64,000 bases of DNA from positions 1,736,001 through 1,800,000 of the forward strand of contig NC_015172.1 of NCBI RefSeq assembly GCF_000190635.1, in the 5' to 3' direction. The translations under genes were made by a program, and so were the position numbers. Origin of the DNA: Syntrophobotulus glycolicus DSM 8271 (lineage in GTDB: Bacteria > Bacillota > Desulfitobacteriia > Desulfitobacteriales > Syntrophobotulaceae). Below are positions 1-64,000 of this stretch, one piece after another (the stretch's first letter is position 1; each line of letters starts with the position of its first letter). The notes beneath the pieces are model-generated. The model was not told the DNA's origin and made no database searches. It worked only from the letters and a program-made list of their open reading frames with translations.

Positions 1-2
1 TT

Positions 3-500
3 TTTTGGCAGATATGGAGCTTCCTGCTTCCGGCTTTGAAAAAAAATGAACGGAAATACTTGTATTTTATGGTTCCTTCTTCTGTTCTGCTTTTTCTAGG
101 AGGCGCGGCGTTTTGCTTTTTTGTCGTCCTGCCGGTAGGCTTGCGATTTCTTCTTTCTGCCGGAGGCGGATCGTTGGATGTTACCCCTCTTCTTTCTAAA
201 TCAGCCTATCTTGATTTTATCATTACTTTGTTTTTAAGTTTCGGTCTGGTATTCCAAATGCCGATTATCCTTCTTCTTTTAATCAAGCTGGGTTATTTAT
301 CACCGAAGACTTTGGCAAAGTACAGAAAATATGCCTTTTTGACGATAATTGTTATTGCTGTGGTTATTTCACCGACTCCTGATCTGATGACCCAGATGCT
401 CATGGCCCTTCCGATGTACTTCCTGTACGAGATCAGTATCTGGTTAGGTATCCTGATTGGAAGGAAGAAGAAAAAAACTGAAGCTGCGGCTGAGCAATAG
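3..500 (+). CDS. tatC: Sec-independent protein translocase TatC (3' part)
   Basis: The C-terminal part of TatC, the multi-pass membrane core of the twin-arginine translocase that binds signal peptides of folded, often cofactor-containing proteins. The gene enters from the left edge, so the N-terminus is missing. The frame is open from base 3 and begins with the conserved stretch before the third cytoplasmic segment (FWQIWSFLLPALKKNER). Hydrophobic segments follow, then a PTPD motif in the last loop, and a Lys-rich cytoplasmic tail. The ATG-like start further in is internal, not a true start. The tatB-like gene follows after 13 bases, so the two are probably one operon. The family call is firm; whether the full gene is intact cannot be seen. 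Confidence 0.93.
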   Translation, partial: FWQIWSFLLPALKKNERKYLYFMVPSSVLLFLGGAAFCFFVVLPVGLRFLLSAGGGSLDVTPLLSKSAYLDFIITLFLSFGLVFQMPIILLLLIKLGYLSPKTLAKYRKYAFLTIIVIAVVISPTPDLMTQMLMALPMYFLYEISIWLGILIGRKKKKTEAAAEQ

Positions 501-513
501 GGGGGGAAAGAAA

Positions 514-894
514 ATGGGCTTAACTGAAATCTTGCTTATCCTGTTTGTGGCTCTGGTTGTGTTTGGCCCGGAAGATCTTCCTGATGTCGCAAGGGCATTG
601 GGGAAGATCGTCTATCAGATCCGTAAGTATTCGGCTGAAATTACCAGAGAAATACAAGAAAGCTATGAGGCGCCGGCCAAAGCCATTAATGAAGCCATTA
701 AGGGTGATTCCCCCGGAAATCAAGTTGCCTCCGATGATCCGGTAATCCCCATTAATGATCAAAATCAAGAAGAACTTTTAACCTATGAAGACGAGGGAAA
801 CAAGGCCAAGCAGGAAAATAAGGAATCGGATAATCCTTTGGCGGATCTTCCCCCAGATATGGTATTATCCTCAAAAGAAGACACAAGCAGGTGA
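514..894 (+). CDS. TatA/TatB-type translocase subunit
   Basis: A small Tat subunit of about 126 residues with one N-terminal membrane helix (residues 3-18), the FGPEDLP hinge and an amphipathic helix (DVARALGKIVYQIRK), then a long acidic tail rich in Glu, Asn and Asp. The Glu after the GP hinge and the long tail are more TatB-like than TatA-like, but Gram-positive Tat proteins often combine roles, so I leave the symbol blank. The start is the ATG behind GGGGGGAAAGAAA; an upstream in-frame start would overlap tatC and lacks a comparable site. It lies directly behind tatC, and its stop codon overlaps the GTG start of the next gene, indicating translational coupling. Confidence 0.88.
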   Translation: MGLTEILLILFVALVVFGPEDLPDVARALGKIVYQIRKYSAEITREIQESYEAPAKAINEAIKGDSPGNQVASDDPVIPINDQNQEELLTYEDEGNKAKQENKESDNPLADLPPDMVLSSKEDTSR

Positions 895-1868
895 AAACCT
901 TGAAGCATAAACGGCTATTCAGTGAAATAAAAGCAGATTTGACAAAAGTGGAGAAAGAGCTGGATAAACTTTTGGCGGTTGATGATCCTATCCTGTCTAA
1001 GACCTGTGTTTATTTGCTCCAAGCAGGGGGTAAAAGAATGCGTCCAGGCTTTACTTTGCTTTCGGGCAGGTTTTTTAACTATGATTTCAAGAAAATTTTA
1101 CCCGTGGCAATGGCGATTGAGCTGATTCATATGGCAACTCTGGTCCATGATGATGTTGTGGACGCTTCTCTGACCAGACGGGGCAGACCGACCTTAGCCG
1201 CCGGCTGGGGAAATACCGTTTCAGTGGCCACAGGGGATTTCCTTTTTGCCAAAGCGTTAGAAATGATCGGGAAAATAGATGATCCCGGTGTGGCTAAGAT
1301 CTTAGCCGATGTCAGCGTGGAGATGTGCCAGGGTGAGATTCAGCAGATTTGGAGCGCTTTTGACGTCAAGCAGAATTTCAAGCAATACTATTACAGGATT
1401 CGCCGCAAGACCGCTCTGCTGATCGGGTTAAGCTGCAGGCTCGGGGCCATGGTTTCTGATGGCAGCCTGAGACATATGTGGTTGCTGGAGACCTATGGAC
1501 ATTGCCTGGGGATAGCCTTTCAAATCATTGATGATATTCTGGACATTATCGCCGATCCTGACGAAATGGGGAAACCTGTCGGCGGGGATATTCGTCAGGG
1601 GATCATGACACTCCCCATGATTTATGCGCTTCAGAGTTCCGGGCACAGGGAACGCTTGGGTCAGCTGCTGGCTCTGAAGAATAAAAAGGAAGCCCAGGTC
1701 CAGGAGGTTATCCATATGATTAAAAACTCTGATGGGATTGAACGGTCGAGAACAGTTGTGGATAAATATATTAATAAAGCCTTAAAGCATTTAGAGGAAC
1801 TTCCAAAGATTCCCGCTAAGAAAGCGCTGAGGGAATTGGCTGTTTTTGTGGGGGAAAGAAGTTACTGA
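891..1868 (+). CDS. trans-polyprenyl diphosphate synthase (HepT/IspB-like)
   Basis: An all-trans polyprenyl diphosphate synthase of 325 residues, which extends allylic diphosphates with IPP to make a long isoprenoid chain, probably the side chain of menaquinone. Both aspartate-rich motifs are present: DDVVD at residues 87-91 followed by RRGRPT, and DDILD at 214-218. GGKRMRP near residue 46 is the usual IPP-binding segment. The start is a GTG whose last bases overlap the stop codon of the tatB-like gene. Chain length cannot be read reliably, so heptaprenyl and octaprenyl are both possible. It closes the tatC-led operon and is followed by a terminator. The link to Tat may be through respiration, as Tat exports many quinone-linked redox enzymes; that is inference. 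Confidence 0.9.
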   Translation: MKTLKHKRLFSEIKADLTKVEKELDKLLAVDDPILSKTCVYLLQAGGKRMRPGFTLLSGRFFNYDFKKILPVAMAIELIHMATLVHDDVVDASLTRRGRPTLAAGWGNTVSVATGDFLFAKALEMIGKIDDPGVAKILADVSVEMCQGEIQQIWSAFDVKQNFKQYYYRIRRKTALLIGLSCRLGAMVSDGSLRHMWLLETYGHCLGIAFQIIDDILDIIADPDEMGKPVGGDIRQGIMTLPMIYALQSSGHRERLGQLLALKNKKEAQVQEVIHMIKNSDGIERSRTVVDKYINKALKHLEELPKIPAKKALRELAVFVGERSY

Positions 1869-1900
1869 GTTTCCGGAGAAAGCAAAAAAGAAGGATCGAT

Positions 1901-1940
1901 AAGCTGCCTGTAATGGTTTAACATGAAGGCAGCTTTTATT
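1901..1940 (+). terminator. Rho-independent terminator
   Basis: AAGCTGCCT pairs with AGGCAGCTT across a 17-base loop and is followed by a short T-rich run. It sits about 35 bases after the polyprenyl synthase stop and probably ends the tatC operon. Confidence 0.75.
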
Positions 1941-2034
1941 CTTTTGGGATGAGGAAAACTATTTGGGAAATTATAGCAAAAGAGATCGGAACGAATACAA
2001 TAATATGCATGAATAAATTATTGAGGAGCATATT

Positions 2035-2826
2035 ATGGATGATCAAACAAGAGTTGAATTACTGAAAAAATTAGAAACTATGCGAGACTCAAAAGTAATC
2101 GTTTATTTTTCATATTCTCCTTTGGATGACCAGATTCTGATCCCCTTATATAAAGAACTGGTTGCAATCGGCAAAACTAAAAATATTGATTTATTCTTAT
2201 ACAGCCATGGGGGAGCAGTAGATACACCATATAAGGTTGTCATGCTGATCAGGGAGTTTTGTGAAAAATTTTCCGTTATTGTGCCCTTTTCCGCAAAATC
2301 TGCCGCTTCCATGATTGTGCTGGGTGCGGATGAGGTTGTAATGGGACCGATATCAGAATTGGGTCCGATCGATCCTTTAGTCAAGCACCCGGAATATAAA
2401 GATTTCTGGATCCCGGTTCAGGCTTTCCGCTTCTGTTTTGAGTATATTGAGGAACTCGCCTGTATCAGCAATAACCATGAAGTAACTGAAATGATCATTA
2501 AGTCCCTGCTGGCTAAGCTTGACCCCTGGCTGCTGGGTGATTATGAGAAGGCTCTGAAGGCTTCAAAGCAATATGCTGAATCATTATTGTCAAAATTTAT
2601 GTTAAAAAATAATAAAGAGAGAATTAAGGAAGTAACAGAAGCGCTGACCAACAACTACTATTCACATGGTTATCCGATTTGCCGGCAGGAAGCAAAAGAT
2701 CTTGGCCTGACCATAGCCGGGGCCTCAGGTGAATTATGGGATGTTATCTGGAAACTATATTTAATGTACGAAGGGATGTTTTGTAACGTAAAATGTTGCA
2801 ATTTCTCACTTAGTACGTTAAAATAA
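2035..2826 (+). CDS. SDH-type serine protease (ClpP/SppA fold)
   Basis: A 263-residue protein resembling the serine dehydrogenase proteinase family (PF01972), relatives of SppA and ClpP. The crotonase-like core includes IDLFLYSHGGAVDTP (residues 51-65), a likely oxyanion-hole glycine region, and PFSAKSAASMIVLGADE (84-100), where Ser89 in AKSA is the probable nucleophile. GPISELGPIDP follows, a hallmark of the family. There is no signal peptide, so it should act in the cytoplasm, possibly at the membrane face. The start is supported by TTGAGGAG ahead of the ATG. The C-terminus after about residue 240 is Cys- and Ser-rich and looks unlike the rest. It has its own transcription unit upstream of tatA; its substrates are unknown. 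Confidence 0.78.
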   Translation: MDDQTRVELLKKLETMRDSKVIVYFSYSPLDDQILIPLYKELVAIGKTKNIDLFLYSHGGAVDTPYKVVMLIREFCEKFSVIVPFSAKSAASMIVLGADEVVMGPISELGPIDPLVKHPEYKDFWIPVQAFRFCFEYIEELACISNNHEVTEMIIKSLLAKLDPWLLGDYEKALKASKQYAESLLSKFMLKNNKERIKEVTEALTNNYYSHGYPICRQEAKDLGLTIAGASGELWDVIWKLYLMYEGMFCNVKCCNFSLSTLK

Positions 2827-2899
2827 TTTCTTGAAGAATAATTGATTTGGTTAAAGGATAGATGTCGTTGTATCTTTATCCTGGCGGAGGTGACGAATA

Positions 2900-3109
2900 A
2901 TGGAACCTGTATTTGGATTTGTAACTCCTACTGTTGCTATTGTACTTTTAGTCATTGCCCTGGTTATTTTTGGACCAGGCAAGCTGCCGGAATTGGGGAA
3001 GGCACTGGGAAGAGGGATAAATGAGTTCAAAAATGCAAGCGAAGACAAAAAAGAAGACCCCAAGGCGGAACCGAAACTAGAAAATAAATCTGATGAAACC
3101 AAACCATAA
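2900..3109 (+). CDS. tatA: Sec-independent translocase subunit TatA
   Basis: A 69-residue TatA: one membrane helix near the N-terminus, the [14 protein letters not shown] hinge and amphipathic helix, then a charged Lys/Glu tail. In the twin-arginine translocase TatA oligomerises to form the passage for folded substrates. The ATG has a good ribosome site (GGAGGTG) 8 bases upstream. It stands about 2 kb from the tatC/tatB-like pair and has its own terminator, so the Tat system is encoded in two transcription units here. The short hydrophilic tail and GPGKLP, rather than GPE, distinguish it from the tatB-like protein. Confidence 0.93.
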
Positions 3110-3133
3110 GCTCACAATGATTACATGATTCCA

Positions 3134-3170
3134 AAAATTAAGGACGTTTAGATTAAACGTCCTTAATTTT
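3134..3170 (+). terminator. Strong Rho-independent terminator
   Basis: A 17-base perfect inverted repeat (AAAATTAAGGACGTTTA and its complement) around a 3-base loop, ending in TTTT. The symmetric A and T tracts would let it work in both directions. It ends tatA. Confidence 0.88.
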
Positions 3171-3181
3171 AGTGGAACTGT

Positions 3182-3216
3182 CTGTTTTGATCCACAATAC
3201 TTTTTGATCAAAACAG
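3182..3216. repeat. Inverted repeat upstream of the SDR gene
   Basis: CTGTTTTGATC and GATCAAAACAG form an 11-base perfect inverted repeat with a 13-base spacer, about 55 bases before the SDR start. It follows directly after the tatA terminator and has no T-run, so it could be an operator or a leader hairpin for the SDR gene. Its function is unknown. Confidence 0.6.
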
Positions 3217-3270
3217 AGTTTTCAAGTGCAATCAATCATTTACATATCTAATCCTAAGGAGGAAGACAAA

Positions 3271-4011
3271 ATGGAATTACAAGGGAAAACTGCTTTGGTT
3301 ACAGGCGGGGGAACCGGGATAGGGAAAGCCACTGCGTTAAGGCTGGCAAAGGAAAACATGAACATTGCAATAAATTATTCCCGTTCTGAAGAAGAAGCCC
3401 TGAAAACAAAGAAGGAAGTAGAGGCCCTCGGGGTCAAGTGTCTGGTCTATAAAGCGGATATCGCCTCTGATGCCCAGATCAAAGAAATGATCAGCGGGGT
3501 TGTCCGTGATTTTGGACGTTTGGACGTATTGGTCAATAATGCGGGCAGAACGAAATTTGTTCCGCATCCGGATCTTGAGGGAATGAAAGATGAATTTTGG
3601 GATGACATTTTTGCCGTGAATGTCAAAGGTATGTTTTTTGCCTGCAGGGCGGCGGCGGAAGAACTGCGCAAAACTAACGGGGTCATTGTGAATATTACTT
3701 CAATTGCCGGTCTTACCGGCCTGGGCAGTTCGATCGCTTATTCAGCATCGAAAGCAGCCGCCATCAGTGTGACCAAATCTCTGGCCAGGGTACTGGCCCC
3801 TGAGGTCCGGGTAATGAGTATCGCTCCCGGGATCGTTATGACAAGATGGGTGGATGGTCAGGATAAGCATATCGCCCATCTCGCCGGCAATACCCCCATG
3901 AAAAGGATTGCGGTGCCTGAAGATGTCGCCGAGCTTGTTTATGGGGTCATCGCCCATGCCGGCTTTGTGACCGGTCAGACGATCGTCGTTGACGGCGGAG
4001 CATTCATTTAG
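3271..4011 (+). CDS. SDR-family oxidoreductase (FabG-like)
   Basis: A classical short-chain dehydrogenase/reductase of 246 residues that would oxidise or reduce a carbonyl/alcohol with NAD(P)(H). The Rossmann motif TGGGTGIG is at residues 11-18, NNAG at 89-92, catalytic Ser144, and YSASK with Tyr157 and Lys161. The start is the ATG behind CCTAAGGAGGAAGAC; an earlier in-frame start adds 15 unconserved residues and lacks such a site. Overall it resembles 3-oxoacyl-ACP reductase (FabG), but no fatty-acid genes are nearby, so the substrate is open. It is a single-gene unit followed by a terminator. Confidence 0.85.
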   Translation: MELQGKTALVTGGGTGIGKATALRLAKENMNIAINYSRSEEEALKTKKEVEALGVKCLVYKADIASDAQIKEMISGVVRDFGRLDVLVNNAGRTKFVPHPDLEGMKDEFWDDIFAVNVKGMFFACRAAAEELRKTNGVIVNITSIAGLTGLGSSIAYSASKAAAISVTKSLARVLAPEVRVMSIAPGIVMTRWVDGQDKHIAHLAGNTPMKRIAVPEDVAELVYGVIAHAGFVTGQTIVVDGGAFI

Positions 4012-4042
4012 AAGGAGTCCTTGCAAATCAAGACACAAAAAG

Positions 4043-4070
4043 AGGAACCCTCGCGTCCGAGGGTTCCTTT
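4043..4070 (+). terminator. Rho-independent terminator
   Basis: AGGAACCCTCG and CGAGGGTTCCT pair around a very short loop, followed by TT. It comes shortly after the SDR stop. The A-rich 5' flank could make it work on the other strand too. Confidence 0.8.
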
Positions 4071-4214
4071 GCGCAAAGTCAGAAGATAAATGTGACTGGA
4101 TTTTATAATCTAGACATTTATTATCTAGAGACTCTTCACTAAAAAATTAACATGGATAAGCCTTAAAGTCAACGAAAATCAGCAAATTTGTATAGTTAAC
4201 TTTTGGCTCCGTTT

Positions 4215-4772
4215 CTAGATTTTCCTCAAAGACTCCGGCAAAGAGTAGAGACAGCCACAGTAATTTTGCCGGTAAAAACCTTCAGCCAAAGCAATGGCCA
4301 TTGTTTTTCGGAAGCCATCTTTCTTCTTGAAATTCTCGCTGAGAAAGGCTGTCCTCTGATCCAGCGCAGCGATCTCTTCTCCGGTCCTGATGATCTCAAG
4401 GCTGTTTTTGTGCGGGCTGACAGTCAAAGTTGTTGTGAATCGTTTAATCTTTAAGCTTAAGGCCAATTGGGCGGTCTTCTTCAATCTCTGCTGAAAACAT
4501 ATCCGGCATCGTTTCCCTCTCTCCGGCTCACTTTCCAGGCCCTTCACCGCTGCCAGCCAGTTTTGGACATCAGGCTCATCTTCGTAAAAAGGGAGATTAA
4601 GCTTTGCTGTATATGATTTCAGCTCGTTGCGGCGTTTAACATATTCATCCTCGGGCTGGATATTTGGATTATAATAGTATATAAATGGTTCATAATCCTC
4701 AGATAGTTTTTGGATAACATAGCCGGCACAGGTCGCACAGCATGCATGGACCAGGATAGTTTCCTTAGACAT
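4215..4772 (-). CDS. queH: Epoxyqueuosine reductase QueH
   Basis: QueH (formerly DUF208), the non-cobalamin epoxyqueuosine reductase that performs the last step of queuosine synthesis in tRNA. Seen in the 185 residues: the N-terminal HACCATC, YYYNPNIQP, the RCRICFQQRL cysteine segment, FTTTLTVSPHK, and the C-terminal YRQNYCGCLYS. The multiple Cys pairs are the iron-sulfur and redox residues known for the family. The ATG has a strong AGGAGGT site. It is divergent from the methyltransferase gene, with only 67 bases between them, so promoters for both must lie there. No other queuosine genes are in the window. Confidence 0.92.
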   Translation of the reverse strand: MSKETILVHACCATCAGYVIQKLSEDYEPFIYYYNPNIQPEDEYVKRRNELKSYTAKLNLPFYEDEPDVQNWLAAVKGLESEPERGKRCRICFQQRLKKTAQLALSLKIKRFTTTLTVSPHKNSLEIIRTGEEIAALDQRTAFLSENFKKKDGFRKTMAIALAEGFYRQNYCGCLYSLPESLRKI

Positions 4773-4839
4773 AGACCATACCTCCTGAACCTTATTATAT
4801 GATAAAACGCCGGAAAAACATAAACTGGAGATATTTTAC

Positions 4840-6945
4840 ATGAAAAAAGAGCAGGATGAGCTGAAATATGTTGATATCGATGAAGCAGCCAAACAATTTG
4901 GCGTCTCGGCAGGGACGGTCAGAAACTGGATGAATTCCGGTCAACTGCTGAAAGCCGTCAAAATTAAAAAAAAACTGTTCCTGAATAGAGAAGAGGTTTG
5001 TTCCCTGAAAGAAGAGATTTTTTCCGGTCGAATGCCGAGACTTCAAAGCAGACGAAATAAGCGTGCTGTCAGAGGACGCTTAATCCCCGGGGAATATGTA
5101 AACAGCAGGGCAATCAACGCCTTTAATGAGAATTTGTTTGATCTGATTACCTCAGAAGCGGGTAGAGTCAAAAGCAAGCTCATCTTGAGTGAGATTGCGC
5201 TGAATCTTATGCTGGAGGCAGGAAAGATCGCCTGCAAGTCAGACCCCGAGGACAAGAGTCTGGTCTGGATGCTGATCAATCAGCAGATCGACTGTGGATG
5301 TTTCAGCGGATTGTTCAGCGAGTTTTTGGAGGATGATCTTAAAATCCAAGAGGCTGATGCTGAATGTTTACTTCGTGTAAAGAAACTGGGGATCCCGAAC
5401 GAAAGAGGGAAAGATCTTTTAGGGCTGGTCTATATGACAATTTCCCATAGGGCCGCCAGAATAAGCAATGGCACCTACTATACGCCAGGCTCCATCGTAG
5501 AGAAATTGGTCCCCAAAGGCCTGCATCTGGTCGAGCGGGAATTTCCCCGGATATTGGATCCCTGCTGCGGATCAGGCAACTTTTTGCTGACGGTTTTCTT
5601 AGCTTTAAAATCAAATTTAGTCCAAAAAGGTCTTCCCCCGGGCGAAGCTGAGAAATTACTTCTGGAAGAATGCATCTTTGGTTTTGATATCGATTCTACA
5701 GCGGTATGGTTGTGCAGGGTCAATCTTCTATTGCTCTGCGACACAGATTTTGTCCCCGGAAACTGGCACATTCAATGCGATAACGCGCTCATGGGCCACA
5801 GTAAGAAAATATCGGGCAAATTTGACCTGATCATCGGAAACCCACCCTGGGGATCTGATTTTTCCGGAAATGAGCTGACTGAATATAGAAAAAGATATGC
5901 GACAGCACGGGCATCCTTTGATTCTTTCAGCATCTTTATTGAGTATGCCCTGAAAACATTGAATGAAAGAGGAATTGTCGCTTACATTCTGCCCGAATCT
6001 ATTCTTAAGGTCAGAACCCATCTTCCTGTCCGCAAAATACTTTTGGATGAAACGCACATTGAGTCAATCGAAAAATTGGGAAATCAATTCTCCAGGGTAT
6101 TTGCGCCGGCCATATCTCTGCTTGCCCGAAAAACCGAGATTCATGATTCCGGACATCAAATCCAAATTGAAAATATTGACGAAAAGAGGATCATTTCACA
6201 AAAGCGGTTCGCAGACCATCACCTACTCTTTTTCAACATCTGGTCATCTGAACGGGAACATCGGATTTTGAAGCATATGGACAATCTGGAGGGAAAGTTG
6301 AATCTGAAAGATTTTGCCGATTTTGCTCTGGGGATCGTGACCGGAAATAACAAAGAACTGGTATTCAATCAATTGCCTGAAGGGGGAGAGCCGGTTCTTA
6401 CCGGGTCGCAGGTATACAAGTACAACTATTATACTGAAGGCAGCTATTTCGTGTTTAAACCGGAAATCTTTCAGCAGACCGCCCCGGAAGCTTTTTACCG
6501 GGTTCCGGAAAAAATAGTCTACCGGTTCATTAATGAGAATCTTGTCTTTGCGTATGATGACCGGAAAGTAGCGGCAATCAATAGTGTGAACGTATTGATT
6601 CCACACCTGCCGGGGTATAGTGTAAAATATATCCTCGCTATTTTAAATTCCCGGGCAGTACAGTTTTTTTATACATACACCTATGCTTCTGTAAAAGTAC
6701 TGCGGACCTATCTGGAGTCTATACCCATTCCTCCCTGTAACGAAAACAGGCAGTCTCAGATCACAGGGCTTGTAGACAAGCTCTTGGCCAGTAATGATTC
6801 CCTGACCAGACAGAACCTTTATGAAGAACTGGATCGGATGATCATGCAGCTCTATGGGTTTAATGAGGCCGACAGGTCAAGAATTATCGAAAAGACCGGA
6901 AAAGTTAAATATCTGTCCAAAGAAGGGTATTCAGATCTTGGTTAA
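4840..6945 (+). CDS. HTH-fused N6-adenine DNA methyltransferase (Eco57I/TaqI-like), probably solitary
   Basis: A 701-residue protein with three parts. Residues 8-55 form a MerR/excisionase-type helix-turn-helix (VDIDEAAKQFGVSAGTVRNW). The catalytic core carries the SAM motif I DPCCGSGNF at 240-248 and the amino-methyltransferase motif IV IIGNPPW at 332-337 plus the preceding residue, as in gamma-class N6-adenine methyltransferases of type IIG systems. Residues from about 450 on resemble a TaqI-like target-recognition region (LTGSQVYKYNYYTEG and RTYLESIPIP are typical). I see no PD-(D/E)XK or HNH nuclease motif and no nuclease gene beside it. It is therefore probably an orphan, perhaps regulatory, methylase. 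The start follows GGAGAT. Target sequence cannot be read from the protein. Confidence 0.82.
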   Translation: MKKEQDELKYVDIDEAAKQFGVSAGTVRNWMNSGQLLKAVKIKKKLFLNREEVCSLKEEIFSGRMPRLQSRRNKRAVRGRLIPGEYVNSRAINAFNENLFDLITSEAGRVKSKLILSEIALNLMLEAGKIACKSDPEDKSLVWMLINQQIDCGCFSGLFSEFLEDDLKIQEADAECLLRVKKLGIPNERGKDLLGLVYMTISHRAARISNGTYYTPGSIVEKLVPKGLHLVEREFPRILDPCCGSGNFLLTVFLALKSNLVQKGLPPGEAEKLLLEECIFGFDIDSTAVWLCRVNLLLLCDTDFVPGNWHIQCDNALMGHSKKISGKFDLIIGNPPWGSDFSGNELTEYRKRYATARASFDSFSIFIEYALKTLNERGIVAYILPESILKVRTHLPVRKILLDETHIESIEKLGNQFSRVFAPAISLLARKTEIHDSGHQIQIENIDEKRIISQKRFADHHLLFFNIWSSEREHRILKHMDNLEGKLNLKDFADFALGIVTGNNKELVFNQLPEGGEPVLTGSQVYKYNYYTEGSYFVFKPEIFQQTAPEAFYRVPEKIVYRFINENLVFAYDDRKVAAINSVNVLIPHLPGYSVKYILAILNSRAVQFFYTYTYASVKVLRTYLESIPIPPCNENRQSQITGLVDKLLASNDSLTRQNLYEELDRMIMQLYGFNEADRSRIIEKTGKVKYLSKEGYSDLG

Positions 6946-7002
6946 ATTTGATAAGATAAATCTAATCGATAAGACTTAAAGTATTTTCCTAAGGAAAAGA
7001 AC

Positions 7003-7707
7003 ATGAAAAACGCGCAAAGAATAGGAATAGGGGTATTCTTAATCTGTCTCCTGGTTGTGGCAGGAGGCTATTGGCATGTCAAAAAAACAGCGAGCAGTAA
7101 GACGGCAAACAGTACGGCAGCTCATCCGGCACAAGATCATCTGACAGAAGACCAGCCAGGAGCAGTTGCTCCAGACGAGACAGTCCCGGCAAAGGTCGAG
7201 CTTTCACCATCTCAGGTTGAAGCCTTGAGCTGCTATGAGAGGGGTTTGACGCTGTATTATGACCATAAGATTGCCGAGGCCCTGGTCTTATTTAACCAGG
7301 CATTGGATTTGGACCCGCAATGCTATCAGGCGATCAACGGCAAAGGGGCCTCCTATGCTTTTCAGGGCAGGTATTCTGAAGGAATAGAGTTAATTGAAAA
7401 AGCGATCCAGATGAAGCCGGATTTCGTTTATGCCCGGTTTAATCTTGGATTAGCCTATGAACTTGCCGGAAGATGGGATGAGTCCATCAAGGCCTATCAC
7501 GAAGCTCTGAAAATTGATGACGAGGATGTCTGGAGTTACTATGGAATTGCAAGCATCTATGGCCGTCAGGGAAATGTGAATAAGGTGATAGAATATCTTA
7601 AACCGGCTATTGCCCTGGAGTCGGAAGTCAAGGCTGTAGCAAGGGAAGAAAAGGATTTTGACCCTGTAAAGCATGATCTGCGGTTTATTGAATTAATAAC
7701 GAAATAG
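7003..7707 (+). CDS. Membrane-anchored TPR-repeat protein
   Basis: A 234-residue protein with an N-terminal membrane anchor (about residues 7-24), a low-complexity Ala/Thr/Pro linker (25-65), and about four tetratricopeptide repeats from residue 72 on. Repeat signatures include ALVLFNQALDLDP, EGIELIEKAIQMKP and ESIKAYHEALKID. TPR domains bind other proteins, so this is probably an extracytoplasmic scaffold. The polysaccharide deacetylase gene starts 18 bases downstream, so they are likely co-transcribed and may work together in the cell envelope. No specific partner can be named. Confidence 0.8.
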   Translation: MKNAQRIGIGVFLICLLVVAGGYWHVKKTASSKTANSTAAHPAQDHLTEDQPGAVAPDETVPAKVELSPSQVEALSCYERGLTLYYDHKIAEALVLFNQALDLDPQCYQAINGKGASYAFQGRYSEGIELIEKAIQMKPDFVYARFNLGLAYELAGRWDESIKAYHEALKIDDEDVWSYYGIASIYGRQGNVNKVIEYLKPAIALESEVKAVAREEKDFDPVKHDLRFIELITK

Positions 7708-7725
7708 ATTGCGGGGGGAAAACAT

Positions 7726-8634
7726 TTGTCCAAGAAAAAACTGCTAATCATGGTTATGTCCCTCATCACAGTGCTTGGCGGCTCAATAATTCTGGCCGTA
7801 TATTGTGACGGGCAACGAAAGACCATACCGGGCACAGTCAGTACAGAATCAGATGCTTCCTCTAAAACAGATCCCTCGTTAAATACGCCGGCGGCTTCAA
7901 AGAACGGACCTTCTGCCGGTGAAGGTGTGCCTTCACCTCTCAGAGAAGCCCTTAGGACCGTTCCAACCGGCTTTCCGCAGGTTCCTGTTCTTTATTATCA
8001 TTCAATCATGACGGAAAGGGGAAATGTACTGAGAATCCCGGTCGAAGAGTTTGCCGAACAGATGAAATACCTGTCTGAAAACGGGTATCATGTAATCTCC
8101 TTAAACCGGTTATATGATGCCTTCAACGGTGTTCCTCTCCCGTCAAAGCCTGTTGTGATCACGTTCGATGACGGATACGAGGATAATTACCTCAATGCCT
8201 ATCCAGTAATGAAGAAATATGGCTTTACGGGTACAATATTTATGGTATCAAATTACGTAGATGGGACAGGTTATCTGAAAACTGAACACCTGCGGGAGCT
8301 TCAGGCAAACGGCTGGATAATCGGCGGGCATACTGCCGAGCATATCAATCTTCCTACCGTCAGTGCCCAGGAAGCCTTGAAAGAATTACAGGAATCCAGG
8401 CAGGATCTGGAGAAGATCCTCGGTGCTGAAATAAGGTATTTTGCTTACCCTTTTGGCGGATACGACAACAAGATCATCGAGATGGTAAAGGAAGACGGAT
8501 ATGAGATTGCCTTTACCATAAAAAAAGGATGGATAAAGCCGGGTGAGGATTTATTTCTTTTAAAAAGAGTTTATCTCTATGCCGACATGGGCATGGATAA
8601 ATTCATTGACCGGCTGACCCATCCTGAATATTAA
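7726..8634 (+). CDS. Polysaccharide deacetylase (NodB domain)
   Basis: A 302-residue exported or membrane-anchored carbohydrate esterase 4 family protein. An N-terminal hydrophobic segment (about residues 5-25) and a Ser/Thr/Pro-rich linker precede the NodB domain. The family motifs are intact: VITFDDGYEDN (motif 1, metal-binding Asp-Asp), GGHTAEHINL (motif 2, the two metal His), and YFAYPFGGYD (motif 3). These enzymes remove acetyl groups from peptidoglycan or other envelope glycans. The start is TTG, chosen because GGGGGGAAAAC precedes it. It follows the TPR gene in a probable two-gene operon that ends at the terminator just downstream. Confidence 0.88.
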   Translation: MSKKKLLIMVMSLITVLGGSIILAVYCDGQRKTIPGTVSTESDASSKTDPSLNTPAASKNGPSAGEGVPSPLREALRTVPTGFPQVPVLYYHSIMTERGNVLRIPVEEFAEQMKYLSENGYHVISLNRLYDAFNGVPLPSKPVVITFDDGYEDNYLNAYPVMKKYGFTGTIFMVSNYVDGTGYLKTEHLRELQANGWIIGGHTAEHINLPTVSAQEALKELQESRQDLEKILGAEIRYFAYPFGGYDNKIIEMVKEDGYEIAFTIKKGWIKPGEDLFLLKRVYLYADMGMDKFIDRLTHPEY

Positions 8635-8654
8635 AAGATCGGGGATAGAAAGCT

Positions 8655-8684
8655 GTAAGGCTTCTGATAAGCGCCTTATTTTTA
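8655..8684 (+). terminator. Probable Rho-independent terminator
   Basis: TAAGGC and GCCTTA pair around an 11-base loop, followed by TTTTT. It lies about 20 bases after the deacetylase stop. The stem is short, so strength is uncertain. Confidence 0.6.
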
Positions 8685-8836
8685 GATTAATTTGATCATA
8701 AATTATTTTTCCTATTCTCCGGAAATTTCTTAAAATCTACTGCTCGGTTTGCATAGCTGAAAAGAGACCTTAACCAGACATCTTATTGCCAAAATATTTT
8801 GAATTTGTGGTATGATAGATAATAAAAAGGGGGGTG

Positions 8837-9087
8837 TTGTAAAAGAAAATACTGCTTATATGGTGTTTGCAGCGCTTTATTAATATTGTGTTGTGGGTGC
8901 AACAGGTAAATCAGATCAAAACCGGATACATGGACAATAAGGCTTATTGGCCTGGATAAAAGAGCAGGGAGTGTATTTTATCAGAAATACTTCCCTGATG
9001 AAATTTTACGGATAGATTAACGATTATGATGAGTGGACCCAGATCGCGACTAAAGAAAAGAAAAGAGGATGTTTTTACTATGGCTAA
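8837..9087 (+). pseudogene. Decayed small lipoprotein gene
   Basis: I see coding traces in this stretch but no intact frame. A good ribosome site (AAAAAGGGGGG) precedes TTG, but codon 2 is a stop; the frame then reads KKILLIWCL, a typical lipoprotein start. A shift to the next frame gives ALLILCCGCNR, a lipobox with Cys. A second shift gives GKSDQNRIHGQ, a stop, then GLLAWIKEQGVYFIRN and TSLMKFYG, a stop, then INDYDEWTQIATKEKKRGC, ending at 9087. So at least two frameshifts and three internal stops. It overlaps the start of the next gene by 8 bases. The function of the ancestor is unknown. Confidence 0.5.
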
Positions 9088-9394
9088 ATATCATATTTTT
9101 GGGATTCGTAGAAATCAAAGTATGCCTGATATTGAATTTAAACTGTTAAAAGCTTTTGGTGATGATTTAACCCCTGAGCTTGAGGAAAAAGAAACCGGAA
9201 ATATTATTGTGTATAGAGCACTCAGATATGCTGTAAGTGAAGACTTCCGCATGACTTACGGGGATTTCGGAGACTATATTTTTATCAAAGAAACTGTTTT
9301 GGATATTATTAAAAACAAACTGAACATTGAAATCATCGGTACTGTCGAAGAAGAGGACATTCCAAAGAGGGCCGGCATTTTGGTTAAGCTCTAA
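9080..9394 (+). CDS. Conserved-looking hypothetical protein, 104 aa
   Basis: I do not recognise this soluble protein of 104 residues. It has a mixed alpha/beta pattern (KYHIFGIR, GNIIVYRALRYAVS, DYIFIKETVLDII), is rich in acidic residues, and has no signal peptide, membrane segment or metal motif. The start at 9080 is preferred over one 18 codons earlier because AAAAGAGGATG lies at proper distance. It is preceded by the decayed lipoprotein gene, with which it overlaps by 8 bases, so it may once have been translationally coupled to it. The tRNA-Leu promoter begins 15 bases after its stop. Confidence 0.7.
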   Translation: MAKYHIFGIRRNQSMPDIEFKLLKAFGDDLTPELEEKETGNIIVYRALRYAVSEDFRMTYGDFGDYIFIKETVLDIIKNKLNIEIIGTVEEEDIPKRAGILVKL

Positions 9395-9408
9395 ATTAAT
9401 AAATAGTG

Positions 9409-9437
9409 TTGACAATACGGTCTCATTTCAATATAAT
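9409..9437 (+). promoter_or_regulatory. Sigma-A promoter of tRNA-Leu
   Basis: TTGACA (9409-9414) and TATAAT (9432-9437) with a 17-base spacer, a perfect vegetative consensus, ending 14 bases before the tRNA 5' end. Confidence 0.92.
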
Positions 9438-9451
9438 GAATTTTGTCAAAC

Positions 9452-9538
9452 GCGGTCGTGGCGGAATTGGCAGACGCGCTAGTTTCAGGTACTAGTGGGA
9501 GCAATCTCGTGGAGGTTCAAGTCCTCTCGACCGCACCA
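9452..9538 (+). tRNA. tRNA-Leu (CAG)
   Basis: A complete class II tRNA with long variable arm. The acceptor stem GCGGTCG pairs with CGACCGC, followed by discriminator A and an encoded CCA. The anticodon loop TTCAGGT closed by CTAGT/ACTAG gives anticodon CAG, reading CUG. The T arm contains GGTTCAAGTCC. It has its own perfect promoter and terminator, so it is a single-gene unit. Confidence 0.96.
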
Positions 9539-9583
9539 AAATTTGTTTGAACCCCGCTGTTCATGCGGGTTTAAGAGTTTTTT

Positions 9584-9608
9584 GAACCGAGTTTTTCGGT
9601 TCTTTTTT
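9584..9608 (+). terminator. Rho-independent terminator after tRNA-Leu(CAG)
   Basis: GAACCGA and TCGGTTC form the stem and TTTTTT follows. A second, upstream hairpin (AACCCCGC/GCGGGTT, about 9549-9573) lies between tRNA and terminator. Confidence 0.85.
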
Positions 9609-9677
9609 CATACCCTATGGGAATCAAGGTACTTTCATATCCCTAACTAGATTCCTTTAAAATGAGGGGGAAAATAG

Positions 9678-9914
9678 ATGAATTTAAAGAGAATGGCCAT
9701 ATTTGCCGCACTTGTGATTGGCCTATCCTCTATCGGTTATTTTTGTTTAACAGGAGGCTTTTTTGCAAAGGATTCCGTGACTGAAAATAATCCTGATGAA
9801 ATGAAGAAGGTAATTGCAGAGGTATCCGACAAAAACAAAATGGAGGATATCACAATTTTTGAGTCAGAAGAGATTTCACAAGGGCTCGTGAGCAGGGAGA
9901 TACCTATCCGATAG
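9678..9914 (+). CDS. Small membrane-anchored hypothetical protein, 78 aa
   Basis: A 78-residue protein of unknown function. Residues 5-29 form a hydrophobic signal or anchor (MAIFAALVIGLSSIGYFCL). The remainder is a short, charged, extracytoplasmic tail (EMKKVIAEVSDKNKMEDIT) with no motif I recognise. The ATG has an AGGGGG site 10 bases upstream. A terminator overlaps its 3' end, so it is expressed alone. Confidence 0.6.
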   Translation: MNLKRMAIFAALVIGLSSIGYFCLTGGFFAKDSVTENNPDEMKKVIAEVSDKNKMEDITIFESEEISQGLVSREIPIR

Positions 9915-9932
9915 TTAATCTCTCTGTTTTTT
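9893..9932 (+). terminator. Terminator overlapping the end of the 78-aa gene
   Basis: CAGGGAGAT, inside the coding region, pairs with ATCTCTCTG just after the stop, followed by TTTTTTATTTTT. It probably separates the small gene from ubiX. Confidence 0.8.
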
Positions 9933-10006
9933 ATTTTTAAGTTCGAAGATTATGGTATATAATTGAAGAAATCAGTCAACATCTCCCTGTGGGTGGAGGA
10001 ATGAAA

Positions 10007-10567
10007 ATGAAAAATCGCTTTATTGTTGGCATTACAGGCGCCAGCGGTTCAATTTATGCGGATAAACTGATCAAGGTTCTGGTTGAAAAGGGTTATGAGG
10101 TTCACGTTGTCCTTACGGAAACGGGTCTGAAGGTTATGGAATATGAATGTGGGCGAAATGCTTTAACGTTCTCTGCCGGAGTGATTGTCCATTCCAACCA
10201 AGACCTCTTTGCCCCAATTGCCAGCGGTTCTTTCCGAAGCAAAGGGATGGTCGTTTTACCAAGCTCAATGAATACCCTTGGACACATTGCGGGAGGCACG
10301 GGCGACGGTCTTTTGTCCAGAGCAGCCCAGGTCATGCTGAAAGAAAGACGGCCTTTCATTGTTGTCCCCAGAGAGACTCCCTATACTATCATCAACATTG
10401 AAAATATGCTGAGGATAGCTAAGGCAGGAGGCGTGATTTTGCCGGCATCCCCAGGGTTTTATCATCATCCTGAATCAATGGGGGATTTAGTGGACTATAT
10501 CGTCGGCAAAATCCTGGATATTTTAAATATAGAGCATGATCTTTTTCAACGCTGGGGTGAAAAATAA
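10007..10567 (+). CDS. ubiX: Flavin prenyltransferase UbiX
   Basis: UbiX (Pad1/BsdB family), which attaches dimethylallyl phosphate to reduced FMN to form prenylated FMN, the cofactor of UbiD-type decarboxylases. The flavin-binding start VGITGASGSIYA, PSSMNTLGHIAGG (FMN contact and conserved Ser), the RRPFIVVPRETPY phosphate-binding segment and PASPGFYHHP are all present. The length of 186 residues matches the family. I choose the ATG at 10007 because GGTGGAGG is spaced correctly for it; a GTG six codons earlier would overlap the ribosome site. No UbiD gene lies in the window, so the client enzyme is elsewhere; menaquinone synthesis and aromatic-acid metabolism are both possible. Confidence 0.93.
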   Translation: MKNRFIVGITGASGSIYADKLIKVLVEKGYEVHVVLTETGLKVMEYECGRNALTFSAGVIVHSNQDLFAPIASGSFRSKGMVVLPSSMNTLGHIAGGTGDGLLSRAAQVMLKERRPFIVVPRETPYTIINIENMLRIAKAGGVILPASPGFYHHPESMGDLVDYIVGKILDILNIEHDLFQRWGEK

Positions 10568-10570
10568 AGC

Positions 10571-10600
10571 AGAGCGCTAAGCTCAATGGCTTAACGCTCT
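10571..10600 (+). terminator. Terminator between ubiX and the cupin gene
   Basis: AGAGCGCTAAGC pairs with GGCTTAACGCTCT with one mismatch. There is no clear U-run on either strand, but the position between convergent genes suggests a shared terminator. Confidence 0.6.
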
Positions 10601-10617
10601 GGAAGTATCTTCATCGA

Positions 10618-10965
10618 TTATTTTTCTCCCTCTTCAGGAACGATACAAATAAAGGTAAAGGGCTCCTCGCTGATATTGCGGAACTGGTGCAGTTTTCCTC
10701 CCGGAACATAGGCAAAACCGCCGGCTTCTACAACATGATCTTGCCCGTCAAGATGACATTGACCTTTACCGCTGAGGATATAGTTAATGTGCGGCCAAGG
10801 ATGAGTATGTCTCGGAGTACAGCCGCCCTCTCCAAGTTCAAAGACTCTTAAACAATATCCGTCCCAGCCGTTTTCAGGAGATACCAGTACCTTTTTCACA
10901 GCATTTTTGATTTCCGGGGTGTCAATTTTTATTCCTTGAATGTCTTTAAGATTAGAAATAATCAT
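10618..10965 (-). CDS. Cupin-domain protein
   Basis: A single-domain cupin of 115 residues. Cupin motif 1 is seen around residues 50-70 (GCTPRHTHPWPHINYILSG) with metal-binding His residues, and motif 2 around 85-100 (GGFAYVPGGKLHQFRN) with the final His. Such proteins are metal-dependent enzymes or small-molecule sensors; the sequence alone does not tell which. It is convergent with ubiX and stands alone. The start has AAGGAGTGATGA ahead of it. Confidence 0.82.
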   Translation of the reverse strand: MIISNLKDIQGIKIDTPEIKNAVKKVLVSPENGWDGYCLRVFELGEGGCTPRHTHPWPHINYILSGKGQCHLDGQDHVVEAGGFAYVPGGKLHQFRNISEEPFTFICIVPEEGEK

Positions 10966-11046
10966 TTCATCACTCCTTAATGTTTACCGCATAATTGAAC
11001 TCAGTTCCATTATAGCTATTCTGGGGGAGATTGACTATAAAATATA

Positions 11047-11074
11047 TTTACAATAGATAGAACAGGAGTATAAT
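11047..11074 (+). promoter_or_regulatory. Sigma-A promoter of lepB operon
   Basis: TTTACA (11047-11052), a 16-base spacer and TATAAT (11069-11074), 60 bases before the lepB start. Confidence 0.65.
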
Positions 11075-11133
11075 CAACATAGGAAAGAATCAAACGGAAA
11101 AAAGTACCAATACAACTGATGGAAGGAAAGCAT

Positions 11134-11694
11134 ATGAACAAAATCGTTAAAACAGTGATTGAATGGATCGTTATTATCGGTATCGCTTTTGGGTTGTCTA
11201 TTCTGATCAGAAATTTTGTGGTTGATACAAGGATTGTGCCTACCGGATCAATGCTACCCACAATTCAGGAGCAGGACAGACTGATCGTGGACCGTTTATT
11301 TTATCAGTTCCAGACACTGGGCAGGGGAGATGTCATCGTGTTCAAAGCGCCGGAAAAGTCCGGGAGTAGCGAAGATCTGGTCAAGAGAATAATCGGGTTG
11401 CCCGGAGAAAAGGTTCAGATTAAAAACAGTAAGGTTTATATTAATGAGGCAGAGCTCAAGGAGCCTTATGTTCACAATATCGCTGATTATGAATACGGGC
11501 CGGTAACCGTTCCGGCGAACAGTTATTTAGTTTTGGGAGATAACAGGTCTGAAAGTTATGACAGTCATAAATGGGGGTTTTTACCCGCTGAAAATATCTT
11601 AGGTAAAGTATTGATCAGATATTGGCCGTTAAATACAATAGGGCCGCTTGAAGGGCCGCCGGCTGATTATTTGAGTGCCAAGGAACAATCATAA
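11134..11694 (+). CDS. lepB: Signal peptidase I
   Basis: An active-looking type I signal peptidase of 186 residues, which removes signal peptides from exported preproteins at the outer membrane face. A single N-terminal membrane anchor (residues 8-26) precedes the catalytic Ser39 in PTGSMLPT and Lys84 in LVKRIIGLPGE, the Ser/Lys dyad of family S26. The C-terminal box LVLGDNRSESYDSH is canonical. The start at 11134 has GGAAGGAAAG ahead of it. The DUF815 ATPase starts 12 bases downstream. A second S26 homologue at 47128-47652 lacks the serine, so this is probably the functional enzyme of the two. Confidence 0.94.
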   Translation: MNKIVKTVIEWIVIIGIAFGLSILIRNFVVDTRIVPTGSMLPTIQEQDRLIVDRLFYQFQTLGRGDVIVFKAPEKSGSSEDLVKRIIGLPGEKVQIKNSKVYINEAELKEPYVHNIADYEYGPVTVPANSYLVLGDNRSESYDSHKWGFLPAENILGKVLIRYWPLNTIGPLEGPPADYLSAKEQS

Positions 11695-11706
11695 GGAAAG
11701 TGGATA

Positions 11707-13122
11707 ATGCTCATGAATGTGATTCATCATTTGGGTGCAAGCACTCAATTTACTGATCGGTACAAAAGATTAGAACTGTCTATGAACAGCCTGACGGTTT
11801 TTATGGATATTGCCAAGGATCCTGTTGTAAAAAAATTCAAGAGGCTTCTGCACAGCCTTGCCCGGAAAAAGCCTGACCAGGAAGAAATTCTTCTGTCTTA
11901 TTTTGCTTTTTTAAACTCACTGGCAGAAAACAGCTGGCGGGATTATCTTGTGGAAACGCTTCTGCGGACGGCCAATTTTTTTGCGGAGGCCGTCGCTGAA
12001 AAGGATGTGACAAAAATCTCGCTTTCCCTGCAAACTAAGGCCGGACGGGATATGGAAATTATTCAGGAAGCCGCTGGTCTATCTTCCCAGGAGATAATCG
12101 AATACGTAAAAGCCAGCTTGGCTGAACAGTTTTCGGACAGGCAAAATCAAATCTTTGAAGGGCATATTTATCCCGAGAACTGGCCTGTTTGGGACAATGC
12201 CATCAACTGCGACTTTCAGGAACAAAGTAAAGAAGCCCCGGCTATGCGGTGGCTGAATAAAGAAAAAGCGGCTTTGAAAAGGGAGTTTTTAGGGGCGAGT
12301 AGATGGAGCAGTATTCTGGACAAGCTTGCTGCTTATTATGCCAAAGTGGGCTGGGGTATTTTCAGCAAATACATGGTATTTCATTTTAATGAGCAAACCG
12401 CGGGAAAACTGGAGGGAATTGCCAAGCCTGATCCGGTCATTTTAAATCAATTGATCGCCCAAGAGAGAGAACAGAAGATTATTTTGGACAATACCGAATA
12501 TTTTTTAAGAGGATATCGGGCAAATAATATAATTCTCTATGGGAACAGGGGAACAGGGAAATCATCTTTAGTTAAGGCATTGCAGAATGAGTATCCTGAC
12601 AGAAAGCTGAGAATTGTTCAGCTTAAGAAAAATCAGATCGGATATTTCCCTGAGTTTGTTCAACTATTGGCAGGGTTTCCTTATAAATTTATTGTCTTTA
12701 TCGATGATTTGTCCTTCGATAACCTGGAACAGGATTATAAAAATCTTAAGTCCTTGCTTGAAGGAGGAGTTGAAGCCCGTCCCGATAATGTTCTTATTTA
12801 TGCGACATCCAACCGCAGGCATCTTGTCAGGGAAACCTTCGATGAGAGATCAGGAGATGAGGTCCATGTACAGGATAATATTGAAGAAAAGCTTTCTTTG
12901 GCCGATCGGTTCGGTATTACAGTGACATTCCTTTCTCCTGATCAAAGCAGCTACCTGCGGATTGTCGAAGGATTAGCGGAGCAGGAGGGTATTTCCATCC
13001 CCAAAGAAGCATTAAGACAAAAAGCGCTCCAGTGGGTCATGATGCACAATGGGCGGTCAGGTCGAACGGCCAGGCAGTTTCTTGACCATCTTCAGGGTGA
13101 ATTGGACATCAAAAAAGAATGA
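11707..13122 (+). CDS. DUF815-family AAA ATPase
   Basis: A 471-residue ATP-binding protein of the DUF815 family. The N-terminal 260 residues are helical and of unknown role; the C-terminal half is an AAA+ module with Walker A GNRGTGKSS at residues 279-287, Walker B FIVFIDDLSF near 330, and ATSNRRHLV as a sensor-like segment. The lid contains GRTARQFLDHL. Proteins of this kind are widespread in Firmicutes without a settled function. The start follows AAGGAAAGTGG; a second ATG lies two codons in. It is co-directional and nearly adjacent to lepB, so co-transcribed with signal peptidase, though a functional link is not established. Confidence 0.85.
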   Translation: MLMNVIHHLGASTQFTDRYKRLELSMNSLTVFMDIAKDPVVKKFKRLLHSLARKKPDQEEILLSYFAFLNSLAENSWRDYLVETLLRTANFFAEAVAEKDVTKISLSLQTKAGRDMEIIQEAAGLSSQEIIEYVKASLAEQFSDRQNQIFEGHIYPENWPVWDNAINCDFQEQSKEAPAMRWLNKEKAALKREFLGASRWSSILDKLAAYYAKVGWGIFSKYMVFHFNEQTAGKLEGIAKPDPVILNQLIAQEREQKIILDNTEYFLRGYRANNIILYGNRGTGKSSLVKALQNEYPDRKLRIVQLKKNQIGYFPEFVQLLAGFPYKFIVFIDDLSFDNLEQDYKNLKSLLEGGVEARPDNVLIYATSNRRHLVRETFDERSGDEVHVQDNIEEKLSLADRFGITVTFLSPDQSSYLRIVEGLAEQEGISIPKEALRQKALQWVMMHNGRSGRTARQFLDHLQGELDIKKE

Positions 13123-13135
13123 AGCAAGAGGGCCT

Positions 13136-14230
13136 TTAATTCAATTTTTCCTTAAGAAAAGTCAAGATATCCAAAGCTTTGGGAGGACAACCGGTTAAAC
13201 TGAGGCTGCAGCCGGAAGCACATGATCCGATCCCCAGGCCGTCCAGTTTCTTTTGTTTGAATCCCTGTCCGATCTTAATCCGCTGTGTAAGCTTGGACAA
13301 CCTTCTTTCCTCTTCCAGTCTGCACAGAGCATGGATAAGACTGCCGGTACAGGCGGAACAGGCTTCTGATTCATCGATATACTGCATTAGCTTTTTGGCC
13401 TTGGTACCCGGCTTGTACGTACCCAGGCTTTTATGATTTGTTCCATATTCAAAAATGTTGGCCTGCTCAAAATGCGGATTGCCAATCTTCAGTTTTTCGG
13501 CTATGTCCAAGTAATCAATATCAGTTTTGGAATATCCGATTAATGAGGCACAATAACAATCTGTCAGGAGAATGTCTTGCCCGGCAATAATTCTGTCCAT
13601 CTCAACCGGATTGCCGCCTTCCTCAAAGGTCAGGTCTCCATTGAGGGCATCAATGATATTCAAGTCCGGCCGCAGCAGTTTGGCAAGATAGGCAATAGGC
13701 TTATGGAGTCCTAAAGCATGGAAGCGTCTTTTTTCACTGTCCGGGATACATCCTTTGAGGTTTTTCAAGGCACAGGTGAACTGAGTCTGACAATGAGCTT
13801 TTAACACCGGGATGTTAATCAAATAATCTGTATTGAGCGCCCGTTCACAGATTTTCAGGTTGAGATCGCCAAAGCTGAGTGTTTTATATGAATCATCTTT
13901 CAGGTCATAGAGCGGTACCTGGTATTTGCGGGATAACTCTTCATATCCGCAAACCTTAAAGGCCCGGACGGTACTGTCACCAACCCAGGAGCCTTCAATA
14001 ACAGAAATATTCCGGCAGCCATTATCCCGAAGGTAGCGGATCAGGCCTTCAACGATTAACGGTGAGGTGGTTGCTCCTTCCCGGGCCGGTTTTGCCACGA
14101 CAAGATTTGGCTTGAGCGCAATTTGCATATTGGGGTCAAGCTCAGCCGCCAACTGAATTTTGTCCATCAAGATTTGAATCATTTCCAAGGGGTTTTTACC
14201 ATAAATGACATGCAGCTCGTTTTTATTCAT
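13136..14230 (-). CDS. DUF362 domain protein with Cys-rich C-terminus
   Basis: A 364-residue DUF362 protein. The family core is clear: KPNLVVAKPAREGATTSP near residues 44-61, then LINIPVLKAHCQTQFTCALKN and LKGCIPDSEKR. Instead of the usual twin ferredoxin CxxCxxC repeats, the C-terminus shows CSACTGSLIHALC (about residues 291-303) and CASGCSLSLTGCPPKAL (about 337-353). These Cys sets could hold an iron-sulfur cluster, but the spacing is not that of a ferredoxin. DUF362 proteins are found near redox systems; the reaction here is unknown. It is convergent with the DUF815 gene and divergent from the GGDEF gene. Confidence 0.82.
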   Translation of the reverse strand: MNKNELHVIYGKNPLEMIQILMDKIQLAAELDPNMQIALKPNLVVAKPAREGATTSPLIVEGLIRYLRDNGCRNISVIEGSWVGDSTVRAFKVCGYEELSRKYQVPLYDLKDDSYKTLSFGDLNLKICERALNTDYLINIPVLKAHCQTQFTCALKNLKGCIPDSEKRRFHALGLHKPIAYLAKLLRPDLNIIDALNGDLTFEEGGNPVEMDRIIAGQDILLTDCYCASLIGYSKTDIDYLDIAEKLKIGNPHFEQANIFEYGTNHKSLGTYKPGTKAKKLMQYIDESEACSACTGSLIHALCRLEEERRLSKLTQRIKIGQGFKQKKLDGLGIGSCASGCSLSLTGCPPKALDILTFLKEKLN

Positions 14231-14397
14231 GTGAGGATCTCCTTAAGGAAATTGTATGATTTAGAAATATTTTGGGCGATATTACAATTTTATGAAAAAA
14301 TAGCTGTTATTGATTGTTTGAATAATAAGATTGTACTACAATAGAATGAAAGAATAAATAAGAATAGTTCATCATGTAATTATTCTGGGAGATTAAG

Positions 14398-16434
14398 ATG
14401 CACCTGCAAGAATTATCAAGCAATAATACCATACTCAATGAACTTTCTGATGAAGAACTTATCGGGAAATATCATCATTTTGGAGATATTGTTTTTAAAA
14501 TATCCAGTGGTTTTGATCAATTTGCTCTTGACCAGTATGAAGCACATATGAACTGGTCTTTAGAAAAAATAGGAGAGTACTTTGAAGCTGACCGGGCTTT
14601 TCTTTACCAGTATACTGAGGATGGGAACACTCTGAGCTTATCGACTAAATGGTGCAAATTTCCGATTGAGTCCAGAATAGTCCATTATCAGGACCTGAGC
14701 GCGGAAAAACATGGGTGGCTGTTTTCAAAGATCAATCAAGGTAATCGTCATTTTATTTTCATTGATGATCTTGATGCGCTTCCGCCCGAGGCCCATCAGG
14801 AAAAAGAAATGTTCAGGGAGAATAATACAAGATCTTTTTTTGCTGTTGTTCTACGGATGCAAAACAAGTCAATTGGCTTAATGGGACTGGAAACAGTCCG
14901 TAAAAAATGTATGTGGACGAAACACCATTTGGCGCTTTTTGGTATAGCTTCCGGCGTTTTTGCCCAGGCCCTGGGGAAGAAATGGTCGGCGAAAAAGCTA
15001 TTAAGTGAAACGGATTTAATGAGTGTAACCTTAAATACCCTGCAGGAAGCAGTGATCACGACCAATCCCGATCTAGAAATCATAATGTTAAACCGGGCGG
15101 CCGAGAAAATAACCGGTCTGGTTGAAAAATGCGCGCTCCATAAAAAGATCACGAAAGTCCTGCAGATTTCTCCCGAAAAAAGAAAAAAATTCAGGAATAT
15201 CTGGGAAGACCTCGAAGCGGGAGCAGACTTGATGGAAATTGAGGATTTGGTTTTAACAGATAAATGGCAAAACAACAAAAGTATTTCCTTAAGTGTATCT
15301 TCTATCTTAAATCAAGAGGAGATTATTGGCAGAGTATTTGTGATTAAAGATATCACCGTCCGCAAGAGAAGTGAAGAAGAAATCAGAAGCCTCGGTTACT
15401 ATGACGGTTTGACCGGTCTTTACAATCGGGCTTTTTTCGAGATGGAATTATTAAAATACAATAGTCCATCGTTTTTGCCTCTGAGTATCGTTATTGCCGA
15501 TTGCAACGGATTAAAAATTGTCAATGATGCCTTCGGACATGAAGAGGGGGACCGCCTTCTCTGCAAAACGGCGCAGATCATCAAAGATTCCTGCCGCAAA
15601 GACGATATTGTAGCAAGAATCGGCGGTGATGAATTTGCGATCATTCTCCCCGGAATCGGAAAAGCGGATGTGGAGAAAAGAATTGTCGAACGGATCAAAA
15701 AAGTCTGTGTCCAAGAAAAAAACCTGGTCGTTTCACCAAGCTTGGCTATGGGTATCGCAACAAAGGAACGGCCTCAGGAAGATATTAATGTGATCCGGCG
15801 TAAAGCCGAAGATTATATGTACAGCATTAAACTGACTGAAAATAAAAGCATGCGCAGCTCCATGCTGATGTCTCTGCGTAAAAGCCTGGAAGAGAGAACA
15901 CATGAGACCGAGGATCATGCCAGCAGGATGCGCACCTTATCCACTGAGCTCGGGAAAAAAATCGGTCTTAATGAAGCCCAAATGACGGAAATCGCTTTAT
16001 TGGCCTTACTTCACGATATTGGGAAAATTTCGACACCCAGTGATATCCTCAATAAGCCGGGGAAATTGAATGATGATGAATGGGCCATCATGAAAAAACA
16101 CAGTGAGGCAGGATACCGAATCGCCGTTTCTTCGCCCGAGCTGGCCTTTATCGCGGATTATATCTTAGGGCATCATGAAAGATGGGACGGAAAAGGCTAT
16201 CCGGAAGGGCTGAAAAGGTATCAGATTCCGCTGCCTTCAAGAATGATTGCTGTTGTTGACGCTTATGACGCGATGACCAATAATCGCAGTTACAAAAAAG
16301 TTTTAAGCAAAGAAGAGGCGATCGAAGAACTGAACCGAAATGCGGGAACCCAATTTGATCCGGCTATCGTCAATGCCTTTATTCAGATGCTTAAAGCACA
16401 AAATGAGGAAAACAGTGTAAAGAGTAAGCTTTAA
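14398..16434 (+). CDS. GAF-PAS-GGDEF-HD-GYP signalling protein
   Basis: A 678-residue cytoplasmic cyclic-di-GMP protein. Domains in order: GAF (about 45-200), PAS (about 205-325, with TVRKRSEEEI at its end), GGDEF (about 330-490) and HD-GYP (about 500-670). The GGDEF active motif is intact at residues 409-413 (RIGGDEF), so it could make cyclic-di-GMP. The phosphodiesterase half has HD at 539-540 and HHERWDGKGYP from 592, also intact. The protein may therefore both make and break the messenger, switched by ligands bound to GAF or PAS. No membrane segments. It has its own promoter region, divergent from the DUF362 gene. Confidence 0.92.
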   Translation: MHLQELSSNNTILNELSDEELIGKYHHFGDIVFKISSGFDQFALDQYEAHMNWSLEKIGEYFEADRAFLYQYTEDGNTLSLSTKWCKFPIESRIVHYQDLSAEKHGWLFSKINQGNRHFIFIDDLDALPPEAHQEKEMFRENNTRSFFAVVLRMQNKSIGLMGLETVRKKCMWTKHHLALFGIASGVFAQALGKKWSAKKLLSETDLMSVTLNTLQEAVITTNPDLEIIMLNRAAEKITGLVEKCALHKKITKVLQISPEKRKKFRNIWEDLEAGADLMEIEDLVLTDKWQNNKSISLSVSSILNQEEIIGRVFVIKDITVRKRSEEEIRSLGYYDGLTGLYNRAFFEMELLKYNSPSFLPLSIVIADCNGLKIVNDAFGHEEGDRLLCKTAQIIKDSCRKDDIVARIGGDEFAIILPGIGKADVEKRIVERIKKVCVQEKNLVVSPSLAMGIATKERPQEDINVIRRKAEDYMYSIKLTENKSMRSSMLMSLRKSLEERTHETEDHASRMRTLSTELGKKIGLNEAQMTEIALLALLHDIGKISTPSDILNKPGKLNDDEWAIMKKHSEAGYRIAVSSPELAFIADYILGHHERWDGKGYPEGLKRYQIPLPSRMIAVVDAYDAMTNNRSYKKVLSKEEAIEELNRNAGTQFDPAIVNAFIQMLKAQNEENSVKSKL

Positions 16435-16467
16435 CCACAGGAAAGAGAGTAGGTTTTTCTCTTCATT

Positions 16468-17367
16468 CTATATTTTTGGCATCAGTGAAGCCATGTCCGC
16501 AGGGAGAGGGGCTTCAATTTTTATTGGCTGTCCGGAAATGGGGTGGATAAAAGAGTAATGAAATGCATGCAGCGCCTGCCGTGCAATCAGTTCAGTCTGG
16601 CCCCCGTAAAGATCATCCCCCACCAGAGAATGGCCGATGGCTTGGCAGTGGGCTCTGATTTGATGGGTGCGTCCGGTTACAAGAGTAAATTCAAGCAGAG
16701 AATAGTACGGGTATTCTTCCAGAACTTTATACAGGGTCAGGGATTGTTGTCCGTCAGGATGGGTCTCACGGACAATTCTGCTGTCGGGAGCAAGACGGAG
16801 AGGCAGGGCAATCTCTCCAGCGGATGATTTTAGATGACCGTGAACAAGGCCAAGATATTTTTTCCCCACAAGATGATGTTGGGACATCCAGGCCAGTTGT
16901 TGATGGGCATATCTGTTTTTCGCAATCATGACAATCCCGGAAGTATTTCTGTCTATGCGGGAAATCGGTCTGAAAGGCAGGGAAAGACCGTTCTTTTTCC
17001 AATAGCCGGTGACGGCATTGGCCAGTGTTCCTGAACGATAGACAGAGGTGGGATGAACAACCTGCCCGGCGGGTTTATTTACGGCCAGTAAAATTTTGTC
17101 TTCAAATAACAGGTCAAGATCCGCATCTTCAGGGCTTACGGAAACATCTTCTTCTTCTGCAAAGTCTATGGTTAAGGTTTGCCCGGACCGGCCTCTTATA
17201 TTTAAATAAGAAAACTTCCCATCAAGCCAAACATGCTCGCCGGTCTTTAATTTTTGAATGAGTTTGCGGGAAAAATGAAATTGACGCCGCAGGATTTCTT
17301 CTAATTTTCTGTTTTCGTCATTCTCGGTTAAACAATAGATGAAACGGTCTTGGTCTTTTTCTGGCAT
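16468..17367 (-). CDS. RluA-family pseudouridine synthase
   Basis: A 299-residue RNA pseudouridine synthase of the RluA/RluD type, which isomerises specific uridines in rRNA or tRNA. An N-terminal S4-like RNA-binding part (residues 20-75) precedes the catalytic domain with RIDRNTSGIVMIAK, where Asp139 is the catalytic residue. VNKPAGQVVHP and GRTHQIRAH are further signatures. RNA target position cannot be assigned. The ATG has a GGAGAT site. It is convergent with the GGDEF gene and divergent from the aminopeptidase operon. Confidence 0.93.
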   Translation of the reverse strand: MPEKDQDRFIYCLTENDENRKLEEILRRQFHFSRKLIQKLKTGEHVWLDGKFSYLNIRGRSGQTLTIDFAEEEDVSVSPEDADLDLLFEDKILLAVNKPAGQVVHPTSVYRSGTLANAVTGYWKKNGLSLPFRPISRIDRNTSGIVMIAKNRYAHQQLAWMSQHHLVGKKYLGLVHGHLKSSAGEIALPLRLAPDSRIVRETHPDGQQSLTLYKVLEEYPYYSLLEFTLVTGRTHQIRAHCQAIGHSLVGDDLYGGQTELIARQALHAFHYSFIHPISGQPIKIEAPLPADMASLMPKI

Positions 17368-17493
17368 AAGATATCTCCAAAATCGGCAAAATGTAAAATA
17401 ATTTTCTCTGGTTAAGAGGAGAATAGATAAAAAGGAAAGAATAAAACAATTTGCAAATCCAAAAATGATTAATGGAAAAAAGGAGTTTTGCTC

Positions 17494-18609
17494 ATGAATG
17501 ATCCGCGTATCGACAACTTGGCATCCATCCTTATTGATTATTCGGTTGAATTAAAAACCGGGGAGAATATCCTGATTGAGGTTTCTGGCCTGGAGATACC
17601 TTTAGCAAAAGCAATAGCCCGTAAGGTCTATGAAGCAGGCGGAGTCCCCTATATCTCCATAACCAATCATACCTTACAGAGGGAAATATTGAAAGGACTC
17701 TCTGTCGAACAGGCCCAGAACATGGCCCGCTGGGATCTGGCAAGAATGAAAGATATGCAGGCCTATATAGGGATCAGAGCAGGGGAGAATGTGAATGAAC
17801 TGGCAGATGTGCCTTCCGAGCAGATGAAAATTTATATGTCCCACTATTCGCAGCCGGTTCACTCCGAACAGAGGGTGAAGCATACCCGCTGGTGTGTAAT
17901 GAGATATCCCAATCCCTCGATGGCTCAATTGGCCGAGATGAGCACAGAGGCCTTTGAGGATCTTTATTTCCAGGTATGCAATCTGGATTATTCTAAAATG
18001 TCCAAGGCTATGGACCCGTTGAAAGAATTGATGGCAAAAACTGATCGGGTAAAAATTATCGGACCGGGGACAGACCTTGCTTTTTCCATTAAGGGTATGC
18101 CGGCAATAAAATGCGATGGCAAAATGAATCTCCCCGATGGGGAAATATTCACCGCCCCAGTCATTGATTCTGTCAATGGGAAACTTACCTATAACACTCC
18201 GGCCGTTTATCAGGGATATACCTTTGAAAATATTTCCCTGACCTTTGAAAATGGAAAAATCATTCAAGCGGCTGCCAATAATACGGAAAAAATCAATAAG
18301 ATTCTGGATACGGATCAGGGCGCAAGATTTATCGGCGAGTTTGCTTTAGGGGTCAATCCTTTTGTTCTAAAGCCGATGAAGGACACACTTTTTGATGAAA
18401 AAATTGACGGGAGCTTTCACTTTACTCCCGGTGCGGCCTATGAAGAATGTGACAATGGCAATCAATCTGCCATTCATTGGGATTTGGTTTGTATTCAAAG
18501 GCCAGAGTACGGCGGGGGAGAAATCTATTTTGATGATTTGCTGGTGCGCAAGGACGGCAGGTTTGTTTTGCCGGAGCTTGAGGTGCTGAATCCCGAGAAC
18601 CTGAAATAA
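17494..18609 (+). CDS. M29-family aminopeptidase
   Basis: A cytoplasmic metallo-aminopeptidase of 371 residues, M29 (AmpS/thermophilic PepS) family, which releases N-terminal amino acids with a two-metal centre. Family features seen include YSVELKTGENILIEV at the N-terminus, RYPNPSMAQLAEMST in the middle, DGKMNLPDGEIFTAP, the FALGVNP segment, and GAAYEECDNGNQSAIHWD near the C-terminus. I choose the ATG at 17494 because AAAAAGGAG is correctly spaced; a TTG two codons earlier lies too close. It starts a three-gene operon with a dehydrogenase and the CCA transferase. Confidence 0.9.
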   Translation: MNDPRIDNLASILIDYSVELKTGENILIEVSGLEIPLAKAIARKVYEAGGVPYISITNHTLQREILKGLSVEQAQNMARWDLARMKDMQAYIGIRAGENVNELADVPSEQMKIYMSHYSQPVHSEQRVKHTRWCVMRYPNPSMAQLAEMSTEAFEDLYFQVCNLDYSKMSKAMDPLKELMAKTDRVKIIGPGTDLAFSIKGMPAIKCDGKMNLPDGEIFTAPVIDSVNGKLTYNTPAVYQGYTFENISLTFENGKIIQAAANNTEKINKILDTDQGARFIGEFALGVNPFVLKPMKDTLFDEKIDGSFHFTPGAAYEECDNGNQSAIHWDLVCIQRPEYGGGEIYFDDLLVRKDGRFVLPELEVLNPENLK

Positions 18610-18635
18610 AGATGATCACGAGGAGAAATTTCGAA

Positions 18636-19574
18636 ATGAGATTAATCAGCAGTGTTTCTCTGACCGAGGAAAACATGGGGAAATTGAGAGAGCTTTGTCC
18701 CGGAATAGAGATTGTCCAAGTCAGGAGCTTGAGTGAACCGGACGATAAGGCTGAAGTGCTCTTGACTTATGGCTGGGATGTAAAAAAAGAAACGTTGGAT
18801 CTTTTTCCGAATCTGCGGTGGCTCCAATCTCTGAGTGCCGGGGTTGACATGCTGCCTTTAAAGGCAATAGCGGAAAAGGGAATCAGGCTGGCCAATGTTC
18901 AGGGGGCCCACAAGATTCAAATGAGCGAGCATGTAATCTGGTCCATGCTGATGCTATTAAGGCAAGGAGCAGTTTTTGTTCATCAGCAGGACCATAAAAG
19001 CTTCAGTGCAAAACCGAAAATAGATGAAATGTATGGAAAAACCGTGTGTATCGTTGGAGCGGGAACGATTGGCCGGGAAATCGCCTTAAAATGCTCCGCT
19101 TTTGGCATGAAGGTGATCGGGGTCTCCAGAGAGGGGAAACAAAGTGATGTTTTCTCCCGGTCCTATCAGGTCGAGAAGATGGCCGAAGCTCTTGGACAAA
19201 GTGATCTTGTCGTCGTCGTGCTGCCTTTAACGGATCAAACCAAAGGCTTTGTAAACAGGGATTTTATCGGGATGATGAAAGAGGGGACGATGCTCATCAA
19301 TGTGGCCAGAGGGCCGGTAGCCGATGAGGAGGCTCTGATTGAAGGACTGCAAAACGGGCGGATCAAAGCTGCCGCTTTGGATGTCTTTGTGCAGGAGCCC
19401 TTGCCTGAAGACAGTCCGCTTTGGTCGATGGAAAATGTATTGATTACCCCGCACATTGGCGGGCGTACCATTCAGGCCTCGGAACGCATGTGGGAAGTGT
19501 TTCAGGAAAATTTAAGAAACTACCCTGATTTTTGTCGGATGAAAGGACTTATTGATCTGGAGGAAGGCTATTGA
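18636..19574 (+). CDS. D-isomer-specific 2-hydroxyacid dehydrogenase
   Basis: A 312-residue NAD(P)-dependent dehydrogenase of the D-2-hydroxyacid family. The nucleotide motif GAGTIG is near residue 138, and the catalytic triad is seen as Arg in NVARGPVAD, Glu in FVQEPLPEDSPLW and His in TPHIGG. It most resembles the GhrA-like, glyoxylate/hydroxypyruvate-type branch, but the substrate cannot be fixed. The start at 18636 is chosen for its ACGAGGAG site; an ATG eight codons earlier lies right at the end of the previous gene. Its stop overlaps the TTG start of cca. Confidence 0.9.
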   Translation: MRLISSVSLTEENMGKLRELCPGIEIVQVRSLSEPDDKAEVLLTYGWDVKKETLDLFPNLRWLQSLSAGVDMLPLKAIAEKGIRLANVQGAHKIQMSEHVIWSMLMLLRQGAVFVHQQDHKSFSAKPKIDEMYGKTVCIVGAGTIGREIALKCSAFGMKVIGVSREGKQSDVFSRSYQVEKMAEALGQSDLVVVVLPLTDQTKGFVNRDFIGMMKEGTMLINVARGPVADEEALIEGLQNGRIKAAALDVFVQEPLPEDSPLWSMENVLITPHIGGRTIQASERMWEVFQENLRNYPDFCRMKGLIDLEEGY

Positions 19575-21172
19575 TCAAGATGAGTGATTTCCAAAGGGAC
19601 GTTCTTCATATTCTGCAAAACGTGTCCGACACCTGGATTGTCGGGGGAGCAGTACGTGATCAGATTCTTGGCTTGGCGGCCAGGGATTTGGATCTTGTTA
19701 CCATGCTTGATCCGGTCTCAGTGCGAAGCGTACTGGAGAAGCATCGGTATAAGGTCCATCATATTGGGATACCCTTTGGAACGCTTACCGTATTTCAAGA
19801 TGAGCAGAGAATAGATATCATTCATACTGATGATTTGGAGACAGATGCCCAAAGGCGGGATTTCACCATAAACTGTATTTATCAAAACAGTAAAACCGGT
19901 GAAATATTTGACCCGTTTCAAGGAAGGGAGGATTTAGAGAAAAGGCAGATCAAGACCTGCGGAAGGGCGGAGGATAGATTTACTGAAGATCCTGTCCGGA
20001 TTTTGCGCATGATCAGGTTTGCTCACAGACAGGCTTTTACAATTGAAGAAAATACCTGGAAAAGCGCCCGCGCTTCCTTGGCCTTACTGGAAAAAGCGGC
20101 CCCTGAACGGACTACGGGAGAACTGGTGCAAATCCTGCTCGCCGATCGTGTGGTTGACGGAGTCAGGCTTTTGGATGAACTGGGCTATTGGGACAGGTTT
20201 ATTCCTGAGTTAACGAGGCTCAAAGGACTCGTCCAAAATCAATACCACTCTTTGGATGTCTGGGAACATACTATGGCTGTTCTTCAAGCTTTGCCTTCTG
20301 ATTTATTGATGAGGCTGGCCGGGCTCTTTCATGATTTAGGAAAATGGGGGACAGCTAGCCGTGAATGCACGTTGAGGGGAGTCCTCCGAAAAGGTGCCGC
20401 CGGTTTTTTTGTTGATCAGTTTAAAATCATTGGCACAAGAGGAGACAAGGAACCGGGCAGACAGTTAAAACATTTGGTTGGGCAGGGAATAACCATCCTG
20501 GGGGCAAGATTAGACAATGATCAGGACACGGTCCAATTGAAAAAAGTATTATCAGAAGAAGAGGATCTTCCCAGAGGGCTGCAGCTGCTTCCCAACGGGA
20601 AAAGGCATTTTTTAAATCACGAAAGCGAAAGTGCTCTCATCCTGAAAAAAATTCTGAAAAGATATCATTTTGCGATGTATTTTCCGGGTGCCGGTCAAAA
20701 GAGGGAAGAAGAACTCCTGTTTATTGTAGCCAGTCATTTGAAAGGAACTCTGACCTTTAGGCCTGAGCTGAGAAAAATAAAATCCCGCTTATCTTTCCAG
20801 ACCAGGGCAGCTTCGCTTGTCTGGGAAATATGCTGGGATAACAGGCAGTTTCATTTGCAGTTGATACAGAATTTTCTTCTCCTTTGGAAAGCGGATTATT
20901 ATGCAGGAAAGACGCATACCGGGGAAGAAGAGGAAACTTTCGAAGAAATCATCAGGCAAATCACTCAGATTGCCCTGTGGCAGGCCGAGAATATCGATAA
21001 AATAGACTGGCAGATCTTTTATCCATTCATTCAGAATAAACAACTGACAGGAAGAAGAATCGGTGAATTCAAAAATATCGTCTTACGGGAAATGATGGTG
21101 GAAAAGAGGAGCATCCTGCAAGAACCGTTTTTGCAGCAGCTCTATGCCAAATATGCGAATAAATTTATTTAA
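19571..21172 (+). CDS. cca: CCA tRNA nucleotidyltransferase with an expanded HD domain
   Basis: The enzyme that adds or repairs the 3' CCA of tRNAs (or a poly(A) polymerase relative). The nucleotidyltransferase head is clear: IVGGAVRDQILGL and RDLDLV, RRDFTINCI, and FTEDPVRILRMIRFAHR. A C-terminal HD domain follows with HDLGK at residues 254-258. In related enzymes the next conserved motif (GHE.xSA) comes some 20-30 residues later; here NHESESALIL is near 349, so about 70 residues are inserted. Total length is 533, longer than most. The TTG start overlaps the stop of the dehydrogenase and has GGAGGAAGG in front. It overlaps the convergent aminotransferase gene by 8 bases. Confidence 0.9.
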   Translation: MIKMSDFQRDVLHILQNVSDTWIVGGAVRDQILGLAARDLDLVTMLDPVSVRSVLEKHRYKVHHIGIPFGTLTVFQDEQRIDIIHTDDLETDAQRRDFTINCIYQNSKTGEIFDPFQGREDLEKRQIKTCGRAEDRFTEDPVRILRMIRFAHRQAFTIEENTWKSARASLALLEKAAPERTTGELVQILLADRVVDGVRLLDELGYWDRFIPELTRLKGLVQNQYHSLDVWEHTMAVLQALPSDLLMRLAGLFHDLGKWGTASRECTLRGVLRKGAAGFFVDQFKIIGTRGDKEPGRQLKHLVGQGITILGARLDNDQDTVQLKKVLSEEEDLPRGLQLLPNGKRHFLNHESESALILKKILKRYHFAMYFPGAGQKREEELLFIVASHLKGTLTFRPELRKIKSRLSFQTRAASLVWEICWDNRQFHLQLIQNFLLLWKADYYAGKTHTGEEEETFEEIIRQITQIALWQAENIDKIDWQIFYPFIQNKQLTGRRIGEFKNIVLREMMVEKRSILQEPFLQQLYAKYANKFI

Positions 21173-22328
21173 TTCTTCGGGAGACAAACCTGTTCATTCT
21201 TCTTAAGGCTTCCCGGAGCTGTTCTACGGAATACGCATAGGAACAACGGATATAACCTTCCCCGCAGGGACCAAAGGCAGTGCCGGGAACAACGGCGACT
21301 TTTTCTTCTTTTAAAAGCTGTTCGGTAAACTCCTCAGAACACAGGCCGGTGACAGTAATATTCGGGAAGGTGTAGAAAGCCCCAAGAGGTTCAAAACAGG
21401 TAAGCCCCATCTCTTTATAGCCATGCAGCAGCAATCTCCGGCGGCGGTCATATTCCAAAACCATCTCACTCTTGGCCGATTCTCCGGAACGCAAGGCTTC
21501 CAAAGCGGCAATTTGAGCCATGATGGGGGCACAGAGAATCGTATACTGATGGATTCTGGTCATGGTTTGAATGATGTCAGGATGTCCGGCCGCATATCCC
21601 ACACGCCATCCGGTCATGGCATGAGATTTGGAAAAACCGCTGATATGCAGGGTCCTGTTCCGCATAAAGGGAAGAGAGGCAAAAGGGGTATGTGTTCCCT
21701 CATAAGTCAAATCAGAGTAGATTTCATCTGAAATCACAATGAGATTATTTTCCGAGGCAAACCTGGCAATGGGCAGCAGGTCATTACGGGTCATGACAGC
21801 ACCGGTAGGATTATTGGGATAAGAGAGAATAAGAATTTTGCAGTTTGGGGTATAGACCATCTGCAGGTCTTCGACCTGCAAACGGAAGTTATTTTCTTCA
21901 CGCAAAGGGACATGGTATACTTCTGCTCCGGCCAGTGAGGCGCAGGCAGCGTAGGAGACATAAGAAGGATCGGGGATCAATATTCCGTCCCCCGGTGTGA
22001 TCAGAGCGCGCAAAGCCAGGTCAATGGATTCACTGGCTCCAACTGTAACCAGAAGCTCATTTTCAGGGTCATATTCCAAACCCTGATGCTTGGCCAGATA
22101 TTTGGAAAGCTCCCGGCGCAGCTCGATCAGGCCGGCATTGCTGGTATACATTGTTTGACCCTGTTCAATCGAAAAAATGGCGCTTTCCCGCATGATCCAA
22201 GGTGTAGCGAAATCAGGCTCACCCACTCCGAGGGATATGACGTCTTCGATCATGGAGGCCATATCAAAATATTTGCGGATTCCCGAAGGTTTAAGATTGG
22301 CGGCAACCGGTGACAGGTATTTTTTCAT
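21165..22328 (-). CDS. PLP-dependent class I/II aminotransferase
   Basis: A fold-type I aminotransferase of 387 residues. The PLP lysine is Lys234 in ISGFSKSHAMTGWRVGY; YPNNPTGAV, SDEIYSDLTYEG and the GVGEPDF substrate segment are all typical of the aspartate/aromatic aminotransferase group. The exact amino donor cannot be decided from the sequence. It is transcribed just after the Lrp-type regulator gene, with a 4-base overlap, so the regulator probably responds to an amino acid related to this enzyme. Convergent 8-base overlap with cca at the other end. Confidence 0.92.
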   Translation of the reverse strand: MKKYLSPVAANLKPSGIRKYFDMASMIEDVISLGVGEPDFATPWIMRESAIFSIEQGQTMYTSNAGLIELRRELSKYLAKHQGLEYDPENELLVTVGASESIDLALRALITPGDGILIPDPSYVSYAACASLAGAEVYHVPLREENNFRLQVEDLQMVYTPNCKILILSYPNNPTGAVMTRNDLLPIARFASENNLIVISDEIYSDLTYEGTHTPFASLPFMRNRTLHISGFSKSHAMTGWRVGYAAGHPDIIQTMTRIHQYTILCAPIMAQIAALEALRSGESAKSEMVLEYDRRRRLLLHGYKEMGLTCFEPLGAFYTFPNITVTGLCSEEFTEQLLKEEKVAVVPGTAFGPCGEGYIRCSYAYSVEQLREALRRMNRFVSRRIK

Positions 22329-22819
22329 GGTGTCATCATGAGACGTTGAGGTCTCTCCTCCTTACCTTCGAATTCCACACCATCTTCTTTATAGCGTTTA
22401 AGAATAAACCGTGTGGAGGTATTTTCAATTACCTCAAGAGGGGACAGCTTTTCGGAGACAAACTCAGCTATCTCATACATATTTCTGCCTTCAATAACCA
22501 GACAGAGGTCATGGTCGCCGGACATGAGAAACACGGATTTGATTTCCGGGAATTTTTGAAAACGCTGGGCTATTTTATCATAGCCGTGGCCGCGCTGTGA
22601 TGTAACCTTAATATCAATAAAGGCGGTAACCCGGTCTTCCTCAAGCTTTTGCCAATTGACAAGCAATCCGTATTTGGCTATGATTTTTTCTTTTTCCCAC
22701 TGTTTGATTTTTGCTGATATATATTCAACTGACAAGCCGGTTTGAATGGAAAGCTCTTCTGGATTCAATCGGCAGTCTTGGGATAACAAACGAAGAAGCT
22801 TTTGATCTTCAGGAAGCAT
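22325..22819 (-). CDS. Lrp/AsnC-family transcriptional regulator
   Basis: A 164-residue Lrp/AsnC regulator: an N-terminal winged HTH (residues 1-60; LLRLLSQDCRLNPEELS then a recognition helix), and a C-terminal RAM/AsnC effector domain (about 70-140) with the FLMSGDHDLCLVIEG segment that forms the amino-acid pocket. I choose the ATG at 22819, since MLPEDQKLLRLL matches the usual start of this family; an ATG 13 codons upstream has no such match. The spacing from AAAGGGG is long (about 11 bases), and a TTG two codons upstream is an alternative. It overlaps the aminotransferase start by 4 bases (ATGA), a sign of coupling. Confidence 0.9.
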   Translation of the reverse strand: MLPEDQKLLRLLSQDCRLNPEELSIQTGLSVEYISAKIKQWEKEKIIAKYGLLVNWQKLEEDRVTAFIDIKVTSQRGHGYDKIAQRFQKFPEIKSVFLMSGDHDLCLVIEGRNMYEIAEFVSEKLSPLEVIENTSTRFILKRYKEDGVEFEGKEERPQRLMMTP

Positions 22820-23006
22820 GTTTTTCAAGACCCCTTTCCAGGAAATATTAATAATCATATCATAAGCGGGAAAGCAATTACAACGATTACAAAGATAATT
22901 TCAAGAAAACCCCTGTAAAACAAGGAAGATCACTCCTGGGAACACGAAGTGAACTGAGGAATACATCCGTACAATCTGAATTTTTAAAATACAGGGAGGC
23001 TTACAA

Positions 23007-23561
23007 ATGAAGGGTAAATTTTTAAAACGATTAACAATATTTGCGGTATGGACAGTATTGCTTGGTATTAGTTTTTATACGGCTTTTGCAACAAAATCTG
23101 ATACCGCAGCAAATAAAGAACGACTTCAACAACTTCAAACTGAATATTCGAACAAACAACTTGAAATTGAAGCAGAGATTGGATCTATGCCCAGAAATAC
23201 TGAGGAAGATTGGAAAAAGATTAGGGAAGCTGAAAATAATCTCAAAAATATGCCTATGCAACCGGAAGCTAATCAGTTGATGCACGAATTATCAACACCA
23301 ATTTCTGAACAACCCAAGGAAAATCTTGAAACAAGAATCTTTTATTCAAGAGACGCCTTAGAGACTCAAAATTATATAGCTCTCGCAGCAGATGAAAAAG
23401 ATCCGGCGATTTTAGCAAGCTATCAGAAGTCCGCTAAAATTATGGAGCACAAAAAATCTCTGCTTGATCAAGTAGAAAAAGATTTCAAAGAGGGTAAAGG
23501 AACCTATGAAGAATGGAATAAACGTATTGATGAGTTAATGGCAATTGATCCGTGTCGCTAA
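23007..23561 (+). CDS. Exported coiled-coil hypothetical protein, 184 aa
   Basis: A protein of unknown function. Residues 9-29 form a hydrophobic signal anchor. The rest is strongly helical and charged, with predicted coiled coil around residues 37-80 (KERLQQLQTEYSNKQLEIE) and 145-175. No catalytic motif is visible. Base composition is AT-rich compared with the GC-rich convergent CoA-disulfide reductase gene, so the two have different histories. Start supported by ACAGGGAGG ahead of the ATG. The two genes overlap by 4 bases at their stops. Confidence 0.7.
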   Translation: MKGKFLKRLTIFAVWTVLLGISFYTAFATKSDTAANKERLQQLQTEYSNKQLEIEAEIGSMPRNTEEDWKKIREAENNLKNMPMQPEANQLMHELSTPISEQPKENLETRIFYSRDALETQNYIALAADEKDPAILASYQKSAKIMEHKKSLLDQVEKDFKEGKGTYEEWNKRIDELMAIDPCR

Positions 23562-25213
23562 TACTCACCTTCCGTCACAATTTTATAAAACCGGTATCCT
23601 CCGGAAAGATTTAAGCAGTCAAAGCCGTTTTGAAAGAGAATCCGGCAGGCGATATAGCTGCGCAGGCCGCTCTGGCAGTAAACATATACTGTCTTGGAGC
23701 GGTCGATCTCTGAAAGCTTCTCCCGCAGAACGTTCAGGGGAATGTGAACCGCGCCGGGGATGTATCCCTTGTCATATTCTTGATCCGTGCGCACATCGAG
23801 TATCAGGGTGTTTGCGTTTTGCCTTGCTGTCGCCACGTCATGCCAATGGAATTGGCGGACCTTGTGCGTGAGCAGGTTTTCTATGGCGAAACCGACCATA
23901 TTGACCGGGTCTTTGGCCGAGGAAAAGGGTGGGGCGTAACAAAGCTCCAGCTCGGCAAGATCATAAGCGGTCATTCCCGCCCGGATAGCTGTGGCAAGCA
24001 CGTCACACCGCTTGTCAACCCCTTCGAAACCAATAAGCTGCGCGCCTAAGATGTGCCCCGTTTTTCTGTCAAACAAAGTTTTCATGCTGATGTTGGAAGC
24101 TCCCGGATAATAGGTGGCATGGGATGCGGAATACGTATGGATTTTGTCGAAGTCGAGCCCGGCTGCTTTTGCCCCGCTTTCGTTGAGTCCTGTGGAGGCC
24201 ACGGTCATGTCAAAGAGCTTCAGTATACTGGAACCTTGCGATCCCTTGTATCTGCTGTCAAGACCACAGATGTGGTCCGCCGCAATGCGCCCTTGCTTAT
24301 TCGCGGGGCCTGCCAGCGGAATATAAGCAGGGCCTTTGCTGACCAGGTGGGTGACCTCAACTGCGTCGCCAACGGCATAGATATGCTCATTTGAGGTGCG
24401 CATGTGCTCGTCCACAAGGAGCGCTCCCCGCGCGTTTGTCTCGAGACCGGCGCTTTTTGCCAAACCGGTATCAGGACGGACACCTACTGACATCAACACC
24501 ATATCGGCATGAAGAATGCCGCCGTTAGCCAATTCTACCCCCAGCAAGGCCTCGTCCGGATGAAATGCCTTTACCGCACAGCCAAGCAGGAGCTTAACCC
24601 CTTCCTGCAGCAGGTAGCGGTGCACCTCGCAGGCCATGTCATAATCAAGCGGGCCGATCACATGATCCGCGGACTCCACGACAGTGACCTGAATTCCTTT
24701 GCGGACAAGATTTTCCGCCATCTCAAGGCCGATAAAACCGCCCCCGACGATAACCACCGTTTTCGGGCGGGCGTTTTGTATGTGCTCTTGGATACGGTAA
24801 GTATCGGGGATGGTCCGCAGAGTAAAGATACGCGCATCCTCAATGCCGGGCAGCGGTGGGCGGACAGGCTCCGCTCCTGGCGCCAGGATCAGCTTATCAT
24901 AGCATTCCTCATCGTCTTTTCCGTTTTCCAGATTCCGTACCAGCACGATCTTACGGGCGGGATCAATGGTAATGGCTTCCTGTCTGATCCGTACATCCAC
25001 CGCAAACCGATTCCGGAAGCTCTGCGGCGTCTGCAGCGTAAGTTCTTCTTTGTCTGTAATCTCGCCGCCTATGAAATAGGGTAACCCGCAGTTGGCGTAG
25101 GAGATATATTCTCCGCGCTCCAGCAGGATGATATCCGCCTTTTCGTCCAGCCTGCGCAGACGGGCTGCTGCTGAGGCACCGCCGGCCACGCCACCAATAA
25201 CCACTGTTTTCAC
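23558..25213 (-). CDS. CoA-disulfide reductase with C-terminal rhodanese domain
   Basis: A 551-residue FAD-dependent reductase of the CoADR-RHD type. Residues 1-440 form the flavin reductase: GGVAGGASAAARLRRL binds FAD, Cys42 in SYANCGLPYF is the redox-active single cysteine typical of CoA-disulfide reductases and NADH oxidases, and VVIVGGGFIGLEMAENL binds NAD(P)H. Residues from about 455 form a rhodanese domain with VYCQSGLRS, the active Cys included. Such fusions reduce CoA disulfides, persulfides or polysulfides. The gene is visibly more GC-rich than its neighbours, suggesting acquisition by transfer. It starts with GTG, which overlaps the stop of a short upstream reading frame. Confidence 0.92.
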   Translation of the reverse strand: MKTVVIGGVAGGASAAARLRRLDEKADIILLERGEYISYANCGLPYFIGGEITDKEELTLQTPQSFRNRFAVDVRIRQEAITIDPARKIVLVRNLENGKDDEECYDKLILAPGAEPVRPPLPGIEDARIFTLRTIPDTYRIQEHIQNARPKTVVIVGGGFIGLEMAENLVRKGIQVTVVESADHVIGPLDYDMACEVHRYLLQEGVKLLLGCAVKAFHPDEALLGVELANGGILHADMVLMSVGVRPDTGLAKSAGLETNARGALLVDEHMRTSNEHIYAVGDAVEVTHLVSKGPAYIPLAGPANKQGRIAADHICGLDSRYKGSQGSSILKLFDMTVASTGLNESGAKAAGLDFDKIHTYSASHATYYPGASNISMKTLFDRKTGHILGAQLIGFEGVDKRCDVLATAIRAGMTAYDLAELELCYAPPFSSAKDPVNMVGFAIENLLTHKVRQFHWHDVATARQNANTLILDVRTDQEYDKGYIPGAVHIPLNVLREKLSEIDRSKTVYVYCQSGLRSYIACRILFQNGFDCLNLSGGYRFYKIVTEGEY

Positions 25214-25269
25214 ACGCTCACCGCCTTCTCTGTTTTTCCCGAACCTGATTTATTTCGGTAAAAAAGCAT
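25210..25269 (-). CDS. Short upstream reading frame (19 codons) coupled to the CoADR gene
   Basis: A 19-codon frame (MLFYRNKSGSGKTEKAVSV) with a strong ribosome site, GGAGG at 7 bases before the ATG. Its TGA overlaps the GTG start of the CoA-disulfide reductase (GTGA), while the reductase's own upstream region has only GGCGGTGAG. It may be a leader peptide that couples translation. It is too short to judge by coding statistics, so it could also be chance. Confidence 0.4.
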   Translation of the reverse strand: MLFYRNKSGSGKTEKAVSV

Positions 25270-25294
25270 GTTCATTCCTCCAATAGATAGTGCA

Positions 25295-25320
25295 AGGGCG
25301 GGCAGCTTACGCCGCCCGCC
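25295..25320. repeat. GC-rich hairpin between aconitase and CoADR genes
   Basis: GGCGGGC and GCCCGCC form a stable hairpin around a loop of about 10 bases. No U-run follows on either strand. It lies between the reductase leader ORF and the 3' end of the aconitase gene, and may be a weak or factor-dependent terminator of the latter; the GC content matches the reductase gene. Confidence 0.5.
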
Positions 25321-25348
25321 TGAGAATCGAGATTTGATCAAATGACTG

Positions 25349-27265
25349 TTAGGATTCTCTAGTATAATTGAGCAGGCCTCCGGCTAAAACGATTTTGGCC
25401 TGTCTTTCAGTGAGGTTATGCTGAACCGGGATTTTGGTCTGTGTACCGTCGATATGAAGGACAAGAGGTTTATTGTGTATGACGGCTTCGAGCAGGTCTA
25501 TAATGGACAAGTTGGTGTCCACGTCGATCTTGTCATAATCTTCTTCCTGAACAAAGCTAAGAGGAAGGATGCCGAAATTGACCAGATTATCTTTATGGAT
25601 ACGGGCGAAGCTTTTAGCCAGAACAGCTCTGATGCCCAGGTACATGGGAACAAGAGCGGCGTGTTCACGGCTGGAGCCCTGTCCATAATTGTGGCCGGCA
25701 ATGATGATCCCTTTGCCGGCAGCTTTGGCTCTGGCAGGGAATTGAGGATCTATTTTACTGAAAACAAATTCAGAAAGGATAGGAACATTAGATCTGAAGG
25801 GCAAAACTTTAGCCCCGGCAGGCATAATATCATCTGTTGTGATATTATCCCCGAGTTTGATCACAACCGGGAGACGATAATGGTCTTCTAATTTAGAAGT
25901 CACGGGAAGAGGTTTGATGTTTGGCCCCCGTACGATTTGAGTCTCAGGATTTCCCGGAGCGATAATCAGGGAATCATCTATTCTGAAGGAAAGAGGCACT
26001 TCGATCTGCGGAGCTTTGCCCAGTGTCCTGGGATCAGTGATATAACCGGTGACAGCACTGGCGGCAGCCACTTCAGGGCTGACCAGGTATATTCCGGCAT
26101 CAGCAGTGCCGCTGCGTCCTTCGAAGTTTCTGTTAAATGTCCGGAGTGATACTGCTCCGGAAGCAGGCGACTGTCCCATGCCGATACATGGCCCGCAAGC
26201 AGATTCGAGAATTCTGGCTCCGGCATCAAGAAGATCGGTCAGAGCGCCGTTGTTGGCCAGCATAGTCAGTACCTGGCGAGAACCCGGGGCAATAACCAGA
26301 CTGACATCCGCAGATACGGTTTTGCCTTTTAAGATGGCCGCGGCAGTCATTAAATCAAGATAAGAAGAATTTGTACAACTGCCGATAGCAACCTGATGAA
26401 CCTTAATATCGGCCAGTGTGCTGATCGGAGCTACATTGTCAGGCATATGCGGCTGGGCTGCCAAAGGTTCCAGAGTGCTTAAGTCCAGAGTGATTTCTTC
26501 ATCATATTCTGCGTCCTCATCGGCCGCAAGAGGAATCCAGTCCTTTTCGCGAGCCTGGGCCTTTAAAAATAATCTGGTTTGTTCATCACTTGGGAAAAGA
26601 GAAGACGTCGCTCCCAATTCCGCTCCCATATTGGTGATGGTGGCGCGTTCAGGAACAGTCAGGCTTAAAACGCCAGGCCCGCTATATTCAAAGACTTTGC
26701 CGACTCCTCCTTTGACAGAAAGACGGCGCAGGACCTCCAGAATGATGTCCTTGGCAGAGACCCAGTCGGGACGTTCACCATAAAGGCCAATCTTCACAAC
26801 TTTGGGATCTTTTAGATAGAAAGCCCCTCCGCCCATGGCAACCGCGACATCAAGACCGCCGGCGCCCATGGCCAGCATTCCCAGGCCGCCGGCAGTCGGG
26901 GTATGGCTGTCAGAGCCCAGAAGAGTTTTACCGGGCACACCAAAACGCTCTAAATGCACCTGATGGCAGATGCCGTTACCAGGACGGGAAAAATACAGGC
27001 CAAAGCGGGCGGCACAGCTTTGCAGAAAAGCATGGTCATCCGCGTTCTCAAAGCCGGTCTGTAAAGTATTATGATCGATATAACTTACTGACAGTTCGGT
27101 TTTTACTCTGGGCGTGTTGATGGCTTCAAACTGCAAATAGGCCATTGTACCGGTAGCATCCTGAGTCAGAGTCTGATCAATTTTGATTCCTATTTCTTCA
27201 CCGGAACTTACCCGGCCGGATACGAGATGAGATTTTAATATTTTTTGTGCGAGGTTATCCCCCAT
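25349..27265 (-). CDS. Aconitate hydratase (short, bacterial/archaeal-type)
   Basis: A 638-residue aconitase-superfamily enzyme carrying the [4Fe-4S] ligands Cys297 (IGSCTNSS), Cys357 and Cys360 (ACGPCIGMG). SDSHTPTAGGLGMLAMGAGG and the C-terminal swivel domain with GQGSSREHAALVP are clear, both domains in one chain. At 638 residues it matches the short aconitases of clostridia rather than the 900-residue AcnA. It should isomerise citrate and isocitrate in the TCA/glutamate pathway; 3-isopropylmalate and homoaconitate are less likely because large and small domains are fused. Its own promoter lies 76-103 bases upstream of the start. It stands alone. Confidence 0.93.
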   Translation of the reverse strand: MGDNLAQKILKSHLVSGRVSSGEEIGIKIDQTLTQDATGTMAYLQFEAINTPRVKTELSVSYIDHNTLQTGFENADDHAFLQSCAARFGLYFSRPGNGICHQVHLERFGVPGKTLLGSDSHTPTAGGLGMLAMGAGGLDVAVAMGGGAFYLKDPKVVKIGLYGERPDWVSAKDIILEVLRRLSVKGGVGKVFEYSGPGVLSLTVPERATITNMGAELGATSSLFPSDEQTRLFLKAQAREKDWIPLAADEDAEYDEEITLDLSTLEPLAAQPHMPDNVAPISTLADIKVHQVAIGSCTNSSYLDLMTAAAILKGKTVSADVSLVIAPGSRQVLTMLANNGALTDLLDAGARILESACGPCIGMGQSPASGAVSLRTFNRNFEGRSGTADAGIYLVSPEVAAASAVTGYITDPRTLGKAPQIEVPLSFRIDDSLIIAPGNPETQIVRGPNIKPLPVTSKLEDHYRLPVVIKLGDNITTDDIMPAGAKVLPFRSNVPILSEFVFSKIDPQFPARAKAAGKGIIIAGHNYGQGSSREHAALVPMYLGIRAVLAKSFARIHKDNLVNFGILPLSFVQEEDYDKIDVDTNLSIIDLLEAVIHNKPLVLHIDGTQTKIPVQHNLTERQAKIVLAGGLLNYTRES

Positions 27266-27340
27266 TATCTATTCCCCCTTTTGACGTTTATACTTTATCA
27301 AAAAAAAGCTTAAACTTCCAGAGAAATCCTTTAAGTATAC

Positions 27341-27368
27341 ATTATAATCAATAATATCCATTTTGTAA
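27341..27368 (-). promoter_or_regulatory. Probable sigma-A promoter of the aconitase gene
   Basis: On the minus strand TTACAA (27368-27363), 16-base spacer, TATAAT (27346-27341), then about 75 bases to the ATG. Confidence 0.6.
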
Positions 27369-27408
27369 TATCTCGACGGTTTTATCCTTTATTCAGTTCT
27401 GAGGATGG

Positions 27409-27513
27409 CTATAAATGATTAAACCCCAGATTGACCAGCATTCTCTTACGAGTTTGCTGGTTATTTTCGCAGTAAATCAAATGATGATCATCAAAATATA
27501 CTTTTTGTTCCAT
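27409..27513 (-). other. 34-codon reading frame within a large inverted repeat
   Basis: This fills the 350-base gap between aconitase and trmL. A minus-strand frame starts MEQKVYFDDHHLIYCENNQQ and ends VNLGFNHL; composition looks coding, but no Shine-Dalgarno site precedes the ATG. The same bases form a cloverleaf-like fold: ACCCCAGAT (27423-27431) pairs with ATCTGGGGT (27512-27520), and ACCAGCA (27434-27440) with TGCTGGT (27455-27461) inside. It could be a small protein, a gene remnant or a structured element. No known riboswitch family is recognised. Confidence 0.35.
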
Positions 27514-27619
27514 CTGGGGTATAATATATTGAAAAATGTTAGAAGTGTGTATCTTTTTAAATCAATTAAGATCAATCTCTGAAGAGATACATTTGGATAA
27601 ATGAGGAAGTGAAACATTC

Positions 27620-28090
27620 TTGACAGGCAGACTGAACATCGTTTTGGTAGAACCGGAGATACCGCCTAATACCGGTAATATCGCACGGCTTTGCGCGGTA
27701 GTGGGGGCCGATCTGCATCTGGTTAAGCCTTTGGGATTCAAGACTGACGATAAATCTCTGAAAAGAGCGGGGCTGGATTATTGGCACCGGTTGAAGATGA
27801 CCATATATGAAGATTTTGATGATTTTGAAGCGCGCAATCCTGGCGGAAAGCGTTATCTGGCGACAACGAAGGGGAAAATTATTTATAGTGAAACGACCTT
27901 TGAAGAAGGCTGTTACTTGATATTCGGCCGGGAAACGAAAGGGCTGTCACCGGAAATTTTGGCCCGTTATCCTGAACACCTCATCCGTCTGCCGATGAAA
28001 AATGAATGCCGCAGTCTCAATTTGTCAAATGCAGTGGCGATCGTTACCTATGAGGTCTTCAGACAGTGGGGGTATCCCGGACTATCATGA
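27620..28090 (+). CDS. trmL: tRNA (cytidine/uridine-34 2'-O)-methyltransferase
   Basis: A SPOUT-class methyltransferase of 156 residues (TrmL/YibK/CspR) that methylates the ribose at wobble position 34 of tRNA-Leu species. IVLVEPEIPPNTGNIARLC, LVKPLGFKTDDKSLKRAGLDYW, IFGRETKGL and the C-terminal knot segment LPMKNECRSLNLSNAVAI are characteristic. The start is TTG, with GAGGAAGTG about 10 bases before. The tagO-like gene follows after 25 bases and is probably co-transcribed. Confidence 0.93.
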   Translation: MTGRLNIVLVEPEIPPNTGNIARLCAVVGADLHLVKPLGFKTDDKSLKRAGLDYWHRLKMTIYEDFDDFEARNPGGKRYLATTKGKIIYSETTFEEGCYLIFGRETKGLSPEILARYPEHLIRLPMKNECRSLNLSNAVAIVTYEVFRQWGYPGLS

Positions 28091-28115
28091 ACCAGAATTA
28101 ATTGGAGGATCTGTG

Positions 28116-29171
28116 ATGTCTTTCTTATCTACATTTGTTCTTGCCGTATTGGGGGCAGTTGTTTTGACACCTGTCTCTATCATGATTGCCCGTAAGTTGG
28201 GAGTGTTGGATCACCCTGGCGGGAGAAGAATCCATCAAACGCCTATCCCTAGAATGGGGGGGATAGCCATTTATCTTGCTTTTTGGCTCGCTGTTTTTCT
28301 GCGGGTTGATTTGAACAGCACTGTAATTGGACTTTTTCTGAGCAGCACCTTGATTGTTCTAGTGGGAATCGCCGATGACAGCAAAGGATTGGGGCCTTTT
28401 CCCAAGCTGTTTTTGCAGATTATGGCCGCTTTTATTTTTCTGTCTTTCAGTCCTTCTATCGAATATGTTGTTCTGCCTCTGGTGAATGAGGTTGGTTTGG
28501 GATATGCCGGATTCATTTTGGGTGTATTATGGATTGTGGGATTGGTCAATACGGTGAACATTTCAGACGGTCTTGACGGGCTGGCGGCGGGAATCTGCAT
28601 GATCGCCGCCCTGGTTCTGTTCTGGTCGGCAATCAAGATCGATCAGATATTTCCCGCCCACCTGATGCTCGCTTTAACTGGAGCTGCCTTGGGCTTTCTC
28701 TTTTTTAACTTTAATCCCGCCAAAGTGTTTATGGGCGACTCGGGCAGCATGTTTCTGGGCTTTATTCTGGGAGCCGTCTCCTGGACAGGCCTGTTAAAAA
28801 CGGCAACTGTTCTGGGGCTGATCTTCCCGCTGCTGGTCCTGGGGATGCCCCTGACCGATGTCCTGTTCGCCATCATCCGGCGCAAATGGAAGGGAAGGTC
28901 TATTGTTCTGGCGGACAGGGGACACCTGCATCACAGATTATTAGATATGGGGTTTACACAAAAATCGGCAGTATTGCTTCTCTATGCCATAAGTGCCGGT
29001 TTCGGGCTGGCCGCGATTTTTTGTGTTTATGGCAATTGGCTTTTGGCGGCAATTTTGGTCCTGTTGAATATGGTATTAATCCTCAACATTATGTTTCGAA
29101 AGCTGAAAGTGGAAAAGTTCTGGGTGAAAAAAATAGAAAAAGAATATGCTGAAGATAAGCATAAAGTATGA
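28116..29171 (+). CDS. Undecaprenyl-phosphate sugar-1-phosphate transferase (TagO/WecA-like)
   Basis: A multi-pass membrane enzyme of the MraY/WecA family, 351 residues, which transfers a sugar-1-phosphate (typically GlcNAc-1-P) to undecaprenyl phosphate to start a wall polymer. Cytoplasmic-loop motifs: GGRRIHQTPIPRMGG, VNISDGLDGLAAG, FMGDSGSMFLG and RGHLHHRLLDMG. Eight or more hydrophobic stretches are seen. A longer frame starting inside trmL is rejected; the ATG at 28116 has TTGGAGGA. The His-rich loop supports WecA/TagO over MraY. The product polymer cannot be inferred from here. Confidence 0.9.
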   Translation: MSFLSTFVLAVLGAVVLTPVSIMIARKLGVLDHPGGRRIHQTPIPRMGGIAIYLAFWLAVFLRVDLNSTVIGLFLSSTLIVLVGIADDSKGLGPFPKLFLQIMAAFIFLSFSPSIEYVVLPLVNEVGLGYAGFILGVLWIVGLVNTVNISDGLDGLAAGICMIAALVLFWSAIKIDQIFPAHLMLALTGAALGFLFFNFNPAKVFMGDSGSMFLGFILGAVSWTGLLKTATVLGLIFPLLVLGMPLTDVLFAIIRRKWKGRSIVLADRGHLHHRLLDMGFTQKSAVLLLYAISAGFGLAAIFCVYGNWLLAAILVLLNMVLILNIMFRKLKVEKFWVKKIEKEYAEDKHKV

Positions 29172-29217
29172 GTAAGATAAAAAATGGGATGATAAAATAA
29201 CGAAAGGGAGAATAACA

Positions 29218-29916
29218 ATGAAAATAATCTTTCATGGTCATTCCTGTTTTGAAATAACGGGATCAAAGGGCAGGATTCTCATTGACCCTTTTCTCAGGGA
29301 TAATCCCCGAGCTGATGTCGGGCCGGATGATTATCAGGAACTGGACGCGTTATTAATTACCCATGGCCATGATGATCATATGGGAGATTGTCTGGAGATT
29401 GCCAAAAAAACCGGCTGTCTCTTTATTTCTAATTTTGAGCTGGCAAATTTTGCGAAGAAGAACGGGGTAAAAAACATCCACTCCATGCATATTGGAGGGA
29501 AATATCCATTTGGATTCGGAACGGTAAAGCTTACGCCCGCTTTGCATGGATCAGGCATACCGAAAGGAGACGGAACTTTTTGGTATGGTGGCCTGGCCTG
29601 CGGTTTTCTGATCAATATGGACGGGTTGTGGGTATATCACGCCGGAGACACCGGATTGTTCAGTGATCTGCAATTGATAAAAAACTTTTGCGCATTAGAG
29701 GCAGCGATGTTGCCGATCGGGGATAATTTTGGGATGGGTCCGGACGATGCGGTGCTCGCGGCGGAAATGCTCCAAGCAAAATATGTGGTCCCCATGCATT
29801 ACAATACTTTCCCTGTCATCAGGCAAAATCCTGAAGCTTTTGTTTCAGCACTTGAAAGTAAAGTTCCGAAGACGAAAGGCGTTATTCTGGAACCCGGGCA
29901 AAGCCTGCAAATTTAA
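29218..29916 (+). CDS. UPF0173-type metallo-beta-lactamase-fold hydrolase
   Basis: A 232-residue metal-dependent hydrolase of the UPF0173 family. The metallo-beta-lactamase metal motif THGHDDHMGD near residue 48 is intact, and YHAGDTG and VVPMHYNTFP supply further metal ligands. The fold starts with KIIFHGHSCFEI. In vivo substrate is unknown for the family. The start follows GAAAGGGAG, 46 bases after the tagO-like gene, so it probably ends that operon before the terminator. Confidence 0.9.
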   Translation: MKIIFHGHSCFEITGSKGRILIDPFLRDNPRADVGPDDYQELDALLITHGHDDHMGDCLEIAKKTGCLFISNFELANFAKKNGVKNIHSMHIGGKYPFGFGTVKLTPALHGSGIPKGDGTFWYGGLACGFLINMDGLWVYHAGDTGLFSDLQLIKNFCALEAAMLPIGDNFGMGPDDAVLAAEMLQAKYVVPMHYNTFPVIRQNPEAFVSALESKVPKTKGVILEPGQSLQI

Positions 29917-29949
29917 ACATTAAGCAAAAATTTTGTTGTTAAGTTATGG

Positions 29950-29977
29950 AAGAATGCCCTGCCAAGGCATTCTTTTT
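29950..29977 (+). terminator. Rho-independent terminator
   Basis: GAATGCC and GGCATTC pair around a 7-base loop followed by TTTTTT, right after the UPF0173 gene. It probably ends the trmL-led unit. Confidence 0.9.
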
Positions 29978-30097
29978 TCCTACAGGGAATAAAAAAAGAA
30001 ATCGGGAAAGATCTTTTTTATAAGGAAATTCTAAATCTTATTGAGGATAATTTTTAGTAAACCTGGCTAAAATATTAGTCAGGACGGTGATTTTAAA

Positions 30098-30232
30098 ATG
30101 AGAGAAAAAGAATGCAACAATCAGTGCGCATTTTCAATTGACGGGCGCTGCCGTCTGGAGAATGTCCAGGGGATAAAGAAACCGCAATGCCCTTACAAGG
30201 AAGGTAATGTCAATTCGTTTTCAGTATCCTAG
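30098..30232 (+). CDS. Cys-rich mini-protein, 44 aa
   Basis: A 44-residue frame with four cysteines, CNNQC (6-10), C18 and C31, spaced as in small zinc-binding proteins of spore-formers (reminiscent of DUF1540, which I cannot confirm). It begins MREKECNNQCAFSIDGRC. Codon use looks like neighbouring genes, and the SASP-like gene starts 29 bases later. The ribosome site is weak (GGACGGTGA, about 9 bases off). Possibly sporulation-related by position; this is inference. Confidence 0.5.
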   Translation: MREKECNNQCAFSIDGRCRLENVQGIKKPQCPYKEGNVNSFSVS

Positions 30233-30261
30233 AAAGTGGATGGAAAAAGGAGGAGGCCGCC

Positions 30262-30429
30262 ATGAAGATGAAAGAGATTAAAAACAGTCTGAAAATCACG
30301 CAAAAAGGTATGAAACAGATGCAAAAAGGAATGTCTAAAGATTTGAAAAAGGCCGGAAACAGACAGTTTAATATCATTGAAGAAATGAAGATGGAAATCG
30401 CCTCCGAGCTCGGCTTGAAGAGAAAATAA
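30262..30429 (+). CDS. SASP-like mini-protein, 55 aa
   Basis: A 55-residue basic protein with a strong ribosome site (AAAAAGGAGGAGG) before the ATG. The last 16 residues, EEMKMEIASELGLKRK, match the start of alpha/beta-type small acid-soluble spore proteins, where K.EIA.ELG forms the first conserved motif and contains the GPR protease cut site. The second SASP motif is absent, since the chain ends. The N-terminal part is Lys- and Met-rich (KGMKQMQKGMSKDLKK), able to bind nucleic acid. It may be a diverged or shortened SASP. It follows the Cys-rich mini-gene. Confidence 0.6.
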   Translation: MKMKEIKNSLKITQKGMKQMQKGMSKDLKKAGNRQFNIIEEMKMEIASELGLKRK

Positions 30430-30563
30430 AACAAAGTATGCTTAGTCATCACAGCAGGTCCTGCCTTATGTTATAATGAAAAAAATAGGTAGGGCTTTTT
30501 TATTGGGTAAAACAAAACATCAGCAGACAAAATGATGACAGCCCGGATGGGAGAAAACACCAG

Positions 30564-33500
30564 ATGTTCACGCATCTCCATGTCCATACTGAATACAGCC
30601 TGCTGGACGGAGCGGCCAGGATCAACAAGCTTGTGAAAAAGGCCGGGGAATTGGGTATGCCCGCTTTGGCCATTACGGACCATGGTGTAATGTACGGGGT
30701 AATAGACTTTTACAAGGCCTGTAAAAAACAAGGGATTAAACCGATCATTGGCTGTGAGGTTTATGTGGCCCCGGGAAAATTGACCGAAAAAAATGCGGGC
30801 CGGGATGATAAGAATTATCATCTTGTTTTGCTTGCCGAAAATATGGAAGGCTACCGCAATCTTGTAAAAATAGTCTCAAATGCCCATATTGAAGGATTTT
30901 ATTATAAACCGAGGACAGATAAAAAATTCCTCAGGGAAAACAGCAAGGGGCTAATTGCGCTCAGCGCTTGTCTGGCTGGTGAAATATCCGAGCTGATTTT
31001 GGAGGATAACCTGGAAAAAGCCCGGGAAACGGCCTTGGAGTATCTGGATATATTCGGTAAGGGCAATTTCTTTCTGGAGATTCAGGACCATGGCTTAAGA
31101 GATCAGCAAAAGGTCAATACTGAAATGCTGAAGATTTCCCGGATGACCGGAATCCCCATCGTAGCGACCAACGATGTGCACTATGTCGAAAAAGCTGATT
31201 CCTTCCTGCAGGATGTCCTATTATGTATTCAGACCGGTAAAACATTAAACGATCAGACCAGAATGAGCTTTGAAGGGCAGGAATTCTATTTGAAAGCTCA
31301 TTCCGAAATGAATCTGCTTTTCGGAGAGCATCCTGAGGTTTTGGAAATAACCGAGGAAATAGCAGCCAGGTGCAATGTTGATTTTGCCTTCGGGACAAAT
31401 TTTTTACCCGATTATCAGGTTCCCGAAGGATTTACACTGGATCAATACCTGCGGGAGCAATGCGCGCAGATCTTCCCCCAGCGCTATCCCCAGGCAGGTG
31501 AAAGAGAAAAAGGACGCCTGGAATATGAGCTGAATGTCATCACCAAAACAGGTTACTCCGGCTATTTTTTAATTGTGGCTGATTTTTGCCGGTACGCGAG
31601 AGAAAATGGCGTAACGGTAGGACCGGGGAGAGGATCGGCAGCCGCCAGTATGGTCGCTTATTTATTAGGAATTACCGATATTGAACCACTCAGGCATGAT
31701 CTGCTCTTTGAACGGTTTTTAAATCCTGAAAGAATAACCATGCCTGATATCGATATAGATTTTGATCCTGAAGGCAGAGATAAAGTCATTAAATATGTCA
31801 CACAAAAATATGGTGCGGATAAAGTCTGTCAAATCATCACCTTTGGAACTATGGGGGCCAAAGGCGCGATCAGGGATGTTGGCAGGGTCCTGAATATCCC
31901 GCTCAGCAAAGTGGACAAGGTGGCTAAAGCCGTTCCCAATGAACTGGGGATGACTCTGGAAAGGGCGTTGACCGTTTCTCCTGATCTGATCAGAATGGTT
32001 AGCGAGGAAGAAGAAATCAAACGGCTTCTGGAAATTTCCCAGGGACTTGAAGGGATGCCCAGACATGCGTCTACCCATGCCGCAGGGGTCGTGATCGCCA
32101 GAGAACCGTTGACCAACTATTTGCCTTTGCAAAGAACAGCGGAAGGATTTCCCATGACCCAATTTCCGATGAAGACAGTTGAGGATATCGGCTTGTTAAA
32201 AATGGACTTTCTGGGGTTACGTAACCTGACGATCATCAGCCAAACTCTGACCAGAATTCAAGAGACGCAGGGAAAAACAATCGATCTCAACAAATTGCCA
32301 TTAGACGATCTGAAAACTTATCAAATGCTCTCTGAAGGCAAGAGCTCCGGTGTCTTTCAGCTGGAAAGCGGCGGTATGAAAGCTATTCTCAAGGAGCTGA
32401 AACCAAGCTGTTTTGAGGATATTATTGCCGTCTTGGCCCTTTACCGGCCCGGTCCCATGGAACAAATACCGGAATTTATTAAGCGTAAGCAAAGCGGCAA
32501 GCTCAGCTATCTTCATCCTAAATTAGAAAAAATCTTACAGGCTACTTATGGAATTATCGTTTATCAGGAACAAGTAATGCAGATCGCCAGGGATTTGGGC
32601 GGATACTCTCTGGGCCGGGCGGATTTGCTGCGCAGGGCAATGGGGAAGAAAAACCGCGATATTATGGATGAAGAACGCCAGAATTTTGTTCATGGACTTC
32701 AGGATGATCACGGCGAGGTAATTGTCCCCGGTGCCATACGCCTTGGCCTTAAAAAGAATGAGGCCGAAGAAATATTTGATCTTATGGCTAAATTCGCCGA
32801 ATACGGGTTCAATAAAGGCCACGCGACGGCCTATGCCTTGATTTCTTACCAGACAGCTTATTTGAAAGCCAATTTCCCTTTGGAGTTTGCCGCATCTCTT
32901 TTAAGCTCGGTCATCGGTGTTTCCGATAAAGTTTCTTTTTATATTCATGAAGCCCAAAACAATGGCATCACGATTTTGCCCCCCGATGTCCAGTTCAGTT
33001 ATAATGATTTTGCCATTGAGGGCAGGGCCATCCGCTTCGGTCTGGGAGCTGTCCGCAATGTTGGCGCCCAGGTCGTTGAAAAGATCATTGAGGAAAGGAA
33101 AAACGGGCCCTTTCGTTCGCTTTATGATTTTATCAGCCGGATGGATTCCAGAATGGTCAACAAAAGAGTGATGGAAAGCCTGATTAAGGCAGGGGCGTTC
33201 CAATCGCTTTGTTCAAGAGCACAGGCTTTGACTGTGCTTGAGAGGATGCTTGATTTGGCTCAAAACAGGCAGAGAGACCGGGAGTCGGGGCAAATGTCCC
33301 TTTTCGATCTTGATGAGAAGCTGGAAGAAGACTTTGCAATGCCTCAATTAGACGAAGTTTCTCAAGGAGATATCTCCAAGCTGGAGAAAGAATACCTGGG
33401 TTTATATCTGACTAATCATCCTTTATCGTCAATTGAAACGCAATATAAAGACCTGATTAGTTCCGATATTGCGACCTGTCTGGAAGGCTTAGAAGAAAAA

Positions 33501-34037
33501 AAAGTGATCTTATGCGGAATAATTACGTCTTATAGACAGACAATAACAAAAAGAGGCGAGATGATGGCCACTTTTCTTCTTGAAGATCTTTCGGGGACCA
33601 TCGAAGTCCTGGTTTTCCCCAGAGTTTTTGCGGAAGGATCAAATTTGCACAATGACAATATTGTCATTGTTAAGGGCAGATATTATCTTAATGAAGATGA
33701 GAAGAAGATCTTTGCCGAAAAAATTAACGAATTAAATGAGTTTAACCAGGGGCCTGAAACAAATGCAAGAGGGGAAAAAGAGGAGAACTCAGGTTATGAC
33801 AGGGTGGACACAAAGCATGGAAGGCTTTTTTTAAAATTAAATCGTGAAGACAAGGAACTGCTCGGCAGGATTTTGAAATTACTGGAAAACCATTCTGGAA
33901 AAATCCCCGTATGTGTATATTTTGCGGACAGCAAAAAATCATTTAAATTAAGCCAAGAATATCGGGCCGAGAAATCTCATGCTTTTTGCCAAAATATTAC
34001 TGCACTTCTGGGACAAAACAATGTAAAATGGCAATGA
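30564..34037 (+). CDS. dnaE: DNA polymerase III subunit alpha, DnaE1 type
   Basis: A 1157-residue replicative or lagging-strand polymerase. Order of domains: PHP (residues 1-200; starts with LHVHTEYSLLDG), palm/fingers with catalytic Asp395 and Asp397 in PDIDIDFD and GPGRGSAAASMVAYLLG just before, the thumb and beta-binding region (QMSLFDL is clamp-binding-like, near residue 912), the OB domain (after about 970), and a tail. No intein or frameshift seen. The ATG has GGGAG 10 bases upstream. It is followed by coaD after 59 bases; PolC may be elsewhere. Confidence 0.96.
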   Translation: MFTHLHVHTEYSLLDGAARINKLVKKAGELGMPALAITDHGVMYGVIDFYKACKKQGIKPIIGCEVYVAPGKLTEKNAGRDDKNYHLVLLAENMEGYRNLVKIVSNAHIEGFYYKPRTDKKFLRENSKGLIALSACLAGEISELILEDNLEKARETALEYLDIFGKGNFFLEIQDHGLRDQQKVNTEMLKISRMTGIPIVATNDVHYVEKADSFLQDVLLCIQTGKTLNDQTRMSFEGQEFYLKAHSEMNLLFGEHPEVLEITEEIAARCNVDFAFGTNFLPDYQVPEGFTLDQYLREQCAQIFPQRYPQAGEREKGRLEYELNVITKTGYSGYFLIVADFCRYARENGVTVGPGRGSAAASMVAYLLGITDIEPLRHDLLFERFLNPERITMPDIDIDFDPEGRDKVIKYVTQKYGADKVCQIITFGTMGAKGAIRDVGRVLNIPLSKVDKVAKAVPNELGMTLERALTVSPDLIRMVSEEEEIKRLLEISQGLEGMPRHASTHAAGVVIAREPLTNYLPLQRTAEGFPMTQFPMKTVEDIGLLKMDFLGLRNLTIISQTLTRIQETQGKTIDLNKLPLDDLKTYQMLSEGKSSGVFQLESGGMKAILKELKPSCFEDIIAVLALYRPGPMEQIPEFIKRKQSGKLSYLHPKLEKILQATYGIIVYQEQVMQIARDLGGYSLGRADLLRRAMGKKNRDIMDEERQNFVHGLQDDHGEVIVPGAIRLGLKKNEAEEIFDLMAKFAEYGFNKGHATAYALISYQTAYLKANFPLEFAASLLSSVIGVSDKVSFYIHEAQNNGITILPPDVQFSYNDFAIEGRAIRFGLGAVRNVGAQVVEKIIEERKNGPFRSLYDFISRMDSRMVNKRVMESLIKAGAFQSLCSRAQALTVLERMLDLAQNRQRDRESGQMSLFDLDEKLEEDFAMPQLDEVSQGDISKLEKEYLGLYLTNHPLSSIETQYKDLISSDIATCLEGLEEKKVILCGIITSYRQTITKRGEMMATFLLEDLSGTIEVLVFPRVFAEGSNLHNDNIVIVKGRYYLNEDEKKIFAEKINELNEFNQGPETNARGEKEENSGYDRVDTKHGRLFLKLNREDKELLGRILKLLENHSGKIPVCVYFADSKKSFKLSQEYRAEKSHAFCQNITALLGQNNVKWQ

Positions 34038-34096
34038 AGCAAATTTAGTATTATCGTTGCTCTGATCAATCAAAAATTTTTTGGAGGAGAAAATTT

Positions 34097-34573
34097 GTGC
34101 GCATCGCTGTTTATCCAGGAACCTTTGATCCGGTAACCCTTGGACATATGGACATTTTACACAGAGCGGCTCAGCTTTTTGATAAAATCATTATTGGAGT
34201 AGCCGCAAACAGCAATAAAGAAACCCTGTTTTCTTTAGAGGAGAGACAAGAGCTTTTAAAACATGAAATTAAAGAGATGAGTAATGTCGAAGTCTGTCCC
34301 TTCAGCGGCCTAACGGTTGAATTTGCCAGACAATGCGGGGCAGTCGCTCTGATTCGCGGTCTCAGAGCGATTTCTGATTTCGAGTATGAGTTTCAATTGG
34401 CTTTAATGAATAAAAAGCTGGCTCCTGATATGGAGACGGTATTTCTGATGACCAAGAGTGAATATTCCTTTATCAGTTCCAGTGCCATCAAATGGGCGGC
34501 AAGTCTTAAAGGAAGCATCAGCGAGTTTGTTCCGCCAAATGTAGAAAAGGCTTTACTGAAAAAGCTGCATTAG
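34097..34573 (+). CDS. coaD: Phosphopantetheine adenylyltransferase
   Basis: CoaD, the penultimate enzyme of coenzyme A synthesis, joining 4'-phosphopantetheine and ATP. The 158 residues carry the nucleotidyltransferase motif YPGTFDPVTLGHMDIL with the HMD triad variant, ALIRGLRAISDFEYE and the C-terminal YSFISSSAIK. The start is a GTG with a strong GGAGGAGAAAA. Length matches the family exactly. Confidence 0.96.
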   Translation: MRIAVYPGTFDPVTLGHMDILHRAAQLFDKIIIGVAANSNKETLFSLEERQELLKHEIKEMSNVEVCPFSGLTVEFARQCGAVALIRGLRAISDFEYEFQLALMNKKLAPDMETVFLMTKSEYSFISSSAIKWAASLKGSISEFVPPNVEKALLKKLH

Positions 34574-34606
34574 AAAAATTTGTTGAGAAATGTTATGGAG
34601 GTAAAT

Positions 34607-34810
34607 ATGTGGACAGTCATCTATATTGCTCAAAACAAAAAGTTGGCTGATAAATATATGGAGGCTTTGTCTTCCGAAGGAATTCTTGTACAGTCAAGAC
34701 AGCTCAGCCTCTCGCAGGATCTGAGCACATCTTCCTACGAACTGTTGGTTCCCGAATCGGAAGTAGAGGAAGCGCATGAAATTTTGACGGGGCTTATGGG
34801 ATCCAGATAA
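34607..34810 (+). CDS. DUF2007-like small protein, 67 aa
   Basis: A 67-residue protein with beta-alpha-beta layout (WTVIYIAQNKKLADKYMEAL, then SYELLVPESEVEEAHEIL). The pattern resembles putative signal-transducing DUF2007 domains. Start taken at the ATG behind TATGGAGG; an earlier TTG has no site. It follows coaD by 33 bases and its unit ends in the terminator downstream. Function unknown. Confidence 0.7.
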   Translation: MWTVIYIAQNKKLADKYMEALSSEGILVQSRQLSLSQDLSTSSYELLVPESEVEEAHEILTGLMGSR

Positions 34811-34834
34811 GAAAGTGTTCATATTCAGTCGAGA

Positions 34835-34890
34835 AAAACCGGCCTGATGCAGTTTTTATTTTATTCTGCATTGAGCCGGTTTATTATTTT
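34835..34890 (+). terminator. Rho-independent terminator
   Basis: AAACCGGC..TGCAG and CTGCA..GCCGGTTT form a long imperfect stem around a T-rich loop, followed by ATTATTTT. It closes the dnaE-coaD unit. Confidence 0.75.
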
Positions 34891-34985
34891 GGTGCTTAGG
34901 AAAGTCAATGAAAAAATTAAACAAATGTTCAGGTTTATTTTTTCAAAAGGGGTTATGCTAACAAAAAAACAAGGATGTAAGTCAT

Positions 34986-35579
34986 ATGAATATTGGCTGG
35001 AATATCGAAAGCTATGTATCTGTTTCCTCAATGATTTTTTCGTCAATCATCCTTTTTCTGATTTTAAGGATTAATTGGAAAGCATACGGACTGCTTTTCC
35101 TCCTTAGTGCGGCAGCCGGTGAAATTTTATGCGTAATATTCGCGATGCTGGGTCTTTATTCTTTCCCCTATACGACATTCCCGGCGATATCTTCTTTACC
35201 TGTTGTTTTAGTATTAACAGCATTTCCGATGATCGTCCTTGTTGGAGTCAGGTATAGTCCTGAAAATTGGATGTCAAAAATTTGTTTGTATTGGGTGATT
35301 GTCAATTTAGGGATGCTTTTTGAAACGTGGGCCCAAAATCAAACCCAAATCATCAAATATGATATGTTTTGGGATTTTTGGGACTCATATACCTGGTGGT
35401 GGATCTATCTGCTGGTCTTTGAATGGTTAGGCGGGAGGATAGTGCCTCAAAGCGCCAGAAAACCAATTAAAGGAAGTCTATTAAAAAGTGGTCAGATCGG
35501 CTGGTTCATCTCACACTTTATTTTAATCTCCACAATATTTTTAGCAGGTTTTTATATGGGAAGAGTTACGTTAAAGTAA
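34986..35579 (+). CDS. CBO0543-family membrane protein
   Basis: An integral membrane protein of 197 residues with five or six hydrophobic segments. The motif pattern (NWKAYG-like start, YSPENWMSKICLYW, FWDFWDSYTWWWIYLLVFEWLGG) fits the CBO0543 family of spore-formers, whose function is unknown. It has AAGGATG ahead of its ATG and stands alone between the coaD terminator and the GntR operon. A second, shorter family member occurs at 61306-61806. Confidence 0.7.
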   Translation: MNIGWNIESYVSVSSMIFSSIILFLILRINWKAYGLLFLLSAAAGEILCVIFAMLGLYSFPYTTFPAISSLPVVLVLTAFPMIVLVGVRYSPENWMSKICLYWVIVNLGMLFETWAQNQTQIIKYDMFWDFWDSYTWWWIYLLVFEWLGGRIVPQSARKPIKGSLLKSGQIGWFISHFILISTIFLAGFYMGRVTLK

Positions 35580-35641
35580 TCGTACGGCCTTTTCACCGCA
35601 CCAAGGAATGTTCCGGCGACCCGATCATATTAGGAAAAACA

Positions 35642-35695
35642 TTGACAAAAGACCAAATCATGGCTATAGTACATCATATAGCTAGTGCACTATAG
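35642..35695 (+). promoter_or_regulatory. Promoter and operator of the GntR-ABC operon
   Basis: TTGACA (35642-35647), 17-base spacer, TATAGT (35665-35670). Overlapping and just downstream lies dyad symmetry: CTATAGT (35664-35670) with ACTATAG (35689-35695), and the inner palindrome TAGTGCACTA (35683-35692). The placement over the -10 and transcription start suggests binding and autorepression by the YtrA-type regulator encoded next. Confidence 0.7.
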
Positions 35696-35711
35696 CACAG
35701 GAGAGAACAGC

Positions 35712-36095
35712 ATGATTCTAAACAGCAACAGTATCAAACCAATTTATCTTCAAATCGCCGATTGGTTAGAAGCGGAAATCTTAGCTTATAGAATCATAGA
35801 AGATGAGCGGATTTATTCTCAATACCAATTGGCCGGGATGTTCAATATTAATCCGGCTACGGCCGCCAAGGGATTAAATATTCTGGCCGATAAAAAAGTG
35901 ATTTACAAAAAAAGAGGTCTGGGGATGTTCGTCGCTCCCAGCGCCCGGGAAATCATTCTCAAAAGCCGCAAAGACCAGGTCTTAGGAGAAATCCTCAGGG
36001 AATTGATCCGGGAAACAGAACGTCTCGGGATCCCAGAAGAGCAGCTTATCGAAATGATCAGAGAGGCCAAAAAGAATAAGGGGGAAGAGGATTGA
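35712..36095 (+). CDS. GntR-family regulator, YtrA type
   Basis: A short GntR regulator of 127 residues. The winged-helix domain occupies residues 8-75 (PIYLQIADWLEAEILAYR, then YQLAGMFNINPATAAKGLNI), followed by only a 50-residue helical dimerisation tail instead of a large effector domain. That layout defines the YtrA subfamily, which controls neighbouring ABC transporters. Start chosen at the ATG with ACAGGAGAG; a GTG nine codons earlier falls in the operator. Its stop overlaps the ABC ATPase start. I infer that it represses its own operon. Confidence 0.88.
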   Translation: MILNSNSIKPIYLQIADWLEAEILAYRIIEDERIYSQYQLAGMFNINPATAAKGLNILADKKVIYKKRGLGMFVAPSAREIILKSRKDQVLGEILRELIRETERLGIPEEQLIEMIREAKKNKGEED

Positions 36096-36994
36096 GTGTG
36101 ATCGAATGCCGAAACCTGACGAAGACTTATAGACAGTTTCATGCACTTAACGACCTTTCTATGGAAATCCGGGAAAACACCATTACCGGACTGATCGGAC
36201 GCAATGGAGCCGGTAAAACCACCCTGCTGAAAATTATTGCCGGCTTTCTCCGGTCGACAAGCGGGGAAGTTATGGTCTTCGGGCAGAAGCCGTTTAACAG
36301 TTTGACTGTCTCCGCAAATATGATTTTTATTGATGAAAATCTGGTGTTTCCAGCTGCCTTTTGTCTGGAAGAGATCTTAAAAGAAGCAGGTAAATTTTAT
36401 CAGAATTGGGATCAGGAACTGGCCTTCAACTTGTTGGAGTATTATAACCTCAACCCGAAAATAAGCCATCAGCATTTATCTAAAGGAACAAAAAGTATCT
36501 TCAACACGATTATTGGTTTGGCGGCGAGGTGTCCTCTGACAATTCTTGATGAGCCGACAACCGGCATGGATTCAGTTGCCCGCAAGGATTTTTACCGGGC
36601 TCTGCTGAAGGATTATATGGAGGTTCCTCGAACCATTATATTTTCCAGTCACCAGTTAAATGAGGTGGAAAATCTTCTGGAAGATATCCTGTTAATCAAA
36701 TACGGGAGGAAATGCCTGCATATCCCTGTGCTCGAATTAAAGGAGTATGCTGTGGCATTGCAGGGAGACAGCGCCGAAATAAACGGCTTTATTCTGGAGG
36801 ATGATGTCCTGCATCGTGAAAATTTTGCCAAAGATCAGGCCTATCTGATTGTGAGAAATCATTTATCGGAAACCCGCTTGGCCGAAATGAAGCTTGCCGG
36901 TATTGAAATTGCTCCTGTTTCCGCAGAGGATGCCTGTAATTATCTCACGATGTATCATAACGGGGGAATTGATGATGTTTACCGAAAAAATTAG
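36092..36994 (+). CDS. ABC transporter ATP-binding protein
   Basis: A 300-residue ABC ATPase. Walker A is GRNGAGKTT near residue 32, the signature is LSKGTKS (a variant of LSGGQ) near 131, Walker B is LTILDEPTTGMD near 149, and SSHQLNEVE is the switch. Residues 220-300 form an accessory C-terminal domain. The start is TTG overlapping the GntR stop; a GTG two codons on is a possible alternative. It is coupled to the two membrane genes after it and would form an exporter with them (YtrB-like). Confidence 0.9.
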   Translation: MSVIECRNLTKTYRQFHALNDLSMEIRENTITGLIGRNGAGKTTLLKIIAGFLRSTSGEVMVFGQKPFNSLTVSANMIFIDENLVFPAAFCLEEILKEAGKFYQNWDQELAFNLLEYYNLNPKISHQHLSKGTKSIFNTIIGLAARCPLTILDEPTTGMDSVARKDFYRALLKDYMEVPRTIIFSSHQLNEVENLLEDILLIKYGRKCLHIPVLELKEYAVALQGDSAEINGFILEDDVLHRENFAKDQAYLIVRNHLSETRLAEMKLAGIEIAPVSAEDACNYLTMYHNGGIDDVYRKN

Positions 36995-37688
36995 TTTATT
37001 CTCTATTGCTGCCAAACAGTATTTGTATAAATTCAAAGCAAGTTCAATGATCGGGCTGATCATTATGCAGTTATTGGGGTTGGGGGTCACCCTAAACGGG
37101 ATCTCGCGGTTCGTTTTTCCAAGTGTCATTGTGCAAGGTTATTCCAATAATCTGATCTTTCTTTTCTCCCTGCTTTGGGTCGTCATTATTGCGGCCTGGC
37201 GCCCGGACAGACTGAAAAAGAATATTGATTTTACTCTGGTGTCCAATCGGATCTCAAGCGCTCTTTCTGATCTTTACCTGATTCTCACGTTCTGCCTTCT
37301 TGGCGGGATCACTGCTTCTTTATACAGCCCTGTTTTAAGAAGCCTGATCTATTGGGGAGGAGGAGATACGCTGATCATCCATGAAGGGTTTAGAATCCCT
37401 TTATCCGTACTTGGTCTGGATATTCTTTCTTCGGTTTGTTATATGGCCTTAGCAGGCTGCTTTGCTTACTTTTTGGGAACACTGTATCAATTCAATAAAC
37501 TGTTTATCATCATGATTCCGGCAGGCATCATCGGATTAATGCGGCAAGAATCAATGCTAAAAAGTTTATGGGCTTTCTTTACACAAGAAAGTTCATTGAT
37601 TCTCTTTCTTGTGAAAGGAGTGCTAACCGCAGCGGTCCTTTTTGCCTGCAGCGTTTTCCTCCAAAACAGAATAGAGGTGAAAAAATAA
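36972..37688 (+). CDS. ABC transporter membrane subunit
   Basis: A 238-residue protein with about six membrane segments (from residues 25 to 230), most likely the permease of the preceding ATPase. The ATG at 36972 has CGGGGG upstream; a second ATG follows directly. It overlaps the ATPase gene by 23 bases and the next gene by 1 base. Sequence is not typical enough to name a substrate; in Bacillus the ytr operon is linked to cell-wall stress, so that is a guess at most. Confidence 0.78.
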   Translation: MMFTEKISLFSIAAKQYLYKFKASSMIGLIIMQLLGLGVTLNGISRFVFPSVIVQGYSNNLIFLFSLLWVVIIAAWRPDRLKKNIDFTLVSNRISSALSDLYLILTFCLLGGITASLYSPVLRSLIYWGGGDTLIIHEGFRIPLSVLGLDILSSVCYMALAGCFAYFLGTLYQFNKLFIIMIPAGIIGLMRQESMLKSLWAFFTQESSLILFLVKGVLTAAVLFACSVFLQNRIEVKK

Positions 37689-38434
37689 TGGAAGAAACCT
37701 CAGGATCAATATTCAATATTTTTCAGTTCCCTTTATTCTGTATCATCATTATTCTTCTGCTTGGAGGATGTTTTGCCGCCGCAGCGATTTGGAAAAAAAA
37801 TATCCTGTCCATATTTTGCTCCAAATATTTGATGATAGGATACTGTGGTTTATTGATTATTCTTGCCTTTGGCAGTTATCTTCTGCCGGAAAAAAGGCTG
37901 CTGAAGCCGATCAGTGCTGTACAAGAGCAAGCATACGGACAAGCTGAGAAAGAACTATTCTCTCTATCAATAGAAGAACTCTCGCAATCGATAGATGAAG
38001 GCCGGATTAATGAAAAGAGCAATATCATCAGAAATACAAAGATGACTTTTCCCAGCGAAAGTGATCAACTGGAAATCATATTGCAGAATTCTAATCAGGC
38101 AATTTGGATTGAGAAAAAAGAGGCGGATGACGGAATAATTGAGGCAAACTATATTTCGTATTTTAAGTTCAAAGATTATGACATGACAAGGATAGCGTTA
38201 CCGCCCACTTTCAGTAAGAACGAAAATCAAATGACGATCGAGGTCCCCCCACAAACCATTCAGTTCATTGCTTTTGATCAGGATTTTGCGGTATCCCAAT
38301 TTACACCAGGATCCGCTTCATATCAGGCCCGTAATTTCTCATCTTTTACAAGTTTTCAGAAAATTTATCTGCGGATTCCTGAGAACATCCAAGTAAAAGC
38401 CAATACTGAAATTAATTATGTTAAGAAATCATAA
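37688..38434 (+). CDS. Membrane protein of the ABC operon, unknown function
   Basis: A 248-residue protein with two N-terminal membrane helices (about 10-35 and 50-65) and a large extracytoplasmic C-terminal domain (from about 75). That domain has a beta-rich pattern (QTIQFIAFDQDFAVSQF) and no known enzyme motif. The start codon ATG overlaps the permease stop (TAATG). It is the last gene of the GntR-ABC operon, so likely an accessory subunit or sensor of the transporter. Confidence 0.65.
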   Translation: MEETSGSIFNIFQFPLFCIIIILLLGGCFAAAAIWKKNILSIFCSKYLMIGYCGLLIILAFGSYLLPEKRLLKPISAVQEQAYGQAEKELFSLSIEELSQSIDEGRINEKSNIIRNTKMTFPSESDQLEIILQNSNQAIWIEKKEADDGIIEANYISYFKFKDYDMTRIALPPTFSKNENQMTIEVPPQTIQFIAFDQDFAVSQFTPGSASYQARNFSSFTSFQKIYLRIPENIQVKANTEINYVKKS

Positions 38435-38441
38435 GGAAATG

Positions 38442-38470
38442 TTGCGTTTTTGGAGCGAATGAAGTAAAAT
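38442..38470 (+). promoter_or_regulatory. Promoter of tRNA-Leu(CAA)
   Basis: TTGCGT (38442-38447), 17-base spacer, TAAAAT (38465-38470), 16 bases before the tRNA. Confidence 0.7.
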
Positions 38471-38486
38471 AGGAAAAGTGATTTGT

Positions 38487-38573
38487 GCCGAAGTGGCGGA
38501 ATTGGCAGACGCGTCGGTCTCAAAAACCGATGGGGGAAACTTCGTGCCGGTTCGACCCCGGCCTTCGGCACCA
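38487..38573 (+). tRNA. tRNA-Leu (CAA)
   Basis: A complete class II tRNA. Acceptor GCCGAAG pairs with CTTCGGC, followed by A and encoded CCA. The anticodon loop CTCAAAA within TCGGT/ACCGA gives CAA, reading UUG. D arm AATTGGCAGA and T arm GGTTCGACCCC are canonical. It shares long identity with the other tRNA-Leu at 9452. Confidence 0.96.
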
Positions 38574-38600
38574 GCCCTTTTACAAATTTTGTACCAAAAA

Positions 38601-38637
38601 AGGCCTATGGGAATGTGCCCAAGTGGTCTTTTTTTTT
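38601..38637 (+). terminator. Terminator after tRNA-Leu(CAA)
   Basis: AGGCC..GGG and CCC..GGTCT form an interrupted stem, followed by ten T's. The long T-run makes function likely despite the imperfect stem. Confidence 0.7.
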
Positions 38638-38724
38638 AATTAGGTTGACTGTATAGATCCAGACTAACCTTTTTGAGATATCATCAGGCTGAAGAGGGCA
38701 AAAAAAATTATGATAATTTTTGGA

Positions 38725-38734
38725 CGTACGTACG
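38725..38734. promoter_or_regulatory. Palindromic operator candidate of the TetR gene
   Basis: CGTACGTACG, a perfect palindrome 28 bases before the regulator's start codon and just after an A/T-rich -10-like stretch (TTATGATAAT). Self-regulation by the TetR protein would be typical. Confidence 0.5.
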
Positions 38735-38761
38735 AACAAATAATAATTGGGGAGGTGCACT

Positions 38762-39343
38762 ATGGCGCGAAACACAGATAACGTAAACCCGTCTGAGAAA
38801 ATCCTCAAAACAGCGTTTGAATGCCTTTCTGCAAGAGGCTATGCCAATGTATCAATGCGCAACATAGCTGATGAAGCCGGAGTCGTGTTAAGCCAAGTGA
38901 CGTACTACTATAAGAATAAAGAAAGTTTGTTCCTCAAAGTTATTAATATGATGATGGATCAATATTTACGTGAAATAGAGAAAAAAATGAAATCTGCCAC
39001 AGACGCCAAACAAAAGTTAGCATCCCTCACAGATTTCTTTAATGAATTGGTCCAGGACAACCCCAAGCTTCTCAAGCTTTTTATTGATTTTATCGCACAG
39101 GCTTTATGGATTCCGTCCTTTAGGAAACAGCTGGACAGATTATTTAATGATTTAACGGAAATTATTGAAAGAAACCTGGTGATTGACACAAAAACTGATC
39201 GTAGATATCTTGGATATTCTTCCAAGACGGTAGCTGAGTTAATTCTTGGCGCCTTGCTCGGAACATCCATTCAAATAATACTCGGTTCCGGCCGGGACAG
39301 TTCCTTCGAATCCTTAAATTTGGCAGAGAGCCTGTTAATTTAA
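38762..39343 (+). CDS. TetR-family regulator
   Basis: A 193-residue TetR regulator. The N-terminal HTH is classical: ILKTAFECLSARGYANVSMR, then NIADEAGVVLSQVTYYYKNKESLF (residues 18-60, read in two parts). The C-terminal ligand domain is unspecific. Start at 38762, with GGGGAGGTG; an upstream GTG-like start overlaps this site. No enzyme gene is adjacent, so only the operator upstream suggests what it binds. Confidence 0.9.
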   Translation: MARNTDNVNPSEKILKTAFECLSARGYANVSMRNIADEAGVVLSQVTYYYKNKESLFLKVINMMMDQYLREIEKKMKSATDAKQKLASLTDFFNELVQDNPKLLKLFIDFIAQALWIPSFRKQLDRLFNDLTEIIERNLVIDTKTDRRYLGYSSKTVAELILGALLGTSIQIILGSGRDSSFESLNLAESLLI

Positions 39344-39555
39344 AGAGGTGGCAAAAAAAAGACGCTCGGTAGTTTGCAAGCGAACTTATGCAAAGAGGCG
39401 AAGAGCAGAGAGAAGAACTGACAAAGTGATGGGTTAAATGTTTCAGTGCCGGAAAAATGGCAGGCTTTGAGAAGTGAACAAATCAATCGAAGGACTTGTG
39501 CTTTCCATGTTTCGGTCGAGACACTGAAAAACGACACGCAAAAGGAGCAATGGCA

Positions 39556-40077
39556 ATGGTCGGTTGGATCATCTCAAAATTAAATATAAAGACGCATTCC
39601 TTGGACGACAAAGAATATATCGAATGTATTCGTGACCTGATCGACCATGATATGGTCAGATCAATGAAAAAATATATACAGCATGGTGATATCGACTGCC
39701 TGGAGCATAGCCTTTATGTGTCGTACAGCAGCTATCTGGCTTGCAGGCGGATGGGCCTTGATTATCGCTCTGCGGCCAGAGGCGGTCTTCTTCACGATTT
39801 TTTCCTGTATGACTGGCATATCGAAAAACCATACAAAGGGCTGCATGGTTTGAAGCATTCGTATATCTCATTGCAGAACGCAAATCATTATTTTCATTTG
39901 AACAGACTGGAACAGGACATTATATGCAAGCATATGTGGCCTTTGACGATAAAGCCACCTAAGTATAGGGAGACCTGTATTGTCATCGCGGCAGACAAAT
40001 ATTGTGCGTTTATGGAGATCTTTGATTTCGGAGAGCGAAAAGATGTGCGCAGGCTCAAAAGCCTGTTGTCTTATTAG
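39556..40077 (+). CDS. HD-domain phosphohydrolase-like protein
   Basis: A 173-residue HD-superfamily protein: His51 (CLEHSLYVSY) and the His80-Asp81 pair (GGLLHDFFLYDWH) match the metal ligands; later His residues (LKHSYISLQNA) may complete the centre, and AADKYCAFMEIF carries the final Asp. Substrates of this branch are unknown. Start chosen at the ATG 8 bases after AAAGGAG; one two codons earlier is too close to it. The next gene begins 25 bases on, so they are a probable operon. Upstream 39344-39555 holds nothing I can support. Confidence 0.78.
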   Translation: MVGWIISKLNIKTHSLDDKEYIECIRDLIDHDMVRSMKKYIQHGDIDCLEHSLYVSYSSYLACRRMGLDYRSAARGGLLHDFFLYDWHIEKPYKGLHGLKHSYISLQNANHYFHLNRLEQDIICKHMWPLTIKPPKYRETCIVIAADKYCAFMEIFDFGERKDVRRLKSLLSY

Positions 40078-40102
40078 TACGCTGGGCTGGAATGGAGTTG
40101 TT

Positions 40103-40885
40103 ATGGTGATTGCGGAATGGTTTTTATGGTTGATGTCTTATAGCTTTATCGGGTGGGCATATGAATCCATCATATGCTCAATTGGTCAAAAAGAATTGAT
40201 CAATCGGGGATTTCTCAATGGGCCTGTCTGTCCTGTCTATGGCTTTGGCGCGTTGGCTGTTATATTTTTTCTAGATCAGAGAACCTACAGTATTGTTATG
40301 CTGTTTTTCATCGGGATGTTTTTAACCTGTACGGTGGAATATATAACCGCGATTCTGCTTGAAAAACTATTTAATGCAAAGTGGTGGGATTACTCACAAT
40401 ATCGTTTCAATATTCAGGGACGAGTCAGCCTTTTAGGTGCAGTAGTTTTTGGTATACTGTCGGTACTGCTTATCAAGTATATCCACCCGTTTGTCGGGGA
40501 GATGATTGGCCAAATGCCTGCTTTATTGAAAATTGTTTTATCAATTGTTATTTTTATTCTTCTCATGGTGGATTTGTCTATAACTGTGCGTCATCTTCTG
40601 ATTCTGAACAGCAGACTGAGAGATATGCAGTTGGCAATAAACCGATTTTTGGAACAGTATGCAAAACATGCCGGAGGACTTAAAGAATCTCTTCTGAGCA
40701 AATTTGAAGAAAATGAATTTTATAACGAACACATTAAAGATTTGGTCAGTCTAAGTCGGTTTCAGAATATACGAATTGTTAGGGCATTCCCAAGATTGAG
40801 ATCTATTCACTATGACGATGCATGGCAAAAGTTTAAAAGCATTTTGTTAGGCACTGATAGCAGAAACATGAAAAATTATAAATGA
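40103..40885 (+). CDS. PF06541-type membrane protein (putative ABC-transporter type IV)
   Basis: A 260-residue membrane protein with five to six hydrophobic segments in the first 165 residues. The N-terminal signature SYSFIGWAYESIICS, INRGFLNGPVCPVYGFGAL and KWWDYSQYRFNIQGRVSLLGA fits PF06541, annotated as putative ABC-transporter type IV but with no proven transport role. The C-terminal 90 residues are a charged cytoplasmic tail. The ATG at 40103 has TGGAG at correct distance. Paired with the HD-domain gene, an arrangement I believe recurs in Firmicutes. Confidence 0.82.
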   Translation: MVIAEWFLWLMSYSFIGWAYESIICSIGQKELINRGFLNGPVCPVYGFGALAVIFFLDQRTYSIVMLFFIGMFLTCTVEYITAILLEKLFNAKWWDYSQYRFNIQGRVSLLGAVVFGILSVLLIKYIHPFVGEMIGQMPALLKIVLSIVIFILLMVDLSITVRHLLILNSRLRDMQLAINRFLEQYAKHAGGLKESLLSKFEENEFYNEHIKDLVSLSRFQNIRIVRAFPRLRSIHYDDAWQKFKSILLGTDSRNMKNYK

Positions 40886-41128
40886 TTACTTAGAAGGTAA
40901 CTATGATGTCTTTCGAAGCACATCAATTTAAAGTTATTCAGATCTTCGATTTCTGGATACTGCTTCAACAATTTTTCGTTTGCCGTTTGAAGCAAATTGA
41001 AATCTGAAAAGCTCAGGTATTTAGAAGATAGTATATCATGTTTTTTACTGTGCGATTCAAGTATCGATGCTGTGCATTGTACGGAATTGACCAGCGCACT
41101 TGGTTTCCCTCTCTATTTCTGATATCAT
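40876..41128 (-). pseudogene. Small gene with one frameshift, about 83 codons
   Basis: On the minus strand an ATG at 41128 reads MISEIERE and soon hits a stop. If one G of the GGG at 41107-41109 is left out, the frame continues unbroken: KPSALVNSVQCTASILESHS, KYLSFSDFNLLQTANEKLLK and QYPEIEDLNNFKLMCFERHH, to a stop at 40876. The long open stretch with coding composition makes a real gene or recent remnant likely. No clear ribosome site precedes it. Either a natural frameshift or a sequencing error. I do not recognise the family. Confidence 0.5.
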
Positions 41129-41170
41129 AATAGAACTATGGGAATCGACAGTAATTTACCGGAGGAGTAT

Positions 41171-41638
41171 ATGGGGCACTTTGGCTTTTCATACGTGGGC
41201 TTGATTTTTCTGTTCATGCTGATAGTGCCCAATCTGATTTGGGCCAAAAATCAGCCCCAAGACTATAATTTCAAAAACGAAAATAGGGTCCTTCTCTTAT
41301 TTGAACGCCTGGGACAAGTCCTTGTAACCTTTGCGGTATTGATCTTCTCTGATTTCAATCCCCGTGAATGGTCCCTTTGGACAGTATGGCTCGTTGCGGC
41401 AGTTTTCCTCATGCTGGCGTATGAAGCCTGGTGGATACGCTATTTCAAGAGCAAAAAAACCCTTGCTGATTTTTACAGCAGCTTTTGCGGCATACCGGTT
41501 GCCGGGGCAACTCTGCCTGTAACGGCATTTTTCTTGCTCGGCGTGTATGGGAAAGTGTTTTGGCTGATGCTGTCAGTGATGATTTTGGGAATTGGGCATA
41601 TTGGCATCCACTTGCAGCACCGTAAAGAAATCCAGTAA
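41171..41638 (+). CDS. Hypothetical four-helix membrane protein
   Basis: A 155-residue membrane protein with about four hydrophobic segments (8-25, 48-63, 72-88, 105-145). It begins with GHFGFSYVGLIFLFM; motifs WAKNQPQDY and EAWWIRYFKS look conserved, but the family is not identified. Start chosen at the ATG behind GGAGGAG; an ATG 11 codons earlier lacks a site. Stands alone; the terminator at 41761 may end it. Confidence 0.7.
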   Translation: MGHFGFSYVGLIFLFMLIVPNLIWAKNQPQDYNFKNENRVLLLFERLGQVLVTFAVLIFSDFNPREWSLWTVWLVAAVFLMLAYEAWWIRYFKSKKTLADFYSSFCGIPVAGATLPVTAFFLLGVYGKVFWLMLSVMILGIGHIGIHLQHRKEIQ

Positions 41639-41760
41639 CACATTTCAATTTGGTCGCGAGACGGCAAAGAATTTCAGTCTGGCCCTTCTATCGGTATAGA
41701 TTCTCGATATTCTGCAAAGAATAATTTTGGTCACATATTATACCCCGACTCCCTTACAAT

Positions 41761-41797
41761 AAAAGCAGCCAGTGGAACGCACCTGGCTGCTTCTTTA
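41761..41797 (+). terminator. Rho-independent terminator
   Basis: AAGCAGCCAG and CTGGCTGCTT form a 10-base stem with a loop of about 10 bases, followed by CTTTAATTT. Confidence 0.75.
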
Positions 41798-42019
41798 ATT
41801 TGTGCAGTCGATATCAATATTTTTTGGGGAAATAAAGGCGCTTAACATTTTTTTCCGTTAAACGTTTTTTTGATCAGTATCAACATTCTGAGTCCTAAAA
41901 TCTACTTATTTTAGAAAAGGAATTGGGGATATGGATACAATTGCTCTGCGGTAAAATCTTCTGACAGTATAAATTTAAGCATTTTAGGCGGTTTGACTGC
42001 ATTAATTGATCATTACTGA
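41798..42019. other. AT-rich intergenic stretch
   Basis: The gap between the four-helix protein and the lipoprotein (41639-42076) holds the terminator and the promoter given separately. The rest is AT-rich, without a coding frame I can support. A weak hairpin (TTAAC/GTTAA around 41843) has a T-run and could be a second terminator. Confidence 0.4.
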
Positions 42020-42048
42020 TTGATGTCTAAATTTGCCAATGATATAAT
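42020..42048 (+). promoter_or_regulatory. Sigma-A promoter of the lipoprotein gene
   Basis: TTGATG (42020-42025), 17-base spacer, TATAAT (42043-42048), 28 bases before the ATG. Confidence 0.75.
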
Positions 42049-42076
42049 TGAAGTATAAGAAAAAGGGGGTAAGCAA

Positions 42077-43267
42077 ATGAGATTTAAAAAATGTGGAATC
42101 GTTATTCTAATGCTTCTTTTCACTACGGTATTTGTTTCCGGATGTAACAGGGAACAGTATACAGTTTTTAAAGCGGCACTTAAAATGAATGATATTCAAT
42201 CTATGCAGGAACATGGAGAAATTACATTAAACCTTGATGCCGATGGGCTTTCGCCTACATATGAAAGTAATTTTCTTGTGGCAAAATCGTATTTGAATGA
42301 TGCTGTACTTTCTACTGAGACAAAAATGATAACAAATGAGGATCGTACTTTAACGAAAACTCAGGTGGATGCAAACTTAGCCGCGATGGATACCAACATA
42401 AGTTTTTCAGCTTGGATTGATTCTGATCTTACGGATAAACAGCCTAAGATGACTGAAATCTTTAAACTCCCGGCAAGTTTCTCAGCCTATTTGCCACCTG
42501 AATTTGCCGGAAAAGAATATATGGTATACAAACCTATGGAGGTAGCGGAAGATCAAGGGATCAGTATGAACTATACCGATATCATTAAGGCTTCAAAGGA
42601 TATTGAGGAAAAATATATTTCATTTTTGAAGAAGTATGCTGTTCAGTATAACCCCGCCTTTATTGTAAAAAACACTCAACAGCAGGTGCTGCAAACAAAA
42701 GACGGACAAAAAACGGGAGTCTGGTATGAAATTCAGCTTGACGATCAGGAATTCAAACAGCTGATTCGATATACGGTAAATCATTTTATGAAGAGTGATG
42801 ACGCTACTGCTTTTATCAAGGATATCATGATGACCAGTCTGGATATTGCTCAAATTCCTGATCAAGAAAAAGCAAAGCTTGAACTGGAGGAAGCGTTTAA
42901 ATCATATTCTGAAAATTCCAATCAATTTCTCTCTGAGTTTAATCATTTTATTGATTCAATGGCGGACGTAGGAATAATTGGAGAAAAAGGCATTAACTTG
43001 AAATTCTTTATTGCAGACGGGTATATCATCAAGCAAACCGGATATATTGATCTGAATTTAGACCTTGAATCCTTAGCCCATTTGGCTGCGGATTTGAATG
43101 ACATCAAGGAAGAGATTCCTGAAGATATAAAAGGGACAATTAAAATTGGAATAGGGTTCTCCTCTGAAGTTTATGATATCAACAAGGATATTGATATTAA
43201 CTTTCCGGAAATCAATGATCAAAATTCTATTGATTATATGAAATTATTAACTTCAGTAAAAGAATAG
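42077..43267 (+). CDS. Large lipoprotein of unknown function, 396 aa
   Basis: A 396-residue lipoprotein. The signal peptide has a hydrophobic core at residues 8-19 and the lipobox VSGC with Cys23, so it is lipid-anchored at the outer membrane face. The mature part has regular beta-like repeats at both ends (GEITLNLDADGLSP and GYIDLNLDLESLAHLAADL) and a helical middle. This is reminiscent of LppX/LprG-like or DUF6612-like beta-sheet lipid-binding lipoproteins, which I cannot confirm. The ATG has AAAAAGGGGG. It stands alone with its own promoter and terminator in an AT-rich region. Confidence 0.75.
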   Translation: MRFKKCGIVILMLLFTTVFVSGCNREQYTVFKAALKMNDIQSMQEHGEITLNLDADGLSPTYESNFLVAKSYLNDAVLSTETKMITNEDRTLTKTQVDANLAAMDTNISFSAWIDSDLTDKQPKMTEIFKLPASFSAYLPPEFAGKEYMVYKPMEVAEDQGISMNYTDIIKASKDIEEKYISFLKKYAVQYNPAFIVKNTQQQVLQTKDGQKTGVWYEIQLDDQEFKQLIRYTVNHFMKSDDATAFIKDIMMTSLDIAQIPDQEKAKLELEEAFKSYSENSNQFLSEFNHFIDSMADVGIIGEKGINLKFFIADGYIIKQTGYIDLNLDLESLAHLAADLNDIKEEIPEDIKGTIKIGIGFSSEVYDINKDIDINFPEINDQNSIDYMKLLTSVKE

Positions 43268-43340
43268 AGAACTAAAAAACAGTCTCCTTATGGCTTTCTT
43301 TCATAAGAAAGTATAATATAGGCATTGCCAATTAAGATGA

Positions 43341-43379
43341 AACATGGTATCTGTTGAATTAAACGATACCATGTTTTTA
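43341..43379 (+). terminator. Rho-independent terminator
   Basis: AACATGGTATC and GATACCATGTT form an 11-base perfect stem, followed by TTTAT. It lies 74 bases after the lipoprotein stop. Confidence 0.82.
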
Positions 43380-43380
43380 T

Positions 43381-43818
43381 TTCTAGTGAGAGATTATTCT
43401 GTTCTCTTCGACAATAGATAGAATAAAACAGTAGAGAAGGGGAGATAAGGTAATTGCTTAAAATATGTTAACAAGACTCTAATCATTAGTAAAATATTTC
43501 AAAATGATGTGAAATATGGTGCAATCCTTTAATAAGCAAATGTTTTTGCTTAAAACTTTTGTTTATTTTAAAGTTTTGAGAATCAAGATTTAGTACGTAA
43601 ATATTAAAAATTCAAGTATTGATACCTAAGACAAGATTGTTAAATCTTATGATATACGTGAAAAGTACAAATAAATATGAGACTAATCTATAAAAGCTGT
43701 CTAGACACACATATAACCAAATCGAGAACTATAATGATGCAAACCATCTTAATAACCCAAAAGTCCATCTAAAACATTTTACTTTACATAATATTTATTA
43801 TGGGACTCAAACTACATA
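43381..43818. other. AT-rich intergenic stretch without a gene
   Basis: About 440 bases of very AT-rich DNA. GAAGGGGAGATAAGG near 43437 looks like a ribosome site but only a six-codon frame follows. AAGCAAATGTTTTTGCTT near 43536 is a small hairpin. I see no gene, tRNA or known RNA element. It may be decayed sequence. Confidence 0.5.
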
Positions 43819-43854
43819 AGCCGGTTTCTCCTTTAACAAAAATACCGGCCGGCT
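43819..43854 (-). terminator. Hairpin at the end of the M23 peptidase gene
   Basis: On the minus strand AGCCGGCCGGT pairs with ACCGGCT across an A/T-rich loop. No strong U-run follows, so a terminator role is only likely by position. Confidence 0.4.
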
Positions 43855-43856
43855 CT

Positions 43857-44687
43857 TTATTCATTTTTGAACTGATAGTATTCCCAGACCTTCAAATATG
43901 GGAAAGGATTAATCCATTTTCCATTGGGCAGCTCAATGCCGAAGTGCAGATGATCAGGTGTTGTCACCGCATCACCGGTATTACCCATAGTGCCTAACAG
44001 ATCACCTTTATTGACTTGTTTATTGATAGATAAACTGCTGTTAATTGTATCAAGATGAGCATAATAATAATAATTTCCATCTGAGCCTCTGATCCCTACC
44101 CGTTCTCCCCCCAATCTATTCCAACCAAGCTGTTCTATGGTGCCCGTCGAGACACTAATGATGTTTGTGCCTTTTTTATTAAACAAATCCGTTCCTTCAT
44201 GCCGTCTTTGGCCGCCCTCCCGGTCTGCTCCATATGTATCATCATAAGTGGGAGCTTTTTCAACCGGAAATCCATATTCTTCAGGATTGTATATTGTATA
44301 GTATTCTAAGATTCGCCTGAATTTGATTATTTTATTTTTTTCGGTACGGTTGATTCCTATCCAGTCTATATCTGCGAACTGTTTGTTACTTTCCAGTTGG
44401 GCAATGATAGTTTTAATATATTTGTCTCGCAGGCTGAGCTCTTTAGAATGATCATCGGTATATGGATCATTGAGCAGTGATAGGACAGCGATATAATCCT
44501 TCCAATTTCCAGGATATTTTTTTTGGTAATAAAGAAGCTGATCGGGTGAAATAGAATTGAGATATTCATAATCGAGTGAAAGCTGATCTTGATGAAGGTA
44601 TTTGTAAAGAAAGGCACTGGCGGTCAAAACCGATATGCCTGTTAAAATAGAGATAATCAGAACAATTATTCTCTTTTTTTTATTCAT
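43857..44687 (-). CDS. Membrane-anchored M23 (LytM) peptidase
   Basis: A 276-residue peptidoglycan endopeptidase-like protein. A hydrophobic anchor (residues 8-28) precedes a helical segment of about 110 residues and the M23 domain (about 155-265). Zinc ligands are intact: His163 and Asp167 in RRHEGTDL and His248 in HLHFG, with His211 (YYYAHLD) and His246 as catalytic residues. So it should cut peptide cross-links outside the membrane. The start has GGAGGTC before seven U's, within a hairpin described separately. In Bacillus such enzymes act in sporulation or wall growth; assignment here is open. Confidence 0.88.
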   Translation of the reverse strand: MNKKKRIIVLIISILTGISVLTASAFLYKYLHQDQLSLDYEYLNSISPDQLLYYQKKYPGNWKDYIAVLSLLNDPYTDDHSKELSLRDKYIKTIIAQLESNKQFADIDWIGINRTEKNKIIKFRRILEYYTIYNPEEYGFPVEKAPTYDDTYGADREGGQRRHEGTDLFNKKGTNIISVSTGTIEQLGWNRLGGERVGIRGSDGNYYYYAHLDTINSSLSINKQVNKGDLLGTMGNTGDAVTTPDHLHFGIELPNGKWINPFPYLKVWEYYQFKNE

Positions 44688-44731
44688 AAAAAAAGACCTC
44701 CAAACTATTACGATCTAAATATATGGAGGTC
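44688..44731 (-). promoter_or_regulatory. Leader hairpin with U-run overlapping the Shine-Dalgarno site
   Basis: On the minus strand GACCTCCA (44731-44724) pairs with TGGAGGTC (44702-44695) over a 21-base loop, followed directly by seven T's and then the ATG of the M23 gene. The downstream arm is the gene's Shine-Dalgarno site. The hairpin thus could both end transcription just before the gene and block the ribosome site; a competing structure or factor would be needed to turn the gene on. Confidence 0.6.
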
Positions 44732-44807
44732 AATGGATAAAAATTCTTAAATAATCCCTGGAACCTTTATATAATTTGTCAGCAGGTTGTACAAGTTAAA
44801 TCGAGAA

Positions 44808-44860
44808 ATCAATAAAACATACCCAATCTTCTATAAAAAGGCAGAGTATGTTTTATTGAT
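44808..44860. repeat. 14-base perfect inverted repeat between yneA-like and M23 genes
   Basis: ATCAATAAAACATA and TATGTTTTATTGAT flank a 25-base spacer. No GC-rich core, but stem length is unusual. It could be a terminator of the LysM gene (minus strand; followed by TTTCTC), or an operator. Confidence 0.55.
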
Positions 44861-44924
44861 AGAGTATTTATCTTTTATGAAGATCGTTTTTAGGTCATCA
44901 GGGTTGTTTATCCTTTAGTATCGA

Positions 44925-45233
44925 TTACATTTTAACAGATGGCACATAGAGAATTTGACCGGGAGCGATATTATGATTGGGCAGTTTATTATATTTGATG
45001 ATACCGGCGATAACATTGTCAATATTGGAAGCTCCGTCTAAATTGTTTGCGATCTCCCAAAGGGTATCCCCTTCCTGAACGGTTACTTTTGTATAATATG
45101 TTGCAGTATTAAAGCCTTGGCCGAATAATGTGCCGCTGTTGAGCAAGATCATGAGCAACAGCAGGAAAAGAAAGACTGTTAATGCTCTGACAGGATATTT
45201 TAATACATGTGTTTTCAGAATCCCCACCCCCAA
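44925..45233 (-). CDS. YneA-like SOS cell-division inhibitor (LysM protein)
   Basis: A 102-residue protein with an N-terminal membrane anchor (residues 16-34) and one LysM domain at about residues 48-98 ([14 protein letters not shown] and ILYVPS). Divergent position from lexA and three LexA boxes between them match Bacillus yneA, which delays division in the SOS response. The symbol is left blank because similarity is mostly by layout. The start is uncertain: TTG (45233) or GTG (45227) lie inside or beside the third LexA box, and GGGGGTGGGG could serve a later non-ATG codon. No in-frame ATG exists. Confidence 0.75.
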
Positions 45234-45244
45234 ACATATGTTCT
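45231..45244. promoter_or_regulatory. LexA box 1
   Basis: CAAACATATGTTCT, close to the Firmicute SOS box CGAACNNNNGTTCG (two mismatches). It overlaps the TTG start codon of the yneA-like gene. Confidence 0.75.
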
Positions 45245-45259
45245 TGTATCATTGTAATA

Positions 45260-45273
45260 CGAACCTGTGTTCG
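45260..45273. promoter_or_regulatory. LexA box 2
   Basis: CGAACCTGTGTTCG, a perfect match to CGAACNNNNGTTCG, in the middle of the intergenic region. Confidence 0.93.
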
Positions 45274-45287
45274 TGTCAACGATTAAT

Positions 45288-45301
45288 CGAACATAAGTTT
45301 G
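45288..45301. promoter_or_regulatory. LexA box 3
   Basis: CGAACATAAGTTTG, one mismatch to CGAACNNNNGTTCG, 68 bases before the lexA ATG. Its centre lies 28 bases from that of box 2. Confidence 0.85.
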
Positions 45302-45369
45302 CTTTTTGGGGTTTTAATGGTAAAATACTATTATGCATAATTATGGATTATAATGGGGAGGTTGAAATA

Positions 45370-45984
45370 ATGGAAGATCTGTCCCAGCGTCAGCAGGAAA
45401 TCCTGGATATCATAAAAAGAGAAATAGCCAAAAAAGGCTATCCCCCTTCTGTCAGAGAGATTGGTGAAGCTGTCGGGCTAACATCCAGTTCGACAGTGCA
45501 CAATCATTTAAATACTCTTGAACAAAAAGGCTATATTCGGCGCGATCCCACGAAACCCCGGGCAATCGAAGTGTTGGACGGCTCCGGCAATAGCGAAATG
45601 ATGCACAATACCGTACATGTTCCCCTGCTCGGCCAGGTTACGGCCGGTCAGCCAATCATGGCAGTAGAAAATATTGAGGATTATTTTCCATTACCCTATG
45701 ATATGGTGAAATCCGATTCCGTATTCATGCTGCGCATCCAGGGCGAAAGCATGATCGAAGCCGGTATTCTCGATCATGATCTTGTTTTGGTCCGTCAGCA
45801 AAATACCGCAAACAATGGGGAGATTGTTGTGGCGATGATTGAAGATGGAGCTACCGTGAAAAGATTTTATAAAGAGAAAGACTGTATACGCCTCCAGCCG
45901 GAAAATTCCGGTATGGAACCCATCTATGCCCGGAATGTCACCATTTTAGGCAAGGTTATTGGGGTATTCCGGCTGGTTGTCTAA
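45370..45984 (+). CDS. lexA: SOS repressor LexA
   Basis: A full-length LexA of 204 residues. The winged HTH (1-70) includes [20 protein letters not shown]. The autocleavage site is Ala92-Gly93 in VTAGQPI, and the Ser/Lys pair is Ser127 (GESMIEAG) and Lys164 (ATVKRFYK). It represses SOS genes until RecA stimulates self-cleavage. The start at 45370 has GGGGAGG; a longer frame reaching through the intergenic region is rejected because it runs over the LexA boxes. LexA boxes upstream indicate autoregulation. It ends overlapping the convergent ddl gene by 4 bases. Confidence 0.97.
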
Positions 45985-47063
45985 TCTGTGACGTTTAGCC
46001 GGTGAAATCTTTCCAAACCAAGCCGGATCAGCCTGTTCAGCAGCTCGGGATAAGAGACTCCTGTTGCTTCCCATAATTTTGGGTACATCGAGATATTGGT
46101 AAATCCGGGTAAGGTATTGATTTCGTTGACAAAGATTTCCTCGGTATCAGTAACAAAAAAATCCACTCTGCCCAAACCGGAAGCATCAACCGCTTGAAAA
46201 ACCGTAACAGCGTATTCCTGAAGCTTGTTTACGGTTTTTTTATTTAATTGGGCGGGGATAATCAGCTTGGAATCATCGATATATTTTGCTTCATAATCAT
46301 AAAATTCTTTACACGGGATAATTTCACCGGGGACGGTAGCCTGCGGGGTTTCATTTCCCAATACGGCAAGCTCAATTTCCCTGGCTTTGACTCCTTGTTC
46401 GATCACAACCTTATCATCATAAGCCGCAGCGAGCTTCAAAGCCTGACCAAGATCGGACTCTCGGCTGACCTTAGTGATCCCTACACTGGAACCCAAATTA
46501 GCAGGCTTGACAAAAACAGGGAAAGATAATTCCGTCATTACCTTCGTGCGGATACTGTCCGGATCATTGTCAATCTGGTTTTTTAACACTGTAATATGAG
46601 GTACGATAGGCAAGCCGGCCTGGGCAAAGACCGCTTTCATCCTGTCTTTATCCATGCCCAAAGCCCCGCCTAAGACACCTGAGCCAACATAAGGAACACC
46701 GGCTATTTCAAATAAGCCCTGAATAGTTCCGTCCTCCCCTTTTGGACCGTGAAGCACCGGAAAAATAAGATCAAATTTACCGTCACCAGGAAGTGTGTTC
46801 CCGGAAACCGGGATAAAACGGGGATTGGCCGGATCAGTGACTAAGGTAACTTGAACATCGTGACTGGAGACTGTGCCATTGTTCAGCTTCCAGGTCTGAG
46901 GATCAATCCCCCAGTACCATTGACCTTTTTTGGTTATTCCTACGGTTAATATTTCATATTTCTCTTTATCTAGAGCCTGAATAACCGAGGCGGCCGAAAC
47001 CAGGGAAACTTCGTGCTCCCCGGATTCTCCGCCAAAAATGACAAGAACTTTCATCTTAGGCAT
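45981..47063 (-). CDS. ddl: D-alanine--D-alanine ligase
   Basis: A 360-residue ATP-grasp ligase that makes D-Ala-D-Ala for the peptidoglycan precursor. Signatures: [17 protein letters not shown] at the N-terminus, [28 protein letters not shown] (ATP), GRVDFFVT and [11 protein letters not shown] (metal ligands). [11 protein letters not shown] is typical of Ddl rather than VanA. The start has GGGGGAG. It is last in the ynbB-S26-ddl unit and convergent with lexA. Confidence 0.96.
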
Positions 47064-47127
47064 TGAGTATTCTCCCCCCTGTCTTGGTTTAGCCGGAACC
47101 GAAAAGTTACAGCAATCATCGTTTCCG

Positions 47128-47652
47128 CTACAAAAAGATCTTGATTTTTGAAAGAGGCCAGTAACAGATCAACACTTTGCCTTGAACAAGCCCCGTTTCC
47201 ACTAAGCCGTTAAATCTGGAATCGTCTCTCATATGTCTATTATCATTCATGACAAAAATATGATTTTCGGGAACAAGGACCGCCGGCAGATCAAAGGTTG
47301 TTTTTTCCGGCTGGTAAGGCTCATAAAGAGGCTGGTTATTGATAAAGGTCAGTCCATTTCTGATTTCAACGGTATCGCCTGAAAGACCAATGACTCTTTT
47401 GATCAAAAGCTTTGCATTGTCCGGTGAAGAGTATGAGACGATTTCTCCTCTTTTCCAGATATCCGGCCCTTTATAAACGGCAACCATACTTGAAGCAGGA
47501 AGCGTCGGCTGCATTGCCTGATCCTCTACTGTCAGCAAACCGAAGCAATAGGTTTTCAGAACCCAGGACAAGGCAAACAGAATTAAAGATATTTCAATAA
47601 TATCTGACAGATAGGTCAAGAAAGATTTTTCCGTAGTTGTTTTTTTGAGCAT
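47128..47652 (-). CDS. S26 signal-peptidase-like protein lacking the catalytic serine
   Basis: A 174-residue signal peptidase I homologue with N-terminal membrane anchor (residues 17-33). Family motif order is kept: VEDQAMQPTLP aligns with the usual GxSMxPTL, but the catalytic Ser position is Ala46 (codon GCA, 47515-47517). Lys85 (LIKRVIGLSGD) remains, and the last box reads VMNDNRHMRDDSR with Gly changed to Asn. It should therefore be inactive as a Ser/Lys peptidase. The rest is well conserved, so it is not an obvious pseudogene. The start at 47652 has GAGGCG; a TTG five codons earlier would overlap ynbB. Located between ynbB and ddl. Confidence 0.85.
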   Translation of the reverse strand: MLKKTTTEKSFLTYLSDIIEISLILFALSWVLKTYCFGLLTVEDQAMQPTLPASSMVAVYKGPDIWKRGEIVSYSSPDNAKLLIKRVIGLSGDTVEIRNGLTFINNQPLYEPYQPEKTTFDLPAVLVPENHIFVMNDNRHMRDDSRFNGLVETGLVQGKVLICYWPLSKIKIFL

Positions 47653-47659
47653 AATCGCC

Positions 47660-48925
47660 TCAAGCAAGAAATCCCTTTTCGGATAAATTAAGAGCTGCTA
47701 AGATATTGGCCAGTTTAACGTAGTCAAAGGATATCCCTCCCTGCATATAAGCAACATAGGGTTCACGTATCGGCCCGTCTGCAGAGAATTCGCTGGTCGC
47801 TCCCTGGATAAATGTTCCACCCGCCATGATCACCTCGTCGGAATAGCCGGGCATTGGCGCAGGCAGTGGCAAGACATGAGAATCAATGGGGGAGCCCTTC
47901 TGCAAGCCTTGGCAAAAGGCAATCATTTTCTCTTTAGAGCCAAGCCGGACAGCTTGAATCGTATCTGATCTTACGGCAGCCGGTTCGGGATGAACGTCAA
48001 AACCCAGACTTTGCCAGAATACGGAGCTGAATACGGCGCTTTTCAGTGCTTCCCTGACGGTTAACGGACTCAGGAACAGCCCCTGGTATAAAAGGCGCAG
48101 GTGATCCAAAGTAGCCCCTATCCCTGTGCCAAGACCGGGAGCGGCAAACCTGTTGGCGGCAAGCTCCACCAGTTCTTCCCTCCCTGCGATATAACCACCG
48201 GCGGGAGCAAGAGTTCCTCCCAAATTCTTAATTAAGGAACCGGCCATAAGATCGGCTCCTACATCACCGGGCTCCCGCTCCTCAACCAATTCACCATAGC
48301 AATTATCAACAAAAATTTTGATGTAGGGATACTTTTCCCGCGCATAACCGGTAAAGGCCTCAATTTGAGCAATGGTTACGGCATTTCGCCATTCATAACC
48401 CCGGGAACGTTGAAGGATAAACAGTTTTGTATTGGGTTTTACGGCTCCGGCTAAAAGATCAAGCTGAATCTCACTGTTTTTATCTAACGGAATATGATCA
48501 AAATCTATGCCGAATTCCTTAAGGCTTCCGATATTCGTTTCTTTAAGGCCGATCACCTTTTGCAAAGTATCATAAGGCATGCCGGTTACTGATAAAAAAT
48601 GATCTCCCGGACGTAAAAGACCAAAGAGAGCGGAAGAAATCGCATGAGTACCGGAAACAAACTGGTGACGGATCATCGCCTTTTCCGTTCCCATAATATC
48701 AGCCACGATATTGTCCAGGTTTTCCCGACCGCTGTCCCCAAGCCCGTAACCGGTTGTACCGGAAAGATGATATGTAGATATTCCGGATTTTTGAAAAGCG
48801 GCCAGGACCTTCTGATGATTATTCTGGGACACCAAATCCAGTCCTTTGGTATGATTGCTGAGATAATTCTGGGCCTGATGCAGGGCAAGTTCGATTTTTG
48901 ACGGAAGATGATTTAAGTTGATCAA
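47660..48925 (-). CDS. ynbB: Methionine gamma-lyase-family PLP protein (YnbB, 'aluminium resistance')
   Basis: A PLP-dependent enzyme of 421 residues from the family labelled aluminium resistance or methionine gamma-lyase family. ISTYHLSGTTGYGLGDSGR, RHQFVSGTHAISSALFG, FVDNCYGELVEE and DLMAGSLIKNLGGTLAPAGG (with the PLP lysine) are family-typical. The start is TTG behind GGGGGTT. The gene order with spoVK upstream matches Bacillus spoVK-ynbA-ynbB, without hflX (ynbA) here. The in vivo reaction is not settled for the family. Confidence 0.88.
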   Translation of the reverse strand: MINLNHLPSKIELALHQAQNYLSNHTKGLDLVSQNNHQKVLAAFQKSGISTYHLSGTTGYGLGDSGRENLDNIVADIMGTEKAMIRHQFVSGTHAISSALFGLLRPGDHFLSVTGMPYDTLQKVIGLKETNIGSLKEFGIDFDHIPLDKNSEIQLDLLAGAVKPNTKLFILQRSRGYEWRNAVTIAQIEAFTGYAREKYPYIKIFVDNCYGELVEEREPGDVGADLMAGSLIKNLGGTLAPAGGYIAGREELVELAANRFAAPGLGTGIGATLDHLRLLYQGLFLSPLTVREALKSAVFSSVFWQSLGFDVHPEPAAVRSDTIQAVRLGSKEKMIAFCQGLQKGSPIDSHVLPLPAPMPGYSDEVIMAGGTFIQGATSEFSADGPIREPYVAYMQGGISFDYVKLANILAALNLSEKGFLA

Positions 48926-49097
48926 GTATTAACCCCCAAATGGTCATGTTGAAAAAATAACCGCATTCCCCGAAAACAGGATTCGACTTAAATCATTATA
49001 CTAAAAACCTTTCCATATTGCGAAAAAATCATTACAATTTTCAAATTTAATGACAAATAATGAGGAAAAATTTGCTCCTCTCAGGTAGGGGGGCTGA

Positions 49098-49991
49098 TCA
49101 GTCCCGGAAATCTTCTTCTTTAATCTGAATCAAATCTTCTCTGGAAGGTTTGGCTTTTTGATACAGCCTGACAGCTTGTTTCCGAATGGTCTTTTCAATA
49201 ATATTTCTGACCATACGGGCATTCCCGGAATAAGGATGCAAAGAATTTGTGTATTGCACCTTTTTTTTAAAAGTAATCTTCGCTTCGGGGGATAATTCAT
49301 ACTGCCGTTTGCTCAGCATGGATTCACCAATAGCATAGAGTTCTTCTGCCGAATAATCCGGGAAAAAAATATGGATGGGGAAGCGTGAGCGAAGACCAGG
49401 GTTGCTTTCAATAAAGAAATCCATCTCATTTTTATAGCCGGCAAGAATGATGACCAGATTATTCTTCTGGTCTTCCATGGCTTTGACCATAGCATCGATC
49501 GCTTCCTTGCCAAAGTCCTTTTCCCCTCCCCTGGCTAAAGAATAAGCTTCATCCACAAATAAAATCCCACCTAAAGCTTTTTTAATCTGTTCCCTCGTTT
49601 TTTGGGCGGTGTGTCCTATGTATTCCCCCACCAGATCAGCGCGTTCGCATTCCAAAATATGCCCTTTGTTTAATACCCCTATTTCTTTAAACAGCTTACC
49701 GACGATTCTGGCCACAGTAGTTTTTCCTGTTCCGGGGTTACCACTGAAAATCATATGAAGGACTGTCGGTTCAGAAGTCAGATTAAGTTTTTCCCGGCAT
49801 TTTTGAATCTCGATAAAAGCTTGAAGCTCATAGATCAGATTTTTGACTGTACCTAAGCCAATTAAATCATCCAGCTCTGTCAAGATTTCTTTTACTTTCT
49901 CGTTTTCCGGCTGGGCATTTGCCGGCCGGATCCGGCTCTGGCCTTTCATCACAGGAGGCAGGTTGTCTCTGAACGTAATTTTTACCGCCAT
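49098..49991 (-). CDS. spoVK: Stage V sporulation protein K-like AAA ATPase
   Basis: A 297-residue CbxX/CfqX-type AAA ATPase. Walker A is FSGNPGTGKTTVARI near residue 88, Walker B is GILFVDEAYSL near 143, and arginine-finger-like NPGLRSRFP follows near 198. HPYSGNARMVRNIIEK is the lid. In Bacillus SpoVK acts in spore maturation in the mother cell. The start has GGGGGTG. Position beside ynbB fits. It stands in its own unit. Confidence 0.88.
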   Translation of the reverse strand: MAVKITFRDNLPPVMKGQSRIRPANAQPENEKVKEILTELDDLIGLGTVKNLIYELQAFIEIQKCREKLNLTSEPTVLHMIFSGNPGTGKTTVARIVGKLFKEIGVLNKGHILECERADLVGEYIGHTAQKTREQIKKALGGILFVDEAYSLARGGEKDFGKEAIDAMVKAMEDQKNNLVIILAGYKNEMDFFIESNPGLRSRFPIHIFFPDYSAEELYAIGESMLSKRQYELSPEAKITFKKKVQYTNSLHPYSGNARMVRNIIEKTIRKQAVRLYQKAKPSREDLIQIKEEDFRD

Positions 49992-50089
49992 TTAAGCACC
50001 CCCATCCTTTTATCTATATGCATAATATTAAAGAAGGTGTATGATTAGAAATATTAGTCTGAGAATATAAAGCAGGAGAGGAAAAAGAA

Positions 50090-51298
50090 ATGACAACCTT
50101 GAAATTACTGCTTGTTTTTGTCTTGATGATGATCCTTCTTTGGCGGAAGAAGCCTCTGGCCCAAGTAGTTATTGCTTCTTCCGTGCTTTTGGCTTTACTC
50201 TGCGGAACCGGCCCGGCTGTTTTTTTTCAGATGGTCTGGAAAGCAACTTATAGTCAGACCACATTAGAATTGATCGCTGTTTTGGCCAGTATTATGATTT
50301 TGGAACGACTGCTCAGAAAACAGGGATATTTGGATCGTATGCTGAAAGCGCTTTCGGGTCTTTTTCGGGACCGGAGAATTGTCATGGCGATGATTCCAGC
50401 CTTTATCGGTCTGATGCCCAGTGCCGGAGGAGCCTTATTTTCAGCCCCTTTGGTCGAGGAAGCTGCAGGCAAATCCGTGCCGGCAGAGGAAAAAGCTTTT
50501 GTTAATTTCTATTACAGGCACATCTGGGAGTATTTCCTCCCGATTTACCCCGGTGTGCTCCTGGCCTCTTCAATCACTCAGATCCCTCTTTCCAAACTGA
50601 TTCCCGCTTTGGCACCTTTCGGCATCCTGATCATCTTAATCGGCTTACCCTTTCTGTTTTCGATCAAACCTTCAGAAATACCGGCGTCCTCTTCAAGCGA
50701 TAAAGAAGAACGCGGTAAACTCATTAAAGATGTGATCTTCAGTACCCTTCCCGTTATTGGGGTCGTTGCCCTGGTTTTGGCCTCGGTGAATGCAATTTTG
50801 GCTGTACTCCTGGTTGTCGGCTTTTTGGTTTTCAAGCACCGCTATACGCCCGGCCAATTGATTGCCGTAGTTCGGGAAGCCGTCGTCATCAAGACCTTAG
50901 TCATCATTTGGGGGATTATGCTGTTTAAAGAGGTTATGACCGCAACCGGATCAATCAATGATTTGCCGGTACTGATTGGCCAGCTGCCTATTCCTCAAAT
51001 TGCCGTTTTGGGCATGGTCAGTTTTCTAATTGCTTATCTGACCGGTCAAACCGGTTTTTATGTCGGCATCGCTTTCCCTATTGTCGTTGGGGCTGCAGGC
51101 GGGCAGGTCAGCCTTCCCCTGGCGGTCTTTGTTTTTGTTGCCGGATCGGCTGGTACCATGCTTAGTCCCATGCATCTCTGTCTCTCTCTGACCATCGATT
51201 ATTTTAAAACAAATCTGACCAAAGTCTGGCCGAAGCTTATTGTTTTAGAGACCATTTTAGTCGGTGTGGCTCTGATCAATTACTTGATTCCGCGTTAA
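50090..51298 (+). CDS. DUF401-family membrane protein
   Basis: A 402-residue integral membrane protein with about ten hydrophobic segments. The family-typical MLKALSGLFRDRRIVMAMIP, FIGLMPSAGGALFSAPLVEE and HIWEYFLPIYPG suggest DUF401, a group related in layout to GntP/ArsB-type permeases. It is a likely transporter of unknown substrate. It is the only plus-strand gene in this block, inserted between spoVK and hfq, and followed by its own terminator. Confidence 0.85.
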   Translation: MTTLKLLLVFVLMMILLWRKKPLAQVVIASSVLLALLCGTGPAVFFQMVWKATYSQTTLELIAVLASIMILERLLRKQGYLDRMLKALSGLFRDRRIVMAMIPAFIGLMPSAGGALFSAPLVEEAAGKSVPAEEKAFVNFYYRHIWEYFLPIYPGVLLASSITQIPLSKLIPALAPFGILIILIGLPFLFSIKPSEIPASSSSDKEERGKLIKDVIFSTLPVIGVVALVLASVNAILAVLLVVGFLVFKHRYTPGQLIAVVREAVVIKTLVIIWGIMLFKEVMTATGSINDLPVLIGQLPIPQIAVLGMVSFLIAYLTGQTGFYVGIAFPIVVGAAGGQVSLPLAVFVFVAGSAGTMLSPMHLCLSLTIDYFKTNLTKVWPKLIVLETILVGVALINYLIPR

Positions 51299-51324
51299 AG
51301 CCAAACTGTTTCCTAAATAGAGAA

Positions 51325-51366
51325 AAGAACGCAACGAAATTTTCATTCGCTGCGTTCTCTTTTTCT
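51325..51366 (+). terminator. Rho-independent terminator
   Basis: AGAACGCAACGAA and TTCGCTGCGTTCT pair with one mismatch around a 7-base loop, followed by CTTTTTC. It also faces the end of hfq and may serve both strands. Confidence 0.85.
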
Positions 51367-51412
51367 TTCACCAGGAATCGCGGCCATTCATTACGGCCGA
51401 GGGGTCTAGGGT

Positions 51413-51664
51413 CTATTCTGCCGAAGTGCCCCCGGCAGCATTCATATTCATATTTATAGAGCGCAAAGGCATTATGGTCGAAATGGCATGCTTATAAACC
51501 ATCTGCTGTTTGCCTTCAAAATCCAGTACTACGGTAAAATTATCAAAACCCTTGACTAACCCTTTAAGTTGAAATCCGTTTACCAGATAGAGGGTAACCG
51601 GAATATTGTCCTTGCGGATCTGATTGAGAAAGGTATCCTGTAAATTAATTGGTGATTTATTCAT
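51413..51664 (-). CDS. hfq: RNA chaperone Hfq
   Basis: Hfq, the hexameric Sm-like RNA-binding protein, 83 residues. Sm1 ([20 protein letters not shown], and [17 protein letters not shown]) and Sm2 (VYKHAISTI) are both present. The C-terminal tail is short and Asn/Met-rich. The start at 51664 has GGAGG with 7-base spacing; a longer frame begins inside miaA's 3' region and is rejected. miaA-hfq order is conserved broadly. Confidence 0.97.
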
Positions 51665-51699
51665 AATTTTACCTCCATCACCTTTTCTTACTATGGAAC

Positions 51700-52647
51700 T
51701 TATTCTACACGAGATAATGCTTCCCTGCAAGTATGGAAAACATCAGAAATTATTTCACTTTTCGAGTATTTGTACGTATCATACCATTTTATTCGCGGAT
51801 CGCGGCGGAACCAGGTGAATTGTCTTTTGGCAAAGTGCCTGGTGTCTCTTTGGAACAAGCGGAGCATCTCCTCGTATTTGGTCAGACCCCTCAAATACTG
51901 TATCACGTGCCGGTAGCCAATACTCTGCAGGGATTTTGTTTGATAAGGGTATTTTCTCAGCAGTCCCTCGACTTCCTGGATCAATCCTGCTTCAAGCATG
52001 CTTTCACAACGGAGATTAATCCTGTCATAAATGACCTGGCGGGGAGCATCCAGCCCCAGATAAATGACGGTCTGGTCAAGTGCAGGGTATTTGGTTTCCA
52101 GGTAATCTCTCTGTTCCGAGAGAGGCTTGCCGGTTATTTCGGATACCTCCAAAGCCCGCACAACCCTGGCCGTATCATTCGGGTGCAATCTCCTTGCTGT
52201 CGAAGGGTCTATTTCCGCCAATTTCCCATGCAGGGCCAAACTGCCATGATTTCTGACGAAGGTAAGCCACTTCGTTTTGATCTTGTCCGAACCTTCTAAC
52301 GGAAAGGAATAGTCGTCAGTCAAAGAACGAATGTAAAGGCCGGTCCCGCCGACAATAATCGGCATTTTCCTCCTGGCTTGGATATCGGCAAGGATGACCC
52401 GGGCCAGAGATTGAAAAACCGCGGTTGTGAAGGGTTTATCCGGTTCCAGGATATTGATTAAGTGATGCCGGATTTCCCCAAGTTCTCCAAGCGAAGGTTT
52501 GGCAGAACCAATATCCAACTCTTGATAGACTTGGATCGAATCGCCGTTGATGATCTCACCATTTAATTTGCGGGCCAATTCCATGCCCAGGTCGCTTTTG
52601 CCGACTGCCGTCGGTCCGACGATAATGATCAGGGGCCCTTTGAGCAT
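51700..52647 (-). CDS. miaA: tRNA dimethylallyltransferase MiaA
   Basis: A 315-residue enzyme adding dimethylallyl to N6 of A37 in tRNAs that read UNN codons, the substrate for MiaB, also encoded here. Motifs: [19 protein letters not shown] (P-loop), [30 protein letters not shown], and the C-terminal [16 protein letters not shown] start at the ATG of MLKGPLIII since GAGGAATGAAC is spaced for it; an ATG two codons earlier is too near. It lies 14 bases from the RsmJ-like gene and belongs to the mutS-to-hfq operon. Confidence 0.96.
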
Positions 52648-52661
52648 GTTCATTCCTCATT

Positions 52662-53483
52662 TTATTTAAGATTGATTTCACCATAGTGAAAAGAGCTGTA
52701 TTTACCAGAGGGTACTATTGTAAAGCCTAATCTGTCAAATTCCCCGCTACCCTTGCGTTCCTTAAGCAGCACTTTTCTTCTGGCTACCCGGCATGCCTGC
52801 TCAACCGCTTCCAGCCTCAGTCCGGTCGAATCTGACCAGAGCTTCAGAGGCTTTATGGAGGCTGAGGAATCAACCGTACTGTTAAACATAGGATCAAAAT
52901 AGACGATATCATAGGAACGATCTTTTAAGCTCCTCAAATAGTCCAAATGGTCACTATGGAAAAGCATGATCTTCTCTGTTCCCCTGATTAGCTCAGACCA
53001 AGCTCTTTCTTTCAGGGCATTTTTTAGTTTAGGCGGGCGCAAGCTGCTCATTTCCGTTATTCCCTCCCTGACTAAAGCATAGATCAGCGGAGAGGATTCC
53101 AAGGCGGTTACCTGACCACTTTGTCCTGCTGCCCAGGAGGCAAGCAAAGTATCTGAGCCTAATCCCATTGTCGCATCCAGAAAACAATCGCCTTTCCTTA
53201 TTTCGGCAGCTTCCAGAAAACGGTCGGCTTCTCCTTTGAGAAGGTTGATCATCCTCAGTAAAGCCATGCTGGGATGGAAGAAAAAAGAGGTCCCACCCTC
53301 CTCCAGGGAAATTCTTTTTTTGTAAATTTTCAGCACAGGGCCGGAAAGGGTCTGATTTTTCTCCGCCAAAATCAGCCGGAGATCAGAATGCTCTTTCAGC
53401 CAGCGGACAATCTCGGGTTCCCCGTCAGCGGGAATTGTCGATTGATAGTAAATCAATTGCTGTCCATGATCAGCGGAGAGCAT
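52662..53483 (-). CDS. Class I SAM methyltransferase, RsmJ-like
   Basis: A 273-residue methyltransferase. The SAM site is FLDATMGLGSDTLLAS near residue 100, matching the DATAGLGRD of 16S rRNA m2G1516 methyltransferase RsmJ, and IVYFDPMFNST near 193 matches RsmJ's YLDPMFP. The N-terminal 90 residues are distinct. I therefore suggest rRNA guanine-N2 methylation with moderate confidence. The start ATG follows the mutL stop directly (TAAATG), so it is co-translated with mutL. Confidence 0.8.
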   Translation of the reverse strand: MLSADHGQQLIYYQSTIPADGEPEIVRWLKEHSDLRLILAEKNQTLSGPVLKIYKKRISLEEGGTSFFFHPSMALLRMINLLKGEADRFLEAAEIRKGDCFLDATMGLGSDTLLASWAAGQSGQVTALESSPLIYALVREGITEMSSLRPPKLKNALKERAWSELIRGTEKIMLFHSDHLDYLRSLKDRSYDIVYFDPMFNSTVDSSASIKPLKLWSDSTGLRLEAVEQACRVARRKVLLKERKGSGEFDRLGFTIVPSGKYSSFHYGEINLK

Positions 53484-55475
53484 TTAAGCATAATTCCTTT
53501 TGAATTTTTTGGTCAGCTCTTCCTGGGTAATTTCGATGATGACCGGTCGACCGTGCGGACAGGTGTAGGGATTTTCCGCCCGGCTTAGATTAAAAAGCAG
53601 AGCCTGCATATCAGGAATACTTAAATAGTCATTCCCTTTGATCGAATTCCGGCACGCGGCTGTAAAGATCCATTTTTCAATAATGTTTTCCAGGGATACA
53701 GTGGTTCTGTCTTTCATCAGCTCATCAATAAAAGATAGAAAGATTTCTTCAGGCTTATCCAGGTTTTTAATCAGAGGCACCCCTCTCAAAAGATAGGTCC
53801 GGTCCCCGAATTGCTCAAGAATAAACCCGCTTTTTCTAAAAAGTTCAAAATTACTCAGCACAATTTGCTCTTCGTGTACGGAGAGGGTTAACGTGATGGG
53901 TAAAAGCAGCAGTTGGGAATCCGGGGTGTCTTTTTGAAAGGAACGGTAAAGCTTTTCAACCGTGATTCGTTCATGGGCGGCATGCTGATCGATGATATAC
54001 AGTGATTGATCATCAGTTGCCAAAATATAAGTGCCCATGATTTGACCCAGCGCTCTCAAATTTCCTAAAGGATTTACGCTGTTTAAATCATTGAAATGAT
54101 CAGTATGATTAATCTTATCCTTTATATCACTGGGATCATTCGCAATATGATTGATATTCGTATCAATAGCATTTGTATTAATCTCAGTGAGATCATTGAT
54201 ATTCTTTCCGGTAATCGCCTCCTGATGATTTATCCCTCTAGGATTCGACTCAATTTCATTTTGCTTTGACTGTCTGAACAAGTCAGACAGAGTTTCCACC
54301 GTTTCCATCGGTTGCTCCGTATGCCTGGAAGACGTATTTGATTTAGAACGAAAATCAAAATCTTTGTTCCGGGCATATACGGTCTGGCTTTCCTTCAAAC
54401 TATCGGAGATCTCATTCAAAAACAGTGAAGTTTCTTTTGCTTGCCCAAAAGCGGGTGGGTGGAGATCTATGCGTTCTATTTTTCTTCCGTCCAGAACGGC
54501 TTTATTGAGCTGAGCGGTAAGAAAGGTCATGAGTTCGTTTTCTTGCTTGAATTTAATTTCCATTTTTGAGGGGTGAACATTCACATCATATAAAGAAGGG
54601 CTAAGCTCAATGTTCAAAACAACAATCGGATAAGTATTATGGGGAATCAGGGTATGAAAAGAATTTTTAACCGCTTGGCGCAGCTGTTTGGACCGGATGA
54701 TCCGCCCATTAATCATCAATACCTGATAGTTGCCGTTATTCCTGGTGAGATCAGGCATGCTCAGATACCCGGAAACGGCATAATGTTCATTGCAAAAAGA
54801 GACCGGAACAAGCTTTTGGGCAATCTGACTGCCCATCACAGAAGCAATGACGTGCCGCAGGGAACCATCCCCCGGAGACATAAACACGGTATGCTTGGCA
54901 TGTTTAAGGATAAAACGAACAGCGGGCTTGGTTAACGCCAGTTTGGAGACCATATCCGAAATCAGTCCGAATTCTGTCCCCTGGGACTTCAGAAATTTAT
55001 ATCTGGCCGGGGTAGTATAAAACAAGTCTCTGATGGTGACTGTTGTTCCTTTCGGACAGCCTGTTTCCTCAAAATTCTTAACTTCGCTGTTTTCTATAGA
55101 TAATCTCGCACCCAAAGCGGAATCAGCAGTTCTTGAGACTATTTCCATACGGGAAACTGAGGCAATGCTGGGTAAAGCTTCTCCGCGGAAGCCGAGAGTA
55201 GCCAGGGTGTCTAAATCTTCAATATGACTTATTTTGCTTGTCGCGTGAGGAAGGACAGCAGTTTGCAATTCTTCAGGAGCTATCCCCGATCCATCGTCCC
55301 TGACCCTGATCAGGGCTGTGCCATTGCCTTCAACGGTAATTTCAATATGTTCAGCTCCGGCGTCAAGAGAATTTTCCACCAATTCCTTAACTACGGACAA
55401 AGGGCGTTCAACGACTTCTCCGGCCGCTATTTGGTTGATGCAGAGCTGATTCAGAATTTTAATCCTTTTTTGCAT
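53484..55475 (-). CDS. mutL: DNA mismatch repair protein MutL
   Basis: A full MutL of 663 residues. The GHKL ATPase half includes INQIAAGEVVERPLSVVKEL, ENSLDAGA, RDDGSGI, and TLGFRGEALPSI. A 130-residue linker (about 340-460) contains an Asn/Ile/Asp-rich run (INTNAIDTNINHIANDPSD). The C-terminal half has the endonuclease motif DQHAAHERITVEK from residue 496, ACRNSIKGND and CPHGRPV, so it is a nicking MutL. The start overlaps the deacetylase-like gene by 17 bases. Partner MutS is encoded upstream in the same operon. Confidence 0.96.
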   Translation of the reverse strand: MQKRIKILNQLCINQIAAGEVVERPLSVVKELVENSLDAGAEHIEITVEGNGTALIRVRDDGSGIAPEELQTAVLPHATSKISHIEDLDTLATLGFRGEALPSIASVSRMEIVSRTADSALGARLSIENSEVKNFEETGCPKGTTVTIRDLFYTTPARYKFLKSQGTEFGLISDMVSKLALTKPAVRFILKHAKHTVFMSPGDGSLRHVIASVMGSQIAQKLVPVSFCNEHYAVSGYLSMPDLTRNNGNYQVLMINGRIIRSKQLRQAVKNSFHTLIPHNTYPIVVLNIELSPSLYDVNVHPSKMEIKFKQENELMTFLTAQLNKAVLDGRKIERIDLHPPAFGQAKETSLFLNEISDSLKESQTVYARNKDFDFRSKSNTSSRHTEQPMETVETLSDLFRQSKQNEIESNPRGINHQEAITGKNINDLTEINTNAIDTNINHIANDPSDIKDKINHTDHFNDLNSVNPLGNLRALGQIMGTYILATDDQSLYIIDQHAAHERITVEKLYRSFQKDTPDSQLLLLPITLTLSVHEEQIVLSNFELFRKSGFILEQFGDRTYLLRGVPLIKNLDKPEEIFLSFIDELMKDRTTVSLENIIEKWIFTAACRNSIKGNDYLSIPDMQALLFNLSRAENPYTCPHGRPVIIEITQEELTKKFKRNYA

Positions 55476-56814
55476 GCAGGTTCACTTCCTTACCTGAATT
55501 CCAGAAGCGTATCTCATTGTCTTCCTGATCCTGAAAAAGAATATTCCGGACAGCCGGCAGGTTATCCTTTTTCAGCAAATGCTCCAATACATCATATCCC
55601 GCCTGCCGGCACTGTGGACAGACCCCAAAGGGCAGTCTGATCAGATGCCCTGTTTCGGCAGTCATATGATTGAGGGAAATCATGAAAACCGTGCCGCCGC
55701 AGTGTCCGCATTTGCGGATATAATCCTTTCTGAATTCCTGGAAACAGTTCGTATCATAATAGATATGATTCTCCAGGCAGATCCATTTTCCGCCCGGCAA
55801 AAAATCCCCGCTTGCATAAGTCCAGTTCGGGGCGGCAGATTCCTGCTCTTGTCTGAGGTCTGACAAATAAGATTTGAACGTCTCTCCCCCAATGATCTTC
55901 CGTCTGCTTTTCTGGGGTTCGACTACTCCGGAATAATCTTCACCCGCCAGAGCCAAAAAGATAGCCAGGTTAACATAGGGCAAGGCTCCCTGAATGGAAT
56001 ACCCCCCTTCCAGTACCGCCAGGTCTGGCTTGAGGAGCTCTGTGATTTTCGCATAGCCTTGTGCCGTAACATTCATTGAGGCTAACGGATCAGTAAAATG
56101 ATTATCCTGACCGGCAGAATTAATGATAAAGTCAGGCTTAAACTCCTCCAGGCGCGGTAATATCCAATTTTCCACAGTATAAAGCATGCCCTCGTCACCA
56201 ACTCCGGGAGGCAAAGGAATATTCAGCTGGGTACCCCAGGCATTTGGCCCGCCTTTTTCCGCGGCAAAGCCTGAACCAGGATAAAGGGTGCGGCCATCCT
56301 GATGGATGGATATACATAGAACGTTGGGATCATCGCGAAAGATATCCTGGGTTCCGTCCCCGTGGTGGACATCAGTATCGATGATCGCGACTTTTTTGAT
56401 CCCGTGATAGGTCCGCAGGTAGTTCACAACGATGGCCTCGTTATTTAGAGTGCAAAAACCCCGGTTGCCCCATACCGTAGAAAAAGAATGATGACCGGGC
56501 GGCCGGACTAAGGCAAACCCGTTCTTCAGCTCCCGGTTCATCATAGCCCGGGCCAGGACAATAGAGCTGCCGACAGCGATGAGGTGAGGTTCAAGCTCTC
56601 GATGTTTATCCGGATCGGGGTATAAAGCCTGGGTGCGGAGGACATCATGAAGACTGCCCAGCTCCGGCGAATATTGCTTAACCTGGGGAAGGTCGAGCAC
56701 ACCTTCCTCAAACAGCTGTTCCTGAGTATAAAGCAGCCTTTCCTCCCTTTCCGGGTGAGTTGGCCCCAGGGACCAGTCAAAAGCCGGGAAAAAGATGATT
56801 CCTGTTTTAGACAT
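55459..56814 (-). CDS. Histone-deacetylase-fold protein with C-terminal zinc ribbon
   Basis: A 451-residue deacetylase-superfamily protein. The arginase/deacetylase core covers residues 1-300: LVRPPGHHS (His108, His109), IIDTDVHHGDGTQ (metal Asp148 and His150), GQDNH (metal Asp237), and LEGGYS with Tyr272. All catalytic positions of class II HDACs and AcuC-like enzymes are there. Residues 345-451 are an added domain with two CxxC pairs (Cys369/372, Cys399/402), probably a zinc ribbon. Substrate could be an acetyl-lysine or a small acylated amine. Overlaps: 8 bases with the hydantoinase gene and 17 with mutL. Confidence 0.87.
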   Translation of the reverse strand: MSKTGIIFFPAFDWSLGPTHPEREERLLYTQEQLFEEGVLDLPQVKQYSPELGSLHDVLRTQALYPDPDKHRELEPHLIAVGSSIVLARAMMNRELKNGFALVRPPGHHSFSTVWGNRGFCTLNNEAIVVNYLRTYHGIKKVAIIDTDVHHGDGTQDIFRDDPNVLCISIHQDGRTLYPGSGFAAEKGGPNAWGTQLNIPLPPGVGDEGMLYTVENWILPRLEEFKPDFIINSAGQDNHFTDPLASMNVTAQGYAKITELLKPDLAVLEGGYSIQGALPYVNLAIFLALAGEDYSGVVEPQKSRRKIIGGETFKSYLSDLRQEQESAAPNWTYASGDFLPGGKWICLENHIYYDTNCFQEFRKDYIRKCGHCGGTVFMISLNHMTAETGHLIRLPFGVCPQCRQAGYDVLEHLLKKDNLPAVRNILFQDQEDNEIRFWNSGKEVNLHAKKD

Positions 56815-58495
56815 TGCTTACCCTCCCTCGGACTCCGGGATGAACATGCACTGCTCCTCTGACGATCTGGCCAATGGTCCGCTGGTTTTCTACCAAGGGA
56901 AAATAGTCAAGCGGCTCTGATTCTAAATTTTCCGCATCGATACCCATTTGCGCAGCTTGTTGGGAAGCGAGTTGATTTAAGAAATCTTCTATTTCCTTAT
57001 GGGGCTTGAGGGAACCGCTCCAATTCCCCTGTTCCCCCGTTTCTTCTATTCCGTACCGGCCGAGGGACGTGTCCAAATTCAGAGTCCAGGAAAAAGTAGA
57101 TTTGGCCATTGCCGCGCCAAGAGCATTGGAGACATCGGAACAAGGAACCGGCGATGTCTCCATCTTCAGTCTTTGAGCCAGGTAATCAGCAAGCCCGAAA
57201 CTCCCTCCCCCGCTCAGGTGAACCCTAAAGTTCATATTGTGGTGAGGGTGCAGCACTTCCCATACCTTATAGGCCGGTTCTTCCCGCCATTCCTTCAGGA
57301 GCTGCTCAATGGCTTCTGCAATTGTTTCAACGACTTCCCCTATAATCTTTTCAGCCATTTTCTTGGCCAGCCGGGAGATCAGAATAGGGTCTTCCCGGTC
57401 AGAGGCAGGCAAAAGCCCGGCCATGGCGATGACAGCCTGCTCGTAGTTGCCGAATTTTGTGAGACGGAGACAGCGCAAGGCATCTGTGGGGGTCGGTTCT
57501 GGTCCTCCAATGCACCTGGCCGGTCCATGACGGAAAGGCTCAATACGAATTTTCCCCTTCCGCACTGTGATGGCCGAGTCTCCTCCGATAGGCAGGGACC
57601 TGACCGCCAGGGATCTGATTGATGTGAAATAGGGGCCTATTTGGGCCCCTTTGGCACTGCGTAAAGGGGCGTCGGATAAGACCAGGCCGATATCTGTTGT
57701 CGTTCCCCCAATATCCACAACCACATAGCTTTGCTCCGGGTTGTCCTGCTGGGCCATCGCACCAAGGATACTGGCGGCCGGCCCCGAATAGATCGAGTCG
57801 ACCGGTCTGATTTTCTCAATCGGCAGGACTCCGCCATCTGCTTTCAGGACCCTGATTACAGAGGTGTACCCCCTGCATTCCAGGGCGAATTTTAATTGTG
57901 AAGCAAAATCATCAAAGATAGTTTGGGATGCCAAATGAAGGTAAGCAGTCAAACTGCGGCGATAAAAATTTGGCTGTCCCCACTGGCTGCCGGTCATGAT
58001 TTCCACATGAGGCAGCTCCTTTTTCAGGTACTCAGCTAACTGAAGCTCATGAATATGATTACGATGAGAGAATTTACCGGCGATGGCAACCAGCGGCTGT
58101 TTTTCCTGTCTCAATTGTTCAACCAGTCCGGCCCATTCCCCCCGGTCCGGCGGCCGGACTTCCCGCCCGCGAAAATCAAGCTCACCCGTCAGGACATGAA
58201 ATTCCACAGGCCAGGGTAAAGCACTGAGCTTCATGCCGGTACCGGGAAAAAGAACCAGGTGGACTCCGGGGGTGCGTTTTTGGAGAACAGCATTTGTGAC
58301 CAGGGTTGTACTGACTGTAATTTCGTTGATTTCAGAACAGTCTGTTTCCAAAGTATCAATGGCATTGAGAAGTGTTTGCAGCAAATCATCCGGTTCGGTC
58401 ATTACTTTACAACATCTTAAAAGAGAACAATCCTCTAAAAGTACGGCATCCGTAAAGGTACCTCCCACATCAATTCCAATTTTACGGCCCATCAA
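56807..58495 (-). CDS. Hydantoinase/oxoprolinase-family protein (HyuA-like)
   Basis: A 562-residue member of the hydantoinase A/oxoprolinase family. N-terminal KIGIDVGGTFTDAVLLED and later VVVDIGGTTTDIGLVLSD are the two phosphate-binding segments of the actin-like fold; SIYSGPAASILGAMA is also characteristic. No HyuB-type partner is present. The chain is shorter than full HyuA (about 700). So it may be an ATP-dependent cyclic-amide hydrolase of unknown substrate. It lies 32 bases after mutS and overlaps the deacetylase-like gene by 8 bases. Confidence 0.85.
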   Translation of the reverse strand: MMGRKIGIDVGGTFTDAVLLEDCSLLRCCKVMTEPDDLLQTLLNAIDTLETDCSEINEITVSTTLVTNAVLQKRTPGVHLVLFPGTGMKLSALPWPVEFHVLTGELDFRGREVRPPDRGEWAGLVEQLRQEKQPLVAIAGKFSHRNHIHELQLAEYLKKELPHVEIMTGSQWGQPNFYRRSLTAYLHLASQTIFDDFASQLKFALECRGYTSVIRVLKADGGVLPIEKIRPVDSIYSGPAASILGAMAQQDNPEQSYVVVDIGGTTTDIGLVLSDAPLRSAKGAQIGPYFTSIRSLAVRSLPIGGDSAITVRKGKIRIEPFRHGPARCIGGPEPTPTDALRCLRLTKFGNYEQAVIAMAGLLPASDREDPILISRLAKKMAEKIIGEVVETIAEAIEQLLKEWREEPAYKVWEVLHPHHNMNFRVHLSGGGSFGLADYLAQRLKMETSPVPCSDVSNALGAAMAKSTFSWTLNLDTSLGRYGIEETGEQGNWSGSLKPHKEIEDFLNQLASQQAAQMGIDAENLESEPLDYFPLVENQRTIGQIVRGAVHVHPGVRGRVSNV

Positions 58496-58527
58496 TCAGA
58501 CTTCCTTCCATACGGCGAGTATTGAAA

Positions 58528-61116
58528 CTACAAAACTTTCGACGACCGGATTCTGCTGACCAAATCATAGAGATAATCCATAGCCTGTTTGGGGGTCATC
58601 CGATCAAGGTCAATTTCTTCAACCTCTTTAAGGAGCGGGTGGACCTCCTCCTGATCAAATAAGCTGGGCTGGAGAACCTCCACTCTTGTGGCTTTATCGG
58701 GATATGTTTCACCGGAAAGACTTTCCAGCTCGCGTAAAATGCTCTCGGCCCTTTTCAGGAGATCCAAGGGCAATCCGGCAATTTTGGCGACATGCAGGCC
58801 ATAGCTCCGGTCTGCTTTGCCGGGCAGGATTTTATGCAGAAATAGAATGTCCGATCCCTTTTCCCGGACAGCGACGTGCAGGTTGAATACTGCGGGAAAC
58901 ATGGTTTCAAGAGCGGTCAATTCGTGGTAATGCGTGGCGAATAGCGTCAGGGGCTGGGCTGTCGGGTTGCCTGCGAGATATTCAACAATCGCCCAGGCCA
59001 GACTTAAGCCATCATAGGTTGCCGTTCCGCGCCCCACTTCATCCAGGATGATCAGGCTGCGGGATGCTGCATTTTGCAGAATAAAGGCAACCTCATTCAT
59101 TTCAACCATGAAGGTACTCTGACCGGAGGCCAGGTTATCGGAGGCACCGACTCTGGTATAGATACAATCCCGCAAAGCGATTGCGGCTTTCTGAGCGGGA
59201 ACAAAAGACCCGACCTGGCTCAGCAGAACAATGAGCGCTACCTGTCTCATATAGGTTGATTTGCCTCCCATATTGGGGCCTGTAATTAAGGCCAGGCTTT
59301 TTGAGGAGGTTAACAGAGTGTCATTGGGAACAAATAAATCGTTGCAAACCTGTTCAACAACAGGATGTCTGCCTTCAACAATATGAATCGTCCCTTCGTT
59401 GTTGATTTCCGGACGGACATAATGATGGCGGACAGCAGCTTCAGCCAAAGATAAAAAAACATCTATCTCGCCGATGGCCTGAGCGGCATTAAGAATTGGC
59501 GGAGTGTGGGATAAAACCTCGTCTTTCAGTTCCGTATATACGGCGTATTCCAGATCAAAAAGCTTCTCCTGAGCGTTGAGAACCTGTTGCTCGTATTCTT
59601 TAAGCTCCGGTGTAATATAGCGTTCGCAATTGGCCAGGGTCTGTTTTCGGATATAATCTTCCGGGACCAAATGGGAATTGGCATTGGTGATTTCGATGTA
59701 ATAGCCAAAAACTTTATTATAACCTATTTTTAAAGACTTAATCTTCGTTTTTTCTCTTTCCTGATTTTCCAGGCGGGCGATCCAATCTCTGCCGCCTGAG
59801 GCAACGGCCCGGAGACGGTCGATTTCCGGAATGTAACCGTTGTTGATGATATTGCCCTCATGCAATGTCACCGGAGCATCAGGATTAATGGCTTTTAGGA
59901 GTTTGGCGGAAAGATCATCCAGGCCGGAGATTGGTTCGAGATATTTTGTTAATGTCAGGACTTGATGTTGATGAATAATCTTTCGTACTTCCGGAAGACA
60001 AGCCAGGGTAGCGGCCAAAGCCAGCATATCTCTGGGGCTGGCTTTCCCATAGGAAAGCCTGGCTGTCAGTCTTTCCAGGTCATAGACATGACTTAAGCAT
60101 TTGAACAGCTCCTGCCGGGCAAACGTATTTTTGGTCAGCTCTTCAACCGTATCCAGGCGAGCCTCAATTTGCTCCTTATTCAAGAGGGGCTGCTGGATCC
60201 AATGCCTGAGCATTCTTGCCCCAAAAGCAGTTTTGGTAAGATTCAGTACGTCAAAAATCGTACCCCTTTCATCACCAAAACGGGAGCTTTCAACCAATTC
60301 AAGGTTCTTTCTGGTCCAGCGGTCAAGTACCATGACTTCCGATTGCCGGCAGCTTTTTAATTCGATCACATTTTGCAGGCTGGAATCAGGAATATTCTTT
60401 TTAATATAGTTCCATAAAGCACCGGCTGCTCTGGCTGATACCGGCATCTGTTCCAGCAAGCCGGTATAATTGTGAAACCGTTCCCGGAAACCGGCCAGGG
60501 ATGAAAAAATTGTCTTATCTGCAGCATTGCTATAATAGCCGTCTAAAGCCTTGCTCATGGAGACAGCAAATTCTTTGGGCAAGATAATCTCAGCGGGATT
60601 GATCCGATTCAGCTCATTTAATAAGGTTTGTTGACTGGGTGTCTGAAACAAGCGAAAATCCCCTGTCGTCAGATCTAAATAGGCCAGTCCCCAATCTTTT
60701 TCTTTGTAAATAGCCGCCAGGTAATTATTCTTATGCTCTGCGGCAACGGTATCCACAGTTCCTGGTGAAACGATGCGCACGATATCGCGCTTTACAATGC
60801 CCTTGCTCTGTTGCGGATCTTCTGTCTGTTCGCAAATAGCCACTTTAAAACCGGCGGCAATCAGCTTCTGAATATAATTTTCCGCTGAATGGTGAGGAAC
60901 GCCGCACATGGGAATCCTGCTGCCACTTCCTCCCTCACGGGAGGTTAGGGCTATTTCCAGAACAGGCGCGGCTGTTAAGGCATCATCTGCAAACATTTCA
61001 TAAAAATCCCCAAGCCTGAAAAATAAAATGCAGTCCGGAACCTTGGCCTTAATGCTTTCGTATTGTTTAAGCATAGGAGTTGTTGCCATTTTTTTCTCCA
61101 AATGTTTATTTTCCAT
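58528..61116 (-). CDS. mutS: DNA mismatch repair protein MutS
   Basis: MutS1 of 862 residues, which recognises mismatches. The N-terminal mismatch-binding domain starts TPMLKQYESIKAKVPDCILF and has the FYEMF phenylalanine-glutamate motif (about residues 37-41). Walker A is GPNMGGKSTYMRQ from residue 613, then MVEMNEVAFIL, Walker B LIILDEVGRGTATYDG, and THYHELTAL. The C-terminus has a beta-clamp-like PSLFDQEEVHP. Length is normal. It starts the operon ending at hfq. Confidence 0.97.
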   Translation of the reverse strand: MENKHLEKKMATTPMLKQYESIKAKVPDCILFFRLGDFYEMFADDALTAAPVLEIALTSREGGSGSRIPMCGVPHHSAENYIQKLIAAGFKVAICEQTEDPQQSKGIVKRDIVRIVSPGTVDTVAAEHKNNYLAAIYKEKDWGLAYLDLTTGDFRLFQTPSQQTLLNELNRINPAEIILPKEFAVSMSKALDGYYSNAADKTIFSSLAGFRERFHNYTGLLEQMPVSARAAGALWNYIKKNIPDSSLQNVIELKSCRQSEVMVLDRWTRKNLELVESSRFGDERGTIFDVLNLTKTAFGARMLRHWIQQPLLNKEQIEARLDTVEELTKNTFARQELFKCLSHVYDLERLTARLSYGKASPRDMLALAATLACLPEVRKIIHQHQVLTLTKYLEPISGLDDLSAKLLKAINPDAPVTLHEGNIINNGYIPEIDRLRAVASGGRDWIARLENQEREKTKIKSLKIGYNKVFGYYIEITNANSHLVPEDYIRKQTLANCERYITPELKEYEQQVLNAQEKLFDLEYAVYTELKDEVLSHTPPILNAAQAIGEIDVFLSLAEAAVRHHYVRPEINNEGTIHIVEGRHPVVEQVCNDLFVPNDTLLTSSKSLALITGPNMGGKSTYMRQVALIVLLSQVGSFVPAQKAAIALRDCIYTRVGASDNLASGQSTFMVEMNEVAFILQNAASRSLIILDEVGRGTATYDGLSLAWAIVEYLAGNPTAQPLTLFATHYHELTALETMFPAVFNLHVAVREKGSDILFLHKILPGKADRSYGLHVAKIAGLPLDLLKRAESILRELESLSGETYPDKATRVEVLQPSLFDQEEVHPLLKEVEEIDLDRMTPKQAMDYLYDLVSRIRSSKVL

Positions 61117-61222
61117 CTAAAATAATAATAGCTTAAAAATGCTGAAAATTGTATAGTTATTGTCGAAAATAGTTTTCCAAATCCAAAACGAAAAGGGCAA
61201 CACCTTTCAAGCTTACGGAAAG

Positions 61223-61253
61223 AGCCCCATGAAACCGGCCTGCTCATGGGGCT
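61223..61253 (-). terminator. Hairpin between the CBO0543 gene and mutS
   Basis: AGCCCCATGA and TCATGGGGCT form a 10-base perfect stem with an 11-base loop. On the minus strand CTTTCC follows, a weak U-tract. Probably ends the CBO0543 gene's transcript. Confidence 0.6.
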
Positions 61254-61305
61254 GTATTTATCTTTCTGCTAAACCTTATCTTCATCTGCCTGCCATGATA
61301 TCTTT

Positions 61306-61806
61306 TTAATATTTTGCTGGTACTTGAAATAAAAAGAGAACTCCTACACAGAAGATGAAAGCGAGAAACCAGGCAATATACGGTTTCTTTTGGTGAATAA
61401 CCAGTAATGGGAACAAAATACAATCAAACACTACCGAACAAATAAAATTCCAGCCGTGGAAATGCTGCATGAAATTATATTTAAGCCCAAGGTATTCCAG
61501 CCCTGAGAAAAGAAGGACCCAAAATGAAACAAACCTTATTTTCTTAAATAGGCCTGAGCGGGGATAATTGGGCAGGAAAAGCAGAACTGTACAGGGATAA
61601 ATAATCAGAGCCACAATTAATGTTGTGATGGTACCGGGCATCATTTTGGCTGTGTATTGCCAAAGCGGCTTAACGGAAAACAGATAAAGATAAATAAAAT
61701 CACCGGAAATAAAGAACAAGATTGTAGGATAATAAGTTTTCCAATTTCTCCAGGCACCCCAGCGGTAACAAGCGATCAGAAAAATGAATGCCAGTACTAC
61801 AATCAT
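61306..61806 (-). CDS. CBO0543-family membrane protein
   Basis: A 166-residue membrane protein with about five hydrophobic segments. WRNWKTYYPTILFFISGDFI and LYLFSVKPLWQYT match the CBO0543 family. I start it at the ATG behind GAGGGAAATC; the longer frame reaches 49 codons further upstream without conservation. Function unknown. It sits between the ricA-like gene and mutS, where Bacillus has cotE, but is unrelated to CotE. Flanked by terminators, it is a single unit. Confidence 0.75.
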   Translation of the reverse strand: MIVVLAFIFLIACYRWGAWRNWKTYYPTILFFISGDFIYLYLFSVKPLWQYTAKMMPGTITTLIVALIIYPCTVLLFLPNYPRSGLFKKIRFVSFWVLLFSGLEYLGLKYNFMQHFHGWNFICSVVFDCILFPLLVIHQKKPYIAWFLAFIFCVGVLFLFQVPAKY

Positions 61807-61981
61807 AAGATTTCCCTCAAATCCCCCAAAACAGGTCTTTTTATCACAAATATTTATATAATTAATTCTATATTTGGGTCTATTTTCCTGCATGGGAGAT
61901 AAAAAATAATATAAGATATTTATGCAACGGAACAAATTATTTTGTATAGACATTCTGCCCGCCAGTTTCTATTATAGAAAC

Positions 61982-62013
61982 AAAAAACGCTGACAAGAAA
62001 ATTTCTTGCCAGC
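61982..62013 (-). terminator. Rho-independent terminator of the ricA-like gene
   Basis: On the minus strand GCTGGCAAGAAA pairs with TTTCTTGTCAGC (one G-U pair), followed by G and six T's after the stem. It ends the miaB-ricA unit. Confidence 0.85.
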
Positions 62014-62091
62014 AGTCAAAGGACCTTATCTCTCTTTTCAGGAGCTCAATTGTATTTTTCAGGTTATCTTAAATCTATTCAAGGGCCTTTT

Positions 62092-62538
62092 TCACATATT
62101 ATTGTTTTGGGAAATAAACTTATCACATTCGGTATTCCCATCCTTATCTTTACATGTAGCATGAGCGGGACAAGTGATACAGGCATCTTCTTCAGGATCA
62201 GCGGTATCAAATTGCAAGGCTCCCGTTAAAATATTGTTGATTTCCTGCAAGAGGGCGGTAAATTTGTTATGGGCCGCCATGTAGTTGAGTAAAACAGGAT
62301 GATTTTCCACCTTGGCTTCAATAAATTCAATTGAACGCTGATCTTGTTCGGACAGCTCTTTTCCCTCTTCCAGATCTTTTTGTACTCGTTGGTAAACTTT
62401 CTGCCAACGTTCATTCAGGTTATTGGCAACCTTATCCTCGCGGATTTTTTTCTCTGCTTCCCGTACTTCAATGGCCTCCGGACTGTTATGAATTGCTTCA
62501 GCCAGCTCGGATGCTTTTAAATATAATTCTGAGTTCAT
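62092..62538 (-). CDS. YlbF/YmcA-family protein (RicA-like) with Cys-rich tail
   Basis: A 148-residue helical protein of the Com_YlbF family. Residues 1-110 form the family helices (LYLKASELAEAIHNSPEAIE and NNLNERWQKVYQRVQKD). Residues 118-138 add a cysteine cluster, Cys120, Cys123, Cys129 and Cys138 (ACITCPAHATCKD), suited for an iron-sulfur cluster. Gene order miaB-ricA-...-mutS-mutL equals the Bacillus ymcB-ymcA-cotE-mutS-mutL order, so orthology to YmcA (RicA) is likely. Bacillus RicA-RicF-RicT helps RNase Y processing and development. Start at 62538 behind GGAGGTG; a TTG six codons earlier lies over that site. Confidence 0.8.
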   Translation of the reverse strand: MNSELYLKASELAEAIHNSPEAIEVREAEKKIREDKVANNLNERWQKVYQRVQKDLEEGKELSEQDQRSIEFIEAKVENHPVLLNYMAAHNKFTALLQEINNILTGALQFDTADPEEDACITCPAHATCKDKDGNTECDKFISQNNNM

Positions 62539-62629
62539 TTGCTGTAACACCTCCAAAATTAATTAATTTGCCAAGGTAACCGGTTTCTCCTGATCACAAG
62601 CAGGTCAATATATATTCTGAATATATATT

Positions 62630-63964
62630 TTATACCAACTCTCCCCATAAAGTCCATGAGTTTACGGATTGTATCCTAACTAGGACCAAGGTTCCGGCCA
62701 GATCGAGGTGGCCGGGGAAGACGACCACTTCATTCCCTCTTGTCCGGCCTGTCAGCATTTCAGGGTTATTCTTGCTGGGGCCTTCAACCAACACTTCGTA
62801 TTCCTTCCCGGTCATTTGCTCGCGCCAGCTCAGGCTCCGGGCATTTTGAATGCTCATTAAGCGCTGAAGCCTTCGCTTCTTAACATCAAGCGGGATCTGC
62901 TCCTCATATGAGGCAGCGGCTGTACCGGATCGTTTGGAATACATAAAAGTGAAGGCCTGGGAAAAATGCACCTTTTGAACCAGATCGATGGTTTGTTCGA
63001 AATCCTCCTCGGTCTCCCCGGGAAATCCGACAATGATATCCGTTGTAAGCCTGACTTCCGGGATCATTCCCAAAATTGCTTTTATGCGCTCCAGATAATA
63101 TTCCCTGGTATAATTCCGGTTCATTGCCCGCAAAATAGTGTTGCTTCCGGCCTGGAAAGGCAGATGAATGTGTTCACATATCTTTTGACCTTCCGCAATG
63201 GTTTTGATTAAAAGATCACTAAGATCTTTAGGGTGAGAAGTAATAAAACGAATTCTGTCCAGATTCGGCAATTGATCAACTTCCTGCAAAAGGTTGGAGA
63301 AATCATAAGCAAAGCCGTCTCTGAGTCCGTAGGAATTCACGTTTTGACCGAGTAAAGTGACCTCTTTGCAGCCGCCTTGGACCAAGACCCCGATTTCTTC
63401 GCAGATGTCTTCTTTCGGTCTGCTCCGTTCCTCTCCTCGGACAAAAGGAACAATACAATAAGCGCAGTAATTATTACAACCGTACATGATATTGACATTT
63501 GCCTTTAATTTTCCGTATTCAGCGGTGGAGATTTCCCGGTCTCCGTTCTTCTGGGCCTCCTGAGAAACACAGATGATTTTGCTGTTTTCGGAAGCTGATT
63601 TCAACAATTGGGCAAAATTACCGATATCATTTGTCCCGGTCCAGATATCGACATGAGCCGCTCTTTTGCTGAGCTTTTCCGCCGTACCCGGTTGTTGGAC
63701 CATACACCCGCATACCGCAATTTTAAGAGAAGGCTTTTTTTCTTTATAGTTTTTCAGCTGACCTATTTTACCGATAATTTTGTTTTCCGCACTTTCCCGG
63801 ACACAACAGGTATTAATAATAATCAGATCTGCCTGTTCAAGCTCTGTCGTTTTTTCATAACCCTGCTGCCGGGCAACAGAAGAGAATGTTTCGGCGTCTC
63901 TTTCCGACATCTGGCAGCCATAGGATAAAGTGAGATATTTTTTTTTATTCCCTTGCATGGCCAA
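62630..63964 (-). CDS. miaB: tRNA-2-methylthio-N6-dimethylallyladenosine synthase MiaB
   Basis: MiaB, a radical-SAM methylthiotransferase of 444 residues that converts the MiaA product i6A37 to ms2i6A37. The auxiliary cluster Cys are Cys17 (SYGCQMSERD), Cys53 (INTCCVRE) and Cys87 (CGCMVQ). The radical-SAM motif is Cys163, Cys167 and Cys170 (YGCNNYCAYC). A C-terminal TRAM domain (about 375-440) binds tRNA. The start is TTG with GAGGATGATCA; an ATG two codons later is the alternative. Its substrate-maker miaA lies 11 kb downstream in the same gene block. Confidence 0.95.
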   Translation of the reverse strand: MAMQGNKKKYLTLSYGCQMSERDAETFSSVARQQGYEKTTELEQADLIIINTCCVRESAENKIIGKIGQLKNYKEKKPSLKIAVCGCMVQQPGTAEKLSKRAAHVDIWTGTNDIGNFAQLLKSASENSKIICVSQEAQKNGDREISTAEYGKLKANVNIMYGCNNYCAYCIVPFVRGEERSRPKEDICEEIGVLVQGGCKEVTLLGQNVNSYGLRDGFAYDFSNLLQEVDQLPNLDRIRFITSHPKDLSDLLIKTIAEGQKICEHIHLPFQAGSNTILRAMNRNYTREYYLERIKAILGMIPEVRLTTDIIVGFPGETEEDFEQTIDLVQKVHFSQAFTFMYSKRSGTAAASYEEQIPLDVKKRRLQRLMSIQNARSLSWREQMTGKEYEVLVEGPSKNNPEMLTGRTRGNEVVVFPGHLDLAGTLVLVRIQSVNSWTLWGELV

Positions 63965-64000
63965 TGATCATCCTCATTTTATGTTGTCATTATCTAATAT

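What the first reader, a model, noticed from the sequence alone, without database searches (positions are those of the whole stretch)
47128..47652. Signal-peptidase homologue with catalytic Ser replaced by Ala
Everything else in the S26 pattern is kept (anchor, MxPT after the active site, Lys85, DN-R box), but the nucleophile is Ala46. A T-to-G change (TCA to GCA) would explain it, and the GDN box also reads NDN. A well-kept but dead peptidase beside ddl and ynbB could be a substrate-binding decoy, a regulator of the true signal peptidase (encoded at 11134), or a freshly inactivated gene.
Basis: partly seen in the sequence, partly recalled or inferred. Interest (0 to 1): 0.62.

Follow-up and report, generated by a model that had tools for sequence, protein, structure and literature searches.

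The report
Conserved catalytically dead signal peptidase
A membrane-anchored relative of the enzyme that trims secreted proteins appears to have lost its cutting chemistry in the ancestor of one family of anaerobic bacteria, yet it has been kept in the same chromosomal place under strong selection, so it probably does a job that needs no cutting.

Summary
In detail: window 47128-47652 (-) encodes a 174-aa type I signal-peptidase (SPase, S26) homologue with Ala46 at the nucleophile. The host is Syntrophobotulus glycolicus (finished 3,406,739-bp genome). It is not a fresh mutation. An orthologue lies beside ynbB in 17 of 25 genomes of its family (9 of 11 genera, probably including Dehalobacter), forming one clade (100/99). 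Nucleophile states there are S5, E4, G3, A2, T2, D1: seven changes on a neighbour-gene tree.
The whole clade, including members keeping Ser46, has lost two more catalytic-centre residues: E. coli Gly272 is Asn (16/16) and Ser278, which supports the catalytic Lys, is never Ser (0/16). Canonical relatives keep both. Catalysis thus probably failed in the clade's ancestor, and the nucleophile then drifted.
Non-Ser pairs stay under purifying selection (dN/dS mostly 0.09-0.21), about as strong as on the active paralogue. The sister family carries a canonical SPase in the same slot; an intact SPase here is at 11119. The model is confident (pLDDT 90.8); its best PDB match is SipA, a known dead SPase with parallel Gly272 and Ser278 losses.
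Verdict: a conserved SPase pseudoenzyme; its binding role is inferred.

The parts
47128..47652 (-). pseudo-signal-peptidase gene (174 aa), 'NDN' type clade of family f1
   Evidence: orthologues
47515..47517 (-). codon 46 GCA (Ala) at the nucleophile position (E. coli Ser90)
   Evidence: alignments
47398..47400 (-). codon 85, Lys (E. coli Lys145, general base), kept here; lost in 3 of 17 orthologues (R, V, E)
47245..47247 (-). codon 136, Asn for E. coli Gly272 (NDN instead of GDN); Asn in 16/16 clade members with this region
47227..47229 (-). codon 142, Arg for E. coli Ser278 (Lys-supporting serine); never Ser in the clade (0/16), Ser in 41/41 canonical
47164..47166 (-). codon 163, Cys; clade-specific (15/16), Arg in 32/41 canonical SPases
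47545..47628 (-). N-terminal membrane helix (residues 9-36), with E20, A27, S29, W30 invariant in the clade
47658..47661 (-). GAGG Shine-Dalgarno-like motif, 5 nt before ATG 47652
47660..48925 (-). ynbB-type gene directly upstream, same strand; conserved neighbour
45981..47063 (-). ddl, conserved downstream neighbour
11119..11694 (+). canonical SPase paralogue (PTGSM / VKR / GDNRSES), the housekeeping type of this family

Best explanation
This is a membrane-anchored signal-peptidase pseudoenzyme. The ynbB-ddl slot held an active type I SPase in the ancestor of the order, as it still does in the sister family. In the lineage leading to Syntrophobotulus, probable Dehalobacter and seven further genera, a second active SPase (the 11119 type) carried the housekeeping work, and the slot copy lost the small Gly and the Ser that position the catalytic Lys. 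With catalysis gone, the nucleophile was no longer constrained and changed repeatedly to Ala, Glu, Thr, Gly or Asp, while the fold, the membrane anchor and the structural box residues stayed under purifying selection. The loss pattern, synteny, selection and predicted fold are shown here. Lack of activity is inferred from residues and from the SipA precedent. The working mechanism is inferred: it most likely acts by binding, holding exported precursor chains or signal peptides in the retained SPase cleft without cutting them, at the outer face of the membrane.
For: One clade of 16 rows with support 100/99, placed beside the sister family's slot SPases. Gene order SpoVK-ynbB-SPase-ddl-lexA-LysM-M23 shared by f1 and f2; f2 slot copies are canonical. 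Asn at Gly272 16/16 and no Ser at Ser278 (0/16), also in Ser46-bearing members; 104 related sequences outside the clade keep S/K/G/S. Nucleophile position among the more variable sites (rank 20 of 155), with 7 state changes on each of 400 bootstrap trees of neighbouring genes. dN/dS: E46 pairs 0.086-0.207 (one pair with six changes 0.57), T46 pair 0.128, G46 pair 0.133, S46 pair 0.131; LepB in the same genomes 0.065-0.152. AF2 pLDDT 90.8; top match SipA 4n31_B Z 19.5, rmsd 1.8 over 130 residues. SipA also has Asn for Gly272 and Arg for Ser278, has no detectable peptidase activity, and its Asp in place of Ser can be mutated without effect (PMC4049620).
Against: No activity, binding or expression data. 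The general-base Lys is kept in 14 of 17 members, more than expected if the site were wholly free. Five members keep Ser46. For S. glycolicus itself no close relative exists, so selection since its own Ser loss is not directly measured; its row deviates at 8 of 50 otherwise conserved columns, mostly conservatively, and it has a 4-residue deletion. Positions near the nucleophile and base that are conserved in canonical enzymes (Pro43, Asp82) are also lost, which weakens the peptide-holding version of the mechanism.
Confidence: 0.62

Rival explanations
1. Also a dead enzyme, but it acts on the true signal peptidase: a non-catalytic partner that binds LepB (11119) through the membrane helix and tunes its activity or stability, rather than binding substrates.
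For: The clade occurs in genomes that carry a second, canonical SPase; membrane-helix residues E20, A27, S29, W30 are invariant, while positions around the active site are partly lost.
Against: The same helix residues are largely shared with active f2 slot SPases, so they need not mark a new interface. The two genes are not linked. Two f1 genera (g5, g11) manage without it.
Confidence: 0.22
2. It is still a protease with altered chemistry, for example Thr, Ser or Cys163 with Lys85.
For: Lys85 kept in 14/17; Ser or Thr at position 46 in 7/17; one clade-specific conserved Cys.
Against: Ala, Gly, Glu or Asp at position 46 in 10/17; Lys lost in three; Lys-supporting Ser lost in all and Gly272 replaced by Asn, which the SipA paper says would clash with the Lys. 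No nearby Ser is conserved (only Ser29 in the helix and structural Ser145). Cys163 is Thr in one member.
Confidence: 0.08
3. It is a decaying leftover of a redundant SPase, without function, at least in S. glycolicus.
For: Fast evolution and a long stem (1.57); the gene is absent from g5 and g11; long S. glycolicus branch (1.74).
Against: Intact frames in all genomes; dN/dS mostly 0.1-0.2 in three independent non-Ser groups, near that of LepB; clade-specific residues (N136, C163) are nearly fixed. The S. glycolicus slot branch is long, but so is its neighbour-gene branch (0.51), so its relative rate (about 3.4) is not above that of other members.
Confidence: 0.08

Closest known systems
SipA/LepA of Streptococcus pyogenes (4n31; PMC4049620)
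   Same: SPase I fold with a non-Ser nucleophile site, Asn at Gly272 and Arg at Ser278; no detectable peptidase activity; the best structural match of the model (Z 19.5).
   Different: SipA has also lost the Lys (Gly85), lies in pilus loci and is needed for sortase pili. The present clade mostly keeps Lys, lies between ynbB and ddl, and occurs in genomes without any sortase match, including S. glycolicus and two single-contig g3 genomes.
SpsA of Staphylococcus aureus (PMC12445088)
   Same: A second SPase I homologue lacking two catalytic residues in a genome with an essential active one.
   Different: From general knowledge, spsA sits next to spsB; here the intact copy is unlinked. SpsA was not compared by sequence here.
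Canonical type I SPases of the sister family in the same slot (e.g. L049, L050)
   Same: Orthologous by gene order and tree; same membrane anchor and fold.
   Different: They keep Ser, Lys, Gly272 and Ser278 in every complete copy read.

Membership tests
Type I signal peptidase (S26A), active enzyme | S26 sequence profile and fold | tested here: met
   Pfam E 5e-30, TIGR02227 118 bits; AF2 model matches SpsB Z 18 and E. coli SPase Z 16-18
Type I signal peptidase (S26A), active enzyme | Ser nucleophile in box B | tested here: not met
   Ala46; Ser in only 5/17 clade members
Type I signal peptidase (S26A), active enzyme | Lys general base in box D | tested here: met
   Lys85 present; 14/17 in the clade
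Type I signal peptidase (S26A), active enzyme | Gly272 and Ser278 of box E | tested here: not met
   Asn136 and Arg142; Asn 16/16, Ser 0/16 in the clade
Type I signal peptidase (S26A), active enzyme | Cleavage of signal peptides | not testable with these tools
   needs an assay
SipA-type pilus assembly factor | SPase fold with Ser, Gly272 and Ser278 replaced | tested here: met
SipA-type pilus assembly factor | Catalytic Lys replaced | tested here: not met
   Lys85 kept here
SipA-type pilus assembly factor | Works with sortases in pilus loci | tested here: not met
   No sortase match in G000, G002, G012 (single-contig genomes) among others; neighbours are ynbB, ddl, lexA
SpsA-type inactive SPase | Lacks catalytic residues beside an active-type SPase in the same genome | tested here: met
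   Canonical paralogue at 11119 and a second at genome 457425
SpsA-type inactive SPase | Direct sequence relationship to SpsA | not tested
   SpsA was not fetched

The most novel reading that the evidence does not exclude
A family-wide SPase pseudoenzyme has taken on a sortase- and pilus-independent, non-proteolytic role in export or envelope assembly of Syntrophobotulus and probable Dehalobacter relatives, arising by in-place loss of catalysis at an old SPase locus. The repeated free drift of the nucleophile after loss of the Lys-supporting residues would make it a natural series for separating the binding and cutting functions of signal peptidases.
Probability: 0.45. Interest if true: 0.6.

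Novelty: new variant of a known kind. Interest (0 to 1): 0.46.

Why it matters
Automatic annotation calls this protein 'signal peptidase I' well above its curated cut-off, although its catalytic centre is gone, so SPase counts in these genomes are too high. It is a clean case of a protease turning into a pseudoenzyme in place: same locus, active-type sister copies, six or seven independent ends of the nucleophile if its loss cannot be reversed, and selection that does not depend on the nucleophile. It gives material to ask what signal peptidases do apart from cutting, in relatives of organisms used for dechlorination and syntrophy.

Tried and rejected
Sequencing error or strain-only mutation: rejected (finished genome; 12 of 17 clade members non-Ser). 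Replacement by a nearby Ser: rejected, no clade-conserved Ser near the site. Sortase/pilus role as in SipA: rejected as the shared role, since the sortase search finds none in S. glycolicus and two single-contig g3 genomes. Loss of the housekeeping SPase in draft G023 (no LepB hit), which would have made the Glu46 copy the only SPase: the flanking match runs to the very end of contig C137 (19094), so an assembly gap is the likely cause. G003 also shows only the slot copy, but it is 77% complete. A single-sequence scan of genome contigs found no relatives; the profile scan found mostly canonical SPases. In a 398-genome sample of the phylum the top profile hits that were read are NDN only in this family, though only the best 30 loci could be read. 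Promoter and terminator scans were near the shuffled background. No annotated record was found for accession NC_015172 in the held collections.

Full report
What is there. The ORF at 47128-47652 (-) encodes a 174-residue protein with an N-terminal membrane helix and an S26 signal-peptidase domain. Codon 46 is GCA, so the nucleophile position is Ala; Lys85 is present; the GDN box reads NDN. The start ATG at 47652 lies 7 nt after the ynbB stop and has a GAGG motif 5 nt upstream. The window lies in a one-contig genome of 3,406,739 bases, the published length of the finished Syntrophobotulus glycolicus FlGlyRT genome (PMC3156405). The finding's observation is right, with one error: the serine matching E. 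coli Ser278 is Arg142 here, so not everything else in the pattern is kept.

Orthologues. Gene order SpoVK-ynbB-slot gene-ddl-lexA-LysM-M23 is shared where contigs allow. The sister families f2 and f3 have a canonical SPase in the same slot. In genus g11 two genomes have ynbB next to ddl without the gene, and g5 shows no SPase beside ynbB. A maximum-likelihood tree of 74 SPases puts the 16 distinct slot rows of this family in one clade (100/99) with a long stem (1.57), beside the f2 slot SPases, while the housekeeping SPases of the 11119 type form a separate old group.

Catalytic residues. At position 46 the 17 clade members have S5, E4, G3, A2, T2, D1. On a tree of concatenated neighbouring genes this needs 7 state changes, in all 400 bootstrap trees tried; counting only Ser against non-Ser the minimum is 4 if Ser can be regained, and 6 or 7 independent losses if it cannot. 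Two other catalytic-centre positions changed in the whole clade. Position 136 (E. coli Gly272) is Asn in 16/16 and position 142 (E. coli Ser278) is Ser in 0/16, against Gly 41/41 and Ser 41/41 in canonical relatives; 104 sequences outside the clade, from many phyla, have Ser, Lys, Gly and Ser at the four positions. The members that still have Ser46 share both changes. The structural residues Asp137, Arg139, Asp144, Ser145 and Arg86 are kept. In SipA of S. [quoted passage not shown] The simplest order of events is that catalysis was lost in the clade's ancestor and the nucleophile then drifted; this order is inferred.

Selection. Pairwise dN/dS (Nei-Gojobori, own script) is 0.128 for the Thr46 pair, 0.133 for the Gly46 pair (where Lys is also lost), 0.131 for a Ser46 pair, and 0.086-0.207 for the Glu46 pairs, apart from one pair with only six differences (0.57). 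The housekeeping LepB in the same genomes gives 0.065-0.152. Synonymous change in the Gly46 pair is near saturation, so that value is rough. Selection therefore does not appear to depend on Ser. S. glycolicus has no close relative, so its own branch cannot be tested this way; it differs from otherwise conserved columns at 8 of 50, mostly by similar residues.

Structure. The AlphaFold2 model from a 58-row alignment has mean pLDDT 90.8. The best PDB match by VIA-align is SipA 4n31_B (Z 19.5, rmsd 1.8 over 130 residues), followed by SpsB (Z 18) and E. coli SPase (Z 16-18). The closeness to SipA may reflect its small cap domain as much as shared function.

Mechanism. Shown: an old SPase locus, clade-wide loss of catalytic support residues, repeated change of the nucleophile, conserved fold and anchor, continuing selection. 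Inferred: no peptidase activity. Inferred more weakly: it works by binding, either exported chains or partners in the export machinery. A SipA-like pilus role is unlikely as the shared function because several carriers have no sortase match. A partner of LepB remains possible. Clade-specific Cys163 (15/16; Arg in most canonical SPases) is unexplained.

Known or new. Dead SPase homologues are known: SipA of S. pyogenes and SpsA of S. aureus (PMC4049620, PMC12445088). In the open papers searched I found nothing on this clade; most subscription papers are not held. It is a new variant of a known kind. The clade was seen only in this family in the samples searched, which were not exhaustive.

Noticed in passing
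window 47128-47652: NCBIfam equivalog TIGR02227 labels this protein signal peptidase I at 118 bits (cut-off 47) although its catalytic centre is gone; an annotation trap.
   Followed up: yes
window 47164-47166: Cys163 is kept in 15/16 clade members where most canonical SPases have Arg; role unknown.
   Followed up: partly
L141:3001-3447: An SPase from Acidobacteria bacterium 28-1 has Ala at the nucleophile but keeps Lys, GDN and Ser278: an isolated, separate case.
   Followed up: no
L057, L058, L062: Genus g11, which lacks the slot gene, carries two or three canonical SPases in tandem elsewhere.
   Followed up: no
L043, L044, L048: Three g7 genomes have about 1 kb between the slot gene and ddl.
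   Followed up: no
L108:454-1023: G009 (g10) carries an extra canonical SPase that groups inside the f2 slot SPases, perhaps by horizontal transfer.
   Followed up: no
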